Assembly: GCA_002238415.1 (NCBI GenBank)
Contig: MPMI01000032.1
Coordinates: 1-64,000, forward strand
Length of the DNA: 64,000 nt
Reading direction: 5' to 3'
DNA from: Desulfurellaceae bacterium bin18
GTDB taxonomy: Bacteria; Desulfobacterota; Binatia; Bin18
Under the pieces are notes generated by a model that saw only the letters and a program-made list of their open reading frames with translations, did not search any database and was not told where the DNA came from. Shown one piece after another: positions 1 to 64,000 of the stretch (positions are counted from its first letter, which is position 1; each line of letters starts with the position of its first letter). A program made the position numbers and the translations under genes.

Positions 1-2
1 GC

Positions 3-851
3 CTCAAGATGCCGTTGATTCCCCTGTCCGATGGCGCGGGCGAGGTGGTTGCCACGGGCGAGGGGGTGACGCGGGTCAAACCGGGCGACCAGGTCGCGGG
101 TATTTTCTTTCAGAACTGGCTAGCCGGTGGGCCGGACGCGTCCCATGGGGCCTCAGCGCTCGGTGGTGCCCTGGACGGCATGTGGGCCGAACTGGTCATC
201 TTGCACGAAGACGGGGTGGTGAAGATTCCCGATTATATGACGTATGAAGACGCGGCCACGCTGCCCTGCGCCGCAGTCACCGCCTGGCAGAGTATGGTCA
301 CGCTGGGCAATATGAAAGCCGGCGACACGATCTTGATTCTGGGAACCGGTGGCGTCTCGATCTTTGCCCTTCAGTTTGCCAAAGCCGCCGGGGTGCGCAC
401 GATTATTACATCGAGCAGTGACGAAAAACTCGCGCGCGCCACACAGCTCGGCGCGTCCGCAGTGGTTAATTACAAGACCACCCAAGAGTGGGGCAAAAAG
501 GTGTTGGAACTCACCGATGGTGTGGGGGTTGAGCAGGTGGTCGAAGTAGCCGGGGCCGGGACGCTGGTACAGTCGATGGAGGCTACGCGGGTCGGCGGCT
601 TTATTGGCCTGATCGGAATTCTGGCCGGCACAGATGGTGAGGTGAACCCCATTCCGGTGCTGATGAAGAGCCTTCGACTCCAGGGTGTCTATGTTGGCTC
701 ACGCGAGATGTTTGAAGAGATGAATACGGCCATGGCTGTGAATCAGATCAAGCCGGTGATTGATCGGGTGTATCCGTTTGAGGAAGCTCAGGAAGCCCTG
801 AAACTCATGGAAAGCGCCACGCATTTTGGCAAGATCGTCATTACGGGCTAA
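3..851 (+). CDS. MDR-family alcohol dehydrogenase / quinone oxidoreductase-like, 5' truncated
   Basis: The frame is open to the left edge, so the true N-terminus lies outside the window. The visible part starts in the GroES-like domain (SDGAGEVVATGEGV, then KPGDQVAGIF) and continues into a Rossmann cofactor domain with the motif LGTGGVSIFALQFAKAAG. This is the medium-chain dehydrogenase/reductase fold, which oxidises or reduces alcohols, aldehydes or quinones with NAD(P)H. The structural zinc-loop cysteines of classical zinc ADHs are not seen in this part, so a zinc-independent quinone-reductase type is possible. Substrate unknown. The stop codon overlaps the end of the convergent tag gene by 11 bases. 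Confidence 0.85.
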   Translation, partial: LKMPLIPLSDGAGEVVATGEGVTRVKPGDQVAGIFFQNWLAGGPDASHGASALGGALDGMWAELVILHEDGVVKIPDYMTYEDAATLPCAAVTAWQSMVTLGNMKAGDTILILGTGGVSIFALQFAKAAGVRTIITSSSDEKLARATQLGASAVVNYKTTQEWGKKVLELTDGVGVEQVVEVAGAGTLVQSMEATRVGGFIGLIGILAGTDGEVNPIPVLMKSLRLQGVYVGSREMFEEMNTAMAVNQIKPVIDRVYPFEEAQEALKLMESATHFGKIVITG

Positions 852-1419
852 GAGATTCTACTTCAGCATACCGAAAACAGTCTGTGGTATGGTCGTTGAC
901 CATACCGGTGGCCTGCATGAAGGCGTAACAGATTGTTGATCCCACAAAAGAGAAGCCGCGCTTCTTGAGGTCCTTGCTCATCGCGTCCGACTGCGCGGTG
1001 CGCGCCGGGACCTCTTGCAGGGTGCGCCACGTGTTCTGATGTGTTCGCCCATCGACAAACTGCCAGATATAGGCATCGAAGCTGTCCGCCTCTTTCTGGA
1101 CAGCGAGAAATGCCCTGGCGTTCTTTATGGCAGACTCGACCTTCAGCCGGTTTCGCACGATACCGGGGTCGGCCAGCAGCCGCTCAACTTTGCGTGATGT
1201 ATAACGGGCGACACGAACGGGGTCGAAGCGGTCAAAGACGGTCCGATAGTGAGCGCGCTTCTTGAGGATGGTATCCCAACTCAGGCCGGCCTGGGCTCCT
1301 TCGAGGATGAGAAACTCGAACAAGGTCCGGTCATCGTGCACGGGTACGCCCCATTCCTCGTCGTGGTACTGAATCGACAACTCGTTTTTGGCCCACGCGC
1401 AGCGGGTGAGCGGTTTCAT
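841..1419 (-). CDS. tag: DNA-3-methyladenine glycosylase I
   Basis: Removes 3-methyladenine from alkylated DNA in base-excision repair. The protein (192 aa from the chosen start) follows the Tag family along its length: N-terminal RCAWA, YHDEEWGVP, EGAQAGLSW, KKRGFSFVGSTICYAFMQA and a C-terminal VNDHTTDC, whose His and Cys belong to the family's zinc site. The ATG at 1419 is preceded by GAGAGGAG at good spacing and matches the usual start; the frame is open about 30 codons further but without family similarity. Single gene, convergent with the dehydrogenase. Confidence 0.93.
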   Translation of the reverse strand: MKPLTRCAWAKNELSIQYHDEEWGVPVHDDRTLFEFLILEGAQAGLSWDTILKKRAHYRTVFDRFDPVRVARYTSRKVERLLADPGIVRNRLKVESAIKNARAFLAVQKEADSFDAYIWQFVDGRTHQNTWRTLQEVPARTAQSDAMSKDLKKRGFSFVGSTICYAFMQATGMVNDHTTDCFRYAEVESLSP

Positions 1420-1490
1420 CTTACTCCTCTCTGCGGGGTTTGACTGCTTGAGTATAGTTCTCCACAAGTGATGGGCTACTGGACCACTCC

Positions 1491-1715
1491 ATGCCGACCA
1501 GAAATCCACGTGTCAACGTTGTTTTGGAAAAGCCCTTGTATGAGCGGGTCCAGAAACTTGCCAAAAAAGAACACATATCCCTCTCCCTGAAAATCCGAGA
1601 CCTCGTTCGAGAAGCGCTGGACACTCAGGAAGACGAAGAGCTTGAGCGATTTGCTGAAGAGAGCGCGCACCTTTCAACGGGATCAGGCCCTGACGCCTCA
1701 GGCAACCTGGAATGA
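1491..1715 (+). CDS. small ribbon-helix-helix (CopG-like) protein, orphan antitoxin-like
   Basis: 74 residues. The N-terminus gives a beta strand (PRVNVVLEKPLYERVQKLA) followed by two helices (SLSLKIRDLVREALD) and an acidic tail, the usual ribbon-helix-helix DNA-binding layout of CopG/Arc-type repressors and antitoxins. No toxin gene follows: the next gene is convergent and unrelated. It could be a solitary transcriptional repressor or the remnant of a toxin-antitoxin pair. Family assignment is from pattern only. Confidence 0.65.
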   Translation: MPTRNPRVNVVLEKPLYERVQKLAKKEHISLSLKIRDLVREALDTQEDEELERFAEESAHLSTGSGPDASGNLE

Positions 1716-1734
1716 CTGATGCCTCTTCGTCCCC

Positions 1735-4110
1735 TTACGGCAACGGCCCGTCTTGGAGAAAGCCGCGAATGACATTGGCGGTCAGACGCGACACATTATT
1801 GTCATAGTTGTTGTGTGAGAGGCTCCCGCACCAGGCCATGGAGCTGGCCGAGAACACCGCTCCGTCATTCGGCGTCTTGAAGTAGACAATATCCGCCCGG
1901 ATATAGGGATTCTGGTCGCCGGTGCCGCCGGCCGCAAAATAGCCGCGCGCGTTGAAGGTCGATTCCTCCGAGACCGTCACAAAGATATCGTTATGCCCCT
2001 CGGAGTGGGCGAGCAGAAAGGCGTTATGGGGTGTGCCGAGTTCCAGGTCGTAGCGGTCGAGCTCCAGTCCGGCGGCTCCCCCGCCGACCAGACCGAAATT
2101 CCCGATCGGCTCGTCTTCGCCTATGCCTTCAAACATCCAGGTGCATTCCGGGCGCAGACTGTCCGGGGCGCGGCGGTAATAGCTTGAGGCCGTCAGACCG
2201 AACGAGGTAAAACTCACACCGGTCAGTTTGCTCATATTCCGGCCCCGTACCCGCCACAGGCCGCCGTGTTTTCCGTCAAAGGCGTTACAATATTCCCCTG
2301 GGCTAATGGTCCAGGCCCGCGTGCCGTTGTCGCCTTTGCGCACCTCGATGAGAGCGGGATTATCGGGGTGAAACACCGTACACCAGTAAAAACCGTTGGC
2401 CGCCAGATACAGCCAGCGGCCGCCTTGCTGCTGGTAGGCTTCGTAGGCGTCCAGCATTTCTTCCGAGCAATACTCGGGATGGTGACAGGTCAGCACGACG
2501 CGATATTGCCTGAGCAGTTCGACCCCTTCACGTTGCAGGTCTTCGTCCGTATGCACATCAAAGTCAAATTGCATGGCTTCAAGCCAGTCGGTCAGATGCA
2601 TGTCGGCGTTCAGTTGCCAGACTGATGGCGACAGCACATGCGTGTATTTGGGCCGCATATTGAGAATGGGCCGCAGCCGCGAGGAGATGTGCACTCCCCA
2701 GCCGTCGCTATGGACGGTGTAGGTGCCGTAGCCGTAGCCGTCTTTTTCCTGGAGCAAGAGGTCTCCAGGCTGCATCAGCGGCACGCGGCCGGTCAGGAGT
2801 TGGGCGACCTGCGAGTCCGCGCTGAGATTTTCGTTGGCATAGGCCATATAGCTGGCCGTCGGAATGATCACCGCGATTTTGGCGGTGGGTCTGCCCGCCG
2901 GGGGACGAACAAAGAACGGGATATAGTCTTCACTGCCGGGCGTGTCTTGCCCGCCCAAACGCAGCCGGGCGGCATACACCCCGCTTTTCAGGTCCTCGGG
3001 AATGGTCAGCGCAAAATCAACCTCCCAGCGTGCGTCGTCTATGGCATCGTCATGAAAATGAATCGCCCCGTACTCCTGTGGCGCGGCAGTAAAACTCATA
3101 TGATCCGCGGTCCAGTTGTGACCGGGCATGCCGCGTGACGGCATATTGATGCAGTGACCGTGCAGGCGGTGCAAGGAATCGTCCAGCACCTGGGTTGAGG
3201 CCGCGTTTGGAACGATATTGGCCGCAAAATCCCAGGCCGCGACCAGCGCCGGTCGCAGCTCGGTCGGGAGGGGCCGGGGACCTTGCAGGACGCGTTCGAT
3301 TTCCGCCCGGTTAAGCACGCGATTGGCGACAGCCGGTCGTTCGATCCGTCCGTTGAACTTGGCTTCGTGTTCCGGAATCTCCATCGGTGAGTGCACATGA
3401 CTGAAATGCCCGCCACAGATGTGCCGCCCTGAATGCGCCTGGGTGGTTGCCGCGGCAATCAGCACCGGGCAGTCATTCGCGGCAGGTGACTGGGGGGAGG
3501 CGTGCAGCTCGACGGTGGCACGGGTCTCTTCGATGGGATGGATGAAACGCATCCCGTGTCCCGTATTGGTGCTGGTCACAATCGGTTCCTGTACCAGGGT
3601 CAGGTGACCGCTGGTCGCGTCAAAGCTTGCGGCCACCTGATACCATACTTTACGGAAGAGCGGTTTGCCGGAAGAGAGCTGTTCGACCACACCCTTTCCC
3701 CGGCCTATCCGCACGGCCAACTCGCCCTGCTCGTCAATAAACAGGCCGTAGCCCGTCTCCTCCGGCCCGGACCATTTCGTGATGATGCCCTGCACACCCG
3801 TGGTTGGTGTTGTGGGAAAAACAAGGGCCATCAGGGTGAAACTGCTGATATCGAACCGCGTATCGTGAGGCACACAGATATACGAGCCAGCATGGACGGC
3901 TTGGTGACGCCCCGGATATATACCGCTCACCGAGGTTGCAATTTCTTCTTCCTTATAGCCGGGACCGTCGGGATTGGTATCGCCGTGGATGAGCCGGACG
4001 ATATCGGCCCGGTAGGATTCGCTGCGTTCGGAGTGCACATGGAATTGAATAGTCTGTCCGGGCTGCACAGAAATCCGGTCGCTATAGCCGGTGATACCCA
4101 GTGTCGTCAT
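1735..4110 (-). CDS. dmfA2: N,N-dimethylformamidase large (beta) subunit-like protein
   Basis: 791 aa, close to the size of the large subunit of N,N-dimethylformamidase, which hydrolyses dimethylformamide to dimethylamine and formate. Residues about 65-260 read as a LamG/concanavalin-like beta-sandwich (SSFTLMALVFPTTP... GYGLFIDEQGELAVRIG). The C-terminal part holds the catalytic-type domain with VIIPTASYMAYANENL and LTCHHPEYCSEEMLDAY. It lies 24 bases downstream of a small gene matching the size and position of the light subunit, in the order known for dmfA1-dmfA2. The exact amide substrate cannot be read from sequence; related enzymes may act on other N-substituted formamides. Confidence 0.75.
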   Translation of the reverse strand: MTTLGITGYSDRISVQPGQTIQFHVHSERSESYRADIVRLIHGDTNPDGPGYKEEEIATSVSGIYPGRHQAVHAGSYICVPHDTRFDISSFTLMALVFPTTPTTGVQGIITKWSGPEETGYGLFIDEQGELAVRIGRGKGVVEQLSSGKPLFRKVWYQVAASFDATSGHLTLVQEPIVTSTNTGHGMRFIHPIEETRATVELHASPQSPAANDCPVLIAAATTQAHSGRHICGGHFSHVHSPMEIPEHEAKFNGRIERPAVANRVLNRAEIERVLQGPRPLPTELRPALVAAWDFAANIVPNAASTQVLDDSLHRLHGHCINMPSRGMPGHNWTADHMSFTAAPQEYGAIHFHDDAIDDARWEVDFALTIPEDLKSGVYAARLRLGGQDTPGSEDYIPFFVRPPAGRPTAKIAVIIPTASYMAYANENLSADSQVAQLLTGRVPLMQPGDLLLQEKDGYGYGTYTVHSDGWGVHISSRLRPILNMRPKYTHVLSPSVWQLNADMHLTDWLEAMQFDFDVHTDEDLQREGVELLRQYRVVLTCHHPEYCSEEMLDAYEAYQQQGGRWLYLAANGFYWCTVFHPDNPALIEVRKGDNGTRAWTISPGEYCNAFDGKHGGLWRVRGRNMSKLTGVSFTSFGLTASSYYRRAPDSLRPECTWMFEGIGEDEPIGNFGLVGGGAAGLELDRYDLELGTPHNAFLLAHSEGHNDIFVTVSEESTFNARGYFAAGGTGDQNPYIRADIVYFKTPNDGAVFSASSMAWCGSLSHNNYDNNVSRLTANVIRGFLQDGPLP

Positions 4111-4134
4111 ACGTCTCTCCTTGCAAACCGCGGC

Positions 4135-4557
4135 TTAGTCGGTAATCCCGTACGCGTCGAGTAAGGCATCAAGGCGTTTGAGGAAAATCGCATGCTCGGC
4201 GTCTTCACGAGTCGGATAGGCTTCATCCGTTATTTCAACCGCCTTGCCCCGGACGCCGGGCAGAGCACCAATACGATATTCCTCCCAGGGGCGCGTTTCG
4301 ACAATGACGTGTTTGTCCTGCTGGGGGACGACGCGCAGGCGGTCCAACAAACGGGCCAGGTCCGGGCTGTCCATGGGGGCCGGCTCGCCGGGCTGGGCAG
4401 CCTCATACAATGGGCGGGCACGGTGCTCGGCAATAAGCGCGGCGCGGCGCTCGGGGTCGGCGAGCGCCGGCAGGAGGTACATCCGGGTGTTATAGGCGTC
4501 AACCGCCCGGTAGGAGTAATCGTCTTGCAGGGCGGTTTTTTCCGGCTTGTTTTCCAT
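4135..4557 (-). CDS. dmfA1: N,N-dimethylformamidase small (alpha) subunit-like protein
   Basis: 140 aa, mostly helical and charged, with no signal peptide. It directly precedes the large-subunit gene on the same strand with a 24-base gap, and its length fits the ~15 kDa light subunit of the heteromeric dimethylformamidase. The ATG at 4557 has an AGGAG-type ribosome site (read on the minus strand, AAAGGAGGACTAC before ATG). The assignment rests mainly on size and gene pairing, since this subunit has few diagnostic motifs. Confidence 0.65.
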   Translation of the reverse strand: MENKPEKTALQDDYSYRAVDAYNTRMYLLPALADPERRAALIAEHRARPLYEAAQPGEPAPMDSPDLARLLDRLRVVPQQDKHVIVETRPWEEYRIGALPGVRGKAVEITDEAYPTREDAEHAIFLKRLDALLDAYGITD

Positions 4558-4688
4558 GTAGTCCTCCTTTCGCCTCCCAAGGGCTCACGAGCGAGCCCCT
4601 AGCCTAGCCGGCTCCATTGCGAAAGCCAAGATTTTTCGGCAAGCGCTTATGCGACCCAACGACGAGTCTCGTGCAGGGGGCTCCCGTC

Positions 4689-4709
4689 ATGCCGGACGTG
4701 ATCCGGCAT
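4689..4709. repeat. short palindrome (ATGCCGGA ... TCCGGCAT)
   Basis: Perfect 8-bp arms around a 5-base loop, in the 184-base gap between the dimethylformamidase genes and a hydrolase gene. This resembles the common REP-like palindrome with a CATGCCGGA core found in many proteobacterial genomes; it may fold as a terminator for the hydrolase gene or simply be a dispersed repeat. The rest of the gap shows nothing else. Confidence 0.55.
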
Positions 4710-4741
4710 CCAGCGGGCGGCTACACAGAATCGCAACTTGC

Positions 4742-5620
4742 CTAGGCTGCCGGCGCGGTTGTCTTGATATCGGTCAGGAACTCGATCACGGCCTTGCTGA
4801 AGATGTCGTTTTTATCCCCGGCGACCATATGGCCGGCATCAGACACATCGATATATTTGGCATGCGGCACGGCATCGAGAAATTCCTGGGTCGTTTCGTC
4901 GCTGATCACATCGCTGAGTTTCCCCCGGACCAGCAGGGTCGGCACCCGCCGCCACCCGCGGGCCGCGGCCATGAGCCGTTCGGGGTCGCGCCGCAAGCGG
5001 GCCGGACTCATAAGATTCGGGTCCCAGTGCCAGCGGTAGCGGCCGTCCTCTCCCTTGCGCAGGTTTTTGGCCAGACCGCTGACATCCTTTGGGCGGGGGC
5101 GGTGGGGGATATAGGCGGCGATGGTATCGGCGACTTCTTCCAGATTCTCAAATCCGTCGGGCTTGGCGGTCATGAACGCCCGGATACGGTCCACGCCTTT
5201 CTGCTCCACCCGTGGCGTAACATCGACCAGCACCACCCCGGCGCTTACCGGCTGCGGCGCTTCCCCTTCGGTCAGCATTGAGGTGATGCCGCCGAGGGAG
5301 GCGCCGACCAAGACCGGGCGCTGCTCGAAATGACCCAACACAACGTGGAGGTCCGCGGAAAACTTCTCGATATTGTAGTTACCGTCCGGAGCCCAGCCAC
5401 TCTCGCCATGACCGCGCAGGTCCAGGGAGACGGCATACCAGCCTTGCTCGGCCAGGGTCCGGGCCGTATTCCCCCAGGCAAAGCGCGTTTGGCCGCCACC
5501 GTGCAGGAGCAGGACGGGCGGATTGTCGGCGTCACCCCAGGCGTCACCGACAATGGTCAGTTCTTCTTCAACGGTATAGGTCACGCGTCGGGCTGAAATG
5601 TCTGCTTGCTGTTCGGGCAT
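4742..5620 (-). CDS. alpha/beta hydrolase
   Basis: 292 aa. Contains the oxyanion-hole motif LLLHGGGQ, the nucleophile elbow VGASLGG, an acid region (LVRGKLSDVISDE) and the catalytic His in DVSDAGHMVAG, so a complete Ser-Asp-His triad is likely. No signal peptide, so cytoplasmic. Cap-domain sequence (RPKDVSGLAKNLR) is like epoxide-hydrolase/esterase-type members. Substrate unknown. It stands between the dimethylformamidase genes and an amidase, in a catabolic neighbourhood. Confidence 0.85.
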   Translation of the reverse strand: MPEQQADISARRVTYTVEEELTIVGDAWGDADNPPVLLLHGGGQTRFAWGNTARTLAEQGWYAVSLDLRGHGESGWAPDGNYNIEKFSADLHVVLGHFEQRPVLVGASLGGITSMLTEGEAPQPVSAGVVLVDVTPRVEQKGVDRIRAFMTAKPDGFENLEEVADTIAAYIPHRPRPKDVSGLAKNLRKGEDGRYRWHWDPNLMSPARLRRDPERLMAAARGWRRVPTLLVRGKLSDVISDETTQEFLDAVPHAKYIDVSDAGHMVAGDKNDIFSKAVIEFLTDIKTTAPAA

Positions 5621-5761
5621 GTATACACTCCTGAAGGCGTTCCAGTCGAGGGATGAACCGTAAAATTGAGGGGAACCCTACCATTCAGCCCGAACAGTGA
5701 CAAGGTACGGATGGAAGGATCTGGACACATTTCGTGGCGTTCCTTTTTTTGGAGGGGCGCG

Positions 5762-6001
5762 TCACCGGGGTGCGGTCCGTTCAATCAGTGTCCGTAATGT
5801 GAGCAGGCTTTCCTCATGCCGTTTTTCGGCGAGGTCCATCTGGCGTTGTCGGTCGGTATTGCTCCGCTGCATGAGCTTTAAGCCGTAAAAAATCAAGGCG
5901 CATTGTACCAGTCCTACCAGGCCCGCTCCCCCGGCCTGGATATAGGCTGCCCACAGGGAAGCATTCTGAAAAGCAATAGTCGCTGTCTCAAACTCGGTCA
6001 T
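5762..6001 (-). CDS. small single-span membrane protein
   Basis: About 79 aa from the ATG at 6001. One hydrophobic segment (AGLVGLVQCALIFYGLKLM) is followed by a charged, probably coiled-coil tail rich in Arg, Glu and Gln. The frame remains open upstream for 55 codons, but that extension (proline/arginine rich) looks non-coding. No recognised family. It is divergent from the amidase gene. Confidence 0.5.
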   Translation of the reverse strand: MTEFETATIAFQNASLWAAYIQAGGAGLVGLVQCALIFYGLKLMQRSNTDRQRQMDLAEKRHEESLLTLRTLIERTAPR

Positions 6002-6132
6002 GGGTCTGGTTTTCTTCCATTCCCGGCCCCTCGTCAAGACGATTAGCTCTCTCAATTGAGACCCAAACGGAACGTACGCGCTTGCCTCCTGTCTGGAAGA
6101 TTCGTACACAGAGTAAGGAAAAGGAGGATGCC

Positions 6133-7601
6133 ATGGCAAAGGACGATATCTGCTGGCTGTCCGCAACCGAACTGGCGAAAGCGATTCGGCGTAAACGACT
6201 CTCCCCGGTCGAAGTCACGCGAGCGATACTCGATCGCATTGACCAACTCAACCCACAGCTCAACGCCTTTGTCACCCTGACGGACAAAGCCGCGCTGCGC
6301 GACGCGCGGAGAGCCGAGAAGATGCTGATGCAGAACTCGGCTTCACTTGGCCCACTCCACGGCGTTCCGTTCTCAACCAAGGATTTGGTGATAACCAAGG
6401 GGGTTCGCACGACGTTTGGGACACGGCTGTTCGCCGACAATATCCCGACCGAGGATGCCCCTATGGTGGAGCGCATGAAAGCGGCCGGAGGCATTCAACT
6501 CGGCAAAACAAATACGCCAACATTTGGCTGGCTGGGGGTCACGCATAATCTCCTGTTCGGGCCAACCCGGAATCCGTGGAATGTCGCCCTGACACCGGGT
6601 GGCTCAAGCGGCGGGGCCGGGGCGGCGGTTGCGGCCGGCCCGGGGGCCCCTGGCCCAAGGAAGGGGCGGGGATTGCGGCCGGCCTGGGACCTCTGGCCAT
6701 AGGAACGGACGGCGGCGGCTCGATTCGTATCCCGTCGTCGTTCAGCGGGGTATATGGGATCAAGCCGTCTTTTGGTCGGATTCCCGTATATCCGCCGAGC
6801 GGAGCCTGGAGTTTGTCGCATGTTGGGCCGATGACGCGAACGGTGGCCGATGCCGCGCTTATGCTGAACGTCACGGCAGGGCCGGCCGGTCGTGATCAGT
6901 ACTCTTTACCGGCGGACACGACCGACTATGTCAAAGCCCTCAAGGGCTCGATGAAAGGATGGCGGGTGGCCTGGTGTGACGATCTGGGTTCTACCAAGGC
7001 GCTCGACCCGGAGGTCAAAGCCCTGTGCGCCAAGGCGGCCCGGCGGTTCACGGACTTGGGATGTCGGGTCGAAAGTGTCAAACCCAAGTGGCCAAATCCG
7101 CAACCGGCCTGGGAAGGGCTGTTTTGTGGCGGGATTGCCGCCCGGTTGGGGCCAGCGCTTAAAACGCGCCGGTCGGATATTGATCCCAATCTGGTCAAGC
7201 TGATTGAGAAAACGCAGAAATGGAAAGCCAACCACTATATTGACTCGTGGTTCGCGCGCCTGGACTGGAATACCGGGGTCCAGAAGTTTTTTGAGAAATA
7301 CACCCTGCTGCTCACTCCGACCCTGCCCTGTCCGCCGTTTGCGATCGGACTCGACAATGCCAAATCGGTGAACGGCACCCGGCTCGCCCCGTACGAGTGG
7401 CTCACCTTTACGTTTCCTTTCAACCTGACCGGAAATCCGGCAGCGTCCATTCCGTGTGGGTTTACCAAGGATGGCTTGCCAGTCGGACTCCAAATTGTGG
7501 GACGACGGTTTGACGACGTCGGCGTGCTGCGCGCCTCCGCGGCGTTCGAGCAGATGTGTCCCTGGCAGGATGCTAGGCCACCCCTCACCCCCAAAATGTA
7601 G
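6133..7601 (+). pseudogene. amidase-signature family protein, frameshifted
   Basis: Two overlapping frames together make one amidase of about 475 aa (amide hydrolysis; GatA/AmiE-type Ser-cisSer-Lys enzyme). Frame 1 (from ATG 6133, AAGGAGG ribosome site) has the catalytic Lys region GVPFSTKDL and the GGSSGG loop; the second frame resumes with GTDGGGSIRIP, which carries the nucleophile Ser, and runs to TAG at 7599-7601. The break is an imperfect 44-base tandem duplication (about 6619-6662 against 6663-6706). Because 44 is not a multiple of three it shifts the frame. Removing one copy restores AAVAAGLGPLAIGTDGGGS. It could be a true inactivation or an assembly error in a very GC-rich stretch. 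Confidence 0.85.
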
Positions 7602-7624
7602 GGGCAACCCCCCGCGGTTGCCCT
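7598..7624. repeat. GTAGGGGCAACC / GGTTGCCC palindrome
   Basis: Inverted repeat with arms GTAGGGGCAACC and GGTTGCCCT. It overlaps and supplies the TAG stop codon of the amidase frame. A related, perfect copy lies at 43250-43275, so this is a second small dispersed palindrome family in the window. Confidence 0.55.
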
Positions 7625-7700
7625 CCCCGGAGGGGTGATGCAGATTGTGTCGATTGCTCCCTGCGGGCCGTCCGCTCGCGCCTTCCCCCGGCCCTGCAGG

Positions 7701-7759
7701 CCACCCTCGCCCAGGAGGCGCGGGTAAAAAAGCCCCACTCCCCCTGGGCGAGAGGGTGG
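7701..7759. repeat. long imperfect inverted repeat in intergenic gap
   Basis: Arms CCACCCTCGCCCAGG (7701-7715) and CCTGGGCGAGAGGGTGG (7743-7759) pair with a two-base bulge around a 27-base loop that holds AAAAAAGCCCC. It lies in the 248-base gap between the convergent amidase and permease genes and could act as a transcription terminator or be a dispersed palindrome. Nothing else is seen in the gap. Confidence 0.45.
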
Positions 7760-7849
7760 GGTGAGGGCCAAACCGCCCAACAAGTTAATGTGCATCTCAC
7801 GGCTGGGGGCGGGGGGCAGAGGGGATAACGCCCTATCCCCCTGACGAGC

Positions 7850-9589
7850 CTAGAGTGCCGCTTCGACCCGCACGGTTACGATGTCGATATCGTTGTATTG
7901 CTGGTGGCGGACTGAGGCTGCAAAATGCTTCAGCAGGCGGAGGGAAATCTCGTGCTCTTCGGGTGTGGCGCTCCCCTCACCGAGCAGGACCATACGGTCT
8001 TCGAGATTTTCATCGCCAACCGCGGCTACAAATTCCAGCTCGACTGCCGCGCTGTCGCCACGCGCAACAACGAAGAGACGCCGCTTGTCGGGACTATCCT
8101 CATCCTCCGGTCGTATCAGACTGAGCAGCGTTTCCTCGCCGGCCGCGCACAAGCGCTCCGTCGAGGCGGTATTCCAACTGAAGCGTGAGGCCAGCTCACG
8201 CAGGAATCCGTCGATCTTGGGCAGGGCCTCGATGTCCAGGCCCATTTCCAGGCGGTGGCGACGCGGTCCCGTCAGTTCTGTGAACAGGGTCAGGACGAGG
8301 ACGGCCAGGCCGCCGGTCGTCATGCCGTTGCCGAGCAGCGCCCCCCACTGCTCGCCGAGTTGGTCGGCGAAGATGGCCTGGTTCTGAAAGCCTGCGCCGA
8401 GCCAGAAGGAAATCCCGACCACCACGCCTTTCCGATAGTCGAGCCCGTCCTGCATGACAATCTTCATACCCTGGACGAAAAGCATGCCCATCAGCACCAT
8501 GAGATAGGCGGCAACCACCGGGCTGGGAATGGCGAGTATCAGGGCCGCCACCTTGGGCAGAAAGGCGAGAGCGATGAAGATGAGACCGAGGCTGACCCCG
8601 ACATTGCGCGCCGCCACGCCGGTCAATTCGGTGAGCGGGATACTGCTCGAATAGGTCGTATTCGGCACAGTACTGGCCAGACCGGACAACAGATTGCCCA
8701 GACCGTCCGCATTAACCGCGCCCTGGACCGTCCGGAAATCGACCGCTCGGGGGGTGCGCCATGAGACGCGCTGAATGGCCACCGAATCGCCTATTGTTTC
8801 AATGGCACCGACCAGGGTCACAAACACGAACGCCGGCAGAAGCACCCAGAATTCGCTCCCGAACGACAGGTCAAAGCCGGGCCAGCCGGATGTCGGCATG
8901 CCGACCCAATCTGCCTCGACCACGCGCGCAACGTCGTACAGCCCGAAGAACGAGGCCACCACACAGCCCACCGCAATGCCGATGACCGGTGCCCAGAGCC
9001 GCCATACTCCTGACGCACGCAAGGCTAACGCCGCAATCGCGACCAGGGTGGCCGTGGCGGACACCGGTGCCGCTGCCGGCGACGCACCCTGAGGCACGGC
9101 CGACACCATCTGAAATGCGATGGGCATAATGGTCACGGCAATCAGCGCGACCACCGTGCCCGAAACAACCGGCGTAATGATCCGCCGCAATAGCGACAGC
9201 CGAGTCGCCAGGGCGAACTGAAACAGGGACGAGATAAAGATGAGCGTCGCCAGCAAGGCCGGCCCACCCTCCACCAGGGCAGTAATGCACACCGCGATGA
9301 AGGCGCCGGAGGTTCCCATGATCAGGATATGACCGGTCCCGAAGCGCCCGACCCGGACGGCTTGCAGGACGGTGGTTGACCCACTGATGATAAGCGCCGC
9401 GAAGATCGCCCAGGACAGATAGACCTCGCTCTGGTCGGCCGCCCGGATCACGATCGCGGGGGTCAACACGATCCCGCCTATCACGAGCATGGCCGCCTGA
9501 AAGCCGATCCCGAAGGAGAGCAGGGGCGGTGGGTTTTCGTCGGGCTGGTAGCGAATGGAGTCTTTCCCGCGCGTCGTGTCTGATTCCAT
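7850..9589 (-). CDS. NCS2-family (uracil/xanthine permease-like) transporter with C-terminal extension
   Basis: 579 aa, with about a dozen hydrophobic segments up to residue ~440. Motifs typical of nucleobase:cation symporters are present: FGTGHILIMGTSGAF near the N-terminus, the ETIGDS motif (VGAIETIGDSVAIQ) and an SSIPLTELTGVAARNVG segment. It probably imports a purine/pyrimidine base or related compound across the inner membrane. The last ~130 residues (from about 445) are soluble and acidic, with VARGDSAAVELEFVA, an extension not usual in the short family members; it may be regulatory. No adjacent purine-catabolism genes. Confidence 0.85.
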   Translation of the reverse strand: MESDTTRGKDSIRYQPDENPPPLLSFGIGFQAAMLVIGGIVLTPAIVIRAADQSEVYLSWAIFAALIISGSTTVLQAVRVGRFGTGHILIMGTSGAFIAVCITALVEGGPALLATLIFISSLFQFALATRLSLLRRIITPVVSGTVVALIAVTIMPIAFQMVSAVPQGASPAAAPVSATATLVAIAALALRASGVWRLWAPVIGIAVGCVVASFFGLYDVARVVEADWVGMPTSGWPGFDLSFGSEFWVLLPAFVFVTLVGAIETIGDSVAIQRVSWRTPRAVDFRTVQGAVNADGLGNLLSGLASTVPNTTYSSSIPLTELTGVAARNVGVSLGLIFIALAFLPKVAALILAIPSPVVAAYLMVLMGMLFVQGMKIVMQDGLDYRKGVVVGISFWLGAGFQNQAIFADQLGEQWGALLGNGMTTGGLAVLVLTLFTELTGPRRHRLEMGLDIEALPKIDGFLRELASRFSWNTASTERLCAAGEETLLSLIRPEDEDSPDKRRLFVVARGDSAAVELEFVAAVGDENLEDRMVLLGEGSATPEEHEISLRLLKHFAASVRHQQYNDIDIVTVRVEAAL

Positions 9590-9628
9590 AAGTCACAACC
9601 TCGCTCGGTTGACAGGCCGTATAATGGC

Positions 9629-9662
9629 GAGAGCCCCGAAGTTGTCGAACTTACGGGGCTCT
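9629..9662 (-). terminator. stem-loop downstream of tRNA-fMet
   Basis: Strong hairpin with AGAGCCCC...GGGGCTCT arms extended by AAGTT/AACTT around a GTCG loop, just after the 3' end of the tRNA gene on the minus strand. There is no clear T-run after it, so termination is a guess; it also lies just upstream of the permease gene. Confidence 0.5.
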
Positions 9663-9668
9663 CATAGG

Positions 9669-9742
<74 letters not shown>

Positions 9743-9801
9743 CAGGACGGCAATACAGCGTGTGCCGCGTGGGACAGATGTATCGCTCTGAAACGGGCGA
9801 G

Positions 9802-10581
9802 TCAAGACCGAGACTGGATTTCAGGCCGTGAGTGCACGGGCTTTTCAACCAGACGCTTCAGCTGTTTGATCTCTTGGGGAGTAAGCGGGCGATAGGTACC
9901 GACCGGCACGTCCAAACTGAGTGGGCCGTACTGCACCCGGACCAGTTTTTCCACCCGATAGCCGAGCGCTTCGCACATCCGGCGCACCTCGCGGTTCCGT
10001 CCTTCGCGCAGCACCAGTTCGAGCCAGGTTTTGCGGCTCGTTGCCCGGAGGATATATACTTTGGCAGGGGCCGCGAGCGTGCCGTCGTCCAATTGTACGC
10101 CGTGGCGAAGCTCGGCCAGCGCTCTTCTGGCAACCACACCGCCTACCTTGGCCTGATAGGTGCGAGGTACCTGAAAACGCGGGTGGAGGAGGCGTTCCGT
10201 CAGCGCGCCGTCATTGGTCAGCAGCAGCAGCCCGGACGAGTCGTAATCGAGGCGACCGACCGGAAAGACGCGTTCGCGCACGCCGGAGAGCAAATCGCGG
10301 ACTGTAGGGCGCCCCTCCGGGTCTTTGAGGGTGCTGACCACACGCGGCGGTTTATGCAGCAGGTAATAGAGCCAACCGGTGGGCAACTCGATCAGGTGCC
10401 CATCAACTTCAATGTGGTCCTGTCGCGGATCCGCCGTTGTTCCCAGACGTGTGACCGTTTGTCCATTCACCTGTACGCGACCGGCTTGGATCAACTGCTC
10501 CGCCGCCCGTCGCGAGGAGATCCCGGCCTGACTCAGGATCTTCTGCAACCGTTGGGTCTGATATGTCTTCTGCGTACGCAT
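9802..10581 (-). CDS. rluB: RsuA/RluB-family 23S/16S rRNA pseudouridine synthase
   Basis: 259 aa from ATG 10581. An S4 RNA-binding domain (RLQKILSQAGISSRRAAEQLI) is followed by the pseudouridine-synthase core with the catalytic Asp in GRLDYDSSGLLLLTNDG and the family motif EGRNREVRRMCEALGY. It isomerises a uridine in rRNA, most likely the RluB site. The S4 domain needs this start, so the gene overlaps the 3' end of scpB by about 173 bases in another frame. The order scpA-scpB-rluB is common in bacteria. Confidence 0.9.
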   Translation of the reverse strand: MRTQKTYQTQRLQKILSQAGISSRRAAEQLIQAGRVQVNGQTVTRLGTTADPRQDHIEVDGHLIELPTGWLYYLLHKPPRVVSTLKDPEGRPTVRDLLSGVRERVFPVGRLDYDSSGLLLLTNDGALTERLLHPRFQVPRTYQAKVGGVVARRALAELRHGVQLDDGTLAAPAKVYILRATSRKTWLELVLREGRNREVRRMCEALGYRVEKLVRVQYGPLSLDVPVGTYRPLTPQEIKQLKRLVEKPVHSRPEIQSRS

Positions 10582-11104
10582 TGGCCGTTGGCTCGTGGAT
10601 GTCGGGCAGCGGGGGGAGGTCGGTAATACTCTCCAGATTGAAAATTTCAAGAAACTGCTGGCTCGTGCCGTATATCCACGGCCGGCCGGGCACATCTTTG
10701 CGCCCCAGGACCGTAATGAGCTTGCGGGTGAGGAGCGAGTTTAACACGCCGTCCACATCGACGCCACGAATGGCTTCAATCTCAATCTTGGTCACGGGTT
10801 GCCGATAGGCAATAATGGCGAGGGTTTCGAGGGCCGCCCGGCTCAACTTGACCGGCTTATCCCGACCGAGGGCTTTCACGTAGTCGGCATAGTCGGCAAC
10901 CGTCCGAAACTGATAGCCGCCCGCCACTTCTCTGAGCCGGACCCCGCGGTAGGAGCCGGTATACTCGGCGCGCAGGGCGGCGAGTGCTGCCTTCACTTCC
11001 GTCTTGGTTGCGCCAACGACCTCAACCAGACGGCGAAGCGGCAGGGGTACGCCAGAGGCAAATAACAGACTTTCGACGATCGCCTTGATGTCATCTGTTT
11101 TCAT
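10409..11104 (-). CDS. scpB: segregation and condensation protein B
   Basis: 231 aa winged-helix protein of the SMC-ScpAB condensin, which compacts and separates chromosomes. Diagnostic segments: IVESLLFASGVPLPL, ALETLAIIAYRQPVTKIEIEAIRGV and a C-terminal LGRKDVPGRPWIYGTS. The conserved core ends near residue 177 (TDLPPLPDIHEP). The last ~55 residues, rich in Gly, Ser and Asp, are encoded over the start of rluB and look like a poorly constrained tail. Start overlaps the scpA stop (ATGA). Confidence 0.93.
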   Translation of the reverse strand: MKTDDIKAIVESLLFASGVPLPLRRLVEVVGATKTEVKAALAALRAEYTGSYRGVRLREVAGGYQFRTVADYADYVKALGRDKPVKLSRAALETLAIIAYRQPVTKIEIEAIRGVDVDGVLNSLLTRKLITVLGRKDVPGRPWIYGTSQQFLEIFNLESITDLPPLPDIHEPTANAYAEDISDPTVAEDPESGRDLLATGGGAVDPSRSRTGEWTNGHTSGNNGGSATGPH

Positions 11105-11847
11105 AGGTGTTCCAGCGCCTCTGGTAAGGACTCCTCTGGGCTCACCGCCAGGGAGGCAACGATCGGGCCAAAAGGATTCTCCTGGCGCACCTGGACCATC
11201 CGATTACGAACCAGTTCGAGGACGGCCAGGAAGGTCACCAGAACCTGTAGTCGGGTTGAATCCGGGGGAAAGAGCTGCTCGAAGAGCACCTCTCTTTTTT
11301 CCCGTAAGGTATCCAGCACCGCCCGCAGGCGATCACGCAAAGACACATGCTCAAGCAGGATCTGATGCGCCTCTTGAGAGTCTGCACGGGTCATCACATC
11401 GTGCAGGGCATCGAGCAGATCGCCCAGCGACAGATCATACACGGTATCGTCTTTGCCATCCGGTTCAACCGGCATGGGTGGACGGCTAAAAACGTCGCGG
11501 TTGAGCATCTCTTGACCTATCAGCGTCTCGGCCGCTTCTTTGAAGCGTTGATATTCGAGCAGTTGTCGGGCCAACTCCGCGCGCGGGTCTTCGCCCTCGT
11601 CTTCTTCAGGTGCTTCCTCAATAGGCAGCAGGAGGCGCGATTTGAGATAGAGCAGGCTCGCCGCCATCACCAGGTATTCTCCCGCGATGTCAAGATCGAG
11701 CTGTTTGAGGAGGTCGAGATAGGCCAAATACTGGTCGGTGATTTCGGCAATGGGAATGTCGGGCAACTCCACTTCGTTCTTTTTGACGAGATGGAGCAAT
11801 AAATCGAGCGGGCCCTCAAAAACGTCGAGTTTAACGCGATAGAACAT
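11101..11847 (-). CDS. scpA: segregation and condensation protein A
   Basis: Kleisin subunit that bridges SMC heads together with ScpB. The N-terminal SMC-binding motif YRVKLDVFEGPLDLLLHLVKK and the C-terminal winged helix (QVLVTFLAVLELVRNRMV) are both present. I chose ATG 11847 because homology begins at once after it; the frame is open to an ATG at 11889 and a GTG at 11919, neither with a convincing ribosome site. Translationally coupled to scpB by a 4-base overlap. Confidence 0.92.
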   Translation of the reverse strand: MFYRVKLDVFEGPLDLLLHLVKKNEVELPDIPIAEITDQYLAYLDLLKQLDLDIAGEYLVMAASLLYLKSRLLLPIEEAPEEDEGEDPRAELARQLLEYQRFKEAAETLIGQEMLNRDVFSRPPMPVEPDGKDDTVYDLSLGDLLDALHDVMTRADSQEAHQILLEHVSLRDRLRAVLDTLREKREVLFEQLFPPDSTRLQVLVTFLAVLELVRNRMVQVRQENPFGPIVASLAVSPEESLPEALEHL

Positions 11848-11957
11848 GGAAAGGGCTTTGTCGGCTGGACACTCTTCGCCGTTCGTCATTTCCCATGTGG
11901 CAAAAGGGAGGGCCGACACTGTCCTACCAACGCTCGTGGCCTGACCCTTCCGTCACC

Positions 11958-12992
11958 TTACACACCAACCACCTCCCGCACCTCCGCCATGGTTTGACGG
12001 GCGATTTCGTGAGCCTGGCGTTCCCCTTCCCGGAGGACGTCGCGCACATCGTCGCGGTGGTTTTCCCAGTACGTTCGTTTTTCCCTGAAATGTGCCAAAT
12101 CGTCAAGCACATGCTTGATCATAATCTTCTTACATTCCAGACAGCCAATGTCCGCGGTTTTACACCCTGCTGTGACAAATTCGATTTCTTCCGGCGTGCA
12201 GTAGAGACGGTGCAGGTGAAAAGTCGGGCAGTCGGCGGGGTCGCCAGGGTCGCGCCTCCGCGCCCGGCGCGGGTCGGTCATCATCCGCGACAGTTTCGCA
12301 TCGACCTCCTGCGGCGGGTCTGACAGGACGACCGCGTTGCCATAGCTCTTGCTCATTTTGCGACCGTCAACGCCAAGAATTTTTGGAATCTCGGTCAGCA
12401 GAGCCTGGGGTTCAGGAAAAATGCTGGCCTCATAGACCGTATTAAAGCGCCGGGCAATCTCGCGGGTCAGCTCAATATGCGGGACTTGATCGACCCCGAC
12501 GGGAACCCGCTGCGCCTTATACATCAGGATGTCGGCCGCCTGGAGCACAGGATAGCCGAGCAGGCCATAGTGAATCGTGGTCACCGCGGCTTCATCGTCA
12601 GAGTCGATAAAGCCCAGCTCACGCGCCTGCTCTTTGACGGTGGGGTTCCGAATAAGCCACGGCGTCGGCGTAATCATCGAAAACAAGAGGTGCAGCTCGG
12701 CGTGCTCTTTCACATCGGACTGACGGAAGATCACCGACCGGTTGGGGTCGAGCCCGACACTCAACCAGTCGGTCACCATCTCTTCGGTATTGCTCCGAAT
12801 GCCTTCCGCATCGGTTTTCCCGGTGGTCAGGGCGTGCCAGTCGGCCACAAAGAAAAAACACCGATACTCGCTCTGGAGCCGGACCCAGTTGGTGAGCGTG
12901 CCGTGTAAATGCCCGAGATGGAGCTTGCCGGTTGGGCGAAAGCCACTCACAATCGTTTGTCGTGTCGTTGTGTTGTCGACCATGAAGAGCAT
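11958..12992 (-). CDS. trpS: tryptophanyl-tRNA synthetase
   Basis: 344 aa class I aminoacyl-tRNA synthetase charging tRNA-Trp. The HIGH-type signature is GKLHLGHLHG after GFRPTG, and the KMSKS motif is intact (GRKMSKSYGNAV). Length is normal for the bacterial enzyme. The ATG sits one base after the stop codon of the upstream M50 protease gene, suggesting co-translation. Confidence 0.95.
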   Translation of the reverse strand: MLFMVDNTTTRQTIVSGFRPTGKLHLGHLHGTLTNWVRLQSEYRCFFFVADWHALTTGKTDAEGIRSNTEEMVTDWLSVGLDPNRSVIFRQSDVKEHAELHLLFSMITPTPWLIRNPTVKEQARELGFIDSDDEAAVTTIHYGLLGYPVLQAADILMYKAQRVPVGVDQVPHIELTREIARRFNTVYEASIFPEPQALLTEIPKILGVDGRKMSKSYGNAVVLSDPPQEVDAKLSRMMTDPRRARRRDPGDPADCPTFHLHRLYCTPEEIEFVTAGCKTADIGCLECKKIMIKHVLDDLAHFREKRTYWENHRDDVRDVLREGERQAHEIARQTMAEVREVVGV

Positions 12993-12993
12993 C

Positions 12994-13626
12994 TCACAAG
13001 AGCGTGTTGAGGACGAATAACGTCAGTGGCTGGAGCATGTCGCCAAGAATCCCGGTCATCAACAGGAGCAGCACGATCAACATGCCATAGGGCTCAAGCC
13101 TGGCGAGCACCAGAGCTGGCCGTCGAGGCAGCAGTCCGGTGGCAACTCGCCCGCCGTCGAGCGGCGGGAGCGGAAATAAATTAAAGACGGCGAGGACAAC
13201 ATTGATCAGGACGCTATTCAACAGGTTGCGGGCGACCAGCCCATCGGTGATGAGTTGTAAGGACAGCAGGAACTTCAGTGCGAAGGCGGACAGCCCGGCT
13301 AATATCAGGTTCATAATCGGACCGGCGGCCGCCACGCGGACCATGTCGCGGCGGGGGTTGCGTAGATTCGTAAAGTCTACGGGGACGGGCTTGGCATAGC
13401 CAAACAGAAACGGCGCGCCAGTCATGATCAGCAGGAAGGGTAACAAGAGGGTTCCAAACAGATCGATATGGGCAAGTGGATTCAGGGTCAGCCGGCCCAT
13501 TCGGGCGGCGGTCGGGTCGCCCAACAGATAGGCGCTATAGCCATGCGCGAGTTCGTGCAGGATGACCGCCACAAGGACCGGTAGTGCCCAAATGGACAAT
13601 TGCTGCATCACGCCCGAGACATCCAT
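12994..13626 (-). CDS. site-2 protease family (M50) membrane metalloprotease
   Basis: About 210 aa from ATG 13626, with several hydrophobic spans. It carries the zinc motif VILHELAHGYSAYLLGD near the N-terminus and the second metal-ligand motif NLFPLPPLDGGRV, both inside membrane segments as expected for intramembrane proteases. It is a short, PDZ-less type; this class often sits next to trpS and scpA-scpB, as here. Substrate unknown. Confidence 0.9.
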   Translation of the reverse strand: MDVSGVMQQLSIWALPVLVAVILHELAHGYSAYLLGDPTAARMGRLTLNPLAHIDLFGTLLLPFLLIMTGAPFLFGYAKPVPVDFTNLRNPRRDMVRVAAAGPIMNLILAGLSAFALKFLLSLQLITDGLVARNLLNSVLINVVLAVFNLFPLPPLDGGRVATGLLPRRPALVLARLEPYGMLIVLLLLMTGILGDMLQPLTLFVLNTLL

Positions 13627-13693
13627 TGCCTTCAGTCTATAGACTCCATTTTCCCGACACAAGGCGTGAGGCCACGGAATAAGGCGCGTGGGA

Positions 13694-14944
13694 TTACCGC
13701 TCAATTGTCCCGTTCAAGGCGTAGTCGAACAGGTCAAAGTTGCTGAGCCGACTGGTGGCCGCGCGGGTATGATACGCCTCGGAGACGGGCTCGGAAAGGA
13801 TGAACGGCACCACCTGCTCCGCGCGTCCGCCATGAGAGCGGAGCGGCGTATCGCCTAGCCCGGACAGATCATGGTCTCGTTCTGCCGCCCCAATGGCCGT
13901 GTGTGTATCGCCGAGCACAAGGAGATCAGCCTCACGGTCAGGTGGCAGGAGAAACTGCTCACACGCGGTTGGTGTATCGTAGACCGCCTCGACCCCAGGA
14001 ATGTTGGTGATGACAGCCCGCGCGCCCGCCCGGTCGGTGCCAGGACAGTAGACGCGGACGCAGGACCCCAAGGCACCATGATGGGCCACATAGGGGTCGG
14101 TAATCGGACAGATCACGCGTGTCCGACCCGGACCACAGCTCGCGTTCAGAATATCCTGGAGAAACACGACCCGCGGTTTGGCGTTCATCCCATGGTCGGC
14201 GGTCAGGGCGACCATGGCTCCCGCCTCAGCCAACCGGCCGCAGGCCCGGTCAAGCGCGGCATAGAACGCGTTCGCTTCCGCACTCCCGGGCGCATGTTTA
14301 TGTTGGACATAGTCGCTCAGCGAGAGATACATCAAATCTGGTCGGTGCTGTTCGAGCAAGGCGAGACCGGCTTCCAGGACAAAGAGTGACAGCTCGGCAG
14401 AGTACACGTTGGGCTGTGGACGGCCAATCTGCTGACAGATGTCCTCAATACCGTGCACGGGGATGGTACAGTCTTCCGCTCTCTCGGCAGAGAAACACAT
14501 GCCGTCGGCAATACCGTGACCAAGCAAACGGCGCAGTTTATCTTTGGCGGTGATGACCGTGACTTTCGCCCCGCTGTGGGAGAAGCGGGCCAGCAGGGTT
14601 TCCGAGCGGAGCTGGCGGGGATCGGTCATCATGACTGCCTGTCCTGTTGTCGGATCGAGAAAGTAATTGCCCGAGATCCCATGTGCGGCGGGCGGACTGC
14701 CCGTGACAATGGACAGATTGTTCGGATTTGTAAACGTTGGGACGACCGCGTCCGCCCAAGTGCCAAACCCTTGGCTGAGAAAACGCCGGACGTTGGGCAA
14801 AATATTCTGGGCCAGCCCGGTCTTGATATAAGCGGGGTCACACCCGTCTATGCAGATCACAACAACGGGCCGACGCGGGAAGGCGTATGCACGTTGGTTC
14901 AGGCACACGATTTGGGTGTATCGATCCTGCCCCTGTTCTGGCAT
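13694..14944 (-). CDS. phnA: phosphonoacetate hydrolase-like, alkaline phosphatase superfamily
   Basis: About 416 aa from ATG 14944. The core follows the alkaline phosphatase superfamily: first metal site VICIDGCDPAYI, nucleophile Thr in the motif PTFTNPNNLSIVTG, later metal ligands in SLSDYVQHKHAPGS, LTADHGMNAKP and a C-terminal RSHGGRAEQVVPF. The FTNPNNLSIVTG and GISGNYFLDP segments are those of phosphonoacetate hydrolase, which splits phosphonoacetate to acetate and phosphate. No phosphonate transporter or regulator is beside it, so the physiological substrate is inferred. Confidence 0.78.
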   Translation of the reverse strand: MPEQGQDRYTQIVCLNQRAYAFPRRPVVVICIDGCDPAYIKTGLAQNILPNVRRFLSQGFGTWADAVVPTFTNPNNLSIVTGSPPAAHGISGNYFLDPTTGQAVMMTDPRQLRSETLLARFSHSGAKVTVITAKDKLRRLLGHGIADGMCFSAERAEDCTIPVHGIEDICQQIGRPQPNVYSAELSLFVLEAGLALLEQHRPDLMYLSLSDYVQHKHAPGSAEANAFYAALDRACGRLAEAGAMVALTADHGMNAKPRVVFLQDILNASCGPGRTRVICPITDPYVAHHGALGSCVRVYCPGTDRAGARAVITNIPGVEAVYDTPTACEQFLLPPDREADLLVLGDTHTAIGAAERDHDLSGLGDTPLRSHGGRAEQVVPFILSEPVSEAYHTRAATSRLSNFDLFDYALNGTIER

Positions 14945-15272
14945 ACGCCTGTCAACTCCTCCTGATCGCGGCCTTGTCTTTTGGAGCATTCCATATAGCA
15001 GCTCTCTGTCAGAAAAAGGACTCCCTCCGGTGCTCGTTCACTTGGTCCGGGTTCGTGAGGATGATATAGCCGTGCTGGTTGCAGGGGGTTCCTGGAGTCT
15101 TTAAGATACACGGCCTGAGCGGAGTGTTTGGGGAACGGAGAGGCGCTGGTAAAAAACTATTGGGCACCTCCTCGGGAAGGTGGGATGGTAGCAAAAGAGT
15201 AAACGTGTCCTTTACTAGACATGAGAGGCTGGACACGTTTACTCTTTTCAGTAGTTTGTAAGGCGGGATATT
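14945..15272. other. intergenic gap before fabF
   Basis: 328 bases between the divergently placed phnA and fabF genes. It holds one strong palindromic element (described separately at 15193-15248) and the fabF ribosome site (AGGCGGG). No further gene or RNA is recognised. Confidence 0.5.
15193..15248. repeat. palindromic element, copy 1 (intergenic)
   Basis: Perfect 18-base inverted arms (AAAAGAGTAAACGTGTCC at 15193-15210 and its complement at 15231-15248) around a 20-base loop, 24 bases before fabF. It belongs to the family with arms of the type AAAGAGTAAACGTGTCC seen at seven other places in the window. As an RNA it would fold into a long hairpin in the fabF leader. Confidence 0.85.
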
Positions 15273-16550
15273 ATGCAAGACGGGCAACGTCGTGTCGTCA
15301 TTACTGGGCTGGGGGCAGTCACTCCACTTGGGACTGGGGTGGAGAAAAACTGGCAAGCACTGCTTGCAGGACGCTCTGGAGTCGGACCGTTAACCCGCTT
15401 TGATGTCTCAGACTTTCCCACGCGGATCGCTGGCGAGGTTACCGACTTCACGCCCACCGATTTTATCGAGAAGAAAGAGGTCAAAAAGATGGACCTCTTC
15501 ATCCAGTACAGTGTTGCCGCGGCCCAGATGGCGATGGATGAAGCAAAAATCCCAATCACGCCGGAAAACGAGGATATGATTGGGTGCATAGTCGGGGTCG
15601 GGATTGGCGGGCTGACCAGTATTGAAGAATATCACCTGCACTTTCTTGATACGCGACTCAAAAAAGTTTCTCCCTTCTTTATCCCCAAGCTGTTGAGCAA
15701 CTTGGCGCCCGGCCAAATCTCTATTCGCTATGGCGCCAAAGGCATTAATTACACGCCAACGAGTGCCTGCTCTTCCGGTGCGCACGCCATTGGTGAAGCC
15801 TTTCGGGCCATTCGGCTGGGCGATCAGGATGCCGTGATTGCCGGGGGAGCAGAGGCAGCCCTGACCTCTTTAGGGCTGGGCGGCTTTATTGCCATGCGGG
15901 CTGTCTCGACGCGGAACGACGAGCCCGAGAAGGCCAGCCGTCCGTTTGACAAAAATCGTGACGGCTTTGTCATGGCCGAAGGCGCTGGCATTGTGGTGTT
16001 GGAGGAGCTGGAATTCGCCAAGAGCCACGGGGCAACAATCTACGGCGAAGTGGTTGGTTACGGTGCCAACGCAGATGCGCATCACATCACCGCCCCCTCG
16101 CCCGAAGGCGAAGGCGCGGTCCGGTGCATGCGGATGGCCCTGCGCAGTAGCGGGCTTGACCCAACCGAGATCGACTACGTCAACGCGCACGGGACCTCAA
16201 CACCGTATAACGACGCGACCGAGACCCTGGCCCTGAAAAGAGTCTTTGGCGAACACGCCGCACAGCTCGCGATCAGTTCAACCAAGTCCATGACCGGCCA
16301 CTTACTCGGGGCTGCCGGTGGCGTCGAAGCCGTCTATTCCGCCTTGGCGCTCCATCATCAGATCATACCGCCCACCATTAACTATGAGGAACCCGATCCG
16401 GAGTGCGATTTGGACTATGTGCCCAACACCTCCCGCCCGGCGCCGGTCCGAGCCGTCTTATCCAACTCCTTCGGCTTTGGGGGAACCAACGCCTGCCTCG
16501 TCTTTCGCAAATGGGACAACGATCAAAACGGGCAGAGCACGAATCAGTAG
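15273..16550 (+). CDS. fabF: beta-ketoacyl-ACP synthase II
   Basis: 425 aa condensing enzyme that elongates fatty acids using malonyl-ACP. The catalytic Cys lies in [17 protein letters not shown] and the two His in [12 protein letters not shown] and [13 protein letters not shown]; the C-terminal [15 protein letters not shown] is canonical. Full family length. It is followed after 178 bases by fabH. No acpP or fabD/fabG gene is in the window, so this is a partial fatty-acid synthesis cluster. Confidence 0.95.
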
Positions 16551-16639
16551 AACGGGCGGCTGGAGTAACGAGAACACTGGGACCGAAGCAATCAGAACCT
16601 GCCTTGAGCGAAACAGTATGAGACGTACTGATAGGCCTG

Positions 16640-16693
16640 AAAGAATAAACATGCCCTCCAAATCATACAAAGCTGTTGGCATGTTTCCTCTTT
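16640..16693. repeat. palindromic element, copy 2 (fabF-fabH gap)
   Basis: Arms AAAGAATAAACATGCC and GGCATGTTTCCTCTTT match at 14 of 16 positions. The inner part, read on the minus strand, has the family core AGCTTTGTATGATTTGGAGG. It fills most of the space before the fabH ribosome site. Confidence 0.8.
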
Positions 16694-16728
16694 GTCTCGC
16701 TGGGCAAGAAGGACTAAAGAGGTAGCGC

Positions 16729-17703
16729 ATGGGCGCACGTATTATCGGCACGGGTTCCGCCGTCCCTTCGACCTGTCTCACCAATGATGATCTGGCCGGG
16801 CGGGTTGACACCAATCATAAATGGATCGTCACGCGGACCGGCATACAGGAGCGGCGCGTCCTCCGACAGGACGAAGGCTTGCTCGACCTCATTCACACGG
16901 CAAGCGAAACGGCACTCAAGGCGGCGGGCCTGTCCGCGCAGGACCTGGATGTGATCCTGGTCGCCACAGTCTCTGGGGAGTATGCCTTCCCTTCCACTGC
17001 CTGCCTGCTCCAAACGCGCCTGGGCGTCGATAATATTCCTGCTTTTGATGTTGCGGCGGCCTGTGCCGGGTTTGTGTACGGCATGTCGGTTGCCCATAGT
17101 TATCTCAAAAGCGGAGAGTATAACCGTATCCTGCTGGTTGGCGCAGACGCCCTGAGCTCCATGGTCAACTGGGGAGACCGGACGACCTGCGTGCTGTTCG
17201 GGGATGGCGCCGGGGCAGTCGTGTTAGAAAATCAGCCGAACGATCAAGGCTTGCTCAGCACGGTCGTCGAGTCCAGCGGAGGCCTGTGGCAGTTGCTCCA
17301 TGTGCGGTCCGGACTGCGGCAAACGTTTGACCAAGCCGGTGAACAGGAGCCCGACTGGGGGATTCAGATGAAGGGCCCTGAACTGTTCAAGGTGGCCGTT
17401 CGGGCCCTGTCCGACGTGACAAGAAAGGCCCTCGAAAAAGCCGGCCTGACCCCAGAAGATATCAAGCTGATGGTCCCCCATCAGGCGAATTTACGTATTA
17501 TCCAAGCGGTGGCCGACCGTCTGGGGGCCAGTATGGACAAGGTGCACTGCAATGTGGACCGCTTCGGAAACACGTCTGCGGCTTCCATTCCGATAGCTTT
17601 GGATGAAGCGGTTCGGGAAGGTAAAGTACAGACGGACGATATTGTTGTGCTCAACGGCTGTGGGGGCGGGCTCACCTGGGGGGCATCGGTTGCGCGCTGG
17701 TAG
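16729..17703 (+). CDS. fabH: beta-ketoacyl-ACP synthase III
   Basis: 324 aa enzyme that starts fatty-acid synthesis by condensing acetyl-CoA with malonyl-ACP. The active-site Cys is in FDVAAACAGFVYG, the His in MVPHQANLRIIQA and the Asn in GNTSAASIPIALDEA. N-terminal ARIIGTGSAVPS is typical. A ribosome site (AAAGAGGTAG) precedes the ATG at 16729. Same strand as fabF; possibly co-transcribed through the palindromic element between them. Confidence 0.95.
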   Translation: MGARIIGTGSAVPSTCLTNDDLAGRVDTNHKWIVTRTGIQERRVLRQDEGLLDLIHTASETALKAAGLSAQDLDVILVATVSGEYAFPSTACLLQTRLGVDNIPAFDVAAACAGFVYGMSVAHSYLKSGEYNRILLVGADALSSMVNWGDRTTCVLFGDGAGAVVLENQPNDQGLLSTVVESSGGLWQLLHVRSGLRQTFDQAGEQEPDWGIQMKGPELFKVAVRALSDVTRKALEKAGLTPEDIKLMVPHQANLRIIQAVADRLGASMDKVHCNVDRFGNTSAASIPIALDEAVREGKVQTDDIVVLNGCGGGLTWGASVARW

Positions 17704-17836
17704 AGTGAATAAATCCGCGCGACAGAGACGTCTTCCCTTGGTGAAGATTCTCTGATCTCAGTGTTCTTACGGCCTCCTCCGCTCAGTAGACGACTAACTT
17801 TTCTGTATTTTCTGCCGCGAAAGGGGTGAGTTGGTA

Positions 17837-18241
17837 TTACTGGGCATTGTACGTGCCTGGGTCCGTCATTGCCGGCGCGCCGCCTTGGTTCGGGTCGAGA
17901 AAGGCGAGGACACGTTTTCCTGACGACTTATCCATCCAGCGCCGCAGTCGTTGCTCAAGCACCAATCGCAGCTGATAGTCGCGTTTGATGTTAGCCACGA
18001 CTTCTTCGGCGCTTCTGCCCGTTAGCGGCGTCGATTTCCGTTTCCCTTTTCGGAGCCCTGCCGGGGAACGAGACTTCACGAGCAACGGGCGATACCGACC
18101 ACTTTGCTTGTGATACGCCCGCCAGACGGATGCAGATCGATCACGGACGAGACGCAGGGTCTGTTTCTCGTTTTCCCAATACTGGTGTTTGGGGGTACTG
18201 CCATAATACAGTATCTCTTGAGTAGAAGCCGTTCGACCCAT
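17837..18241 (-). CDS. hypothetical basic protein
   Basis: About 134 aa from ATG 18241, rich in Arg and Lys, with no signal peptide or membrane span. I do not recognise the family. The segment RSAEEVVANIKRDYQLRLVLEQRLRRW predicts helices, and the C-terminal tail is low complexity. It is convergent with fabH and downstream of rsfS. Codon pattern looks coding, but function is unknown. Confidence 0.55.
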   Translation of the reverse strand: MGRTASTQEILYYGSTPKHQYWENEKQTLRLVRDRSASVWRAYHKQSGRYRPLLVKSRSPAGLRKGKRKSTPLTGRSAEEVVANIKRDYQLRLVLEQRLRRWMDKSSGKRVLAFLDPNQGGAPAMTDPGTYNAQ

Positions 18242-18347
18242 AGCATCTCCCACCGAGGTTTACTCGCTGGTTCCTGCTCTCAGTATAAGGGGAAAGCCGT
18301 ATGGAAGGAAAGGGAAGGCTGGTTTTCTCGACGCCAGAGAAAAACCG

Positions 18348-18743
18348 CTAACCGGTTTCGAGTCGGAGGTCCAGGGCTTGCGTCGAGTAGGGTTCGGGCA
18401 GCGTACAGCGTGGAGCCTTGGCCCAGAGCCCTTCAAGATTGTAAAATTCTCGTACGGTTTCGTAGAAAATATGGACAATCACATCCCCGAAATCCATGAG
18501 GATCCATTGTCCGTGCGAGACGCCCTCAAGGGCTAACGGGCGATGGCCTTCCTGCCGGAGGACCTTCTCAATCGCTTGGCTGATCGTCTGCACCTGAATG
18601 TCCGACCGCCCGGTACAAATCACAAAATAGGAGGCAACAGAAGTCAACGCTTCCACGTCGAGGACAACCAGGTCGTATGCCTTTTTGTCCAGCGCGGACT
18701 GAGCGCACCGCAGGGCCTTTTGCCAGCTGTCGTCAGCCTTCAA
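18348..18743 (-). CDS. rsfS: ribosomal silencing factor RsfS
   Basis: About 131 aa. Binds ribosomal protein uL14 and keeps the 30S and 50S subunits apart in slow growth. Family motifs: YDLVVLDVEALTSVASYFVICTGRSD and HGQWILMDFGDVIVHIF followed by REFYNLEGLW. No ATG fits; I chose the TTG at 18743, which overlaps the 3' end of nadD, the standard nadD-rsfS pairing. Confidence 0.92.
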   Translation of the reverse strand: MKADDSWQKALRCAQSALDKKAYDLVVLDVEALTSVASYFVICTGRSDIQVQTISQAIEKVLRQEGHRPLALEGVSHGQWILMDFGDVIVHIFYETVREFYNLEGLWAKAPRCTLPEPYSTQALDLRLETG

Positions 18744-19401
18744 GGGAAGAAGCCTCTTGGGTGCGATAGGGAGTGTGGGTCGCGATGTAGTCCGCCACGG
18801 CAGGCGGGAGCTGGCAGAGCGTGGGCCGACCGGCGCGCAGGTTGTCACGTATGCCGGAGGCCGAAATATGAAGACCGTCCAGTGTATAGAGCGTCAATGT
18901 ATGCCCTGATTCATGCTGGTATCTCTGCTGGGTCGGATCATACCAAAAGGCGGACCGGAGAGCAACGGGAAGGAGTTGGTCAAGTGACGGTGTAGGGACC
19001 CCGGGCCGCGACGTGACAATCAGGTCACATAAACTGGGAATCTCCAGATAATCCTTCCACGTCTCTATCTCACAGAACGCGTCCATCCCGATCAGAAAGG
19101 CGAGGGAGGTCAACGTTCCTCTTGCCCGAAAGGCACGGATCGTATCAATCGAAAACGAGGGGCCTGCACGGTCGAGTTCAATACGAGAGGCAAAGAAGGC
19201 CGGGTTGGCGGCAACCGCTCGCTCCACCATATTGTAACGATGGTGGGCAGGGGCGATATCCGTTGTACGCTTGTGCGGGGGAGAGGCAGCAGGAATAAAG
19301 TATATCCGGTCAAGTGCAAATGCTGCGCAGACTTCTTCCGCACTGCGCAGATGCCCTAGATGGATGGGGTTAAACGTTCCGCCGAACAGTCCAACCTTCA
19401 T
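18733..19401 (-). CDS. nadD: nicotinate-nucleotide adenylyltransferase
   Basis: 222 aa. Joins nicotinate mononucleotide and ATP to make deamido-NAD. It has the nucleotidyltransferase signature GLFGGTFNPIHLGHLRSAEE with the HxGH motif, and the C-terminal SASGIRDNLRAGRP in place of the ISSTxIR motif. Located in the obgE-proB-proA-nadD-rsfS run. Confidence 0.94.
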   Translation of the reverse strand: MKVGLFGGTFNPIHLGHLRSAEEVCAAFALDRIYFIPAASPPHKRTTDIAPAHHRYNMVERAVAANPAFFASRIELDRAGPSFSIDTIRAFRARGTLTSLAFLIGMDAFCEIETWKDYLEIPSLCDLIVTSRPGVPTPSLDQLLPVALRSAFWYDPTQQRYQHESGHTLTLYTLDGLHISASGIRDNLRAGRPTLCQLPPAVADYIATHTPYRTQEASSLEG

Positions 19402-19422
19402 ACGTCAAGGCCTATGGGCATG

Positions 19423-20679
19423 TTATACTCGTATCTGGCCATCTCCGTAGACCACATATTTATACGTTGTCAGCTCACGCAGCCCCATGGGCCCCCTGGC
19501 GTGAAGTCGGTTCGTTGAAATACCGACCTCAGCCCCAAAGCCGAACTCAAAGCCGTCGGTGAATCGCGTCGAAGCGTTTGCATAGACTGTCGCAGAGTCG
19601 ACTTCACGCAGAAACCGCCGGACGTGTGAGTAATCTTCGCTGACGATACAATCGGCCAGTCCTGACCCGTTGGTATGAATAAAATCCAGCGCTTCATCAA
19701 GCGAGCCTACCACTTTGACCGAGAGGATTTTATCAAGATATTCGGTTTGCCAATCCGTCTCAGTCGCGACGCCCACCTGAGGGACGATCTGGCGCGTCTG
19801 GTCACAGCCACGAACCTCGACACTCTCTTGTTCGAGTCGCGCCACAAAGTCCGGCAGGAAACGGGACGCAACGGTCTCGTGCACCAGCAGGTTCTCCATG
19901 GCGTTGCACACCCACGGTCTTTGGGCCTTAGCGTTCAGACACACTTGGTGCGCTTTCTCAATATCGGCAGCAGCATCGACATAGGTATGGCACAAGCCGG
20001 AGAAATGCTGGATCACGGGGATAGCGGATTCACGCGTGACGGCGCGGATCAATTCCTCTCCGCCGCGCGGAATAATGACATCAATACAGCGGTCCTGTTG
20101 GAGGAGAAAGGTGACGGCCTGTCGATCAGTAGAACGGACCAGTTGGACCGCCCCGTCCGGCAAGCCCGCTTCGGCAAAGGCGTGCGCAAGAATATCGACA
20201 ATAGCACTGTTCGTCGCAAATGCCTCCGACCCTCCTTTGAGCACAACCGCATTGCCGGCTTTGAGGCACAGGCCGGCGGCATCGGCCGTCACATTCGGTC
20301 GCGACTCATAAATAATCCCGACCACACCCAGCGGAACGCGGACCTGACTGATTTCCAGGCCATTTGGTCGCTTCCAGGTAGCGACCGTTTCCTCGACTGG
20401 GTCCGGCAGATCGACCATGATTTCAAGCCCGGTGGCCATAGCGTGTATACGCGCCTGGTCCAGCGTCAGTCGATCGAGCAGAGCGGCGGATAAATCGTTG
20501 TCTTTTCCCCGGGCAACATCCTGGGCATTGGCAGTGAGTAAGACTTCCGTCTGATTCCGGAGTCGCTGGGCGGCAGCAAGAAGTGCTTGATTCTTCGTGT
20601 GTGTTGACACTGTTGCCAATACCCGGGCGGCTTTTTTTGCGGTTTGGGCTAATGCGACCACCATATTTTCAAGACTCAT
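19423..20679 (-). CDS. proA: gamma-glutamyl phosphate reductase
   Basis: 418 aa aldehyde-dehydrogenase-fold enzyme making glutamate semialdehyde in proline synthesis. Markers include PLGVVGIIYESRPNVTADAAGLCLKAGNAVVLKGG and the active-site Cys in NAKAQRPWVCNAMENLLVH, with a C-terminal FGFGAEVGISTNRLHARGP. Located 30 bases after proB, so both proline-pathway steps are coupled. Confidence 0.95.
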   Translation of the reverse strand: MSLENMVVALAQTAKKAARVLATVSTHTKNQALLAAAQRLRNQTEVLLTANAQDVARGKDNDLSAALLDRLTLDQARIHAMATGLEIMVDLPDPVEETVATWKRPNGLEISQVRVPLGVVGIIYESRPNVTADAAGLCLKAGNAVVLKGGSEAFATNSAIVDILAHAFAEAGLPDGAVQLVRSTDRQAVTFLLQQDRCIDVIIPRGGEELIRAVTRESAIPVIQHFSGLCHTYVDAAADIEKAHQVCLNAKAQRPWVCNAMENLLVHETVASRFLPDFVARLEQESVEVRGCDQTRQIVPQVGVATETDWQTEYLDKILSVKVVGSLDEALDFIHTNGSGLADCIVSEDYSHVRRFLREVDSATVYANASTRFTDGFEFGFGAEVGISTNRLHARGPMGLRELTTYKYVVYGDGQIRV

Positions 20680-20709
20680 CGCCTCTTCCTTTGTGTCTCT
20701 TCACCAAGC

Positions 20710-21849
20710 TTATAACAAGGCCAAGTCGTCACGATGAATCACTTCATCACTCACCTTATAGCCGAGCGTCTGTTCAATCTGACTCGTGTGCACGCCTTGA
20801 ATTTGCCTCAGAGCTGCGGCGCCATAATTCACCAGGCCGCGTGCAAATTCATCTCCGCTTTCGTCGAGGCAGGTCACACAGTCCCCTTCCTCAAAGCTCC
20901 CGTATATTTCACGTACCCCGGCCGGTAACAGGCTTCTTCCATCCCGCCGAATCGCCGCCGCCGCCCCGGCATCCAGACGGAGTGAGCCGGCCGGCTTCAG
21001 CGTGTAGGCAATCCAGTGTTTCCGACTTGCAATCCTGTCCGAGACCGGCAGAAACAGCGTACCAACTTCCCGCTGCGGGTCAAAAGCCGCACCTAGTTCT
21101 GCATTGCTCCGCCCATCTATAAGAAGGGACGGAATACCCGACAGGGCCGCCTTTTGGGCGGCTTCAATTTTAGAAGTCATCCCGCCGCGGCCTAACGGAC
21201 CAGCCACACCGCACCGCTGCATCAATTGTGCGTCGAACTGCTCGACAAGAGCGATACGTTTCGCCTGCCGGTCCAGACGGGGGTCGGTTTCATAGAGACC
21301 CGCAACGTCGCTCAATATGATCAGCAGATCCGCCTCGACCAGGACGGCGACTTGGGCAGAAAGATTATCGTTGTCGCCAAACTGGATTTCTTCAACCGCA
21401 ACCGTGTCATTCTCGTTGACAATTGGTACGACTCCGGATTCGATCAGCGTCAGGAGGGTGTGCTTGGCGTTCAGATAGCGTCTCCGGTTCGCCAGATCGT
21501 CATGGGTGAGCAGAATCTGCGCCACCCGGATGGCGTGCTGCGAAAAGCATTTTTCATACAGCGCCATGAGCGTAATCTGTCCAATGGCGGCGGCGGCCTG
21601 TTTCGCCGGTATCGTCCTCGGGCGCTGTTTCATATTGAGCACGCCCATTCCGGCAGCAACGGCTCCCGAAGTGACCAAGACCACCTCCGCCTGCGGCAGG
21701 GCAGAAAGGGTCGTCGCGAGTTGGCTGATACGTGGAGCATGGACACCGTCTCCGTCGGACAGCACGCTGCTCCCGACTTTCACCACAATCCGCTTCGTGC
21801 GCTCAAGAATACCAGCCTTATGTGCGAGTTGGATATTGCGATCACTCAT
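20710..21849 (-). CDS. proB: glutamate 5-kinase
   Basis: 379 aa: an amino-acid kinase domain (RIVVKVGSSVLSDGDGVHAP; VPIVNENDTVAVEEIQFGDNDNLSAQVA) followed by a C-terminal PUA domain (residues ~285-370). Phosphorylates glutamate, the first and feedback-controlled step of proline synthesis. Its start overlaps the obgE stop (ATGA). Confidence 0.95.
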   Translation of the reverse strand: MSDRNIQLAHKAGILERTKRIVVKVGSSVLSDGDGVHAPRISQLATTLSALPQAEVVLVTSGAVAAGMGVLNMKQRPRTIPAKQAAAAIGQITLMALYEKCFSQHAIRVAQILLTHDDLANRRRYLNAKHTLLTLIESGVVPIVNENDTVAVEEIQFGDNDNLSAQVAVLVEADLLIILSDVAGLYETDPRLDRQAKRIALVEQFDAQLMQRCGVAGPLGRGGMTSKIEAAQKAALSGIPSLLIDGRSNAELGAAFDPQREVGTLFLPVSDRIASRKHWIAYTLKPAGSLRLDAGAAAAIRRDGRSLLPAGVREIYGSFEEGDCVTCLDESGDEFARGLVNYGAAALRQIQGVHTSQIEQTLGYKVSDEVIHRDDLALL

Positions 21850-22895
21850 GGTGGGGAACCCTCGATCTCCCCTTCGTCGCCTTCGCCCATCCGATGTTGT
21901 CTGTGTTCAAGCAGATGGGCGATTGCTCTCACCAATTCCTGTTTCCCTTCCCCGGTTACAGCAGAAATGAGATGCAAATTTTTCTTATGCCGGCCAAAAA
22001 CTTCCTGTACCTCAGGAAAACGTTCGCGGGTGATCGTCAGGTCAGCTTTGGTGACGACCACGAGCTGCGGACGGCGGGCCAGGGCAGTATCAAAAGCGTC
22101 AAGTTCACGATTGATGACGCTATAGTCGGCATACGGATCACGTGCTGGGTCAGATATATCAAGAAGATGCACGAGAATAGAAGTCCGCGAGAGATGGCGC
22201 AGAAAGCGTACGCCGAGTCCATGTCCGGCGTGCGCGCCCTCAATGAGCCCCGGCACGTCAGCCATGACAAATGACCCTTCATCGCCATAGCGCACAACAC
22301 CAAGGTGCGGAACGAGGGTCGTAAAGGGAAAGTCGGCAACCCGTGGACGTGCGGCAGACACTGCAGAGATCAGCGTCGACTTCCCGACGTTGGGAAACCC
22401 AACCAGGCCAACATCCGCCAGGAGGCGGAGTTCAAGCCGGAGCTGCCGCGTCTCTCCGGGCAATCCCGGCTGGGCGAATCGGGGGGCCCGGTTTGTGGAG
22501 GAGGTGAAAGAGGCATTCCCTCTGCCGCCTTTTCCGCCCTGGGCGACCACGACCTGTTGGCCTGCGGTTCGCAGGTCGGCGAGTATTTCTCCACTCTCTC
22601 TGTCGCGGGCAATGGTTCCGGCTGGGACAGAAAGGACGAGGGGCTTTGCATTTTTCCCATGTTGGTCCTTGCCCCGTCCATGCTCACCCCGAGCCGCTTT
22701 GGCATGATGCCGGTGGGCGAGATCGAGCAGCGTGTTCCGTTGCGGATCAACACGCAGGATGATGTCTCCGCCATTGCCGCCATTGCCGCCGTTCGGTCCC
22801 CCCCAGGGCCGAAACTTCTCGCGCAGAAAGCTGACACAGCCACGCCCGCCATCACCGGCTTTGACTGTCATGGTCACTTCGTCAACGAAGTTCAT
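21846..22895 (-). CDS. obgE: Obg-family GTPase (CgtA/ObgE)
   Basis: 349 aa ribosome-assembly GTPase. The glycine-rich Obg domain (FRPWGGPNGGNGGNGGDI) fills residues 1-158. The GTPase domain has the P-loop GFPNVGKSTLISAVSAA, the switch PFTTLVPHLGVV, DVPGLIEGAHAG and VVTKADL. The C-terminal extension is short. Part of the conserved rplU-rpmA-obgE arrangement, though a terminator lies between rpmA and obgE here. Confidence 0.96.
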   Translation of the reverse strand: MNFVDEVTMTVKAGDGGRGCVSFLREKFRPWGGPNGGNGGNGGDIILRVDPQRNTLLDLAHRHHAKAARGEHGRGKDQHGKNAKPLVLSVPAGTIARDRESGEILADLRTAGQQVVVAQGGKGGRGNASFTSSTNRAPRFAQPGLPGETRQLRLELRLLADVGLVGFPNVGKSTLISAVSAARPRVADFPFTTLVPHLGVVRYGDEGSFVMADVPGLIEGAHAGHGLGVRFLRHLSRTSILVHLLDISDPARDPYADYSVINRELDAFDTALARRPQLVVVTKADLTITRERFPEVQEVFGRHKKNLHLISAVTGEGKQELVRAIAHLLEHRQHRMGEGDEGEIEGSPP

Positions 22896-22936
22896 AGCCC
22901 ATGTATATCAGGAATAAGAGACTGAAGCAGGCCAAT

Positions 22937-22962
22937 AAAAAAGCCCCGAAGTGGGGCTTTTC
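22937..22962 (-). terminator. rho-independent terminator after rpmA
   Basis: Read on the minus strand it is a stem AAAAGCCCC...GGGGCTTTT with a short loop, ending in a run of six T. It lies between the stop of rpmA and the start of obgE, so it should end or attenuate the rplU-rpmA transcript. Confidence 0.85.
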
Positions 22963-22997
22963 CTACGATCTTTTGCTCGCGCGCGTGGTAGAGCAGC

Positions 22998-23252
22998 TTA
23001 CTGTGGGTACACGCAGACCCGCTTGCGCGTTTTGCCCATGCGTTCGAATTGAATCACCCCGTCGGCCTTCGCAAACAGGGTATAATCTCGTCCCATGCCA
23101 ACATTGGTCCCTGGATAGATACGCGTTCCAAGTTGACGGACAATAATATTCCCGGCTTTGGCAAATTGCCCGCCAAAAAGCTTGACGCCGCGGTGCTGTC
23201 CTGGGCTGTCTCGGCCATTCCGACTGGAGCCTTGTCCTTTTTTATGTGCCAC
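22998..23252 (-). CDS. rpmA: 50S ribosomal protein L27
   Basis: 84 aa. Begins [19 protein letters not shown] and continues [20 protein letters not shown], the standard L27 sequence near the peptidyl-transferase centre. No N-terminal extension requiring cleavage is seen. It follows rplU by 2 bases. Confidence 0.97.
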
Positions 23253-23254
23253 CT

Positions 23255-23575
23255 TTATCCTCCCAGGTTGATCGATTTGACCTGCACAGCCGTAAAGTGC
23301 TGCCGATGGCCCTGTTTGCGCCGATACCCTTTGCGCCGTTTCTTCTTAAAAACAATAATCTTTTTCTCTTTGCCATGCTCAACAACGCGAGCCGTCACTG
23401 AAGCGCCGGGAACAAGCGGAGTACCAATGTGAACCGTGCCCTCGGCTGAGGTGAGCAGCACATCGGAGAACGTAATATCACTCCCTAGCTCTCCCGGGAG
23501 AGACTCCACTCGCAGAAGCTCGCCCTGTGTCACTCGATATTGTTTTCCACCCGTACGAATTACTGCGTATGACAT
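23255..23575 (-). CDS. rplU: 50S ribosomal protein L21
   Basis: 106 aa. Starts [20 protein letters not shown] and has the C-terminal [18 protein letters not shown] signature of L21, which binds 23S rRNA. First gene of the rplU-rpmA unit. Confidence 0.97.
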
Positions 23576-23626
23576 CTCCCGTTACCTATGCGAGCGTGTT
23601 TTTTCTGTCAACTCCCAGGTGCTCCG

Positions 23627-24019
23627 TCACTCAGTATTCAGAGCGTGGCGAATGGCCTTGGGAATGGGCTGGGGCTGGTCGTGCGGATTCACAAAAACTG
23701 CGGTGATTGACCCACTGACGCAGCGCTCTCCAGCTCGGTAGATTTCCCCGGCAAAGGTGATGGAGGTGGTTCCAATCCGCTCAACCCGGACCTTCACCTC
23801 AATCGGTTCATCAACAAAGAGGGGAACATAAAATGTTGCCGAGACATTCACCCGAGGCAACCCTGATATTTTGCGGTGGTCGGACAGCGGGAACCCAGCC
23901 TGCCGCATCAATTCCCACTCGGCTATCTCAAAATACCGGAACGCTGCCGTGTAATGAATACGGCCCGACGCATCGGTATCGACCCACCGCACCCGAAGTT
24001 TTTCCGTATGGGACAGCAT
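23627..24019 (-). CDS. hotdog-fold acyl-CoA thioesterase (4-hydroxybenzoyl-CoA type)
   Basis: About 130 aa from ATG 24019. The segment RVRWVDTDASGRIHYTAAFRYFE carries the catalytic Asp of the YbgC/4HBT family (usual form VRxxDTDxxGxVxxxxY). Hydrolyses acyl-CoA to free acid and CoA. The frame is open 28 codons upstream, but those residues are unlike the family. Located just 5' of rplU on the same strand. Confidence 0.88.
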   Translation of the reverse strand: MLSHTEKLRVRWVDTDASGRIHYTAAFRYFEIAEWELMRQAGFPLSDHRKISGLPRVNVSATFYVPLFVDEPIEVKVRVERIGTTSITFAGEIYRAGERCVSGSITAVFVNPHDQPQPIPKAIRHALNTE

Positions 24020-24099
24020 GATTTTATAGGAGTTCCTGAACGGGAAAGTCGCGTATCCCCAAAGGACAAGAGCAAAATAGGGAGGCCCAAGACGGGCAA

Positions 24100-25623
24100 T
24101 CACGCGTGTGGCTCAGCAGCCTCGCGGGCCACGGTCTGAATCCGCGGGATTGCTGTATAGATACGGCTCTCAGGTCCGTTCTGTACGCTCAGCCTAGCGA
24201 GATACTCTTCCAGTTTCTTTCGTATTGCCGTGAGCTGTGGGTCAGGCCGCGCTGTAGGCGATCTTTTTTGCCAAACGAGAGTCTTTGGCGCCGGAACTTT
24301 TTTTAATGGATTGATATATCTGCCATTTTTATGCATCTCAAAGTGCAGATGCGGTCCGGTGGCGGCCCCCGAAGACCCGACATAGCCGATAACCTGTCCC
24401 CTTTTTACAAAAGTTCCTGCTCTCACTCCTTTTTTGATCCGTCGCAGGTGGGCGTATGCCGAACTATAGGGTCCGTCATGGTCAATCTTGAGAAAACGGC
24501 CATAGTCGCCTTTCCAGCCGGCGTAAGTGACCTTGCCATCTGACACCGCGCGTACCGGTGTTCCCGTTGGCGCAGCGAAATCCACGCCGCGGTGGGGACG
24601 TTTCCGTTTGTAAATGGGATGCAACCGGGCATCGCTAAAGACCGATGAGATACGGGTGAATTGGACGGGGTGGCGCAGAAACTGCTGCCCAAACCCCATC
24701 CCTTCTTCCGCGTCAAGAGGAAAGACCAGGTGTTTTTCCCCTTTGTTCATGATTTCCGCAGCAAGCACTTTACCATGCCTCACTGCTTGCCCGTTATGCT
24801 GAATTTCCTCAAAAATGATTTTGAAAGGGTCACCCGGCTGAAGGTCGTATGAAAGGTTCAGATCCCAGCCCATATCTGCCACAGCATCAATGATGCTGGC
24901 TGGGACCCCTATCTTTCTGGCTGCCCAACTCAGACTATGGGTAATGCGACCGCCAACGGCACGCCAGACAAGGGTCGTGGGAGCGGTCTCGAGTCGTGAC
25001 TGAATACGCCCGCTCTCATCCTTCTCAAATACGAGCGAAGCATCCCGATCAATGCTGCAGGAAACGGTTCGCAGCGTTGGCGCCCCATTGTGGTCGGGCT
25101 CATAGGAGAGGGTTATGGTGCGTCCAACTTGCAACCTCCGTATCTCAACCCTTTGCCGCGCCGCATTGATCCACGCGGCGGTCTGTTGAGGCGAAAGGCC
25201 CTCTTTTTTCAGAATACTCCCAAACGTCTCGTTCGGCTCAATAGCATGTACAATGTGGTGCGGTGTGCCTATCGTCGGTACTGACTCAGGCAGCGGAGGA
25301 AGGGTAACGAGAACGGGCGGGACCGTGTCTCCTTCTGGAGTTGGCCGTTCTCCGATCGAACCCGTCTCCACATTACCCTGAACATCACTTCTTTTCGGAA
25401 CGTCGCTTCTTTGCTGAATCTCGTTCAAGCGCTGTTGGAGTCGAGCGATCACCCCGTTTTTGGCAGGAGCAGGATCAACGGCCGGGCTCGCCGCCCGAAC
25501 AACAAACCCAAGAAAACCGACTGCCAGGATGGGGGCGATAAGCAGCGCCCGAACGTGGCCGTTCTGGCGCCCGAGTGAAATGCAGAGTATTTCCTTGCAA
25601 TACTCCAACCACCGGCTCTGCAT
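24100..25623 (-). CDS. M23-family peptidoglycan endopeptidase
   Basis: About 507 aa from ATG 25623. An N-terminal hydrophobic anchor (LLIAPILAVGFLGFVVRA) is followed by a LysM/OapA-like region (HAIEPNETFGSILKKEGLS) and a C-terminal LytM domain with zinc motifs HRGVDFAAPTGTPV and GPHLHFEMH. It should cut peptide cross-links in the cell wall from the periplasmic side. Both catalytic motifs are intact, so an active enzyme rather than an EnvC-like activator is likely. Divergent from mltG, another cell-wall enzyme. Confidence 0.92.
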   Translation of the reverse strand: MQSRWLEYCKEILCISLGRQNGHVRALLIAPILAVGFLGFVVRAASPAVDPAPAKNGVIARLQQRLNEIQQRSDVPKRSDVQGNVETGSIGERPTPEGDTVPPVLVTLPPLPESVPTIGTPHHIVHAIEPNETFGSILKKEGLSPQQTAAWINAARQRVEIRRLQVGRTITLSYEPDHNGAPTLRTVSCSIDRDASLVFEKDESGRIQSRLETAPTTLVWRAVGGRITHSLSWAARKIGVPASIIDAVADMGWDLNLSYDLQPGDPFKIIFEEIQHNGQAVRHGKVLAAEIMNKGEKHLVFPLDAEEGMGFGQQFLRHPVQFTRISSVFSDARLHPIYKRKRPHRGVDFAAPTGTPVRAVSDGKVTYAGWKGDYGRFLKIDHDGPYSSAYAHLRRIKKGVRAGTFVKRGQVIGYVGSSGAATGPHLHFEMHKNGRYINPLKKVPAPKTLVWQKRSPTARPDPQLTAIRKKLEEYLARLSVQNGPESRIYTAIPRIQTVAREAAEPHA

Positions 25624-25671
25624 GGTCACAGAAGGTGCCAGTGAAATACGCAAAAGTCAAGTGATATTGGG

Positions 25672-26724
25672 GTGCGACATTGTTTCATTTCCATACCGAT
25701 GGTAAGTTGGGCGGCAGTGAAAAAGGTCCTGCCTCTTATTGCGTGTCTTGTCATTGGCGTCAGCGGACTTACCGCCTGTTACGTCTATGCACGGCTCAAC
25801 ACCCCAGGTCCGCCTTTAGCGGCGCCCGCTCGGCTCTTTATCTCTCCGGGCAGCACTCTCCAACAAACAGCGCAGATGCTGGTTGCCGAAGGCATACTGG
25901 CAAGTGTCCAGCCATTTCGTTTCTGGGCGCAATTCACCGGCAAAGACCATTCCATACAAAGTGGGGAGTATATCCTGGAAACCCCGCTGACCCCACGGAG
26001 GTTGCTTGAGACCTTGACCCTGGGTCAGGTCATCCACCACATGGTGACGATCCCGGAAGGACTGACACTCAAACAGATTGCCAAAAGACTGGAAGACCAG
26101 GGGTTTGGCCCTCAAGAGCAATTCCTGTCTCTGAGCACCTCTCCTCAGTTCTTAGCCACATGGGACCTCCAGGAATACGGACTCGAAGGCTACCTGTACC
26201 CGGACACTTACTTTTTTTCAAAGCCAAGCTCTGCGGAGGATATTCTGGGTCGTATGGTCACCCGTCTGTCTGAAGTCTTCAGTCCAGCCCTGCAACAGCA
26301 GGCGCAGGAGTTGGGGTTCTCCCAGCATGAGGTCCTGACCCTGGCCTCGCTCATTGAGAAAGAAACCGGGGCGGCAGAGGAACGCCCGCTGATTGCCGGA
26401 GTCTTTCACAATCGACTCCGGCAAAATATGCCACTCCAGTGTGATCCGACCGTCATCTACGGCATTCCGAACTTTGACGGGAATCTGACCCGTCGTCATC
26501 TGCGTACGCCCACGCCGTATAATACCTATCTGTTTACCGGCCTTCCGCCTGGCCCAATTGCCAACCCAGGACTCGCGGCTATTCAGGCCGTCCTCTCCCC
26601 AGCCGAAACGAACTACCTCTATTTTGTTGCCAGGGGAGACGGCACACACGTGTTCTCTTCCCGGCTCGCAGATCATAATCGCGCGGTTCGCCGGTTCCAG
26701 AAACGTCGCTCGCGCAATGGATAG
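25672..26724 (+). CDS. mltG: endolytic murein transglycosylase
   Basis: 350 aa from a GTG at 25672 (an ATG at 25699 is an alternative start; neither has a strong ribosome site). One N-terminal membrane span (VLPLIACLVIGVSGLTAC) places the YceG domain in the periplasm, where it cleaves nascent glycan strands. The catalytic motif ASLIEKETG is intact, with LPLQCDPTVIYG-like and YNTYLFTGLPPGPIANPG segments typical of the family. Confidence 0.94.
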   Translation: MRHCFISIPMVSWAAVKKVLPLIACLVIGVSGLTACYVYARLNTPGPPLAAPARLFISPGSTLQQTAQMLVAEGILASVQPFRFWAQFTGKDHSIQSGEYILETPLTPRRLLETLTLGQVIHHMVTIPEGLTLKQIAKRLEDQGFGPQEQFLSLSTSPQFLATWDLQEYGLEGYLYPDTYFFSKPSSAEDILGRMVTRLSEVFSPALQQQAQELGFSQHEVLTLASLIEKETGAAEERPLIAGVFHNRLRQNMPLQCDPTVIYGIPNFDGNLTRRHLRTPTPYNTYLFTGLPPGPIANPGLAAIQAVLSPAETNYLYFVARGDGTHVFSSRLADHNRAVRRFQKRRSRNG

Positions 26725-28186
26725 CTTGTCCCATCTGTTCGCCACTACGGCCCGCCGGGTATTGTGGCAGCGGAGCGCCAATACTCTCGGATTTTTTCTG
26801 CCCCTGGGGATTGCTGTTTTTTTCCTGGGGTATGGTCTGGTACTGGCATGTTCGCTGCCCATCTGGGTTTCTTTTCTTCCACCCGTCATCGTCTTCGGTG
26901 TGCTGCTGAACTCCCTCAGACAGGAAAAAAAGAGCTGCCAAGACGAGCGCATTGCTGGCCTGCTGGACGAGAAGACGGCTGGCCAAGAGCGTTTTCTCAC
27001 CCTGGCGACGCTTCCAGCTTCCTCAGACTTCTTAGCCCAGGTTCGGAACGAAGCCGCCAGGAAGGCCGCCTTCTTCGTTCCCGAGCGCGACCTGCCTTTC
27101 CAACTCGACAGGCGGGTTCCGATTGCGTGTGTCGGCGCAGTCCTGAGCGGCCTGCTCTTCTTGTTTTTGCCATCCGGCAGCGCGGCCCTCGCTCCAGGTG
27201 GCCTCTCACCTGTTGCGCCGACGCCAGAGACCCTGCGCCAGGATATTGAAGACATGGCCCGGCAGTTGGTCCGCTCACAGTCTTCTCCTGAAGAACAGCA
27301 AGCCGGAGCACAGCTCCTCGTGCTTGCTCAGGATCTCAGGAACCCAGCTCTGACCCCGCAGGAGAAGATACGCCTGATTGATGAGGCGCAAAAACGTATG
27401 AATCTGCCGCTGCCAGTGCCGCAGCTCCTTCCTCTTGATTTCAAGCTCTTTGGCAGCGACAGCACACAAGACGATAGTCCGGGCAACCAGGGTGACAGCC
27501 CACAGCCGGAGAATACGCCGCTGGCAAAGACAACTGAAAATCTGGAGCAACTCAAGCAGTCGCTGTCTGCGCAGAGGAATGAGTCGCAGCCGGGCGCGCA
27601 AAATACAAACCAGACGGATCAAGCAGACAATCAACCGTCACAAAAGCAGCAAAATACCCCCCAGGAATCCGGCGGTGGCATCAAATTTGACCAGCCCCAG
27701 TCTCAAGAACAAAAGGGGAAGCAACAGGCCCAGCAGAATACATCCGGTCAGCAGCAACAGGCTCCGCAACCGGGCCAACAACCGGACACTCGGCAGCCAC
27801 CTTCCGGAGTAGACCCACACAAAGCCGGACACGAGCAGCGCCGCCACGCCACGCAGCAGAGCAATGAGCAAAAACAGCCTCAGCAGGCCCAAGAGCAGTC
27901 AGGCGAGCAGTTCGGACAATCCGGTGGGCGGGGAAAAGGCGAGCGTTTTTACAAACCGGGCGAGCAGCCCGGCGGATTTCTGACTCAGGCTGCCCGCTAT
28001 GTCAAAGTTCGTATTCCGACCGGTATCAAGGCGGAACAGGACAGCCAGGAACTGACCGAAAATACCAGCCCGGCTGTCCCAACCACGCCGTATAGCAACG
28101 CCCCACTCGCCGACCGTCCGCCGGAGAAAAATACCCCTCAGCAGCGCATTCCCCTCGAATATCGAGCCATCTTACAGAAAGAGTAA
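26717..28186 (+). CDS. membrane protein with long Gln-rich region, MoxR-associated
   Basis: 489 aa from ATG 26717, overlapping the mltG stop by 8 bases. Two N-terminal hydrophobic spans (FFLPLGIAVFFLGYGLVLAC and VSFLPPVIVFGVLLNSL) and another near residue 150 are followed by a short helical segment (TLRQDIEDMARQLVRSQ) and a ~250-residue low-complexity tract rich in Gln, Pro and Ser. The next gene is a MoxR AAA ATPase; such pairs often act on cell-surface assembly, but no VWA or DUF58 gene is present. Its stop codon TAA is provided by a palindromic element. Confidence 0.7.
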   Translation: MDSLSHLFATTARRVLWQRSANTLGFFLPLGIAVFFLGYGLVLACSLPIWVSFLPPVIVFGVLLNSLRQEKKSCQDERIAGLLDEKTAGQERFLTLATLPASSDFLAQVRNEAARKAAFFVPERDLPFQLDRRVPIACVGAVLSGLLFLFLPSGSAALAPGGLSPVAPTPETLRQDIEDMARQLVRSQSSPEEQQAGAQLLVLAQDLRNPALTPQEKIRLIDEAQKRMNLPLPVPQLLPLDFKLFGSDSTQDDSPGNQGDSPQPENTPLAKTTENLEQLKQSLSAQRNESQPGAQNTNQTDQADNQPSQKQQNTPQESGGGIKFDQPQSQEQKGKQQAQQNTSGQQQQAPQPGQQPDTRQPPSGVDPHKAGHEQRRHATQQSNEQKQPQQAQEQSGEQFGQSGGRGKGERFYKPGEQPGGFLTQAARYVKVRIPTGIKAEQDSQELTENTSPAVPTTPYSNAPLADRPPEKNTPQQRIPLEYRAILQKE

Positions 28187-28231
28187 GCGTGCCCTCCACG
28201 TCATACATAGCTGTTGGTACGCTTACTTTTT
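28178..28231. repeat. palindromic element, copy 3 (supplies a stop codon)
   Basis: Arms AAAGAGTAAGCGTGCC and GGTACGCTTACTTTTT pair at 14 of 16 positions. The first arm encodes Lys-Glu-stop (AAA GAG TAA) and so forms the end of the preceding Gln-rich membrane protein. The core read on the minus strand (AGCTATGTATGACGTGGAGG) matches the family core of copies 2 and 4. Confidence 0.8.
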
Positions 28232-28240
28232 AGGAGCAGC

Positions 28241-29275
28241 ATGCCAGCCTCGCCATCACCTTTATCCTCAGAGCTATTATCCCCGGAACAGCGGGTTGAA
28301 CGCTTTCGACACATCTTTGCGACCATCGAAGAAGAGGTCGGTCAGGTGATCGTTGGCCAGCGGAGTATCCTGCGGAAGATCTTAACCGCCTTTTTTGCCG
28401 GTGGGCATGTCCTTATTGAAAGTGTGCCGGGTCTGGGCAAGACGCTGATGGCCAAGTCGCTCAGCCAGGTCCTGGCGCTAAGCGCCAAGCGGATTCAATT
28501 TACGCCAGACCTCATGCCGTCTGATATCGTTGGAACTCAAGTCCTGTCTGAAGGCGCTGACGGCAGACGCTATTTTGAATTCAAGCCCGGCCCGGTCTTT
28601 GCCAACATCGTTCTGGCGGATGAAATTAATCGCGCCACGCCCAAAACCCAGTCGGCTGTTCTTGAAGCAATGGAGGAGGGGCAGGTTACCGTTTTTGGGG
28701 AGACGCATATCCTCACGCCACCTTTTCTTGTGGCGGCGACCCAGAACCCGGTTGAGATTGAGGGGACCTACCCGCTCCCCGAAGCGCAACTGGACCGTTT
28801 TCTGCTCAAGCTGATTATCGAATCGCCCAGCGCGGCTGAGGTGGCCGAAATTGTAGAGCGCACCACACAAGAGACGCAGTACCGCATCAATCCCGTCCTC
28901 TCGGCAGACACGGCTCCGGCAGTCATCGCCGAGATGCAGAATCTGGTCCGCGCGGTCCTGTTGGCTCCTCCGCTGAGTTTGTATATTGCCCGGCTTATAG
29001 AGGCAGCCACACCCAGCAACCCGAATTCTCCGGTGCCTGAGGTCACCCGCTATCTCCGCTACGGCCCCAGCCCGCGTGGGGCTCAGGCGCTCACCCTAGG
29101 GGCCAAGGTCAACGCCCTGCTTGACGGGCGGGTACATGTCAGTTTTGAGGACATCACCGATGTTGCGCTGTCGGCCCTGCGGCACCGCTGCCTGCTGAAC
29201 TTTCAGGCTGAGGCAGAGGGCATTAGCGCCGATCAGATTATCGAACTGTTACTGAAACAGGTCCCCAAGAAATAA
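28241..29275 (+). CDS. MoxR-family AAA+ ATPase
   Basis: 344 aa from ATG 28241, which has TAGGAGCAGC just before it. Walker A is VPGLGKTLMAKS, Walker B is IVLADEINRATPK, and sensor/arginine motifs TQNPVEIEGTYPLPEAQLDRF are canonical. MoxR proteins act as chaperone-like ATPases in assembling or activating membrane or metal-containing complexes. Its partner is most likely the Gln-rich membrane protein upstream. Confidence 0.93.
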   Translation: MPASPSPLSSELLSPEQRVERFRHIFATIEEEVGQVIVGQRSILRKILTAFFAGGHVLIESVPGLGKTLMAKSLSQVLALSAKRIQFTPDLMPSDIVGTQVLSEGADGRRYFEFKPGPVFANIVLADEINRATPKTQSAVLEAMEEGQVTVFGETHILTPPFLVAATQNPVEIEGTYPLPEAQLDRFLLKLIIESPSAAEVAEIVERTTQETQYRINPVLSADTAPAVIAEMQNLVRAVLLAPPLSLYIARLIEAATPSNPNSPVPEVTRYLRYGPSPRGAQALTLGAKVNALLDGRVHVSFEDITDVALSALRHRCLLNFQAEAEGISADQIIELLLKQVPKK

Positions 29276-29352
29276 ATAAGGTCTTGTCCACAGCATTCCT
29301 GATTGTATTTCACTTCTCCTGCCCCTCGCAGAGAGGCAAGGGTCATGGCAAG

Positions 29353-30021
29353 ATGAGGACTATGAATCTTATCCACACGGCTTTTGAGCCCGAGGGCGCA
29401 GGCCCACATCCAACCATTCTCGCCCTGCACGGCTGGGGTGCTAACGCACTCGACCTCCTGGGCTTGGCTCCTCATCTGTGTCGAGGCCGGTTTCTCGTCC
29501 TCTGCCCGCAGGGCCCGCTTCAGGTCCCTATCGGTCCGAACATGGTTGGTCACGGCTGGTTTCCGCTGACGAGTGGTGGGCCAATCGATGTCCAGGCGGT
29601 TCTCTCTGCGCGCGAGACCGTTCGCACCTTTCTTGACGAAGCACTGCAGCGCTACCCTGTTGATTCCAAGAAACTATGCGTGCTGGGTTTTAGTCAGGGC
29701 GGGGTCATGGGTTATAGCCTGGCCCTGGGCGAGCCCGAACGCTTTACCGGATTAGCGGCCCTCAGTTCGTGGCTGCCGAAAGACATGCTGACCGCATTAC
29801 CGGACGTGCCGGCAACCGAGCAACTGCCCGTGCTGGTCCAGCACGGCAGTAAGGACGAACTGATTGACGTAGGCCGCGCCCGTCAGTCCGTCGAAATCCT
29901 GCGGGATGTCAAAGCACCCGTGACCTACCGGGAGTATGATATGGGTCACGAAATCAATGCTCGCAGTCTGACCGATCTGTCGAACTGGCTCCAGGAAAAG
30001 GTAGTGTCGCCGAAAGAGTAA
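29353..30021 (+). CDS. phospholipase/carboxylesterase family hydrolase
   Basis: About 222 aa from ATG 29353 (ATG 29362 with GAGGA just before it is an alternative). The fold is alpha/beta hydrolase with the nucleophile elbow LGFSQGGVMG, the Asp in HGSKDELIDV and the His in DMGHEIN, as in YpfH/esterase D-like small esterases. The last codons, Lys-Glu-stop, come from a palindromic element that overlaps the gene end. Confidence 0.87.
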   Translation: MRTMNLIHTAFEPEGAGPHPTILALHGWGANALDLLGLAPHLCRGRFLVLCPQGPLQVPIGPNMVGHGWFPLTSGGPIDVQAVLSARETVRTFLDEALQRYPVDSKKLCVLGFSQGGVMGYSLALGEPERFTGLAALSSWLPKDMLTALPDVPATEQLPVLVQHGSKDELIDVGRARQSVEILRDVKAPVTYREYDMGHEINARSLTDLSNWLQEKVVSPKE

Positions 30022-30064
30022 ACGTGCCCAGCTTTGTATGGTTTGGAGGGCACATTTACTCTTT
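30013..30064. repeat. palindromic element, copy 4 (supplies a stop codon)
   Basis: Arms AAAGAGTAAACGTGCC and GGCACATTTACTCTTT match at 15 of 16 positions. As in copy 3, the first arm gives Lys-Glu-stop and ends the upstream esterase gene. The core CAGCTTTGTATGGTTTGGAG matches copy 2 closely. Confidence 0.85.
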
Positions 30065-30100
30065 TCACTCTGGCGTCCTGAATCCGTTCCACCGGTACAG

Positions 30101-31000
30101 CTATCCCGCCGACTTGGACTGAAACAGAAACTCCGTGGTCACCCGTAAGAAGTGCTCCAGTTGGTCATGGTGCACCCAGTGGCCGGCCTTCGGGATCGTC
30201 ATCAGAGAGGGATTGTGAAATGCTTTTGCACGTTCGCTGTCTTTCTCCAAATCAACCGCCCATGATTCGCTGCCTCGCATCAAGAGCAGCGGGCAGGTAA
30301 TACGTCCCCAGATTTCTTGGGCATCCGCCATATTGAAGCGATACGGTGAGCGGGCGCGGACATAGTTGTCAAACTTCCAGGTATAGGTTCCGTCCTCATT
30401 GCGGTGGGTTCCATACAGGGTCAGATGATGGGCCTGCTCCGGGCTGAGATGGGGGTTGGCTTCACGCATACGTTCGACCGCCTCTTCCAGCGTCTTGTAG
30501 CGCTTCGGCAGACGACCGGCGAACCCACGCATTTCATCGACCCAGTGTTGCATCCGCTCAAATGCGCTCTTCGGCTGCTCTTTGAGCATCTGAGGAGGGG
30601 GTCCCCAGCCCTCAATGGATACGACCTTCTGCACCTTTTCGGGATACACACCGGCATACTGGAGCACGATGCCACCGCCGAGAGAATGTCCGATCAGAGT
30701 GACCGGAAACGAATTGAGCTGTGCCAGCAACTGCGCAATATCGACGACGTGGTCAATCATCGAATACTCACTGCCGCGAGCCCACTCCGAGTCGCCGTGG
30801 CCGCGTAAATCCGGGGCAACAATGTGATAGTCCTCGCGCAGCGCCTGAGCGACCCAGTCCCAATTCCGACAATGATCCCGTCCGCCATGAATCAGGACGA
30901 GCACGGGTTTGTCAGGGTTACCCCAGTCAACATAGTGCAGCTTGAGGCGCTGCGAGTAGAAATAGTGCGAGGTCGGTCCGAGAATGTGTTGTCCTGCCAT
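30101..31000 (-). CDS. alpha/beta hydrolase
   Basis: About 299 aa from ATG 31000, which has AAAAGGACGC in front. Contains VLIHGGRDHCRNWD, the nucleophile elbow LIGHSLGGGIVLQY and the catalytic His in PKAGHWVHHDQ. Similar in design to epoxide hydrolases and aromatic ring-cleavage hydrolases. Substrate unknown; convergent with the esterase upstream and next to an enoyl-CoA hydratase. Confidence 0.87.
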   Translation of the reverse strand: MAGQHILGPTSHYFYSQRLKLHYVDWGNPDKPVLVLIHGGRDHCRNWDWVAQALREDYHIVAPDLRGHGDSEWARGSEYSMIDHVVDIAQLLAQLNSFPVTLIGHSLGGGIVLQYAGVYPEKVQKVVSIEGWGPPPQMLKEQPKSAFERMQHWVDEMRGFAGRLPKRYKTLEEAVERMREANPHLSPEQAHHLTLYGTHRNEDGTYTWKFDNYVRARSPYRFNMADAQEIWGRITCPLLLMRGSESWAVDLEKDSERAKAFHNPSLMTIPKAGHWVHHDQLEHFLRVTTEFLFQSKSAG

Positions 31001-31259
31001 GAGCGTCCTTTTCGTAGGGGAAGACTTGAGACCATGTTCGGGTAGACAGTACATAGTCAAGCCGCACTAATCCACCATGCAGATTTGGTCAGCATAGTTC
31101 ATCGCCAGGACCGCATCAAATTCCATACGCTCTCCCATGCCATGAGAGTCTGGAGGAGAACACGGTACGGGAACGCTACCGGGAGCGACCGGATAGTGCT
31201 ATATCCGATGGGCAACGACAGCCCTGCTGTGAGAGTAGGGCTGATAAAATAAAAGGAGC

Positions 31260-32048
31260 ATGCCGATGGAGACACGCTATGGAGATGTTGAAATAAGCCT
31301 GGCCGATCATGTGGCAACCGCCGAGATTCAACGACCGCCAAACAATTTCTTTGATACGGCCCTCATTCAGTCCCTGGCCGATGCGTTTGAAGCTCTGGAT
31401 GAAGAAATGGATTGTCGGGCTATCGTCCTCGCCGCAGACGGTAAACATTTTTGTGCCGGGGCAAATTTTCATAGTGGCCAGGCGGAGCGTGATCTGCGCG
31501 ATGTTGAAACCGGCAATCCACTCTACGCCCAAGCCGTGCGGCTGTTTTCTTGCAAAAAGCCGGTTGTCGGCGCGATCCAGGGAGCGGCTATTGGGGGCGG
31601 CTTTGGCCTTGCGCTGGTGCCGGATTTCCGTGTGCTGTGCCCGGAAACGCGCTTTGCGGCAAACTTTGTCAAACTCGGCTTTCATCCAGGCTTTGGCCTG
31701 ACCTATACCTTACCCCGTCTGATCGGCGATCCGCGCGCAAACCTGATCTTTCAAACCGGCAGGAGGGTCGGTGGCGAGGAGGCCCATAGCTGGGGTCTGG
31801 GCGAGGTTCTGACCACAAAGGACAACGTCCGCTCTGCGGCACTGGAACTCGCCAAGGAAATCGCCGAGAACGCGCCGCTAGCCGTGCAGTCCGTGCGGGC
31901 AACCATGCGGGACGGCATTGCAGCCGCGGTCAAAGCGGCAACGGATCACGAGTTTCGAGAGCAACACCGCCTCCAGCAAACGGAAGACCATAAAGAGGGC
32001 ATCAAAGCCGTGGCTGAGCGGCGGCCCGGCAATTTTGTGGGACGGTAG
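31260..32048 (+). CDS. enoyl-CoA hydratase/isomerase family protein
   Basis: 262 aa crotonase. The oxyanion-hole motifs are HFCAGANFH and GAAIGGGFGLALVPDFRV, and the segment FAANFVKLGFHPGFGLTYTLPRLIG is typical, but the usual catalytic Glu pair is not obvious (the position after KLGF is His), so the reaction may differ from plain hydration. Ribosome site AAAAGGAGC before the ATG. Likely part of fatty or branched acyl-CoA breakdown with the carboxylase and ETF genes nearby. Confidence 0.88.
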   Translation: MPMETRYGDVEISLADHVATAEIQRPPNNFFDTALIQSLADAFEALDEEMDCRAIVLAADGKHFCAGANFHSGQAERDLRDVETGNPLYAQAVRLFSCKKPVVGAIQGAAIGGGFGLALVPDFRVLCPETRFAANFVKLGFHPGFGLTYTLPRLIGDPRANLIFQTGRRVGGEEAHSWGLGEVLTTKDNVRSAALELAKEIAENAPLAVQSVRATMRDGIAAAVKAATDHEFREQHRLQQTEDHKEGIKAVAERRPGNFVGR

Positions 32049-32188
32049 CCTCAAATCGGGGCAGAATGGGCGTAGGCCCTGAGGGCGGCCAGCTTCAAGC
32101 TGTGATACGGAGCGCGCCTTCGGGATGGGTCACGGAGAGCGGCGTATAAGCGACCAGTACACACAGGGCGGGCCGTAGCCCGCGCTCA

Positions 32189-35100
32189 TCACCACGTATC
32201 AATACACGGCCGTTTTTTCTCTGTCCGTGGGGCGGGCGGAGGCGAGGAGCGCAGGGCGGCCATAATCCAGCGCCGGGACTCGGCGGGATCAATCACGTCA
32301 TCAATCTCGAAATAGGTTGCGGTGCTGAGCGCTTTGCCGCTTTCGTACATCCTGGCGACGAGCTGTTCGTAGAGTTCTTTGCGCTTATGCGGGTCCGTCT
32401 CCGCCTCCAACTCTTTGCGGTAGCCCAGCTTTACCGCGCCCTCCAGCCCCATGCCACCAAACTCGCCCGTTGGCCAGGACACCGCAAAAGCCGGGGCCTT
32501 GAAGCTCCCCCCGGCCATTCCTTGTGCGCCGAGTCCGTACGACTTCCGCAACACGATGGTGAAGAACGGCACGGTCAGGCTTGCGCCGGTCACAAACATG
32601 CGACAGCAGTGACGCACCAGAGCGGCCTTTTCGTACTCGGGGCCAACCATATTGCCCGGTGTGTCACACAGCATGAGAATGGGAATGTCAAACGCATCAC
32701 ATAACTGCATGAACCGCGTAGCTTTGTCCGCCGCGTCAGAGTCAATGGCTCCACCCAGATGTTTAGGATTGTTGGCAATCACACCAACCGGGCGGCCTTC
32801 AATCCGCACAAAGGACGTCACCATACCGATACCAAAGTGCTTGCGGATTTCCAGCACGGAACCGGTGTCGGCCAGGGTGTCGATCACATCGCGGACCTCA
32901 TACACGCGCAAGCGATTCTCCGGCACGATATAACGCAACAGGCGTTGGTCGGCACATTCCCACTCAGCGATGGGTCCCTGAAAATAGGACAGATATTGCT
33001 TCGCCACCCGGACCGCTTCGGCTTCGTCTGTGACCGGAATATCCACCACGCCATTCGGTACCTGTTCTTCCATCGGCCCAACCTCTTCCGGTCGGAAGAC
33101 CCCCAGTCCACCCCCCTCAATCATGGCCGGGCCACCCATGCCGATATTCGATCCTGCGGTCGCAATAATCACATCACAGCAGCCCAGAATCACTGCGTTG
33201 CCGGCAAAACACCGGCCCGAGGTAATGCCGACCAGGGGTACCATGCCGCTGAGCTTGCCCCACAGGTAAAAGGCCGGGACGTCCAACCCGGATGGACTCG
33301 ACCAATCGGTATCGCCCGGACGACCACCACCGCCTTCGGCAAAGAAAACCACCGGCAGCTTCCAGCGCTCGGCCAACTCGAACATGCGGTCTTTTTTATA
33401 GTGATTCTTAAATCCCTGCGTCCCGGCCAGCACGGTGTAATCGTAGGAGATGACAATGCACTGGGCCGCTTTTTCGTCAAACAGCTCGCCATTGACCCGG
33501 CCGACCCCGGCGATCATGCCGTCCGCCGGGGTGCGTCGCACTAAATCGTCCAACGAGCGCCGCTGCCGTTGGGCCGCAATGACCATGGGCCCGTACTCGA
33601 CATAGCTGTCGGGATCACAGATATCGTATACGTTCTCACGTGCGGTGCGTTGGCCGGTCTTGCGCCGTCGTGCAACCGCCTCGGGCCGGGCAGCGTCCAT
33701 GCCGAGTTCATGCCGCTCAACGATCTCAGACAGGTCCGGGCGGATATAGTCGAGGTCCAGCGCGGTCGCTTGTTCGACTGCCGCCGCCTCCACCTCGGTC
33801 TCTTCGATAAAGGCAAGCGGGTGGCCTTCAAAAACCGCGTCTCCCTGACCGACGGTCAGTTGGCGGATAATACCGCTCGTTTCCGCCGAGATCACGTGTT
33901 CCATTTTCATGGATTCCATGATGAGGAGTTGCTGGCCGACGTGCACCTCGTCGCCTTCACTGACGTCCAGACTGACAATAGTCCCCTGGAGGGGAGCCGG
34001 GACGGGGACGGTCCCGTCAGGACCGCTTACCTCGACGGCTGGTGCTTGTCCGACCGGAGCCGTGGCCACAGCAGATGTCGGGCCCGCAGACTTGCCGTGC
34101 TCAAGCACGGCCAAAGGATCAACGCTATCCACCTTCACCCCAGCCAACGTTGGGGTTTCTGACTGAGCCCGGTCGGCATGGAAAAAGAAGCGCTGATGCT
34201 GATCCGCCTGAACCAACTCCGCGCCATGGTCTTCGACAAAACGGGTATAGATCTGGTTCTTTACAAAGGCTGGGTGCCGCAAGAGGCTCTGCAAGAAGGG
34301 GATGTTGGTTGCAACGCCTTCGATTTTGAATTCACACAGGGCACGATAGGTCCTGGTCACAACGTCGGAAAAATCCGACGAGGGAGAAGAACCGATCAAT
34401 TTGGCCAGCAGGGAGTCGAAACTCGGACTGGTAGTATAACCGACATAGCCGAAGGTATCCGTTCGCAGACCGGGACCCGACGGCACTTCAAACGCGGATA
34501 AGGTCCCACCCGAGGGGCGCGGCGTGCCGTCGGAGGCTATGGTCTCCATATTGATACGGACCTGCATGGCAAAGCCGCGTGGCTCGGGAATACGCTCCTG
34601 CGTGAGTCTCAGGTCAGCCAGCGAGTTGCCACCGGCCAGGCGTAGCTGCGCCTTGACCAGGTCCACGCCCGTCACTTCTTCGGTGACGGTATGCTCGACT
34701 TGCAGCCGCGCATTGGCTTCAATAAAGGCAAATGTCGCGTTATCGCGGCCCTGTTCCGCATCAACCAGAAACTCGAACGTGCCCAGGCTGGCGTAGTGCA
34801 CCTCTCGGGCGAGTCGGACCGCGGCGCTGCTCAGGCGCTCTCTGAGTCCGGACGACAGCCCAGGCGACGGGGCGATTTCCACCAGCTTCTGGTTGCGGCG
34901 CTGGATGCTGCACTCCCGCTCGCCAAGCTGGCTGACCGCGCCCGACCCGTCACCAACGACCTGGACCTCAATATGCCGCGCCTGGGGAATGAGTTGCTCG
35001 ATATACACGTCGCCATTGCCAAACGCTGCGGTTGCCTCGGACTGACACCGGGCGTAGGCCGCCTCAATATCATCGACCGCCGACACCGCGCGCATACCGC

Positions 35101-35599
35101 GGCCGCCACCACCGGCCAGGGCTTTAATCATTACGGCTCCGCCGGCACCCAGGGATGCCAGGAAGGCTTTCGCCTCGTCCACACTCGTCGGACCGGACGT
35201 CCCAGGCAGGATCGGCACGTCGCATCTTTCAGCCAGCGATCGGGCCTGCCCTTTGTCACCGAACAGCGCCAGCGTTTCTGCTCGGGGTCCGACAAAAGTC
35301 AGCCCGGCCTCGGCACAGCGTCCGGCGAATTCCGCGTTTTCGCTCAGGAACCCATAGCCGGGATGAATCGCGTCGCAGCCGGCTTGGGCGGCCAGCGCAA
35401 GGATCTGCTCGATATCGAGGTAGGCCGCGGCCCCTCGGCCTTGGAGCGGCAGCGCGTCGTCCATCTTTTGGGTATGGAGCGACTGTGCATCGTCTTCAGA
35501 GAAAATGGCAACGGTCCGCAGACCGAGTTCGGCCGCCGCGCGGGCGATACGGATAGCGATTTCCCCTCGATTGGCGATCAAAAGACTCGTCAGACTCAT
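32189..35599 (-). CDS. single-chain acyl-CoA carboxylase (biotin carboxylase + BCCP + carboxyltransferase)
   Basis: 1136 aa. Residues ~1-450 are an ATP-grasp biotin carboxylase (LLIANRGEIAIRIARAA; AGGGGRGMRAV). A biotinyl domain with IMESMKMEHVI places the biotin Lys near residue 565. Residues ~640-1110 are both halves of the carboxyltransferase (ARENVYDICDPDSY; GKLSGMVPLVGITSGRCFAGNA; GSFKAPAFAVSWPTGEFGGMG). All three activities sit in one chain, as in the long-chain acyl-CoA carboxylases. Adds CO2 to acetyl-, propionyl- or longer acyl-CoA. Its ATG at 35599 overlaps the stop of the upstream ATPase gene (ATGA), coupling it to a cassette of different origin. Confidence 0.92.
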   Translation of the reverse strand: MSLTSLLIANRGEIAIRIARAAAELGLRTVAIFSEDDAQSLHTQKMDDALPLQGRGAAAYLDIEQILALAAQAGCDAIHPGYGFLSENAEFAGRCAEAGLTFVGPRAETLALFGDKGQARSLAERCDVPILPGTSGPTSVDEAKAFLASLGAGGAVMIKALAGGGGRGMRAVSAVDDIEAAYARCQSEATAAFGNGDVYIEQLIPQARHIEVQVVGDGSGAVSQLGERECSIQRRNQKLVEIAPSPGLSSGLRERLSSAAVRLAREVHYASLGTFEFLVDAEQGRDNATFAFIEANARLQVEHTVTEEVTGVDLVKAQLRLAGGNSLADLRLTQERIPEPRGFAMQVRINMETIASDGTPRPSGGTLSAFEVPSGPGLRTDTFGYVGYTTSPSFDSLLAKLIGSSPSSDFSDVVTRTYRALCEFKIEGVATNIPFLQSLLRHPAFVKNQIYTRFVEDHGAELVQADQHQRFFFHADRAQSETPTLAGVKVDSVDPLAVLEHGKSAGPTSAVATAPVGQAPAVEVSGPDGTVPVPAPLQGTIVSLDVSEGDEVHVGQQLLIMESMKMEHVISAETSGIIRQLTVGQGDAVFEGHPLAFIEETEVEAAAVEQATALDLDYIRPDLSEIVERHELGMDAARPEAVARRRKTGQRTARENVYDICDPDSYVEYGPMVIAAQRQRRSLDDLVRRTPADGMIAGVGRVNGELFDEKAAQCIVISYDYTVLAGTQGFKNHYKKDRMFELAERWKLPVVFFAEGGGGRPGDTDWSSPSGLDVPAFYLWGKLSGMVPLVGITSGRCFAGNAVILGCCDVIIATAGSNIGMGGPAMIEGGGLGVFRPEEVGPMEEQVPNGVVDIPVTDEAEAVRVAKQYLSYFQGPIAEWECADQRLLRYIVPENRLRVYEVRDVIDTLADTGSVLEIRKHFGIGMVTSFVRIEGRPVGVIANNPKHLGGAIDSDAADKATRFMQLCDAFDIPILMLCDTPGNMVGPEYEKAALVRHCCRMFVTGASLTVPFFTIVLRKSYGLGAQGMAGGSFKAPAFAVSWPTGEFGGMGLEGAVKLGYRKELEAETDPHKRKELYEQLVARMYESGKALSTATYFEIDDVIDPAESRRWIMAALRSSPPPAPRTEKKRPCIDTW

Positions 35600-37503
35600 T
35601 TCCACCGACTCATTTTTATGAGCGTTGATTGGATTCGTTCAGCCGAGGCTAAAGACGTAAGCACCATGAATCTGGGCCTTAGTGAAGTCGTACCGTTAAT
35701 CAATGCGAGTATCTCTTTAACATCCATAGTGAATTCGCCCGCCTCTACTATGCAGTATCGCCAATAACTAAATGCAGCATGAGATGTCCTGACTATCGTC
35801 TCCTGTGCTTGATGTGCGAGCTTGAGCGCTACCGCTTTCTCGCCGACGGCCCAATAGGCAATCGCCATACGCTGAAGGAAACTCGGATCCTTGTGGGACG
35901 GGTTCGGCTCCGAGCGGTCGAGTTCAACGGTTCGAGAAAACGGTTCCAAAACGACATCGTGATCTTTTCCCCACATCGCCATACCGTAGTGAAACGCGCT
36001 TCGACTATTCATATCATCGACACTACATCCCCCGTGGCTCAGAAGATCCACCGCTTCGCTGTACATTCCATTCTCAATGTAGGCCACTGCCAAATCTTCT
36101 CTTGTTACTAAACGTTCGTTCTCAGGCAGGTCATTATCTCCAAGGAGCGACTGCAAAACAGATCTAGCGTTCCTACTTTCTTCTTGAGCAAGCACTGATG
36201 ATGCAGAACGCTTTAGGCTGTCCACGAGCCAAGCCCGTTCGTCAGGATCCAATGAAACCACGGCTCTCGACTTCACAACGTCGGGACTACCCGGTCTCGT
36301 TAGCTGTATCGCCCTCCTGACAAGATGCGGGGGCACGTGATCAAACTGTAGGACCTGTAATGCGTCCTCATTCGCGCCGTTTAGATCGCCGTCGTCAATA
36401 CGGAGGCGAGCTCGTCTCAGGTATACTTCGGGTTCGTCATACCCAGCCTCAATTGCACGACCGAACAACGACACCGCCTGCTGCAACTGGCCGTCATCTT
36501 CCCGGAGTACACCAAGGTTGAACAGCACCTCTCCGTCGCTTGAATGCGTGTCTTCAATCTTTTGGAGCTTCTGATCGATTTTCTTTAGGGATTCGTAATC
36601 CGGCCCCCACCCTCGTTCATGCCTGTGTCCGATACAATCTTCAACGTAGCCCAATGCACCCTCTCGGTCTGCTACATTCCGTCTGACCATCTCTTGAACG
36701 ACGTCACGGTACTCCTGCGCGAGACGGCTTCTCGGGCGCTCCTTGGTGAACACTACCTGGTTCAACAGCTTCAAGCTGTTGTATCTATGTACAATCATCG
36801 GTTCCAGCTTGAAGCCTAGCTGGTTCTGAAACGCGTTGATCTGATCGTCCAGAATCCTGTCTTCATCGTCCAGGTCTGGCACGTTGGACATCACGAAATG
36901 GAGTTCAATCTCCTTTTTACGTGGCCCATCGGCTTCCGCGCGAATGTCACGAACAACCTTGGTCAAACCCCGCAAGTTCTGCTCATTCGGAAAAAACAAT
37001 ATCGCTACCGCGTCGGGAAGCTGCCGGGTACAGATACCACTGGTGTCGGTGTGTCCTGTGCGCGAATCAATCAGCACGTAGTCGGGCTTGAGGACCTGTT
37101 TCCACTGCTCCTTGAGATCCTCGAACAGGAGATAACCATCGTGCTGTTCGTAGAGCGCACCCCAGTCAATCTGACTGAAATGCGCAGCGTAGGAATCCTG
37201 GTGGGCACCAGACGGCATGATCCATAGCCCACCGCCTTGGTTACCGATATCGGGAGATTTTCCTACGAATCTATCGACCTCTGGAGCTTGGCCGGAGGCC
37301 ATATACTCGCCAACGAAGTCAACGATCCCTGGAACCTGAGTTTTGGAGTGTAGTATGTCGAAGGTGTCGAGGCCGGGCGCTTCAAGGTCAAAGTCCACCA
37401 CGAGTACCCGACGCCCAGTATTCGCAAGTTCGACGGCGGCGTTCACGAGTGCCATCGTGCGCCCAACGCCACCTTTGAAGGAGTAAAACGTGGTGACGTA
37501 CAT
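35596..37503 (-). CDS. KGGVGR-motif MinD/ParA-like ATPase with TPR repeats
   Basis: 635 aa from ATG 37503. The N-terminal ~250 residues are a SIMIBI-class ATPase with the deviant P-loop YSFKGGVGRTMALVN (Arg in place of Lys), VVDFDLEAPGLD, and the Walker B-like YVLIDSRTGHTDTSG. The rest is helical, with tetratricopeptide-like repeats (EVLFNLGVLREDDGQLQQAVSLFGRAIEAG). This KGGVGR variant has been noted in bacterial conflict systems. It starts 4 bases after the zinc-finger/HTH gene, so the three genes 38454-35596 look like one operon. A sensor or regulatory role for the TPR part is inference. Confidence 0.82.
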   Translation of the reverse strand: MYVTTFYSFKGGVGRTMALVNAAVELANTGRRVLVVDFDLEAPGLDTFDILHSKTQVPGIVDFVGEYMASGQAPEVDRFVGKSPDIGNQGGGLWIMPSGAHQDSYAAHFSQIDWGALYEQHDGYLLFEDLKEQWKQVLKPDYVLIDSRTGHTDTSGICTRQLPDAVAILFFPNEQNLRGLTKVVRDIRAEADGPRKKEIELHFVMSNVPDLDDEDRILDDQINAFQNQLGFKLEPMIVHRYNSLKLLNQVVFTKERPRSRLAQEYRDVVQEMVRRNVADREGALGYVEDCIGHRHERGWGPDYESLKKIDQKLQKIEDTHSSDGEVLFNLGVLREDDGQLQQAVSLFGRAIEAGYDEPEVYLRRARLRIDDGDLNGANEDALQVLQFDHVPPHLVRRAIQLTRPGSPDVVKSRAVVSLDPDERAWLVDSLKRSASSVLAQEESRNARSVLQSLLGDNDLPENERLVTREDLAVAYIENGMYSEAVDLLSHGGCSVDDMNSRSAFHYGMAMWGKDHDVVLEPFSRTVELDRSEPNPSHKDPSFLQRMAIAYWAVGEKAVALKLAHQAQETIVRTSHAAFSYWRYCIVEAGEFTMDVKEILALINGTTSLRPRFMVLTSLASAERIQSTLIKMSRWK

Positions 37504-37507
37504 CTTG

Positions 37508-38077
37508 TCAGGCGACCTTTCGCAAGGAGAAAGACCCTTGTCCTTGTTGATGCCTAGCGATATCGGACTCACTCAACGCCTGGAATTTACCGCCGTTAGG
37601 ATTCACACTAGATGACGATGTCTGTGCAGATGAACCAAACCTTTTAAGCCTTTGCATGTTCAGAGGTAAAGCGAGAAGGCGGAGATACCGATCATTCGCA
37701 AGAGTCTGAATCTTGATGCTGTTTTCCCAACGATTGAGCGTTGCCTCTCCAAGTCCGGTGACCTGCGCGAATTCGTTACGAGATAGGTCGTACGCCTCTC
37801 GAATCCCACGTATCTCTTTCGGTGATAGTACACCGAGATGTGCACAAATCGCCTCATGCTCAAGGTGCTCGGCTTCATCGTCTAAGAATTCAAACTCACA
37901 GGTACTACATCGGCGTAGCGGCAATTCAACTGTCAAATCAACAGTTGATTCTCCAGAGCCGTAGCGAAACGTATGGCGGTATGGTGAGGTCGTAACCGCG
38001 CCTGTCTCTCCGCACTGTGGGCAGGCGTAGTCTCTGTTCTCTGTAGACATCGGGGTTGTCGAGGTGCGAGATTCCAT
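37508..38077 (-). CDS. MqsA/YgiT-type zinc-finger and HTH antitoxin-like regulator
   Basis: 189 aa from ATG 38077 (AAGGGA ribosome site). The N-terminus has a CxxC pair (YACPQCGE) and a second CxxC (RRCSTCEFEF), a YgiT-type zinc-binding domain; residues ~85-130 form an XRE-like helix-turn-helix (IRGIREAYDLSRNEFAQVTGLGEATLNRWE), as in MqsA. The C-terminal ~45 residues are Ser/Gln rich. It lies between a toxin-sized gene and the KGGVGR ATPase. Antitoxin and autoregulator is the likely role. Confidence 0.83.
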   Translation of the reverse strand: MESRTSTTPMSTENRDYACPQCGETGAVTTSPYRHTFRYGSGESTVDLTVELPLRRCSTCEFEFLDDEAEHLEHEAICAHLGVLSPKEIRGIREAYDLSRNEFAQVTGLGEATLNRWENSIKIQTLANDRYLRLLALPLNMQRLKRFGSSAQTSSSSVNPNGGKFQALSESDIARHQQGQGSFSLRKVA

Positions 38078-38088
38078 TCGCAAATCCC

Positions 38089-38454
38089 TTATTCCGGCTC
38101 TGAATAATGAAAGCTACGCCCGATGATTTTTCCAGAGCCCAATTGGAGCTTGACGTACAGAGGTGGGCTGTTTGGCTCAAGATCGATTTTCATGACATAG
38201 CCTTTGGCTCCCGGAGGCTTTTGGAGTTCAATAGTTTCCACATCGTGCCCGTCTTCTAACTTGTCGGCAATCAGTTCCCATGCCGAGGCATGAGTAAAAT
38301 GGGTCCAGAGCCTTCCAGCCGGGTCACGAACCTTTCCAGGCCGCCAGTCTGTCGGACGGTCGCGGCTGAACTCGGTCACGCGAGCATTGCTTCGCCTTGC
38401 GAGGACAACAAGTTGGTGCCTTATCGAGTCGTCGATACTCACAGGAGCGACCAT
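38089..38454 (-). CDS. toxin-like protein, possible MqsR/RelE-type fold
   Basis: 121 aa, small and soluble, first gene of the three-gene cassette, 11 bases before the antitoxin-like gene. The C-terminal strand pair PLYVKLQLGSGKIIGRSFHYSE resembles the end of MqsR-type toxins (YLKI...VSF pattern), and the gene order toxin then YgiT-type protein is that of mqsRA. The N-terminal half (HFTHASAWELIADKLEDGHDVETIELQKPPGAKGY) is unusual and I do not recognise it. Function as a toxin is inference from position and size. Confidence 0.6.
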   Translation of the reverse strand: MVAPVSIDDSIRHQLVVLARRSNARVTEFSRDRPTDWRPGKVRDPAGRLWTHFTHASAWELIADKLEDGHDVETIELQKPPGAKGYVMKIDLEPNSPPLYVKLQLGSGKIIGRSFHYSEPE

Positions 38455-38487
38455 TCCATGCGTTTTGGCGAGATTCCATCAGGACCA

Positions 38488-38538
38488 ATCATATGATCTA
38501 TCAGGGCCTGGCGCAAGACCACAATTCGATCATATGGT
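38488..38538. promoter_or_regulatory. paired ATCATATGAT-type operator candidates upstream of toxin-like operon
   Basis: A perfect 10-base palindrome ATCATATGAT (38488-38497) and a near copy ATCATATGGT (38529-38538) lie 35 to 85 bases before the toxin-like gene start, centre-to-centre 41 bases apart (about four helical turns). MqsA-type proteins autoregulate through palindromes in this position. A TATAGT -10-like box follows on the minus strand side. Binding is untested. Confidence 0.4.
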
Positions 38539-38667
38539 AGCACTATAATTCTTTCATACGACGAGGAGTACTGAACGGATCTACCCAAAATGTAATGTAT
38601 AGATGGGACCGCAGAGAATTCTATGACCAGCAAGGGGTTTTTATTGCATGCCCCTTTGATATAGCGT

Positions 38668-39636
38668 CTACTCCTTGGCTTTTTTTACCGCCTCGGTCAA
38701 CTCGGGCACGGCCTTGAACAGGTCCGCGATCAAGCCGTAGTCAGCCACATTGAAAATCGGGGCGTCAGGGTCTTTATTCACCGCCACAATGACCTTCGAG
38801 TCCTTCATGCCGGCTAAGTGCTGAATCGCACCGGAAATCCCCACCGCAATATACAACTCCGGCGCCACGACCTTCCCGGTCTGCCCGACTTGCAGATCGT
38901 TGGGGACAAAGCCAGCATCAACTGCGGCCCGACTGGCACCCATGGCCGCATTCAGCTCGTTCACCAACGGCTCCAGATAGGTGGTGAAATTCTCGCCCGA
39001 CTTCAGCCCACGCCCGCCCGACACGACAATGCTGGCTTCCGTCAGGTTGGGCCGGTCGGACTTGGTTTCATTAAATTCAACAAACTGCATTTTGGTTGCG
39101 TCTGCGTCGAGGCTGACACTGACCTGTTCCACTACGGACTGATCTCCTGGCTGAGCGGCGTCAAAGGCGGTACTGCGAACAGACACGACTTTGATCGTGT
39201 CCGCAAGCGTCACGGTTGCCGTCGTATTGCCGGCATACATGGGCCGCTGCAAGGTTCCATCGTCATGAAAGCTCACCACATCGCTGGCCATGCCCACTCC
39301 CAGTCGGGCCGCCACACGCGGCAAAAGATCTTTGCCCACCGCCGTCGCCGTCGCCGCCAACAGCGTAACATCGTTTGCCTGCACGAGCTGTTCGAGCGTG
39401 GCCGCATAGGCGTCCGCGAGATAGTTCTCCAATGCCACATCATTGACGGCCAAGACCTTGGCCGCCCCGTAGCCGGCTGCTTCGCTTGCGGCGTCAGCGG
39501 TGTCCGCGCCCAAGACGGCCACGAGTACGTCACCGCCGAGTTTACTTGCCGCGTCTTTACCGGCTTGAATGGCAATCAACGAACTCTTGGGGACACGCCC
39601 TTTTTGAGTTTCTGCAAAAATCAGTATATTTCCCAT
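38668..39636 (-). CDS. etfA: electron transfer flavoprotein alpha subunit
   Basis: 322 aa. The C-terminal FAD-binding signature is present ([48 protein letters not shown]). Together with EtfB it takes electrons from acyl-CoA dehydrogenases and passes them to the quinone pool. Located 60 bases after etfB. Confidence 0.95.
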
Positions 39637-39696
39637 TCTTTTCGTCTCCAGATGTCATCGCATGGTGCCAGACCCAACATACACCGCACAGTACCG

Positions 39697-40452
39697 TTAG
39701 AGCACTTTCGCCTCGTCGTGCAGCAGACCAATCAACTCTTCCACGGTCTCCACTTTTTTGCCGGCCTCTTTCTGGGTTGGCGGCTCAAGGCTATTGATCA
39801 TCAAGCGAGGGGCAATATCAACGCCGAGGTCTGTCGCGACAATTTCTTTGATCTCTTTTTTGCGCGCCTTCATAATTCCCGGCAGGGAGGCGTAGCGGGG
39901 CTCGTTGAGTCGTAAATCAGAGGTAATAATACCGGGCAGGGCAAAGCCGATTGTCTCCAGCCCCCCGTCCACTTCGCGCGTAACCTTGACGGCTTGTTGG
40001 TCATCGGACAGCACAACTTCAGAGGCAAAGGTCGCTTGGGGCCAGCCCAACAGCGCCGCCAGCATCTGGCCGGCTTGATTGGCGTCGTCGTCAATCGCCT
40101 GTTTGCCCATGAGAACAAGTTGAGGGCTTTCGTCTTCAACAATTTTGGCCAGGATTCGGGCAACGGCCAAGGAATCCAAGTCTTGGTCACAGCCAACCAA
40201 GATGGCTCGATCAGCGCCCATCGCCAGTCCGGTCCTGAGCTGCTCGGTCACCACACTATCGCCAATACTGACTAACACCACCTCACCAGAGCCCATTTTT
40301 TCCTTGATGCGCAGGGCTTCCTCAAGAGCGATCTCATCAAACGGGTTGATGACATATTTGATATTATCTGTCTCAATGCCAGATCCATCAGATTTCACAC
40401 GGATCGTTGTCTCCGGGTCAGGGACCCGTTTGACCGTCACAAGTACTTTCAC
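39697..40452 (-). CDS. etfB: electron transfer flavoprotein beta subunit
   Basis: 251 aa. Starts MKVLVTVKRVPDPETTIRVK and has the family segments NPFDEIALEEALRIKEK and VLMGKQAIDDDANQAGQMLAALLGWPQATFA. It binds AMP and docks onto EtfA. First gene of the etfBA pair; acyl-CoA oxidation genes are nearby. Confidence 0.95.
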   Translation of the reverse strand: MKVLVTVKRVPDPETTIRVKSDGSGIETDNIKYVINPFDEIALEEALRIKEKMGSGEVVLVSIGDSVVTEQLRTGLAMGADRAILVGCDQDLDSLAVARILAKIVEDESPQLVLMGKQAIDDDANQAGQMLAALLGWPQATFASEVVLSDDQQAVKVTREVDGGLETIGFALPGIITSDLRLNEPRYASLPGIMKARKKEIKEIVATDLGVDIAPRLMINSLEPPTQKEAGKKVETVEELIGLLHDEAKVL

Positions 40453-40586
40453 CAGCGTTTTCCTCCTGTCATAAATTGCGCAAGTATGGCTCGCTTCAGG
40501 CGCGGCCTCTAGTTCAACGCTTCACACCCTGGCTGTCAAGCGTGCACAGACCGTTAGGCCGGGCTATCTGCCCCGACCTGTCCAAC

Positions 40587-41366
40587 TCAGGAAATCGGAT
40601 GACCAAGACGGCTGGAGAGTTCTTTCCCCGCCTGGATGGCCAGAGGGACCAACTCTTGTTCAAGCCGCTCCAGCCCAATCCGATAGGCAGGGCCGCTGAC
40701 CGCTAGGCTCCCGACGACCGTCCGGGTGTAATCTCTGATCGGTACGGCCACCGTTCGCACATCGGTCAGGTGCTCACCGTTTTCAAGCGCATAGCCTTTC
40801 TGTGCCACCTCGTTGAGTTGGGCTTCGAGCAACGTGCGGTCGGTAATGGTTCGCTCGGTATGCGTCTGGAGCGAATCGAGCAGTGCACGTTGTGCATCTT
40901 CTCTGGTCTCAAAGGCTAAATGGATTTTCCCCGCAGCCGTACAGTGCAGTGGCAGGCTCTCCCCAATATGCGAGACAATGCGAACGGCTTGGTCGGGTTC
41001 AACCATGTCAACCGGCACAACTTTTCCCTGCCGCATAACGGTCACATAGGCCGTCTCACGACAGGACTGGACAACCTCACCCAGAACCGGCTTGGCTTGT
41101 TGCAACAGCCCCATGTGTTGGATATAGGTCTGCCCGAGTTGCAAGCACTTTGTGCCCAGACGATAGTTTTCAGTCGAACGGTTCTGTTCGATATAGCCGC
41201 GTGATTCCAATGTTGCTAGGATTCGGAAGACATTGTTTTTGTGAAGGGTGAGCCGTTTGCTCAGTTCGGTCACACCGAGCTCCGCATCGGTATGGAATTG
41301 CTCAAGAACATCAAGGGCATGGGCGACCGCTTGGATAATATAATTGCTTTTTTCTCGTCGCACCAC
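40587..41366 (-). CDS. IclR-family transcriptional regulator
   Basis: 259 aa from a GTG at 41366 (AAGGAG ribosome site). An N-terminal winged helix (VAHALDVLEQFHTDAELGVTELSKRLTLHKNNVFRILATLESRGYI) is followed by the IclR effector domain (LPLHCTAAGKIHLAF; GYALENGEHLTDVRTVAVPI). These regulators control catabolic operons and often themselves. Divergent from an N-formylglutamate amidohydrolase-like gene and next to etfBA; the shared upstream gap holds an operator-like inverted repeat. Confidence 0.92.
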   Translation of the reverse strand: MVRREKSNYIIQAVAHALDVLEQFHTDAELGVTELSKRLTLHKNNVFRILATLESRGYIEQNRSTENYRLGTKCLQLGQTYIQHMGLLQQAKPVLGEVVQSCRETAYVTVMRQGKVVPVDMVEPDQAVRIVSHIGESLPLHCTAAGKIHLAFETREDAQRALLDSLQTHTERTITDRTLLEAQLNEVAQKGYALENGEHLTDVRTVAVPIRDYTRTVVGSLAVSGPAYRIGLERLEQELVPLAIQAGKELSSRLGHPIS

Positions 41367-41389
41367 GGTATCTCCTTAGCCGGAAACGC

Positions 41390-41417
41390 GAACGGTTTTC
41401 TAATGGAAAAACTGTTC
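41390..41417. promoter_or_regulatory. operator-like inverted repeat between iclR-type gene and divergent gene
   Basis: Arms GAACGGTTTT and AAAACTGTTC are complementary at 9 of 10 positions around an 8-base spacer, placed 24 bases upstream of the IclR-type start. This size and position fit an IclR autoregulatory site that could also control the divergent gene at 41479. Confidence 0.5.
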
Positions 41418-41478
41418 TAATTTAAACCCCATTCGGTTGTCAACAGAGTTATAAAATTGTTTTGCAGGGATTTTCGAC

Positions 41479-42213
41479 GTGAGCGCAGCGTCTTCCTTCA
41501 CGATTCTCAACCCGAACGGCACCTTTCCGGTGGTGCTCACTTGTGAACACGCGTCCTACGCGCTCCCGCCCGAATACGGGACGCTCGGAATTCCTGCCGA
41601 CGAGTTGCGGCGACATATCGGCTGGGACATCGGTGCGCGAGCGGTTGTCCAAGAGATCATTCAACATATTGATTCCACGGCTATTTTATCGCAATACTCA
41701 CGCCTCTTGATTGACTGCAACCGTGACCTGTCAGACGACGACCTCATTATTCCCGAGAGCGATGGCACGCGCGTTCCTGCCAATATGCATCTGACCGAGG
41801 CAGAGCAACGGCGGCGTATCAGGCAATTCTATCAGCCCTATCATGCGGCTATTGACCACGCGCTGGCGCAAAAAATACCAGCGCCTGTTCTTCTGCTCAG
41901 TGTTCACAGCTTTACTCCGGTCCTCGGTGAGAAAAAAAGATCGTTTGATTTGGGCATTTTATTTGACCGCTACGAAGACCTCGCTCGGGAGTTTGGACAA
42001 GGGCTGAGCCATGCCGGCTATCGGGTGCGCTCTAACGAGCCCTACTCTGGTTATGAGGGTCTTATCTTCAGCGCCCGGAGTCATGGCGAGCGTCATAATC
42101 TTGTCTATCTCGAAATCGAAATCAATAACGGCTTGTTGCTGGACAGGACGAATATTGCCGCAATGGGTCAAAAGCTGAGCCAGGTGCTCACGGCCGTGTT
42201 TCCTTCACGCTGA
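41479..42213 (+). CDS. N-formylglutamate amidohydrolase family protein
   Basis: 244 aa from a GTG at 41479. Contains the zinc-site start VVLTCEHASYALPPEYG, and later IDCNRDLSD, VHSFTP and a C-terminal LVYLEIEINNGLL, all family hallmarks. Enzymes of this family release formate or related acyl groups from N-formyl amino acids. With the formyltransferase-like gene downstream this suggests a small formyl-group cluster, but the substrate is not certain. Confidence 0.88.
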   Translation: MSAASSFTILNPNGTFPVVLTCEHASYALPPEYGTLGIPADELRRHIGWDIGARAVVQEIIQHIDSTAILSQYSRLLIDCNRDLSDDDLIIPESDGTRVPANMHLTEAEQRRRIRQFYQPYHAAIDHALAQKIPAPVLLLSVHSFTPVLGEKKRSFDLGILFDRYEDLAREFGQGLSHAGYRVRSNEPYSGYEGLIFSARSHGERHNLVYLEIEINNGLLLDRTNIAAMGQKLSQVLTAVFPSR

Positions 42214-42222
42214 AAACACCCC

Positions 42223-42276
42223 AAAGAATAAACGTATCCTCCAATCAGATAAAAAAGCTGGACACGTTTACTCTTT
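42223..42276. repeat. palindromic element, copy 5
   Basis: Arms AAAGAATAAACGTATCC and GGACACGTTTACTCTTT match at 15 of 17 positions. Read on the minus strand the core is AGCTTTTTTATCTGATTGGA, nearly identical to copies 7 and 8. It fills the gap between the amidohydrolase and formyltransferase-like genes. Confidence 0.85.
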
Positions 42277-42319
42277 GCCAACAGACGGTCAAACGTACCG
42301 TACGGAAAGGAGAACCCCC

Positions 42320-43234
42320 ATGCGTATTATTCTCATCGGTCAAGCCGCGTTTGCGGAGAAAACACTCGATAAGCTCAGAGATAAGGGCGAGGACGTCCTG
42401 GCGGTGTTCTGCCCGCCGGATAGAGTCGAGGGAAAGTTTGATCCGGTCAAGAAGCGGGCAGGGGAACTCGATATTCCCGTGTATCAACACCGCTCCATGA
42501 AGGGCCCTGAGGTCCTGGAACAATTTCAAGCACTCGACGCTGATCTTGCAGTGTTGGCATTTGTGACCCAAATTGTCCCGCCCCCAGTGTTTGGCGCGCC
42601 CAAACTCGGCAGTATTTGTTTTCACCCTTCGCTTTTACCCAAGTATCGCGGCGGGAGTGCGATTAACTGGACCCTGATCAATGGTGAGAAAAAGACCGGC
42701 ATCTCCTGGTTCTGGGTAGACGAGGGCATTGATACCGGTCCGATACTGATTCAAAAAGAAGTCGAGATCGGCCCAGAGGATACAACCGGAACCCTGTACT
42801 TCAATAAGCTCTTCCCGCTCGGTATTGAGGCTGCTGGTGAAGCGATCGATCTGATCCACGCTGGCAGTCCGCCACGTATTGTCCAAGACGAATCCCAAGC
42901 CAATTACGATCCGTTGTGTCGGGATGAACACTCCGGCATTGACTGGTCCCAGCCAGCGCAAGCCGTCTTCGATCATATACGCGGCTGCGACCCGCAGCCC
43001 GGCGCATCGACACTCTGGCAGGGGCAGAAAATTCGCCTGTATGACTGTCGCCTGCAGCCTACCGGTGGGCCGGCGACACCGGGACAAGTGGTCGCTCTTG
43101 GGGACGGGACTGTCAGTATTGCCCTGAACGGTGGCACGGTCGTAGCCAAGAAATTGCGTGGTGAGCAGGGCAAAATCGCCGCCGATGAACTCGCCGGGCA
43201 TATTGGACTTGAGGTCGGGTCCCAACTCGGCTGA
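42320..43234 (+). CDS. formyltransferase-like protein (10-formyl-THF binding, Fmt/FDH N-domain type)
   Basis: 304 aa from ATG 42320, after AAAGGAGAA. The N-terminal Rossmann-like domain has the folate/catalytic motif CFHPSLLPKYRGGSAINW and a later SWFWVDEGIDTGPI; the C-terminal domain is Fmt-like. The sequence resembles the hydrolase domain of 10-formyltetrahydrofolate dehydrogenase more than true Met-tRNA formyltransferase, so it probably moves or releases formyl groups in one-carbon metabolism. A separate fmt is not in the window, so tRNA formylation cannot be excluded. Confidence 0.82.
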   Translation: MRIILIGQAAFAEKTLDKLRDKGEDVLAVFCPPDRVEGKFDPVKKRAGELDIPVYQHRSMKGPEVLEQFQALDADLAVLAFVTQIVPPPVFGAPKLGSICFHPSLLPKYRGGSAINWTLINGEKKTGISWFWVDEGIDTGPILIQKEVEIGPEDTTGTLYFNKLFPLGIEAAGEAIDLIHAGSPPRIVQDESQANYDPLCRDEHSGIDWSQPAQAVFDHIRGCDPQPGASTLWQGQKIRLYDCRLQPTGGPATPGQVVALGDGTVSIALNGGTVVAKKLRGEQGKIAADELAGHIGLEVGSQLG

Positions 43235-43249
43235 GAGCCATGTCAGTGC

Positions 43250-43275
43250 GTAGGGGCAACGCGGCTTGCCCCTAC
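43250..43275. repeat. perfect GTAGGGGCAA / TTGCCCCTAC palindrome
   Basis: Perfect 10-base arms with a 6-base loop, between two convergent genes, so it may also work as a bidirectional terminator. Related to the inverted repeat at 7598-7624. Confidence 0.65.
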
Positions 43276-43324
43276 GGATTCACGAGAATACGTGTACGCG
43301 CACACGGTCCTCGTCTTTCCCCAT

Positions 43325-43846
43325 CTACTCTGCTTCGATGGGCTCAAGCTCGACCAGAACCTGACCAAGTTCGACGAGGTCTCCGTCGGCCACATGGATG
43401 CTCGCCACACGGGCATGCCCCTCGGCAGCCAGGGCATTCTCCATTTTCATCGCTTCGAGCAGCACGAGGGTTTGACCGTCTTCGACGACCTCGCCTGTGA
43501 CGACTTTGACGTCGAGAATTTTACCCGGCATAGGAGAGCGGATCTCAGGCTCAAAGCTCCCGCTCGTCCCCCGCTGACGGGCGCGGGCGTGTCTGGGAGG
43601 AGTGTGATTGAATTCGTAGGTCCGGCCCTCGATGGATATCAGGCTGCGGTCGCCATCCCGGACCACATAGGCATGAAGAGGATGACCATCAACGAGGAAG
43701 GTGATCGTATCATCCCGAATAGCGGCCACGTGTGCCGGTTGCTGAGCCTGTCCGTTCCAGACCAAGTCGTATACATCGTCACTATCGCCGTGTTGGTTAT
43801 ATTCCAGCGCCAGTTCTTCACCCTCAACATAGAGTAAGGTCTTCAT
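43325..43846 (-). CDS. biotin carboxyl carrier protein (acyl-CoA carboxylase type)
   Basis: 173 aa. The C-terminal ~75 residues are a biotinyl domain (RSPMPGKILDVKVVTGEVVEDGQ) with the biotin Lys in LLEAMKMENALA. The N-terminal half (DRSLISIEGRTYEF) is like the linker/BT region of propionyl- or methylcrotonyl-CoA carboxylase alpha chains, here split off as a separate gene. It follows the biotin carboxylase gene by 18 bases. Confidence 0.9.
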   Translation of the reverse strand: MKTLLYVEGEELALEYNQHGDSDDVYDLVWNGQAQQPAHVAAIRDDTITFLVDGHPLHAYVVRDGDRSLISIEGRTYEFNHTPPRHARARQRGTSGSFEPEIRSPMPGKILDVKVVTGEVVEDGQTLVLLEAMKMENALAAEGHARVASIHVADGDLVELGQVLVELEPIEAE

Positions 43847-43864
43847 TTCAGAATACTTCGGGTA

Positions 43865-45361
43865 TCAGGAACCGAGGCGCCAGCCGCCAAGCTGTCGCCA
43901 CGGTGTGGGGGGGTCCTGCGCGGGCAAAGAAGTCTGTCCATCACCGTTTCGATGTGGATCACGGTGCAGGCTTGCGGCCAACGCGGCCGCAAGCCTATGC
44001 GGCTGCTCTCCAGGTTGCCAGTTCGGAAAATGCTCGGGCAAAAAGCCGGTGTGGGTATCGCCTGCGGCAAAGGCAGGGTGGTCCACGAGATCAATCAAAA
44101 AAGGCAGATTAGTCGTGAGGCCCAGAATGGCCGTTTGACGAAGTGCCCCAGCCATGCGTCTCCGGGCTTGCTCACGATCCGCTCCCCAGGTCGAAATCTT
44201 GGCAATCATGGGATCGTAATATATCGGCACCTCGGTCTGCGACTCGACCCCGGAATCAACCCGTACCCCCGGCCCTTGGGGCGCATGCCAGGCCAGTATA
44301 TGGCCGGGCGACGGCAGGAACCCGTGCGCGGCGTCTTCCGCATACAAACGGCACTCAAGGGCGTGGCCGTTGCGGCGGATATCGTCTTGCTGGAAGCCCA
44401 GCGCTTCCCCGGCGGCAATCCGGATTTGTTCATGCACCAGATCCAGACCGGTAATCCACTCGGTGATCGGATGCTCAACCTGGAGGCGCGCGTTGACTTC
44501 AAGGAAATAGAAATTCCCGTCGTTGTCGAGGATGAACTCTACGGTTCCGGCATTGTCGTAGCCCGCTGCCCTGGCCACGGTCAGCGCGGCCCGCGTCATC
44601 TCCCGGCGCAGGGACTCGGACACGGCGGGCGAGGGGGTCTCTTCGACTATTTTCTGATAGCGGCGCTGGATGGAGCACTCCCGTTCACCGAGATGGACGA
44701 TATTGCCGGCCGTGTCACCAAGAATCTGGACTTCTACATGGTGTGGGCGTTCGAGAAAACGCTCGACATACACCGTGCCTTCGGCAAAGGCCGCTGCAGC
44801 TTCGCGCTGCGCTGCGGACAAGGCCTCAACCAACTCGGCTTCCTCACGCACAATGCGCATCCCCTTACCGCCTCCACCCGCCGCGGCTTTAATCAGCAGG
44901 GGGTAGCCGAGTGATGCGACTTGCGCACGCACGGCCTCGGGGTCGGTCGCCAGGTCTTCAAGCGCGGGGATCACCGGCACGCCGAGTTGGGCCACTGTCC
45001 GGCGCGCAACAATCTTGTTTCCGACCGCGGACAGGGCATCCGGAGCCGGACCGATAAAGGTCAGGCCGGCATCAGCCACGGCCCGAGCAAAGGTCGCATT
45101 CTCCGATAAAAAGCCATAGCCAGGATGGATCGCGTCGGCTCCGGTCCGGCGGGCCGCAGCCAGTATGGACTCCCCGTGCAGATAGCTCTCGCTTGCCTGA
45201 GCCAGCCCCACACATACGGCCTCGTCCGCCGCATACAGATGGGGTGAAGAACGGTCGGCCTCTGAGTACACAGCCACTGTCGCAATACCCATTTCGCGAC
45301 AGGTTCGGGCGATACGAGTGGCGATCTCACCTCGGTTCGCAATGAGAATCTTCGAAAACAC
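43865..45361 (-). CDS. biotin carboxylase subunit of an acyl-CoA carboxylase
   Basis: 498 aa. Starts MFSKILIANRGEIATRIARTCREMGI, with the ATP-grasp glycine loop AAAGGGGKGMRIV, GERECSIQRRYQKIVEE and FYFLEVNARLQVEHPITEW. Carboxylates biotin with bicarbonate and ATP. A carboxyltransferase gene is not beside it; it may be elsewhere. A C-terminal tail of ~40 residues (HRLAAALAASLHRDPHRNGD) is unusual. This is a second biotin carboxylase in addition to the single-chain enzyme at 32189-35599. Confidence 0.93.
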   Translation of the reverse strand: MFSKILIANRGEIATRIARTCREMGIATVAVYSEADRSSPHLYAADEAVCVGLAQASESYLHGESILAAARRTGADAIHPGYGFLSENATFARAVADAGLTFIGPAPDALSAVGNKIVARRTVAQLGVPVIPALEDLATDPEAVRAQVASLGYPLLIKAAAGGGGKGMRIVREEAELVEALSAAQREAAAAFAEGTVYVERFLERPHHVEVQILGDTAGNIVHLGERECSIQRRYQKIVEETPSPAVSESLRREMTRAALTVARAAGYDNAGTVEFILDNDGNFYFLEVNARLQVEHPITEWITGLDLVHEQIRIAAGEALGFQQDDIRRNGHALECRLYAEDAAHGFLPSPGHILAWHAPQGPGVRVDSGVESQTEVPIYYDPMIAKISTWGADREQARRRMAGALRQTAILGLTTNLPFLIDLVDHPAFAAGDTHTGFLPEHFPNWQPGEQPHRLAAALAASLHRDPHRNGDGQTSLPAQDPPTPWRQLGGWRLGS

Positions 45362-45420
45362 AGCGGTCCAGATGCCTTCTCAATGCTGTCAGGGCGCAGG
45401 GGCCTGCACCGGACAGACCA

Positions 45421-46458
45421 TTAGACGCTTACGCCTTTTTCCTCGGCATGGATCTTTTGATACTTGCGGTAATCATATCCGGTTGCCATCGTGAGGAGCA
45501 TCTGGTCCATCCCACCGCTCCGCTCCCGGCGGAGGATTCTGAGGCGGTTGAAGAATTCCCGATAATCCTTATTCACCCGTCGTTTTTCATCCATGTGGCG
45601 GAAGAAAAAATCGCGCAGACGGGTAAGGGTAAAGCGGAAGGCGGAAAAGCGGAGTTCATTCGGAAAGGCGTCCCACTCGGACAGTGAAAGCGTGCGCTCC
45701 GACTGATAGCCATCAAGGAGGGCGTTGAACCGGCCAATATGGTAGCGCTCCTCGTAATAGCACAGGGCGTTTACGGCAGTTGCCAGGTCAGCAATGAACT
45801 TTCCAAAACAGGCCGCTTCAAAGTCGAGCACCCCAACGACTCTCCCACCACGAAACAGGACGTTATCAGGAAAGAGGTCTCCGTGGATCATGCCTTTTGG
45901 GAGCTTTTCCTCGCGATATTCTTCCTGATGCGCGATTTCGTCATCCAGGATGTGACCGAGATGCTTCAGATGGACCGCAATACGTCCGCGCAGGTTTTGA
46001 TGGATGCCGCGGACGCGATCAAAAGCAAACCGGTTTCTGATCGGGGTCTCATATGCCTGGCCCATGAGATGGAGCCGGGCCAGGGTCTGTCCTATTTTTT
46101 CTATATGCACATTGGTGAGCGTTGCTGCCGAGAATTCCTTGCCGGACAGATGACGGTAGAGTGAGACCGCCTTCTTGTCGTAGTGCTGGAGATAGGAACC
46201 ATTTTTATCGGCCATCGGCCGTGGGCATGGAAAGCCTTGTTGACGTAAAAAGATCAGGAAGTCGATTTCGCGCTGCGCATCGCTCGCGTCTTTGACCTCA
46301 TCAATCCGCAGAACGAATTTCCCCTTAGCGGACTCAAGGAAATAATGGGTGTTTACCGACCCGGCAGAAATGCCTTGAACGGTTGACAAGCGCCCTAATC
46401 CATAGTCTTTGACAAGACGATTCACTGCTTTGCGGTCGAGGACGGTGTAGACAGCCAT
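45421..46458 (-). CDS. thrB: homoserine kinase type II / APH-fold phosphotransferase
   Basis: About 345 aa from ATG 46458. It has the aminoglycoside-phosphotransferase fold: FVLRIDEV for the ATP Lys, the catalytic loop PKGMIHGDLFPDNVLF and the metal-binding GVLDFEAACFG. The N-terminus AVYTVLDRKAVNRLVKDYGLG and GISAGSVNTHYFLES resembles type II homoserine kinases, which phosphorylate homoserine for threonine synthesis. No other threonine gene is adjacent, so another small-molecule kinase is possible. Confidence 0.75.
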   Translation of the reverse strand: MAVYTVLDRKAVNRLVKDYGLGRLSTVQGISAGSVNTHYFLESAKGKFVLRIDEVKDASDAQREIDFLIFLRQQGFPCPRPMADKNGSYLQHYDKKAVSLYRHLSGKEFSAATLTNVHIEKIGQTLARLHLMGQAYETPIRNRFAFDRVRGIHQNLRGRIAVHLKHLGHILDDEIAHQEEYREEKLPKGMIHGDLFPDNVLFRGGRVVGVLDFEAACFGKFIADLATAVNALCYYEERYHIGRFNALLDGYQSERTLSLSEWDAFPNELRFSAFRFTLTRLRDFFFRHMDEKRRVNKDYREFFNRLRILRRERSGGMDQMLLTMATGYDYRKYQKIHAEEKGVSV

Positions 46459-46598
46459 GCAGACTTCTTCGGACATAGACCTCAACCTTTTCCCCTCCAC
46501 CCTCATACTGTCCAGACATACAGTCATACTACTGACGGTTGGGTTTTGTCAAGAAAAACTGACTGAATGTCCATTCAGGACACGAGGGGTGGGGGTTC

Positions 46599-46949
46599 TT
46601 ATGACACCGTTTGGATTTGCGGGAGCTGAATATCTGTCCCCGTCCTCCCCGTTTCCAGTTGACGGATAACGGTGAGGCTGGCCTCAGACAGCAGGCTGAT
46701 CCGGAGGCCGGCATATAATGGCGGATATGTCCGTAGAGTCTGGCAACCACGCGTGAGAAGTTTGAGGGCGCCTTGATACTGGGCGCTGGAAAGCTTGAGG
46801 TAACCGGCGGCCAACTGCACAAGCCCCTGGACAAAACGTTTCTCTTCGCCAACCGTCTCATTCCAGACAGCTTCCCAGATTTCATGCGCGGTAAGGAAAC
46901 GGCCCGCGTTAAAAGCCGCCACTCCGCGTAACAACAGGAGCCGAGACAT
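46599..46949 (-). CDS. DUF309-family protein
   Basis: 116 aa all-helical protein with FNAGRFLTAHEIWEAVW and RFVQGLVQLAAGYLKL, the hallmark of DUF309. Function unknown; family members may bind metal through the His/Glu of the first helix pair. It starts 3 bases after the stop of the glycerate kinase gene, so the two are probably co-transcribed. Confidence 0.82.
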   Translation of the reverse strand: MSRLLLLRGVAAFNAGRFLTAHEIWEAVWNETVGEEKRFVQGLVQLAAGYLKLSSAQYQGALKLLTRGCQTLRTYPPLYAGLRISLLSEASLTVIRQLETGRTGTDIQLPQIQTVS

Positions 46950-46952
46950 ACT

Positions 46953-48392
46953 CTACTCGCTGTCCTGTTTGCCGTGGCACTCTTCAGCGCCGGGAGGATA
47001 CACAAGCGCAATTTTCATATCCATCACGTTTGTGCCCGTTGAGCCTGGACGAAACAAGTCACCGAGAGCAGAAAAGAAGGTATAAGTGTCATTATTACGC
47101 AGGAATTGAACGGGGTCGAGATTTTTACGACGCGCTCGATCCAGCGTCCGGCCGTCCACAAAGGCTCCGGCAGCGTTGGTCGGACCATCTATGCCGTCCG
47201 TTCCCGCACTCAGCAGGCTCCACCCGGCTTCTCCGGCGAGTTCCTGGGCGACAGCCAGCGCAAACTCCTGATTGCGCCCTCCTTTCCCTGTGCCTCGGAC
47301 CTGTACCGTTGTCTCGCCACCAGCCAGCAGACACGTCGGGCCAGAACAGTGCTGACGAACGGCACGCAGAGTTTGGGCAAAATCATGTCCGGCCACGAGT
47401 GAGTCACCGGCGAGAGGCTGAGCAATCAGGTGAGAGCGTAGCCCTCGGTGCGCGGCAGCCTCGCGGACAGCCTGCAACGCCAGATGATTCGACCCAATCA
47501 GCATATTGTGGACGCGAGAGAAGAGCGAGTCTCCGGGTTTTGGCGTCTCAGGTATGCTCCCGCGGACGCCTTGCTGCAGGTGCGTGCACACGGACTGGGG
47601 GAGCCGCGGTGCGATGCCGTACTGCTCCACCACCCGCCACGCGTCCATAAACGTCGTTGGATCAGCGACGGTCGGGCCTGAGCCGATCACGCTCAGATCG
47701 TCACCAATCACGTCCGACAGAATCAGACTGACCACAGTCGCGGGCTGCGCGTGGTGTGCGAGCCAGCCGCCTTTTACCTGGGATACATGTTTGCGCACGG
47801 TGTTCAGCGCCAGGATGTCCGCCCCGCATTCCAATAAAACAGCATTGGTGGCGGTCTTGTCTGCAAGCGTCAGCCCGACCGCGGGACGTACCAGCAGACT
47901 GGAGGCCCCGCCGGTCAGACACACCAGGACGAGGTCGTGGGGTTGGACCTGAGAGAGGCTCTCCACAAGCACTTGGGTCGCGTACTCACTGCCCGGTCCG
48001 GGCAATGGATGCTCTCCTTGCACAACCCGCACTCCAGGCAGAAACAGGTCAGAGACCGCTTGCTCGCTCGGAATGATAATACAGCCGCCTATTCTCCTCT
48101 GGCCCAGCGCAGGCATCAGCGCCTGGGCCATGCTACCCGCCCCCTTACCTGCCCCAATCAGGAAGAGGCGACCCGTCAACGCGAGCGTCAACGCGTCAAC
48201 AGTCTCGAAGAGGGAACGTGTCCTCTTATCATCTAAAAAAGCTGGACACGTTTCCTCTTTGTCCCGTGGCTGGACGATCAGCCGCTCATTTTCAATCGTA
48301 ACGGTCTGTGGAATGAGATGGCGCGGATGGACCGCATCAACGGCCGTCCGAAAAAGCGCAGTGAGCAGCGTGTATCGGTCGTCGGGTCGCAT
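46953..48392 (-). CDS. glycerate 2-kinase (GckA/MOFRL family) with inserted palindromic element
   Basis: 479 aa. Phosphorylates glycerate to 2-phosphoglycerate. Family segments: RLFLIGAGKGAGSMAQAL, VCLTGGASSLLVRP, the DUF4147 part and the C-terminal MOFRL domain (GGETTVQVRGTGKGGRNQEFAL; SAGTDGIDGPTNAAGAFVD). Residues ~45-62 (RDKEETCPAFLDDKRTRSLF region) have no counterpart in the family and are encoded exactly by a copy of the dispersed palindromic element, in frame, in the linker before the first core strand. The rest of the protein is intact, so it probably remains functional. Confidence 0.9.
   Translation of the reverse strand: MRPDDRYTLLTALFRTAVDAVHPRHLIPQTVTIENERLIVQPRDKEETCPAFLDDKRTRSLFETVDALTLALTGRLFLIGAGKGAGSMAQALMPALGQRRIGGCIIIPSEQAVSDLFLPGVRVVQGEHPLPGPGSEYATQVLVESLSQVQPHDLVLVCLTGGASSLLVRPAVGLTLADKTATNAVLLECGADILALNTVRKHVSQVKGGWLAHHAQPATVVSLILSDVIGDDLSVIGSGPTVADPTTFMDAWRVVEQYGIAPRLPQSVCTHLQQGVRGSIPETPKPGDSLFSRVHNMLIGSNHLALQAVREAAAHRGLRSHLIAQPLAGDSLVAGHDFAQTLRAVRQHCSGPTCLLAGGETTVQVRGTGKGGRNQEFALAVAQELAGEAGWSLLSAGTDGIDGPTNAAGAFVDGRTLDRARRKNLDPVQFLRNNDTYTFFSALGDLFRPGSTGTNVMDMKIALVYPPGAEECHGKQDSE
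48208..48260. repeat. palindromic element, copy 6 (inside glycerate kinase gene, in frame)
   Basis: Arms AAGAGGGAACGTGTCC and GGACACGTTTCCTCTT match at 15 of 16 positions; minus-strand core AGCTTTTTTAGATGATAAGA. The element lies within a coding frame without stop codons and adds about 18 residues. Confidence 0.88.
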
Positions 48393-48469
48393 CTCAGCAC
48401 AGCAGGCCGACAGATGGGGCGCATTGCGCAGGCAATCAGAATAGGCCGAGGAAAAGGGTGGAACTGAGC

Positions 48470-48889
48470 TTAGCTGTCGTCAAGATCAACCAGGTTGGAC
48501 CGGCCGAATCCACCCCCGTCATCAATACGGCGTTGAAAGCGCGCTTCCTTTTCGCGTTCCTCTTGGCAGGCAACACACAATCGGGTGAACGGCAAGGCTT
48601 CGAGACGGGCTTGGGCGATCTCCTCTTCGCAGTCTTCACAAATGCCGTATTCACCGTCTTCGATCCGCTCCAGTGCGTTTTCTATGGCTTGCAGCTTATC
48701 CCGATCGCGGTCACTCAAGATCAGATGGATTTCCCGGTCGCGCTCCTCACTGGCGAGGTCATAGGTATCCATCCCCTCGTCCAGCGCACTCTCTTTACCC
48801 TCTCGGATTTCTTCGTCGAGCTGCAGCAGGATTTGCTGTTTTTGTCCGCCGAGCGTCGTCCGCATTTTTTTGAGGAACGCTTTTCTCAT
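48470..48889 (-). CDS. DksA/TraR-type C4 zinc-finger protein
   Basis: 139 aa from ATG 48889 (GGAGAAGG ribosome site). A coiled-coil helix pair is followed by a C-terminal C4 zinc finger (YGICEDCEEEIAQARLEALPFTRLCVACQ). DksA-type proteins bind RNA polymerase through the secondary channel and change transcription, often with ppGpp. The coiled-coil tip motif (LASEERDREIHLILSDRDRDKL) is somewhat unlike E. coli DksA, so a DksA-like regulator is the safe name. Confidence 0.88.
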   Translation of the reverse strand: MRKAFLKKMRTTLGGQKQQILLQLDEEIREGKESALDEGMDTYDLASEERDREIHLILSDRDRDKLQAIENALERIEDGEYGICEDCEEEIAQARLEALPFTRLCVACQEEREKEARFQRRIDDGGGFGRSNLVDLDDS

Positions 48890-48901
48890 GACACCTTCTC
48901 C

Positions 48902-48957
48902 AAAGAACAAATGTATCCGGCTTTTTCACCACGGTCGAGATAAAAAGGACGGACACC
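48902..48957. repeat. palindromic element, degenerate copy 7
   Basis: The left arm AAAGAACAAATGTATCC followed by GGCTTTTT is close to the family, and the right end has GGACACC, but the right arm has decayed. It fills the gap between the rimO stop and the DksA-like gene. Confidence 0.55.
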
Positions 48958-50418
48958 TTAGGGAGAAGCGGCGTCCAAGTCAAGAGCTGTATGCGGTTGG
49001 AGCGGCTGTTCGGAAAGACACAAAGCTTGCAGGTCGTAGCCGGACGCCCCGGTAAGCCGGGCGCGGATCATGTCACCGCTGTCAGCCTGGCACTGTTCCA
49101 GGAAGACGGTGCCGTCGATATCCGGAGCCTGGCCCTGCGTCCGTCCCCACCAGCGGCCGTGATCGTCCTGGCCACAGACGAGTACCGATCGTTCCTCACC
49201 CACCAGTGCCATATTTTTTTTACGCACGACCTCGGCCTGGCAGGCCATCAACTTGTGCCAGCGGTCTTCTTTGAGCTCTGCGCTGACCTGGTCGGCCATC
49301 GTGCCAGCGGCCGTCCCTTCCTCCTGGGAATAGCGAAACACCCCCACGTGGTCGAGCGCCGCTTCGGTCACGAAATCACACAGTTGTTGGAAATCGTCCT
49401 CTTGCTCACCGGGAAAGCCAACAATAAAGGACGAGCGTACGACCACGCCGGGAATAGCGGCCCGAATCCGGCCCAATATGCGTCGAATGCCATCCCCGCT
49501 TTTCTCGCGCTTCATCCGCCTCAACATCCGGTCGCTGATGTGCTGGAGCGGCATATCAATATACGGGCACACCTGTTCTTCTTCAGCAATGAAACGCAGC
49601 AGGGTTTCATCAAGATAATTCGGATAGCAATACAGCAGCCGAATCCAGTCCAGGCCCTCCACGCGCACAAGGGACTTGAGCAGAGCGAGCAGGGTCGTCC
49701 CATCGCGGCGCTCTCGTCCGTAGGCGGTCAGGTCCTGTGCAATAAGATTGATTTCCCTTACCCCTTGCGCAACCAGTCCGGCGGCTTCCGCCACGAGAGA
49801 GGCGATCGGCCGACTTTCCTGTAAGCCGCGAATTTTCGGAATAATACAAAAGGCGCATTTATGATTGCAGCCCTCGGCAACCTTGAGATAGGCCGAGTAA
49901 AAATGGGTGGTCGGGATACGCGGAACGGTATGGTCCGGCAGAACGTGGGCAGCCCCCAGATACAGGGCGGGACCAGAAGAGGGAACGTGTCCGGCTTTTT
50001 TGGACGATTGGAGGATACGTTCCCTCTTTTCGAGCGCGCGCCGCTTCTGTTCCAATATCTGAGTGATCCGCAGAAACTCTCCCGTTCCCACAAAAACGTC
50101 AACTTCGGGCAATACTTCGCGCAACTCCCGGCCGTAGCGCTGGGCTAAACAACCGGTCACGATGAGCTGCTTCTGGGCCGCTGTCTCCTTATAGGCCGCC
50201 AGGTCCAAGATCGTCTCAATCGACTCTTCCTTGGCCTCATCAATAAAGCTGCACGTATTGACCATCAGGACCCCGGCCTGTTCCGGATCGAGGCTCAGCG
50301 TGTAGCCCGCATCCGCCAGCAGGCCAAGCATGACCTCGCCGTCCACGAGATTTTTGGGACAACCCAGATTCACCAGATACACGGACTTGTCCGGGCCGGA
50401 CCGGGCCTTATTCATCAT
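48958..50418 (-). CDS. rimO: ribosomal protein S12 methylthiotransferase with inserted palindromic element
   Basis: 486 aa from ATG 50418 (or 50415), overlapping the PAC2 gene stop. The N-terminal methylthiotransferase domain has three cluster Cys (NLGCPKN, NTCSFI, GCLAQRY). The radical-SAM motif is CNHKCAFC, followed by a TRAM domain. It adds a methylthio group to Asp of ribosomal protein S12. Residues ~131-148 (KRERILQSSKKAGHVPSS) are encoded by a palindromic element and fall in the linker between the two domains, where the family normally has variable sequence. Confidence 0.93.
   Translation of the reverse strand: MMNKARSGPDKSVYLVNLGCPKNLVDGEVMLGLLADAGYTLSLDPEQAGVLMVNTCSFIDEAKEESIETILDLAAYKETAAQKQLIVTGCLAQRYGRELREVLPEVDVFVGTGEFLRITQILEQKRRALEKRERILQSSKKAGHVPSSGPALYLGAAHVLPDHTVPRIPTTHFYSAYLKVAEGCNHKCAFCIIPKIRGLQESRPIASLVAEAAGLVAQGVREINLIAQDLTAYGRERRDGTTLLALLKSLVRVEGLDWIRLLYCYPNYLDETLLRFIAEEEQVCPYIDMPLQHISDRMLRRMKREKSGDGIRRILGRIRAAIPGVVVRSSFIVGFPGEQEDDFQQLCDFVTEAALDHVGVFRYSQEEGTAAGTMADQVSAELKEDRWHKLMACQAEVVRKKNMALVGEERSVLVCGQDDHGRWWGRTQGQAPDIDGTVFLEQCQADSGDMIRARLTGASGYDLQALCLSEQPLQPHTALDLDAASP
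49977..50028. repeat. palindromic element, copy 8 (inside rimO, in frame)
   Basis: Arms AAGAGGGAACGTGTCC and GGATACGTTCCCTCTT match at 15 of 16 positions, with core GGCTTTTTTGGACGATTGGA. It is read through without a stop in the rimO frame. Relative to the rimO frame its orientation is opposite to that of the copy inside the glycerate kinase. Confidence 0.88.
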
Positions 50419-51325
50419 CTTTGCGGTCCTTACGCTGCTGCAAAAAACGCTGGAGTTCTTCGGCCATATCTTTGCCGTTGGCATGCCCATTGCCGTTGCC
50501 GTGTCCGTTACCGGCTTTGTCCTGGGCAGCGCTCTCCGGTTCCGGCCCCTCTTCCTGCTCCTGCTCTTCCAGCCGTTTGACATACGCGGCCAGGTTGGGA
50601 TTGTCGGCAATCGCCTTTGCGACCTGGGCGTCAAACTCCGCCGCGCCCGTCACCAACTCGGTGGTATCCAGGGCGATGTGGAGAAAGGATTCGAGACGGC
50701 TGACCAGGGCGAGGGCGGCCTTGGGGTTTGGCGCCGCGGAAATATAGTGCGGCACGTTGGCCCAGAAACTGATGGAGGTCAGTCCCGCCTGACGGCAAGC
50801 ATCATTCAGCACCCCGACAATGCCGGTTGGCCCCTCGTAGCGGGACGGGGTGAGCTGGAGTTGGGTCGCAATATCGGGGTCGCTACTGAAGCCGACCACG
50901 CGTACCGGTCTGGAGTAAGCAACATCGGCCAAGAGCGCACCCAGGGTAATAACCAGGCCTACCCCACACTGCTTGGCAACATCCAGGCAGGCCGCCGAAT
51001 ACGCCTTCCAGCGCAGATTCGGCTCAATGCCCAGCCCGAGGACCATGTCGCGTTTGAGCGACGCGGTGTTGCTCGCAAAGAACTCGTTTGCCGGCCAGCG
51101 AATCTCCCGGTAGAGCCCGTCTCGCAGGCGCACCTGGGGCCGGACCTCGCTGAAATTATAGAATTCTTCAGGATCGATCGTGGCGAAACGCTGGGCCTGG
51201 AGTCGTTTGATAAGGAATTGCGTGGCGTGTGTCGCCGCACTGCCGGCATCGTTCCAGCCGGCAAAGGCCACAATCAGGACGGGGTCGTTCAGTTCCGGAA
51301 TTCGTTCAATTGTCAATGCGTTCAT
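50408..51325 (-). CDS. PAC2-family protein (proteasome assembly chaperone-like)
   Basis: 305 aa. Starts with PVLIVAFAGWNDAGSAATHATQFLIKRL and has TLGALLADVAYSRPVRVVGFSSDP, typical of the PAC2 fold, in which bacterial members have unknown function. The C-terminal ~40 residues are low complexity (repeated Gly-Asn-Gly-His). It is upstream of rimO with a few bases of overlap. Confidence 0.85.
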   Translation of the reverse strand: MNALTIERIPELNDPVLIVAFAGWNDAGSAATHATQFLIKRLQAQRFATIDPEEFYNFSEVRPQVRLRDGLYREIRWPANEFFASNTASLKRDMVLGLGIEPNLRWKAYSAACLDVAKQCGVGLVITLGALLADVAYSRPVRVVGFSSDPDIATQLQLTPSRYEGPTGIVGVLNDACRQAGLTSISFWANVPHYISAAPNPKAALALVSRLESFLHIALDTTELVTGAAEFDAQVAKAIADNPNLAAYVKRLEEQEQEEGPEPESAAQDKAGNGHGNGNGHANGKDMAEELQRFLQQRKDRKDDE

Positions 51326-51486
51326 GGTTTCCCCCTAGAGACGAGAGATAGAGAGCACGGGCCATTTCCCCTATCTCCCCTCTCCATACTCCAGCGTCGC
51401 AGGAGTGTACCTGCTTCCCGGATGATTGCCAAGAGATTGTGCTGGCCTCGTGACCCGGTTCACGGACCCGAGAACGGTCGAAACCG

Positions 51487-52591
51487 TTACTCGGCTGCCG
51501 TCGATTGCTGGAGCAGATAGGCTTCAATAAACTGATCGATATCGCCATCCAGAACGGCGTCGGTGTTCCCGACCTCCACGCCGGTGCGATGGTCTTTGAC
51601 CATCCGGTAGGGATGGAGGACATAGGAGCGAATCTGACTCCCCCAGGCAATATCCTTTTTACTTTTATGCAGACCCTCCATCTTCTCCTTTTGTTTCTCC
51701 ATCTCCAACTCGTATAAACGGGCGCGGAGAATTTTCATCGCCATGGTTCGATTCCGATGTTGGGAACGTTCGTTCTGACACGCGACTACGATCCCACTTG
51801 GGAGGTGGGTCAGACGGATCGCTGAGTCGGTTTTGTTGACGTGCTGCCCCCCGGCTCCACTGGCGCGGTAGGTATCGACTCGCAAATCTTCGGGCCGGAT
51901 ATCGACTTCAACAGTCTCATCAATATCCGGATAGACAAAGACAGACGCAAAGGAGGTATGCCGCCGAGCATTGGCGTCAAACGGTGAAATCCGCACCAGC
52001 CGATGAATGCCCGCCTCTGCCTGCAGATAGCCGTAGGCGTAGGTCCCCTCAACAGTAAAGGTTGCACTCTTTACTCCACCGCCTTCACCGAGCAGGTGTT
52101 CGGCCATCTCTACGGTATAGCTGCGGCGTTCTGCCCAGCGCAGATACAGGCGGAGGAGCATATCGGCCCAGTCTTGGGCCTCAAGGCCACCGGCACCAGG
52201 GTGGAGGCTGACAATCGCGCTCTGCGCGTCGTGTTCTCCGCCCAGCATCCGCTGCAATTCGGCCCGGCTCACCGCTGCCTCAAGCTCGGGAACCGCCCGT
52301 TCTACTTCTTCAACCGCCTCGGCGTCACCAGCTTCGGCCAGTTCCAGAAAGATCAACGCGTCAGAGGCGGCCTGCGTCTGCTTTTTCCATTCCGTCACCG
52401 TGTCGAGTAGGTTTGCTCGCTCCTTGAGGATGGCCTGCGCCTTCTCCTGATCTTGCCAGAATCCGTCGGCCAGCGTGTGTTCTTCCAGTACGGTGGCCCG
52501 GGCTTCTTTATCCGGGATGTCAAAGATGCCTCCCAAGACTCTCAATACGTGCGCTCAGATCGTGTAGTTTTTCTCCGATTTCCGCGAGCAT
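51487..52591 (-). CDS. prfB: peptide chain release factor 2, programmed +1 frameshift
   Basis: Recognises UAA and UGA stop codons. The gene begins at ATG 52591 after GGAGGAGGCGGAG and runs 23 codons to an in-frame TGA at 52522-52520. The shift site is CTT TGA C, with the internal Shine-Dalgarno-like GGGAGG just upstream, the classical autoregulatory slippery site. After a +1 shift the frame continues DIPDKEA... to the stop at 51487, giving about 367 aa, close to E. coli RF2. The GGQ motif is in GAGGQHVNKTDSAIR; the SPF-like tripeptide is in RISPFDANARRHTSF. Overlaps the end of lnt by 50 bases. Confidence 0.95.
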
Positions 52592-54191
52592 CTCCGCCTC
52601 CTCCGGTTCGCTTGATGAATAATACGGTTATCCCTGCGTAGCTCAACATAACGAGAGTCCCCGCGACGCACAACGTCACAAACCAATCACCGTACCGGGT
52701 GTAGAAAGAAGTCACGTGGGGCCAGGCAAGCTGATCGGCAATAAAGGTGGTCTCCAGGAGCGCTGTTTGGGCCTGAATCTGTCCATCGATATTCACGATG
52801 GCCGAAATCCCGGTATTCGCGGACCGCACCAGGGGCACTCGATTCTCGACGGCCCGCATGGCCTCCATTGCCTGATGTTGATAGGGCGCCGAGGTCTCTC
52901 CGAACCAGGCATCGTTGGTCACATTGATCAGTAGCCGCGCGCCGTTATGAACGAAGCGACGCGCCAGGTCAGGAAACACGCCCTCATAGCAGATAAGCAC
53001 CCCAAAGGTCTCAAAAGAGTCATCGTCCCCAGCTTCGTCGTCCGCGTGGAGGTCGCGTTGACGCTTTAAGGGAAGAGAAAAAACGGTCGGCGTCGTCCCT
53101 GGCGCAAAGTCGCCTATCCCTTCCACGAACTTATCCAGGAAGAAGAGCACGCTGTCTTGAAAAGGGATATATTCGCCAAAGGGGGTGAGGATCATCTTGT
53201 CGTAATGCCCCAGGATCGTCGTGTCCGGGGACAGGAGATAGGCCCGGTTGAACAGCGTGAGATCCGTCTTATCGGTTCGAAAGGCAGGACTGCCAAACAG
53301 AATAGGGGTCTTGGTGTCCTGGGCGAGGTCCAGCAGCCGGCCGCGATAGGTCACATCGGATTGAAAGAAAAAGGGTACTGCTGCCTCCGGCCAAATAACG
53401 AGGTCAACGGTTTGCTGTGTTATCTGGCGCGTGAGCTGCTCATAGCGAGCCAGGGTCAGCTCTTGATAATCGGGGTCCCATTTTTGATCCTGGGCAATAT
53501 TCCCCTGGGCGATCCCGACGTTCAGCGTATGGGCCGTGGGCAGCGCGGCCAACTGGCTGCGACGCCAGTTTCCCCAGCCCCACAGTCCGGTGATAATCAG
53601 GAGCAGGACCAGCAGCAAGCGACCGCGGCCCGGACGGGAAAAAGCGAGAAAGAGAACGATATTGCCAAAGATCACCAGCGCCGACAGCCCGTAGACGCCG
53701 GTGTATTCGACAAACTGAATCAGGTTGAGGAAGTTGTACTGCGAATAGCCCAGACTGACCCAGGGAAACCCAATAAAAAAGAATGAGCGGACCCACTCCA
53801 GGGCAACCCAGAGCATCGGTCCAAACACCAGCAGCGACCAACCGCTGCTGTGCGGTCCGCTCTGGTGATAGACGCTCAGACCGGCAGCAAAGACACCGGT
53901 GTAAGCCGACAGAATGGTGCACGCCAGGAGCAGCGGACCGACGGCAATAATATGAGGGATATTGCTGTACAGGCCAATCGTATCGACGATCCAATACAGC
54001 GTACACAGATAGAATCCCATACCGGCAAGCCAGCCCAGGCCGAAAGCCCGGCGCAGCGTCTGCCCCTGCGTCAGCCAGAGCAGCGGGATAAAAGCCACCC
54101 AGGCCAGGATATTCCAATCGACTTTCGGGAAGGCCAGGGCAAGCAGAACACCACTCACGCCGGCGAGCAGAACGGGCCACACACGCTGCAT
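52542..54191 (-). CDS. lnt: apolipoprotein N-acyltransferase
   Basis: 549 aa. Six or more N-terminal membrane spans are followed by a periplasmic nitrilase-like domain with Glu in VIWPEAAVPFFF, the Lys region and the catalytic Cys in VLICYEGVFPDLARRF, then a final membrane span. Adds the third acyl chain to lipoproteins, which indicates a Gram-negative type envelope. Its 3' end overlaps the start of prfB, and a ~60-base repeat lies just upstream of its start. Confidence 0.94.
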   Translation of the reverse strand: MQRVWPVLLAGVSGVLLALAFPKVDWNILAWVAFIPLLWLTQGQTLRRAFGLGWLAGMGFYLCTLYWIVDTIGLYSNIPHIIAVGPLLLACTILSAYTGVFAAGLSVYHQSGPHSSGWSLLVFGPMLWVALEWVRSFFFIGFPWVSLGYSQYNFLNLIQFVEYTGVYGLSALVIFGNIVLFLAFSRPGRGRLLLVLLLIITGLWGWGNWRRSQLAALPTAHTLNVGIAQGNIAQDQKWDPDYQELTLARYEQLTRQITQQTVDLVIWPEAAVPFFFQSDVTYRGRLLDLAQDTKTPILFGSPAFRTDKTDLTLFNRAYLLSPDTTILGHYDKMILTPFGEYIPFQDSVLFFLDKFVEGIGDFAPGTTPTVFSLPLKRQRDLHADDEAGDDDSFETFGVLICYEGVFPDLARRFVHNGARLLINVTNDAWFGETSAPYQHQAMEAMRAVENRVPLVRSANTGISAIVNIDGQIQAQTALLETTFIADQLAWPHVTSFYTRYGDWFVTLCVAGTLVMLSYAGITVLFIKRTGGGGDARGNRRKTTRSERTY

Positions 54192-54198
54192 AGATATC

Positions 54199-54258
54199 GC
54201 AGCCTAGCCTGCCTCTCCCAGCCTGGAAAGGCCAACCGCTCTCCTCATTATTCCAGCA
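54199..54258. repeat. dispersed ~60-base repeat, copy A
   Basis: Starts GCAGCCTAGCCTG, has the middle TCTCCCAGCCTGGAAAGGCC and ends CTCATTATTCCAGCA. Two further copies lie at 55099 and 61460, so the three lie around and on both sides of the Cas12c island. This copy differs from the other two in its GC-rich centre. Confidence 0.8.
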
Positions 54259-54300
54259 TGGGCCCAGACTCAGCATCTTTCAGCGGCCGACATACAAGGA

Positions 54301-54702
54301 TCAGCCGTGTTGCACCCCTTCCGCTTCAGCAGCCAGTCGAAGCTTCCGGTCCAGCGTCGCAAGGGGCCGCCGTTCGCGGATCGCAAGTTCAAGATAGAGC
54401 GAGTCGTACACGGTGAGACGGTGCTCTCGGGCCAATCGCAGTACCAGGGCGCTTTCTGGAGAGTAATCCAGGCGGACATCCAACGCGCTGATTTCCGCCT
54501 GGGCCGTAGCGGTTCCCGCCACCGTCAGGCGGCCCCGGCGTTCGCTCATCACGAGCACATTGCGTACCTCTGCCCACCAGAGATCTGGCGCCACCGCCCC
54601 TGAAGCAACAACCCTGTCAAGGACGGCGTCGGCTTCCGGCGAGCCCTCATCCCCGAGCAACCAAGCCACAGCAACCGAGCAATCCAGCACCAAGGCGCTC
54701 AA
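54301..54702 (-). CDS. vapC: PIN-domain toxin (VapC-like ribonuclease)
   Basis: 133 aa. PIN fold with the acidic metal-binding residues in VLDCSVAVAWLLGDE, WAEVRNVL, TVYDSLYLELAI and PLATLDRKL, a complete set. Likely an endoribonuclease toxin held by the small antitoxin encoded just upstream with a 4-base overlap. Confidence 0.9.
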   Translation of the reverse strand: MSALVLDCSVAVAWLLGDEGSPEADAVLDRVVASGAVAPDLWWAEVRNVLVMSERRGRLTVAGTATAQAEISALDVRLDYSPESALVLRLAREHRLTVYDSLYLELAIRERRPLATLDRKLRLAAEAEGVQHG

Positions 54703-54941
54703 GGCCTGCCCTCGTCACGCATCTGGAGTATTTCATCAATCGGGGCCCCTCCGAATTGTTCGCGCAGCTTTCGGATGTTCTTGGCAGCCTCAGCGGCCCG
54801 GTAATGGTCCGGCGCCTCGGGCGGCACTAACCGAGCCACGGGACGCCCACGTTTGGTAATAGTGATAGTCTCACCTTGCGCAACCGCATCGAGAAGAGCC
54901 GAGAGATTCGTTTTTGCCTCGAACGCGCCGACCTTCCGCAT
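54699..54941 (-). CDS. vapB: Phd/YefM-type antitoxin (VapB role)
   Basis: 80 aa. N-terminal Phd/YefM DNA-binding fold (VGAFEAKTNLSALLDAVAQGETITITKRGRPVARLVP) and a C-terminal tail (IDEILQMRDEGRP) that would wrap the PIN toxin. The ATG at 54941 has AAGGAG at good spacing. Partner of the PIN toxin, and next to the CRISPR locus. Confidence 0.9.
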   Translation of the reverse strand: MRKVGAFEAKTNLSALLDAVAQGETITITKRGRPVARLVPPEAPDHYRAAEAAKNIRKLREQFGGAPIDEILQMRDEGRP

Positions 54942-54969
54942 CCCATATCTCCTTGAAAAGAACTAGTTT

Positions 54970-54997
54970 ATTATCTGGTTGGATTTCGCATTGTCAA
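54970..54997 (-). promoter_or_regulatory. sigma-70-type promoter of the vapBC pair
   Basis: On the minus strand TTGACA (-35, perfect) and GATAAT (-10, five of six) are 16 bases apart, about 30 bases before the antitoxin start. Confidence 0.75.
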
Positions 54998-55098
54998 GTT
55001 CCGGGAATAGATGGAAGCCCCCTGCTCTGCAACGACTCGCGGTCAGTTCGAGCCTTGGGAGTCAGCGAAACTTTGACTGCTCGACAAGAGTGGCAACA

Positions 55099-55160
55099 GC
55101 AGCCTAGCCTGACTCTCCCAGCCTGGAAAGGCCGCACCGGCCTCCTCATTATTCCAGCAG
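55099..55160. repeat. dispersed ~60-base repeat, copy B
   Basis: Near-identical to the copy at 61460 (GCAGCCTAGC, TGACTCTCCCAGCCTGGAAA, GGCCGCACCGGCC, ATTATTCCAGCAGAAGCCG). The centre GGCC(GCAC)CGGCC is a small inverted repeat. Confidence 0.85.
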
Positions 55161-55482
55161 AAGCCGGACATGTCCTGATGCAGGGTGGTACGAATGACAG
55201 GAGCCAGGAAAGGAGCGCGTTTTATGGTCGCCCAGGGGCACTGTAACCCCTGGAGAGGGAAAGGGGGGAAAAGGGAAGGAAAGCCTGAAGCCGAACAGCC
55301 ATTTGACAGCTTCCACAATGGCCTCCCGAGCAGCTTCTTTGGACAAGTACCACTCCATCGGTCAAGCTGTACCAGTGGGGGTGAAAGTGTACCAGCACCA
55401 GCCATTTAAGAGGGTCGGCATACCCGCCCTCTGCTTTTTGATGTATCGTGGGGGGACTTTCGACCGGACGAGAAGGACGAAC

Positions 55483-58400
55483 ATGAGACGACAACATCAC
55501 GGTGGACAGAATGCGCGTGACTGGCGGCGCAAGGTAGCAGCGGCAGCACTTAGACAGAAAGAAAGTGTCTTCACCTATAAATTCGGGCTGAGCGTCAATG
55601 ACGGCGATTTCGACTTCGACGCGGCTGCCCGGACATACGACATTACTGAAGGTATTGAACGGGGGAGCTTAATCGGCTTGGTATGCGCAGTCCATCTGTC
55701 CGGGTTCCGTCTGTTTTCCAAGGTCGCGGAGACGCGCCAATTCCTGAACCGGAGCCGCTATCCCGAAAACGAATTTGCCCAAGCGCTTGCCGCCCACACC
55801 GAAATCGAAAATCCCAGCGTGACAGTCCAGTCGATTGAAAGCGTTTTCGTCACACCCCCACGAAAGCAAGATGGCGTCGCGCGTCTGTGGTCGGCTGACG
55901 AACTTGCCAAGCGACTGTTTCAAACCTGGAATAATCGTTCGCCAAGGGAAGGTGAGAGGAATCACCCGGAACTACTTCTGGCCCAGGGTATCGCTCGTGC
56001 AGTGACCAAAGCGTTTTCCGGGTGGAAGGAACTCGCTGACAACGCGGTCCATGCCCTGACTTGCGCCGACAATTATTTAGCGACTCTCGGAAACCGCTTT
56101 CCGAAGCTCAGCGACCTGCCGCCCCTCACCGCAGGCAGCACCCAGACCGGTACGCTCGCCTTTGATCCAGAATCGCCGTTTCTCAACATGACCGGCAACG
56201 AAGATATCTGGCTGCATCAGGTCGTTGCGGTCTGTGCTGGCAGACTGAAACGGTACATGCCTGAAATCGATCCATCCTCGCGCAAATTTGCCTCCCGTCT
56301 CACTGACAGTATCGTGAGCAGTCAGAATAATGGTTTGTCCTGGTTGTTCGGCAACGGCCTGCGTTTCCTTCGACAATCGAGTATCGCGCAGATTGCTGAA
56401 ACCCTCTCTGTCTCACAGAACGAGCACCGCCGGGTTGAACAACTAAAAGAGTTCGCGGACGCGATTCCTGTTAATCCCTTTTTCGCCACCGATGGCTACG
56501 CAGAGTTTCGCGGGTCGGTCGGTGGCAAGATATCCTCATGGGTTTCAAACTACTGGAAGCGTATTTGTGAACTGACCGTGCTGCATTCTCAGCCACCTGA
56601 CATTACCATCCCTGAAGGACTGTTGGCCTCCGAGAACGCTACCCTGTTTTCGGGTCAGCACACTGCTGCCGCCGGCCTAGTGGCTCTCTCCGCACGGCTT
56701 CCCTCACAAGTCAGGGACGCGGGTAAGGCGCTCTTCGTCTTGAGCGGGGACGGTGTTCCCCGCGCGGATGACATAGCCACGGTAGAGGATGTCGCCGGCG
56801 AATTAGCCGAACTCACGGGCCAACTCGCCATGCTCGACAATCGTATTCAACAAGAAATAGAACGCGCCCAAGATGCAAACGACGAAGGGCGAGTGGGAAG
56901 CCTCGCCTCGCTCAGACCCAATCCCACCAAGGAACTGAAAGAGCCGCCAAAACTGAATAGGATATCCGGCGGAACTGCTGATGCCGCCGGCGAACTAGCA
57001 CGTCTGGAAACCAGTCTGAACGACCTCATACGGGCACGTCGCGAGCACTTTTATCGGCTCGCAGAATGGACAGGTAACACTGCTTCGCTTGACCCCTTAC
57101 CCGCTCTGGCTGAACGCGAGCGGAAAGCGCTCACCGACCGAGGTATGGACCCCACGTTGGCGGAGGCGGACGAATACGCGCTACGGCGTCTGCTTCATCG
57201 CATTGCTGGCATGGCGCGTCGGCTGTCGCCAAACGAAGCCAAGCGGGTTCGAGAGACCATGACACCGCTCTTTCTCAAAAAGCGAGAAGCGAATCTGTAT
57301 TTCCATAATCGTGCTGGGGCTCTCTACCGCCACCCTTTCAGCAACTCACGACATCAGCCGTATAGCATCGACCTGAACCGCGCCCGCGCAACCGACTGGC
57401 TGGCGTGGCTGGAGGAGCGAGCCAGAGAAATGCTTGGGCTCCTCGGCTCGGGCGCGCCCGCGAATCACGAGTATTTGCGTGATCTTTTGTCCATCGAAAC
57501 CTTTGTTTTTACGACGCGGCTCAGCGGTCTGCCTGCTCAGGTGCCAGGATACCTGGCAAAACCAAAGAGCGACCTTACCAACATTCCTCCCTTGCTCGCT
57601 GCGCAACTCGACGTTGACGAGGTTTCCCGCGATGTTGCCCTGCGCGCCTTCAATCTGTTCAACAGCGCTATCAACGGACTGTCGTTTCGTGCATTCCGCG
57701 ACAGCTTTATCGTGCGCACGAAATTTCTGCGCCTCGGACACGACGAGTTGTTTTATGTCCCGAAGGCCCGCGCTTGGAAGCCGCCGGCTGACTATCGTTC
57801 GGCTAAGGGGAAGATATCCAAAGGCTTGGCGCTCCCCGCGGTCAAGCGAAACGAAGCAGGCTCCATTCTTCCCCGTGAAACCACGCAGGGGTTGAGCAGG
57901 GCAAAGTTTCCCGAGGGCTCGCACGCCCTGTTGAGTCAGGCGCCGCATGACTGGTTCGTCGAACTGGACCTTCGCCATGATAAGATGCCACAGTTGGCCG
58001 GTTTGCCCGTCAAGATGAATGCAGACGGGCTCAAAGGTTGGCGAGCCCGGAGAAGGCCGACCTTTCGGCTGGCTGGCCCACCTTCCTTCAAGACGTGGCT
58101 CGACCGCGCTTTGACAAGCACGGCCGTGAAGCTTGGCGACTATACGCTCATTCTCGACCAATCCTTCAAGCAGTCTTTGCGGGTCGAGGACGGGGAAGTG
58201 CGTCTTTCGGCTGAACCAGCAGGGATCAAAGCAGAGATCGCTGTTCCCGTGATTGATGCCCGACCGTTCCCCGAGACTGAAGCCGAAGCGCTGTTTGACA
58301 ATATCATCGGCATAGACCTTGGCGAACGGCGAATCGGATACGCGGTCTTCTCACTCCCAGCTCTGCTCAAAAGCGGCAACCCGACGCGGGTGAAACCAAC

Positions 58401-59271
58401 CGTAGTCGGCTCTGTCGCAATTCCCGCCTTCAGAAGATTGATGGCCGCAGTGCGACGACATCGCGGTTCACGACAGCCCAACCAGAAAGTGAGCCAAACC
58501 TACTCAACAGCCCTTCAACAGTTTCGTGAAAACGTGGTCGGTGATGTGTGCAATCGCATAGATACACTGTGTGAGCGGTATCGTGCCTTTCCGGTACTTG
58601 AGAGCTCGGTCGCCAATTTTGAGACAGGCGCTAACCAACTGAAGCTGATCTACGGCACGGTCCTCCGGCGCTACACCTTTTCAAACGTAGATGCCCACAA
58701 GTCTGCCCGTAGCGCCTATTGGTATTCGGCGAATAGATGGCAGCATCCCTACCTATTCGTGCGGGAGTGGAACAAGGCGCAACGCACATTTACAGGCTCC
58801 GCCAAACCCTTGGCAATCTATCCCGGTGTCACGATTCATCCCGCCGGCACAAGCCAAATCTGTCATCGCTGTGGTCGGAACGCCCTCCGCGCGCTGCGCA
58901 ACATGCCGGATAGAACAATTAGGGTGGGAAAGGATGGCTTGATAGTTCTAGCGGATAGTACGATCCGGCTACTGGAGCGTGCTGATTATTCAGACCGCGA
59001 GCTAAAGACGTTCAAACGCCGCAAGCAACGTCCGCCGCTCAATATGCCTGTCCCAGAGGGAGCACGGCCACGTGACCAACTGGAACGTGTCCTCAGGCGT
59101 AATATGCGGCAACAGCCTCAATCCGAAATGTCGCCCGACACCACCCAGGCACGCTTCACCTGCGTGTATACGGACTGCGGGTTCGAGGGCCATGCGGACG
59201 AAAACGCCGCGGTCAATATCGGACGCCGGTTCCTTGAACGGATTGACATCGAAGCGTCGAGCAGGACGTGA
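55483..59271 (+). CDS. cas12c: Cas12c effector nuclease (type V-C CRISPR)
   Basis: 1262 aa from ATG 55483, preceded by AGAAGGA. Similar along its length to the Cas12c (C2c3) sequence I remember: ERGSLIGLVCAVHLSGFRLF near the N-terminus, NGLSWLFGNGLRFLRQ, ISSWVSNYWKRICEL and the C-terminal ADENAAVNIGRRFL. The split RuvC residues are all present: Asp945 (GIDLGERRIGYAVF), Glu1040 (FPVLESSVANFE) and Asp1239 (HADENAA). A zinc ribbon lies between motifs II and III (Cys1127, Cys1130, Cys1227, Cys1232). Cas12c is known to use a crRNA with a short scoutRNA, to process its crRNA with RuvC and to bind DNA with little cleavage. An in-frame upstream extension to 55303 is probably untranslated. Confidence 0.93.
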   Translation: MRRQHHGGQNARDWRRKVAAAALRQKESVFTYKFGLSVNDGDFDFDAAARTYDITEGIERGSLIGLVCAVHLSGFRLFSKVAETRQFLNRSRYPENEFAQALAAHTEIENPSVTVQSIESVFVTPPRKQDGVARLWSADELAKRLFQTWNNRSPREGERNHPELLLAQGIARAVTKAFSGWKELADNAVHALTCADNYLATLGNRFPKLSDLPPLTAGSTQTGTLAFDPESPFLNMTGNEDIWLHQVVAVCAGRLKRYMPEIDPSSRKFASRLTDSIVSSQNNGLSWLFGNGLRFLRQSSIAQIAETLSVSQNEHRRVEQLKEFADAIPVNPFFATDGYAEFRGSVGGKISSWVSNYWKRICELTVLHSQPPDITIPEGLLASENATLFSGQHTAAAGLVALSARLPSQVRDAGKALFVLSGDGVPRADDIATVEDVAGELAELTGQLAMLDNRIQQEIERAQDANDEGRVGSLASLRPNPTKELKEPPKLNRISGGTADAAGELARLETSLNDLIRARREHFYRLAEWTGNTASLDPLPALAERERKALTDRGMDPTLAEADEYALRRLLHRIAGMARRLSPNEAKRVRETMTPLFLKKREANLYFHNRAGALYRHPFSNSRHQPYSIDLNRARATDWLAWLEERAREMLGLLGSGAPANHEYLRDLLSIETFVFTTRLSGLPAQVPGYLAKPKSDLTNIPPLLAAQLDVDEVSRDVALRAFNLFNSAINGLSFRAFRDSFIVRTKFLRLGHDELFYVPKARAWKPPADYRSAKGKISKGLALPAVKRNEAGSILPRETTQGLSRAKFPEGSHALLSQAPHDWFVELDLRHDKMPQLAGLPVKMNADGLKGWRARRRPTFRLAGPPSFKTWLDRALTSTAVKLGDYTLILDQSFKQSLRVEDGEVRLSAEPAGIKAEIAVPVIDARPFPETEAEALFDNIIGIDLGERRIGYAVFSLPALLKSGNPTRVKPTVVGSVAIPAFRRLMAAVRRHRGSRQPNQKVSQTYSTALQQFRENVVGDVCNRIDTLCERYRAFPVLESSVANFETGANQLKLIYGTVLRRYTFSNVDAHKSARSAYWYSANRWQHPYLFVREWNKAQRTFTGSAKPLAIYPGVTIHPAGTSQICHRCGRNALRALRNMPDRTIRVGKDGLIVLADSTIRLLERADYSDRELKTFKRRKQRPPLNMPVPEGARPRDQLERVLRRNMRQQPQSEMSPDTTQARFTCVYTDCGFEGHADENAAVNIGRRFLERIDIEASSRT

Positions 59272-59317
59272 CGGGACTTGACCGCAGCGCGGGAATGAAC
59301 GACCATGCCCCCCATTC

Positions 59318-59413
59318 CCTTCCAGGTCCAAAGGACTGATCATCCATACCTCAACCTGGAAGGCGTCCACGCCTCCCCGGACGCCCTTCAAAAAGGGGAG
59401 GCACTTCCCCTTC
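59318..59413. other. structured convergent gap with 9-base anti-repeat; terminator or scoutRNA candidate
   Basis: Between the cas12c and cas1 stop codons. Two perfect stems are visible: CCTTCCAGGT (59318-59327) with ACCTGGAAGG (59354-59363), and GCCTCCCC (59371-59378) with GGGGAGGC (59395-59402). Directly after, TTCCCCTTC (59405-59413) is the exact complement of GAAGGGGAA inside the CRISPR repeat. A bidirectional terminator is the plain explanation; a small RNA that pairs with the repeat is the alternative. Confidence 0.35.
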
Positions 59414-59416
59414 TTC

Positions 59417-60445
59417 CTATCTGACAGGCATATCTCCGGGTAATCGATAAGAAACCTTCGGAGGCCGCCCGCCCTTTCGTTCGCCTTCGGAAGGGATGAC
59501 AAGCCGCCGCATGTCACCGGTAAGATACGCCCGTAAAGCCAGCACGTTGCCGTGCAACAGATTTTTACGACGCACGCGCTGCCGTGTCGCGGGAACGTAG
59601 ACAACTTTCTCTAACTGGTTTTTCAGCATAGATAAGGAGGCCTTTGTCAGCATGTCGGAGTCGCCATCCACACTCTGCGTGCCGCACGCCGCAGCAAGAG
59701 CTTCTTCAATCATATACCGGGCAGGCTCCATGAGGTCGTAGACCAGTCCCATGTAGTCGGTTCCCTCATGGAGAAATCCGTGACTGGGCGACAGGCGGTG
59801 TATCAACAACCATCGTAAAATGACGCCGGCAAGAAACATGGACCCTGCATCGAGCGCGGCTGCCAACGGCCCCTTCTCCCTGCGAGTTACGTTCGGGTGG
59901 CCCAGTTGGCTGAAATATATCCGCCAGTACCTCCGTGATTGTTCAGCCTCCCAGACACGCACCTGCCCGAGGCTGCGCGCCCGTGCGAGCCGTCCATAGA
60001 CGGCACTCGGTGTGGGAAGCTTATGCTCGACTGCTCGAAAACGTTCACGCACCAAAGTACGCGCAATATAGACGCGTTTCGTCCGGTTTGTCCGGGTAAT
60101 GATCTGTTTTGTCAGAATATCTTCAGAATCGGCGCGGGGCGCCGGCAGGAAAATCGCGGGTCGCCCGATATTGCGCCGATGGACAAGGAGCGGAACACGT
60201 CGAACCGCAAGTTCATCAATGAGCGTGACCGGAATTTGTCCAGACGCACCGTAGAACATAACGCAGTCGAGCTTCGACAAATCGGTATCGACCTCGCCTC
60301 CGTTGTACGAGAACCGCCAAGTATTCTTCCTAAGTTTCTCGACCTGAGAGACATAGGGCAACCACAAGGTTGCCTTTCCACCTCGCCTATTCGATTTCCA
60401 TGTCCAAATTGAATCTGGATGTTGAAATTCATTAATTTCAGTCAT
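59417..60445 (-). CDS. cas1: Cas1 integrase of the type V-C system
   Basis: 342 aa from ATG 60445 (AAAAGG ribosome site; a TTG at 60463 is also in frame). The Cas1 metal-binding residues are present: Glu168 (WEAEQSRRYW), His226 (HGFLHEGTD) and Asp237 (VYDLMEPARYMIEE). No cas2 or cas4 is found nearby, as described for type V-C, where Cas1 alone can integrate short spacers. The gene is convergent with cas12c and divergent from the array, whose leader lies in the 59 bases upstream of this start. Confidence 0.94.
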   Translation of the reverse strand: MTEINEFQHPDSIWTWKSNRRGGKATLWLPYVSQVEKLRKNTWRFSYNGGEVDTDLSKLDCVMFYGASGQIPVTLIDELAVRRVPLLVHRRNIGRPAIFLPAPRADSEDILTKQIITRTNRTKRVYIARTLVRERFRAVEHKLPTPSAVYGRLARARSLGQVRVWEAEQSRRYWRIYFSQLGHPNVTRREKGPLAAALDAGSMFLAGVILRWLLIHRLSPSHGFLHEGTDYMGLVYDLMEPARYMIEEALAAACGTQSVDGDSDMLTKASLSMLKNQLEKVVYVPATRQRVRRKNLLHGNVLALRAYLTGDMRRLVIPSEGERKGGRPPKVSYRLPGDMPVR

Positions 60446-60504
60446 AAATAGCCTTTTAAACAAATAGGAAAAGATTTGTAATACAATAAGTTACCTGGTA
60501 AAAG
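60446..60504 (+). promoter_or_regulatory. AT-rich CRISPR leader between cas1 and the array
   Basis: 59 bases, clearly richer in A and T than the surroundings, adjoining the first intact repeat. On the plus strand a TACAAT box (60482-60487) could be the -10 of an array promoter; the -35 is weak. The decayed repeat is at the far end, which agrees with a leader on this side. Confidence 0.55.
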
Positions 60505-60744
60505 ACCAGCTTTGAAGGGGAATTAGAGGCAGCCGATTGCAACAGCCACCAGCTTTGAAGGGGAATTAGAGGCTTTTCCCGATGGCCGTAACCAGCTTTG
60601 AAGGGGAATTAGAGGTCAATGGCATAAGTTAGGACCAGCTTTGAAGGGGAATTAGAGGTCGGGGCGGTTCGTGTAAGCCAGCTTTGAAGGGGAATTAGAG
60701 GTCAGAAGCCTATTAGGAAACCAGCTTTAGACCCACATTGGTAT
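60505..60744 (+). CRISPR. type V-C CRISPR array, five repeats plus one decayed terminal repeat
   Basis: Five near-identical 25-base repeats (starting ACCAGCTTTGAAG and ending GGAATTAGAGG) at 60505, 60548, 60591, 60634 and 60677, a strict 43-base period. The fifth has G for the first A. Spacers are all 18 bases: CAGCCGATTGCAACAGCC, CTTTTCCCGATGGCCGTA, TCAATGGCATAAGTTAGG, TCGGGGCGGTTCGTGTAA, TCAGAAGCCTATTAGGAA. A sixth repeat at 60720 keeps only ACCAGCTTT and then diverges, marking the leader-distal end, so transcription should run rightward. Very short repeats and spacers are a known trait of V-C and V-D systems. Confidence 0.95.
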
Positions 60745-61001
60745 GAGCTGGCGGAGTACGTCTCGACCAGGCCAGACATGAAGACCTGCAAGAAGTTCTG
60801 CCTGTTCACAAGGCTGGTGTTGGGTGAGGAAGGTACGGATGGCTTGACGAATCGCGGACGGGCCTGCATGGTTTGCCACAGGTGGCCCCCTTTTCCGCCC
60901 CCTGCTCTCAACAGAGGGTGGTATGTAGTTTTCAAGACCCCGGATAAAACCGGGGTCTTGGCGTTTCAGAGACTATATGGGCTCAATTTCAGCACAGCAA
61001 G
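60745..61001. other. non-coding region after the array
   Basis: 257 bases between the decayed last repeat and the secreted-protein gene. A 77-codon frame (60778-61011, plus strand) stays open back through the last repeat but shows no recognisable similarity and overlaps a terminator hairpin, so I do not call it a gene. No anti-repeat longer than six bases was found here by eye. Confidence 0.4.
60933..60960. terminator. strong hairpin, probable bidirectional terminator
   Basis: Perfect 11-base stem CAAGACCCCGG / CCGGGGTCTTG with the loop ATAAAA, between the array and the convergent secreted-protein gene. No long T-run follows on either side, so termination efficiency is uncertain. Confidence 0.6.
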
Positions 61002-61433
61002 TCAGTTCTGAGACAGGGGTGTGATTCCCATTTGCGCTTCAAGTTTTCTGCGTACTTCACGCGCATCCAGTAACGCTTGTGTGGCCCTGTCAAGTTTGGC
61101 CTTAGCTTCTTTGCGGAGTGAAATCATATTGAGCTGTGTACGCAGCATGTCGTTCAGTGCTTCTTGCTGAAAGAGATGTTTTTGCGGGTCTCCGCTGGCT
61201 TTGGCTTGGTCCCTGAGTCCCCTCATTTTCTCGACCATAGCCGCTACTTCGTCAATCTTGTAGCAGATGAAATCATACTCGGCCTTTTTGGTCAGGACGA
61301 GATGTTCAGCCCGTCCTACCGTATCAACGGCTGTGGCATAGAGTTGTGGATCGGAGTCCTGAGCAAAGCTCTGGGCAGTGGGACAGGCCAGTATTAAGAG
61401 ACCGAGAAACAGACCGACTATTGTTCGGTGCAT
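61002..61433 (-). CDS. secreted helical protein, function unknown
   Basis: 143 aa with a clear signal peptide (MHRTIVGLFLGLLILACPTA, cleavage probably after QSFAQ) and a mature part that is all helix with many charged residues, likely coiled coil (KMRGLRDQAKASGD; AKAKLDRATQALLDAREVRRKLEAQ). The ATG has GGGAGGG in front. I do not recognise a family. It should be periplasmic and is probably unrelated to the CRISPR system beside it. Confidence 0.65.
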   Translation of the reverse strand: MHRTIVGLFLGLLILACPTAQSFAQDSDPQLYATAVDTVGRAEHLVLTKKAEYDFICYKIDEVAAMVEKMRGLRDQAKASGDPQKHLFQQEALNDMLRTQLNMISLRKEAKAKLDRATQALLDAREVRRKLEAQMGITPLSQN

Positions 61434-61459
61434 ACATCCCTCCCGTCAGTTGGGTGGAT

Positions 61460-61520
61460 GCAGCCTAGCTTGACTCTCCCAGCCTGGAAAGGCCGCACCG
61501 GCCCCTCATTATTCCAGCAG
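61460..61520. repeat. dispersed ~60-base repeat, copy C
   Basis: Almost identical to copy B at 55099 (one extra difference near its start and one base lost in the GC-rich centre). Copies B and C enclose cas12c, cas1, the array and the secreted-protein gene. Confidence 0.85.
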
Positions 61521-61604
61521 AAGCCGAAATCCGGTATCTTTCATCGAATTGGTCGAGGTAAGGGAAGGTGCGGATTTCCAGAATTCAGCGCCACCCCAAA
61601 ACTC

Positions 61605-61930
61605 AGGATATGAAATTTCGCGGGATATTTCATAAAGATTTTGGCCGAAATCGCGAAAAGTCCAGCTTGTGCAGTCACTTAGGCGTGTTTCACGTTAAAT
61701 GAAATTTTTTCGGTGTTTCATAAGAATTTCACTTAAAATTCACGCTTAAAGCAGCCCTATTCTGGTTTTGGAACGTGTTTGCGGGGGTTTTACGGGCAGT
61801 TTGCGTAGACCAAAAAACTGCCGGGAAGGAGGCTGGCGGTGAAGGCCAGGGCGGGCGTGGTGAGGAGGATTTCCATATTTCACTTTGGATGAAATTTCAT
61901 GAAAGCTGAAATTTCACGTTTTATGAAATG
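61605..61930. promoter_or_regulatory. cluster of TGAAAT / ATTTCA motifs in a 617-base gap
   Basis: In a gap without genes (61434-62050) the motif TGAAAT or its complement occurs about ten times, often as palindromes: ATGAAAT N10 ATTTCAT (61610-61633), ATGAAATTTCAT (61889-61900), TGAAATTTCA (61907-61916), and further copies at 61688, 61699, 61716, 61725, 61877 and 61923. The AT-rich motifs stand out against the GC-rich background. They could be multiple operator sites or iteron-like repeats; the binding protein is unknown. The rest of the gap shows nothing recognisable. Confidence 0.5.
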
Positions 61931-62050
61931 CCCTCGTAGCCCGCCAGCGTCCGCGAGCACTCTCACAAGCAGATGTGACTATCGTTTATATGTTTCCCTA
62001 TCCGGTGGAGTTCCCTGCATACCTCACGCAGGGAACAGTGATGCAATGTA

Positions 62051-62380
62051 TCAGCGAGATCCAGGAAGTCGGATATATCGTCCGGTCCTGCGCGATATCA
62101 AGCCTCGATTAGGTCGCTTATTTTGCAACGAGAGAAGGCTACGATTGACGTTGTTTCGCCAATGAAGCGGCCGCAAGTTGCTAAGGATGTCCCGTCCTCC
62201 TTGAGACTTCGGCTTGATATGATCCATCTCCCATCCGTACAGGGATTTTCTATTGCCGTAGTGATTCCGTTTTATCAATGTGTGGTGCTTATCCATCCGC
62301 AAGGCGGCGCGTAACCTTCTTGAAATGGGGATAGCCTTGTCCCACACAGCTTGTCTAACTTTCGGACTGGAGAGGTTCAT
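62051..62380 (-). CDS. small HNH endonuclease
   Basis: 109 aa. The HNH core is readable as GWEMDHIKPKSQGG followed by SNLRPLHWRNNVNRS, with the metal-binding Asp-His and the second His/Asn. No zinc-binding Cys pairs. Short stand-alone HNH nucleases of this form occur in phages, restriction systems and mobile elements. It is the first of several nuclease- or defence-like genes on the minus strand to the right of the CRISPR array. Confidence 0.82.
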   Translation of the reverse strand: MNLSSPKVRQAVWDKAIPISRRLRAALRMDKHHTLIKRNHYGNRKSLYGWEMDHIKPKSQGGRDILSNLRPLHWRNNVNRSLLSLQNKRPNRGLISRRTGRYIRLPGSR

Positions 62381-62472
62381 ATTATATTCCCTTTCCGAGC
62401 TGTTCTTGGAGCATTATCGATCATCCCAAATCTTATAGGCGGCCATCTTACCTGTCAATGAATCGGAATTGC

Positions 62473-62952
62473 CTAGTTTAAGGTCTTGAGCGTGTCTGTC
62501 ACGTCTCGCACACCATCCAGTAACCAGACTCCATCACGCAAATGAAATATGGCGCTATTCGTATGGGCATTGTAGCGAGCATGTTCATTAACAACAGCCC
62601 AAGGAATCAGCGCGGCGCGGAGTACCTGATAATCATCCGCGAAGAGAATCCCCGCGAGCATGTCAAACGGACGCTTCTTGAGATTGCGGAGAGCCGAAAG
62701 CTGTCGGTCTTTTCTTCGCCGGTGCAGCCAACATCCTTTAATCTGATAGCGTATCCCGTTGCTGTCCTTGGCATCGTAGCCACGCTTTGAATTCGGCTCT
62801 TGTTCCCATCCAAATGCAGAACAGAAGAGGTACTCTGCAAAATCGCTAGTGAGGCTGTTAGCGCTCCGTGAGATACCCCGCGCTCGGAGTTCTTCTCCTA
62901 TCTGCACATGGAGCGCCAACAGTTCTGCAAGCGTCATTTCCCTGAGTTTCAT
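62473..62952 (-). CDS. PD-(D/E)XK-like nuclease family protein
   Basis: 159 aa. An N-terminal helix (LAELLALHVQIGEELRARG) leads to a compact alpha/beta part with Glu in FAEYLFCSAFGWEQE, Asp in SKRGYDAKDSNGIRYQIKG and the Gln-x-Lys that follows, the D...(E/Q)xK arrangement of restriction-like nucleases. Related single-gene proteins of this type are annotated as DUF6998 or restriction-endonuclease-like. No methyltransferase gene is next to it. Confidence 0.65.
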   Translation of the reverse strand: MKLREMTLAELLALHVQIGEELRARGISRSANSLTSDFAEYLFCSAFGWEQEPNSKRGYDAKDSNGIRYQIKGCWLHRRRKDRQLSALRNLKKRPFDMLAGILFADDYQVLRAALIPWAVVNEHARYNAHTNSAIFHLRDGVWLLDGVRDVTDTLKTLN

Positions 62953-63001
62953 CTATCACCCCTTCAACGCTGGGGCCTAACCGAAAACCGCTTCGCCGTG
63001 T

Positions 63002-63349
63002 TTAAGGTCTTGACTCCGACTCAATGACACGCTGCCGCACCTCAACTTCAACGAGCATGCAGAGGGTTATGAATATGGCGCATCCAGTGAGCAGGAAATC
63101 CCCCATAGGTATGAAGATGTAGAACCCAATAAGAATGAGCGGAACCTGATTCCGCTTTGCTGCACGCCATAGTTTTTTCCCTTCCGTCAGTGGCTTCTTT
63201 CGTGCCTCTTCCCGTTCCCGATCAAGGCGGCGTTTCTGTGCGTCTATTCGTTGTCTGAAATAATCAGGGCCGGGCCAAAGGAGATACGCAATCGGAAGAA
63301 AAAACATAAGCGCCGTGAAACGTTCAGACATCGACTTTTTCTCACCCAT
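63002..63349 (-). CDS. small membrane protein, two or three spans
   Basis: About 115 aa from ATG 63349 (ATG 63331 also possible). Hydrophobic segments FTALMFFLPIAYLLWPG and then VPLILIGFYIFIPMGDFLLTGCAIFITLCML flank a charged helical linker (RQRIDAQKRRLDREREEARKK). No family recognised. It overlaps the end of the HEPN-like gene upstream by 8 bases, so the two are probably translated together. Confidence 0.6.
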   Translation of the reverse strand: MGEKKSMSERFTALMFFLPIAYLLWPGPDYFRQRIDAQKRRLDREREEARKKPLTEGKKLWRAAKRNQVPLILIGFYIFIPMGDFLLTGCAIFITLCMLVEVEVRQRVIESESRP

Positions 63350-63971
63350 CTGGATTAGTTTTTTTCCAGTTCTCAATATTCAATGCTTCTAGTTTATCGA
63401 GGAACACCAGAAACACATCTAATTTATCGAGATAATGTGTCCATTTTTCCTGTGATGTGTCTTCCCAAGAATACCGTTTATTCCAGAGGGCTACATCCTT
63501 ATCGAAATACTCAAGAAATTCTTTCAGTCCCCTTAAACGTATATTTTGAGGCCCTTTAGGGGGTTCTTTAGAGCGAATTAACGCGATGAGTTGAAACGCC
63601 GGACATTCCTCTGACGCCTTCTTAAAAAGTGCATTGACTTTTCTTTTCTCTTTGTCTGGTATCTGACTATATAATCCCTTGAGCCGATGTGTATTAGCAA
63701 ATGACTGACCGACAGAACCCAAAAAAGCTTTGAATCCGAGTTCTAACGCATTTTGTAAATTAAAATGGCTGGCCGTTTTTAGGGACATCCATACCTCGCT
63801 GGAGGGCCATCCTTTGTCTCCATAAATAGGAGAGGTAGAATGGGGCGTGACATTCAGAGCGCTAATATGATGCTCCACAAGACGGGCTGCATCCAAGAAG
63901 GCTCTCGCATCTCCTACCATTCTACGAAACTCGTCATTTGTTACTGGTTTTGTCTTCTGTTTTCTGGCCAT
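63342..63971 (-). CDS. helical protein, possible HEPN-like domain
   Basis: About 209 aa from ATG 63971 (a GTG at 63977 is in frame), complete within the window. All-helical prediction; the segments SLKTASHFNLQNALELGFKAFL and ANTHRLKGLYSQIP have the look of HEPN proteins, in which a similar His-x-Leu turn follows the second helix. The Rx4-6H catalytic motif is not convincingly seen. It precedes the small membrane protein with overlap; the pair could be an effector-membrane module, but this is inference. Confidence 0.45.
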   Translation of the reverse strand: MARKQKTKPVTNDEFRRMVGDARAFLDAARLVEHHISALNVTPHSTSPIYGDKGWPSSEVWMSLKTASHFNLQNALELGFKAFLGSVGQSFANTHRLKGLYSQIPDKEKRKVNALFKKASEECPAFQLIALIRSKEPPKGPQNIRLRGLKEFLEYFDKDVALWNKRYSWEDTSQEKWTHYLDKLDVFLVFLDKLEALNIENWKKTNPDG

Positions 63972-64000
63972 TCTCACTGTCCACCCTGCAACGCCCGACA

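Follow-up and report, generated by a model that had tools for sequence, protein, structure and literature searches.

A 54-bp palindromic element read in frame within rimO, probably part of a mobile family in Candidatus Binatia

The rimO element and its family

The window, the whole stretch of 64,000 nt that was analysed, carries the gene for the ribosomal protein S12 methylthiotransferase RimO and a glycerate 2-kinase-like gene, both of which contain a copy of the same short palindrome (Table 1). The deduced RimO protein exceeds the cut-off of the equivalog family TIGR01125 (468.2 bits; cut-off 356.95), and a RimO match was present in 58 of 58 relatives searched. The glycerate 2-kinase-like product matched NF040791 with 204.7 bits (E 2.8e-60), under the curated cut-off of 670.

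Table 1. Element copies in the window and the genes discussed with them.
Feature	Coordinates	Strand	Remarks
Element copy	15194..15247	+	No convincing ORF across; in G001 and G003, empty in G006
Element copy	16640..16693	+	No convincing ORF across; R1 match
Element copy	28178..28231	+	Between ORFs; R1 match
Element copy, 52 bp	30013..30064	-	At ORF end; empty in G003
Element copy	42223..42276	+	Upstream of ORF; R1 match
Glycerate 2-kinase-like gene, 479 aa	46953..48392	-	NF040791; carries copy 48207-48260
Second in-gene copy	48207..48260	+	Read as KEETCPAFLDDKRTRSLF; opposite orientation to its gene
rimO, ribosomal protein S12 methylthiotransferase, 485 aa	48958..50415	-	TIGR01125 match
Palindromic element in rimO	49976..50029	-	Arms 49976-49992 and 50013-50029, loop 49993-50012

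An inverted repeat proposed in an earlier note at 49977-50028 is real, with arms (49977-49992 and 50013-50028) that are 94% complementary, and it extends to the limits given in Table 1. The element is 54 bp long and forms a hairpin with arms of 16-17 bp and a loop of 20 nt; its sense strand, folded with RNA parameters, yielded -23.4 kcal/mol (z = -3.75), and it scored 67.1 bits against the covariance model R1. The earlier note had also placed a full element in frame in the linker between the two RimO domains, adding about 18 residues. This was borne out: the element contributes exactly 18 codons (AAG AGG GAA CGT ATC CTC CAA TCG TCC AAA AAA GCC GGA CAC GTT CCC TCT TCT), read in frame as the 18 residues KRERILQSSKKAGHVPSS, and alignment to the Thermotoga maritima RimO structure 4jc0 left the insert, inside query residues 123-173, unaligned between both matched domains, i.e. 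in the linker joining the N-terminal (MTTase) and radical-SAM domains. Since the element lies in frame in rimO and in other genes, its 18 residues should be translated, and we infer that they are made as part of the RimO protein; a predicted insert-derived peptide is, for example, AGHVPSSGPALYLGAAHVLPDHTVPR.

The arm motif was found 12 times in the window with up to 3 mismatches, compared to 0.30 matches expected from shuffles, and R1 identified the seven copies listed in Table 1. In the genome to which the window belongs (G000) the model gave at least 150 matches, 15 of which represented the same site on the opposite strand, leaving at least 135 distinct copies, a lower bound as at least one known copy is missing among the matches listed. 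Searches of all seven genomes of the genus (G000-G006) detected 80-147 model matches per genome, and both genomes of one sister genus had 16-45, while seven genomes representing the family's five remaining genera had none. Among 84,980 species genomes the exact pattern occurred in 72 stretches, all in records titled Candidatus Binatia or Binatota, and within the class it was present in 8 of 148 genomes.

Other repeats were observed in the same window. A dispersed repeat with the core GCAGCCTAGCCTGACTCTCCCAGCCTGGAAAGGCC...CTCATTATTCCAGCA lies at 54199-54285, 55099-55185 and 61460-61546, with six more copies in 380 kb of relatives; at L198, one copy adjoins an arm of the palindromic element that has decayed. 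At 60505-60703, a 27-nt unit (ACCAGCTTTGAAGGGGAATTAGAGG..) occurs five times in near-identical form, with a strict 43-nt period and differing 16-nt spacers, a CRISPR-like layout with spacers that are far too short, and nested A/T-rich palindromes (ATTTCATGAAAG...) are found near them at 61877-61929.

Filled and empty sites and the reading frame

The rimO insert (site 1) is present in six of the seven genus genomes, G000-G004 and G006, the last with a 12-nt in-frame deletion within it, and is missing in G005. The rimO genes of G005 and of genomes from other genera are exactly 54 bp shorter, with the flanks joined without a scar, and the aligned insert-free proteins, 18 codons fewer, read ...QKxRxLD-GP... 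or similar at this position. G005 nests together with G003 and G002 in the RimO tree. As these two genomes carry site 1, the absence in G005 represents a loss or a replacement by an empty allele and not the ancestral state. Furthermore, RimO of G002, G003 and G005 carries another in-frame copy around residue 80, for which the same frame of the element is used (KRKRVLQSDKKAEHVSSF); it is independent of the site 1 copy, and the site 2 copies differ between relatives by 6 nt, again a multiple of 3. That the insert is ordinary RimO sequence, palindromic in its DNA by chance, would fit its retention in six of seven congeneric genomes and its agreement with the RimO frame. However, the residues are missing where a relative has no palindrome, as exact 54-bp absences in G005 and in other genera, and these empty orthologous sites refute this explanation, which the family of at least 135 copies, the second copy in three RimO proteins and the copies in unrelated genes further reduce to a virtually nil probability.

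Reading through the element is not confined to rimO. We checked 65 copies in 457 kb of the same genome, in stretches that were picked because they hold copies, so that copy density in them is not representative. Credible genes are read through 12 of the 65 copies, eight internally and four near N-termini. The internal carriers are RimO, the glycerate kinase-like protein, a TonB receptor-like protein, a HEAT-repeat protein, a CaiB-like CoA-transferase, AddB-like and AddA-like proteins and a 424-aa hypothetical protein; the N-terminal ones are UvrC, the large subunit of a xanthine/CO (molybdopterin) dehydrogenase-like enzyme, a DUF3047-like protein and a TPR/SH3 protein, the HEAT, DUF3047 and TPR/SH3 labels having been assigned partly by eye. 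N-terminal copies could sit upstream of the true start. A thirteenth candidate, a HAD hydrolase, was dropped as its insert is probably upstream of the start, and a 161-aa ORF (L178:9657-10142) was dropped as it has stops in relatives. DNA alignments with congeners revealed an empty or partly deleted site for each of the 12 carriers, UvrC with a partial deletion only. The 54-bp insertion in the glycerate kinase-like gene, for instance, is present in G003 and G005 and absent from G001 and G006, and comparing the syntenic surroundings of rimO in five genomes provided further filled and empty pairs with a gap of 0. The element is hence, like a protein-coding palindromic repeat, a dispersed palindrome that lies in frame in several unrelated conserved genes and is absent from orthologues.

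In well-bounded coding comparisons, net length differences were multiples of 3, and partial deletions at carrier sites (-12, -15, -39, -51, -57 and -66 nt) kept the frame. The exceptions, namely the HAD, dehydrogenase and AddB rows, one DUF3047 row and one UvrC row, probably represent comparisons that cross the start codon, enter a variable stretch or reach the alignment end. Copy length was divisible by 3 in 12 of 13 in-gene candidates (HAD included) compared to 27 of 51 others, and a 55-nt in-gene copy corresponds to a net insertion of 54 bp. For each of the frames +3, -2 and -3, between 121 and 135 of the 156 copies (78-87%) are free of stops, compared to 35% for random 54-mers; the TAA within AAAGAGTAA usually closes frame +1. 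Across filled orthologues dN/dS was 0.66 in inserts and 0.18 in flanks, and synonymous divergence was 0.127 in inserts versus 0.248 in flanks; concerted evolution of the arms or later spread would both account for the lower insert value.

Insertion, loss and possible mobilisation

The 17-bp arms are 90% Watson-Crick paired over 64 copies and thus qualify as terminal inverted repeats of the kind expected of a MITE. They change in concert: 33 double-change Watson-Crick cells were counted, compared to a mean of 8 and a maximum of 19 after shuffling, and the orthologous copies carried by the TonB receptor and AddB genes show concerted changes as well. Such covariation, together with conservation of the site 1 insert in six of seven genomes, would be expected if the insert were retained as useful, e.g. 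because its RNA hairpin influences the expression of rimO or because it serves as an adaptive linker. We regard this as very improbable, given that the insert is lost in G005 and decayed in G006, that dN/dS is relaxed in inserts, that the same element occupies unrelated genes in both orientations, and that template-switch correction of imperfect palindromes also predicts concerted arms. The RimO linker would simply tolerate the element, and a benefit need not be assumed.

Alignment of 156 distinct contexts defined the target consensus BGCYNN^NNRGCV, a weak 12-bp palindrome with blunt insertion at its exact centre. The left flank disfavours A at -6 and prefers G at -5, C at -4 and Y at -3, mirrored on the right by R at +3, G at +4, C at +5 and avoidance of T at +6, which occurs in about 1% of contexts compared to 22% in the background; chi-square values at positions -6, -5, +5 and +6 were 40-60 (3 df). 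No k-mer duplication above chance was detected as a target-site duplication in these contexts, and many empty sites show a gap of 0. Mutual information between flanks was highest at +/-2 and +/-3, and bases at +/-2 to +/-4 showed a deficit of complementarity relative to expectation, a pattern that would arise if lengthening of the hairpin into flanking DNA were counterselected or removed.

Loop similarity was 0.95-1.00 between orthologous copies in CaiB and AddB and 0.61 between random pairs. As orthologous loops are far more alike than other loops, inheritance is the simplest origin of shared sites, and their patchy presence then implies precise losses or exchange between lineages. Exchange, with filled and empty alleles recombining across lineages in place of precise excision, would explain the patchiness in the TonB receptor, CaiB, AddB and RimO site 1, and it suits both the near identity of the CaiB and AddB loops and the synonymous divergence of inserts, which is half that of their flanks. 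However, at the divergence examined, the flanks give no indication of recent exchange; in CaiB, for example, the G000 stretch shares 94% identity with that of the filled G003 and 92-96% with those of empty congeners. We thus consider exchange a real possibility, though somewhat less probable than its absence. In the dehydrogenase gene, the copy at L173:12324-12379 and its orthologue at L260 (G003) occupy the same site in opposite orientations with similar loops; this may represent a flip in place that kept an open frame, the alternative being an independent insertion.

Dispersal, clean presence and absence at orthologous sites, insertion without duplication, concerted arms and preservation of the frame in genes can all be read from the aligned genomes. 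They suggest that the element has moved, and the rimO insert is very probably a non-autonomous mobile palindromic element, one of a genus-level family in Candidatus Binatia whose copies are read through at tolerated sites. No longer or autonomous element with the same ends was found in 1.87 Mb of fetched sequence. Solitary arms, sought as ends of such an element, numbered only 18 and were mostly decayed, and a 1,251-bp difference in G001 at the 30013 site, a possible parent transposon, proved to be an ordinary gene. IS110 and serine recombinases (resolvases) were rejected as mobilisers, being absent from most of the genus and not tracking the element.

The Y1 transposase (Y1_Tnp) was likewise rejected as it does not track the element: its gene occurs in three of the seven genus genomes, with no element copy beside any. 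A REP element that was moved by a REP-associated Y1 (IS200/IS605-like) transposase through single-strand peel-and-paste, the transposase having since been lost, would nevertheless fit the hairpin, the lack of a target duplication and the precise empty sites seen here, and intragenic REPs are known from repair genes (PMC3733652), to be compared with the UvrC, AddA-like and AddB-like carriers of this study. Against this origin, which we judge distinctly unlikely, stand the absence of the GTAG/CGTC tag, the absence of a Y1 gene (Y1_Tnp/RAYT) from G000, G004, G005 and G006 and from the surroundings of any copy, and the palindromic target, which suggests a symmetric dimer and not a directional single-strand site.

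The junctions and the symmetry of the target rather suggest blunt joining by an enzyme acting on a hairpin or cruciform. A trans-acting recombinase or transposase would recognise the folded element and join it bluntly into a BGCYNN^NNRGCV site. Insertions in genes would mostly be purged, and those that persist would sit in linkers, loops, signal peptides or N-terminal extensions. Two properties would let them persist: a standard length of 54 bp, equal to 18 codons, and the usual lack of stops in three of the six frames. The ribosome would thus read through and the protein gain 18 residues, which would then evolve under relaxed amino-acid constraint with the frame kept. Only tentatively, and as a proposal that we think unlikely to hold in full, we suggest an undescribed recombinase that acts on the DNA hairpin or cruciform, joins it bluntly, without duplication, at the centre of the 12-bp palindrome, and removes it scarlessly or flips it in place; if so, a palindrome of coding length could enter and leave proteins without damaging them.

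Relation to known palindromic repeats

Translated palindromic mobile elements would with this family reach an uncultivated phylum that is distant from Rickettsia and whose genomes here, at 4.6-5.2 Mb, are not reduced. New here are the blunt insertion at the centre of a palindromic target and the patchy presence with precise empty sites; target, junctions and empty sites are specific clues to how such elements are mobilised. Moreover, seven related genomes with filled and empty orthologues constitute a natural experiment on how proteins absorb inserts of 18 residues.

The earlier note had likened the element to Rickettsia palindromic elements (RPEs) tolerated inside proteins. In behaviour the likeness stands, given 12 read-through cases with empty or partly deleted orthologous sites. 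RPEs and the protein-coding repeats of Wolbachia are dispersed short palindromes in frame in unrelated conserved genes, with some ORFs hit twice (PMC2229807, PMC3733652, PMC10969869), and the Binatia element shares the dispersal, the many in-frame copies and, in RimO, the double hit. The likeness does not extend to the family, as the marks of RPEs are missing: RPEs have been described as about 105-150 bp long, with RPE-4/6 below this range, and as bearing a CGTC tag at one of their ends (PMC3733652 for the tag), whereas the present element has 54 bp, ends in AAAGAG...CTCTTT, resides in a different phylum, has a defined target palindrome and is read in several frames on both strands. Neither CGTC nor GTAG, the RPE/REP tags, was found at the ends of copies in its own genome.

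The supposed rarity of such inserts outside Rickettsiales has to be corrected, since in-frame palindromic inserts are not unique to that order. Intragenic REPs have been reported in Opitutus terrae, Thauera and others, with repair genes noted among their hosts (PMC3733652), QMITEs of Coxiella are in-frame palindromic inserts (PMC5896051), and ERIC, YPAL and Correia elements form fusions to ORFs (PMC2229807). With REPs and REPtrons the element shares a hairpin, high copy number and a mostly intergenic location with some copies in repair genes (PMC3733652), but it is untagged and longer, and a RAYT is neither present in its genome nor linked to its copies. Bacterial MITEs (Correia/NEMIS, ERIC, RUP, YPAL, QMITE) are likewise small non-autonomous inverted repeats with some in-frame ORF fusions (PMC2229807, PMC5896051); unlike them, the Binatia element generates no target-site duplication and has no parent insertion sequence with the same ends in the 1.87 Mb. 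Altogether, in the features compared here it matches no named family, and we would class it as a new family of an already known kind of element.
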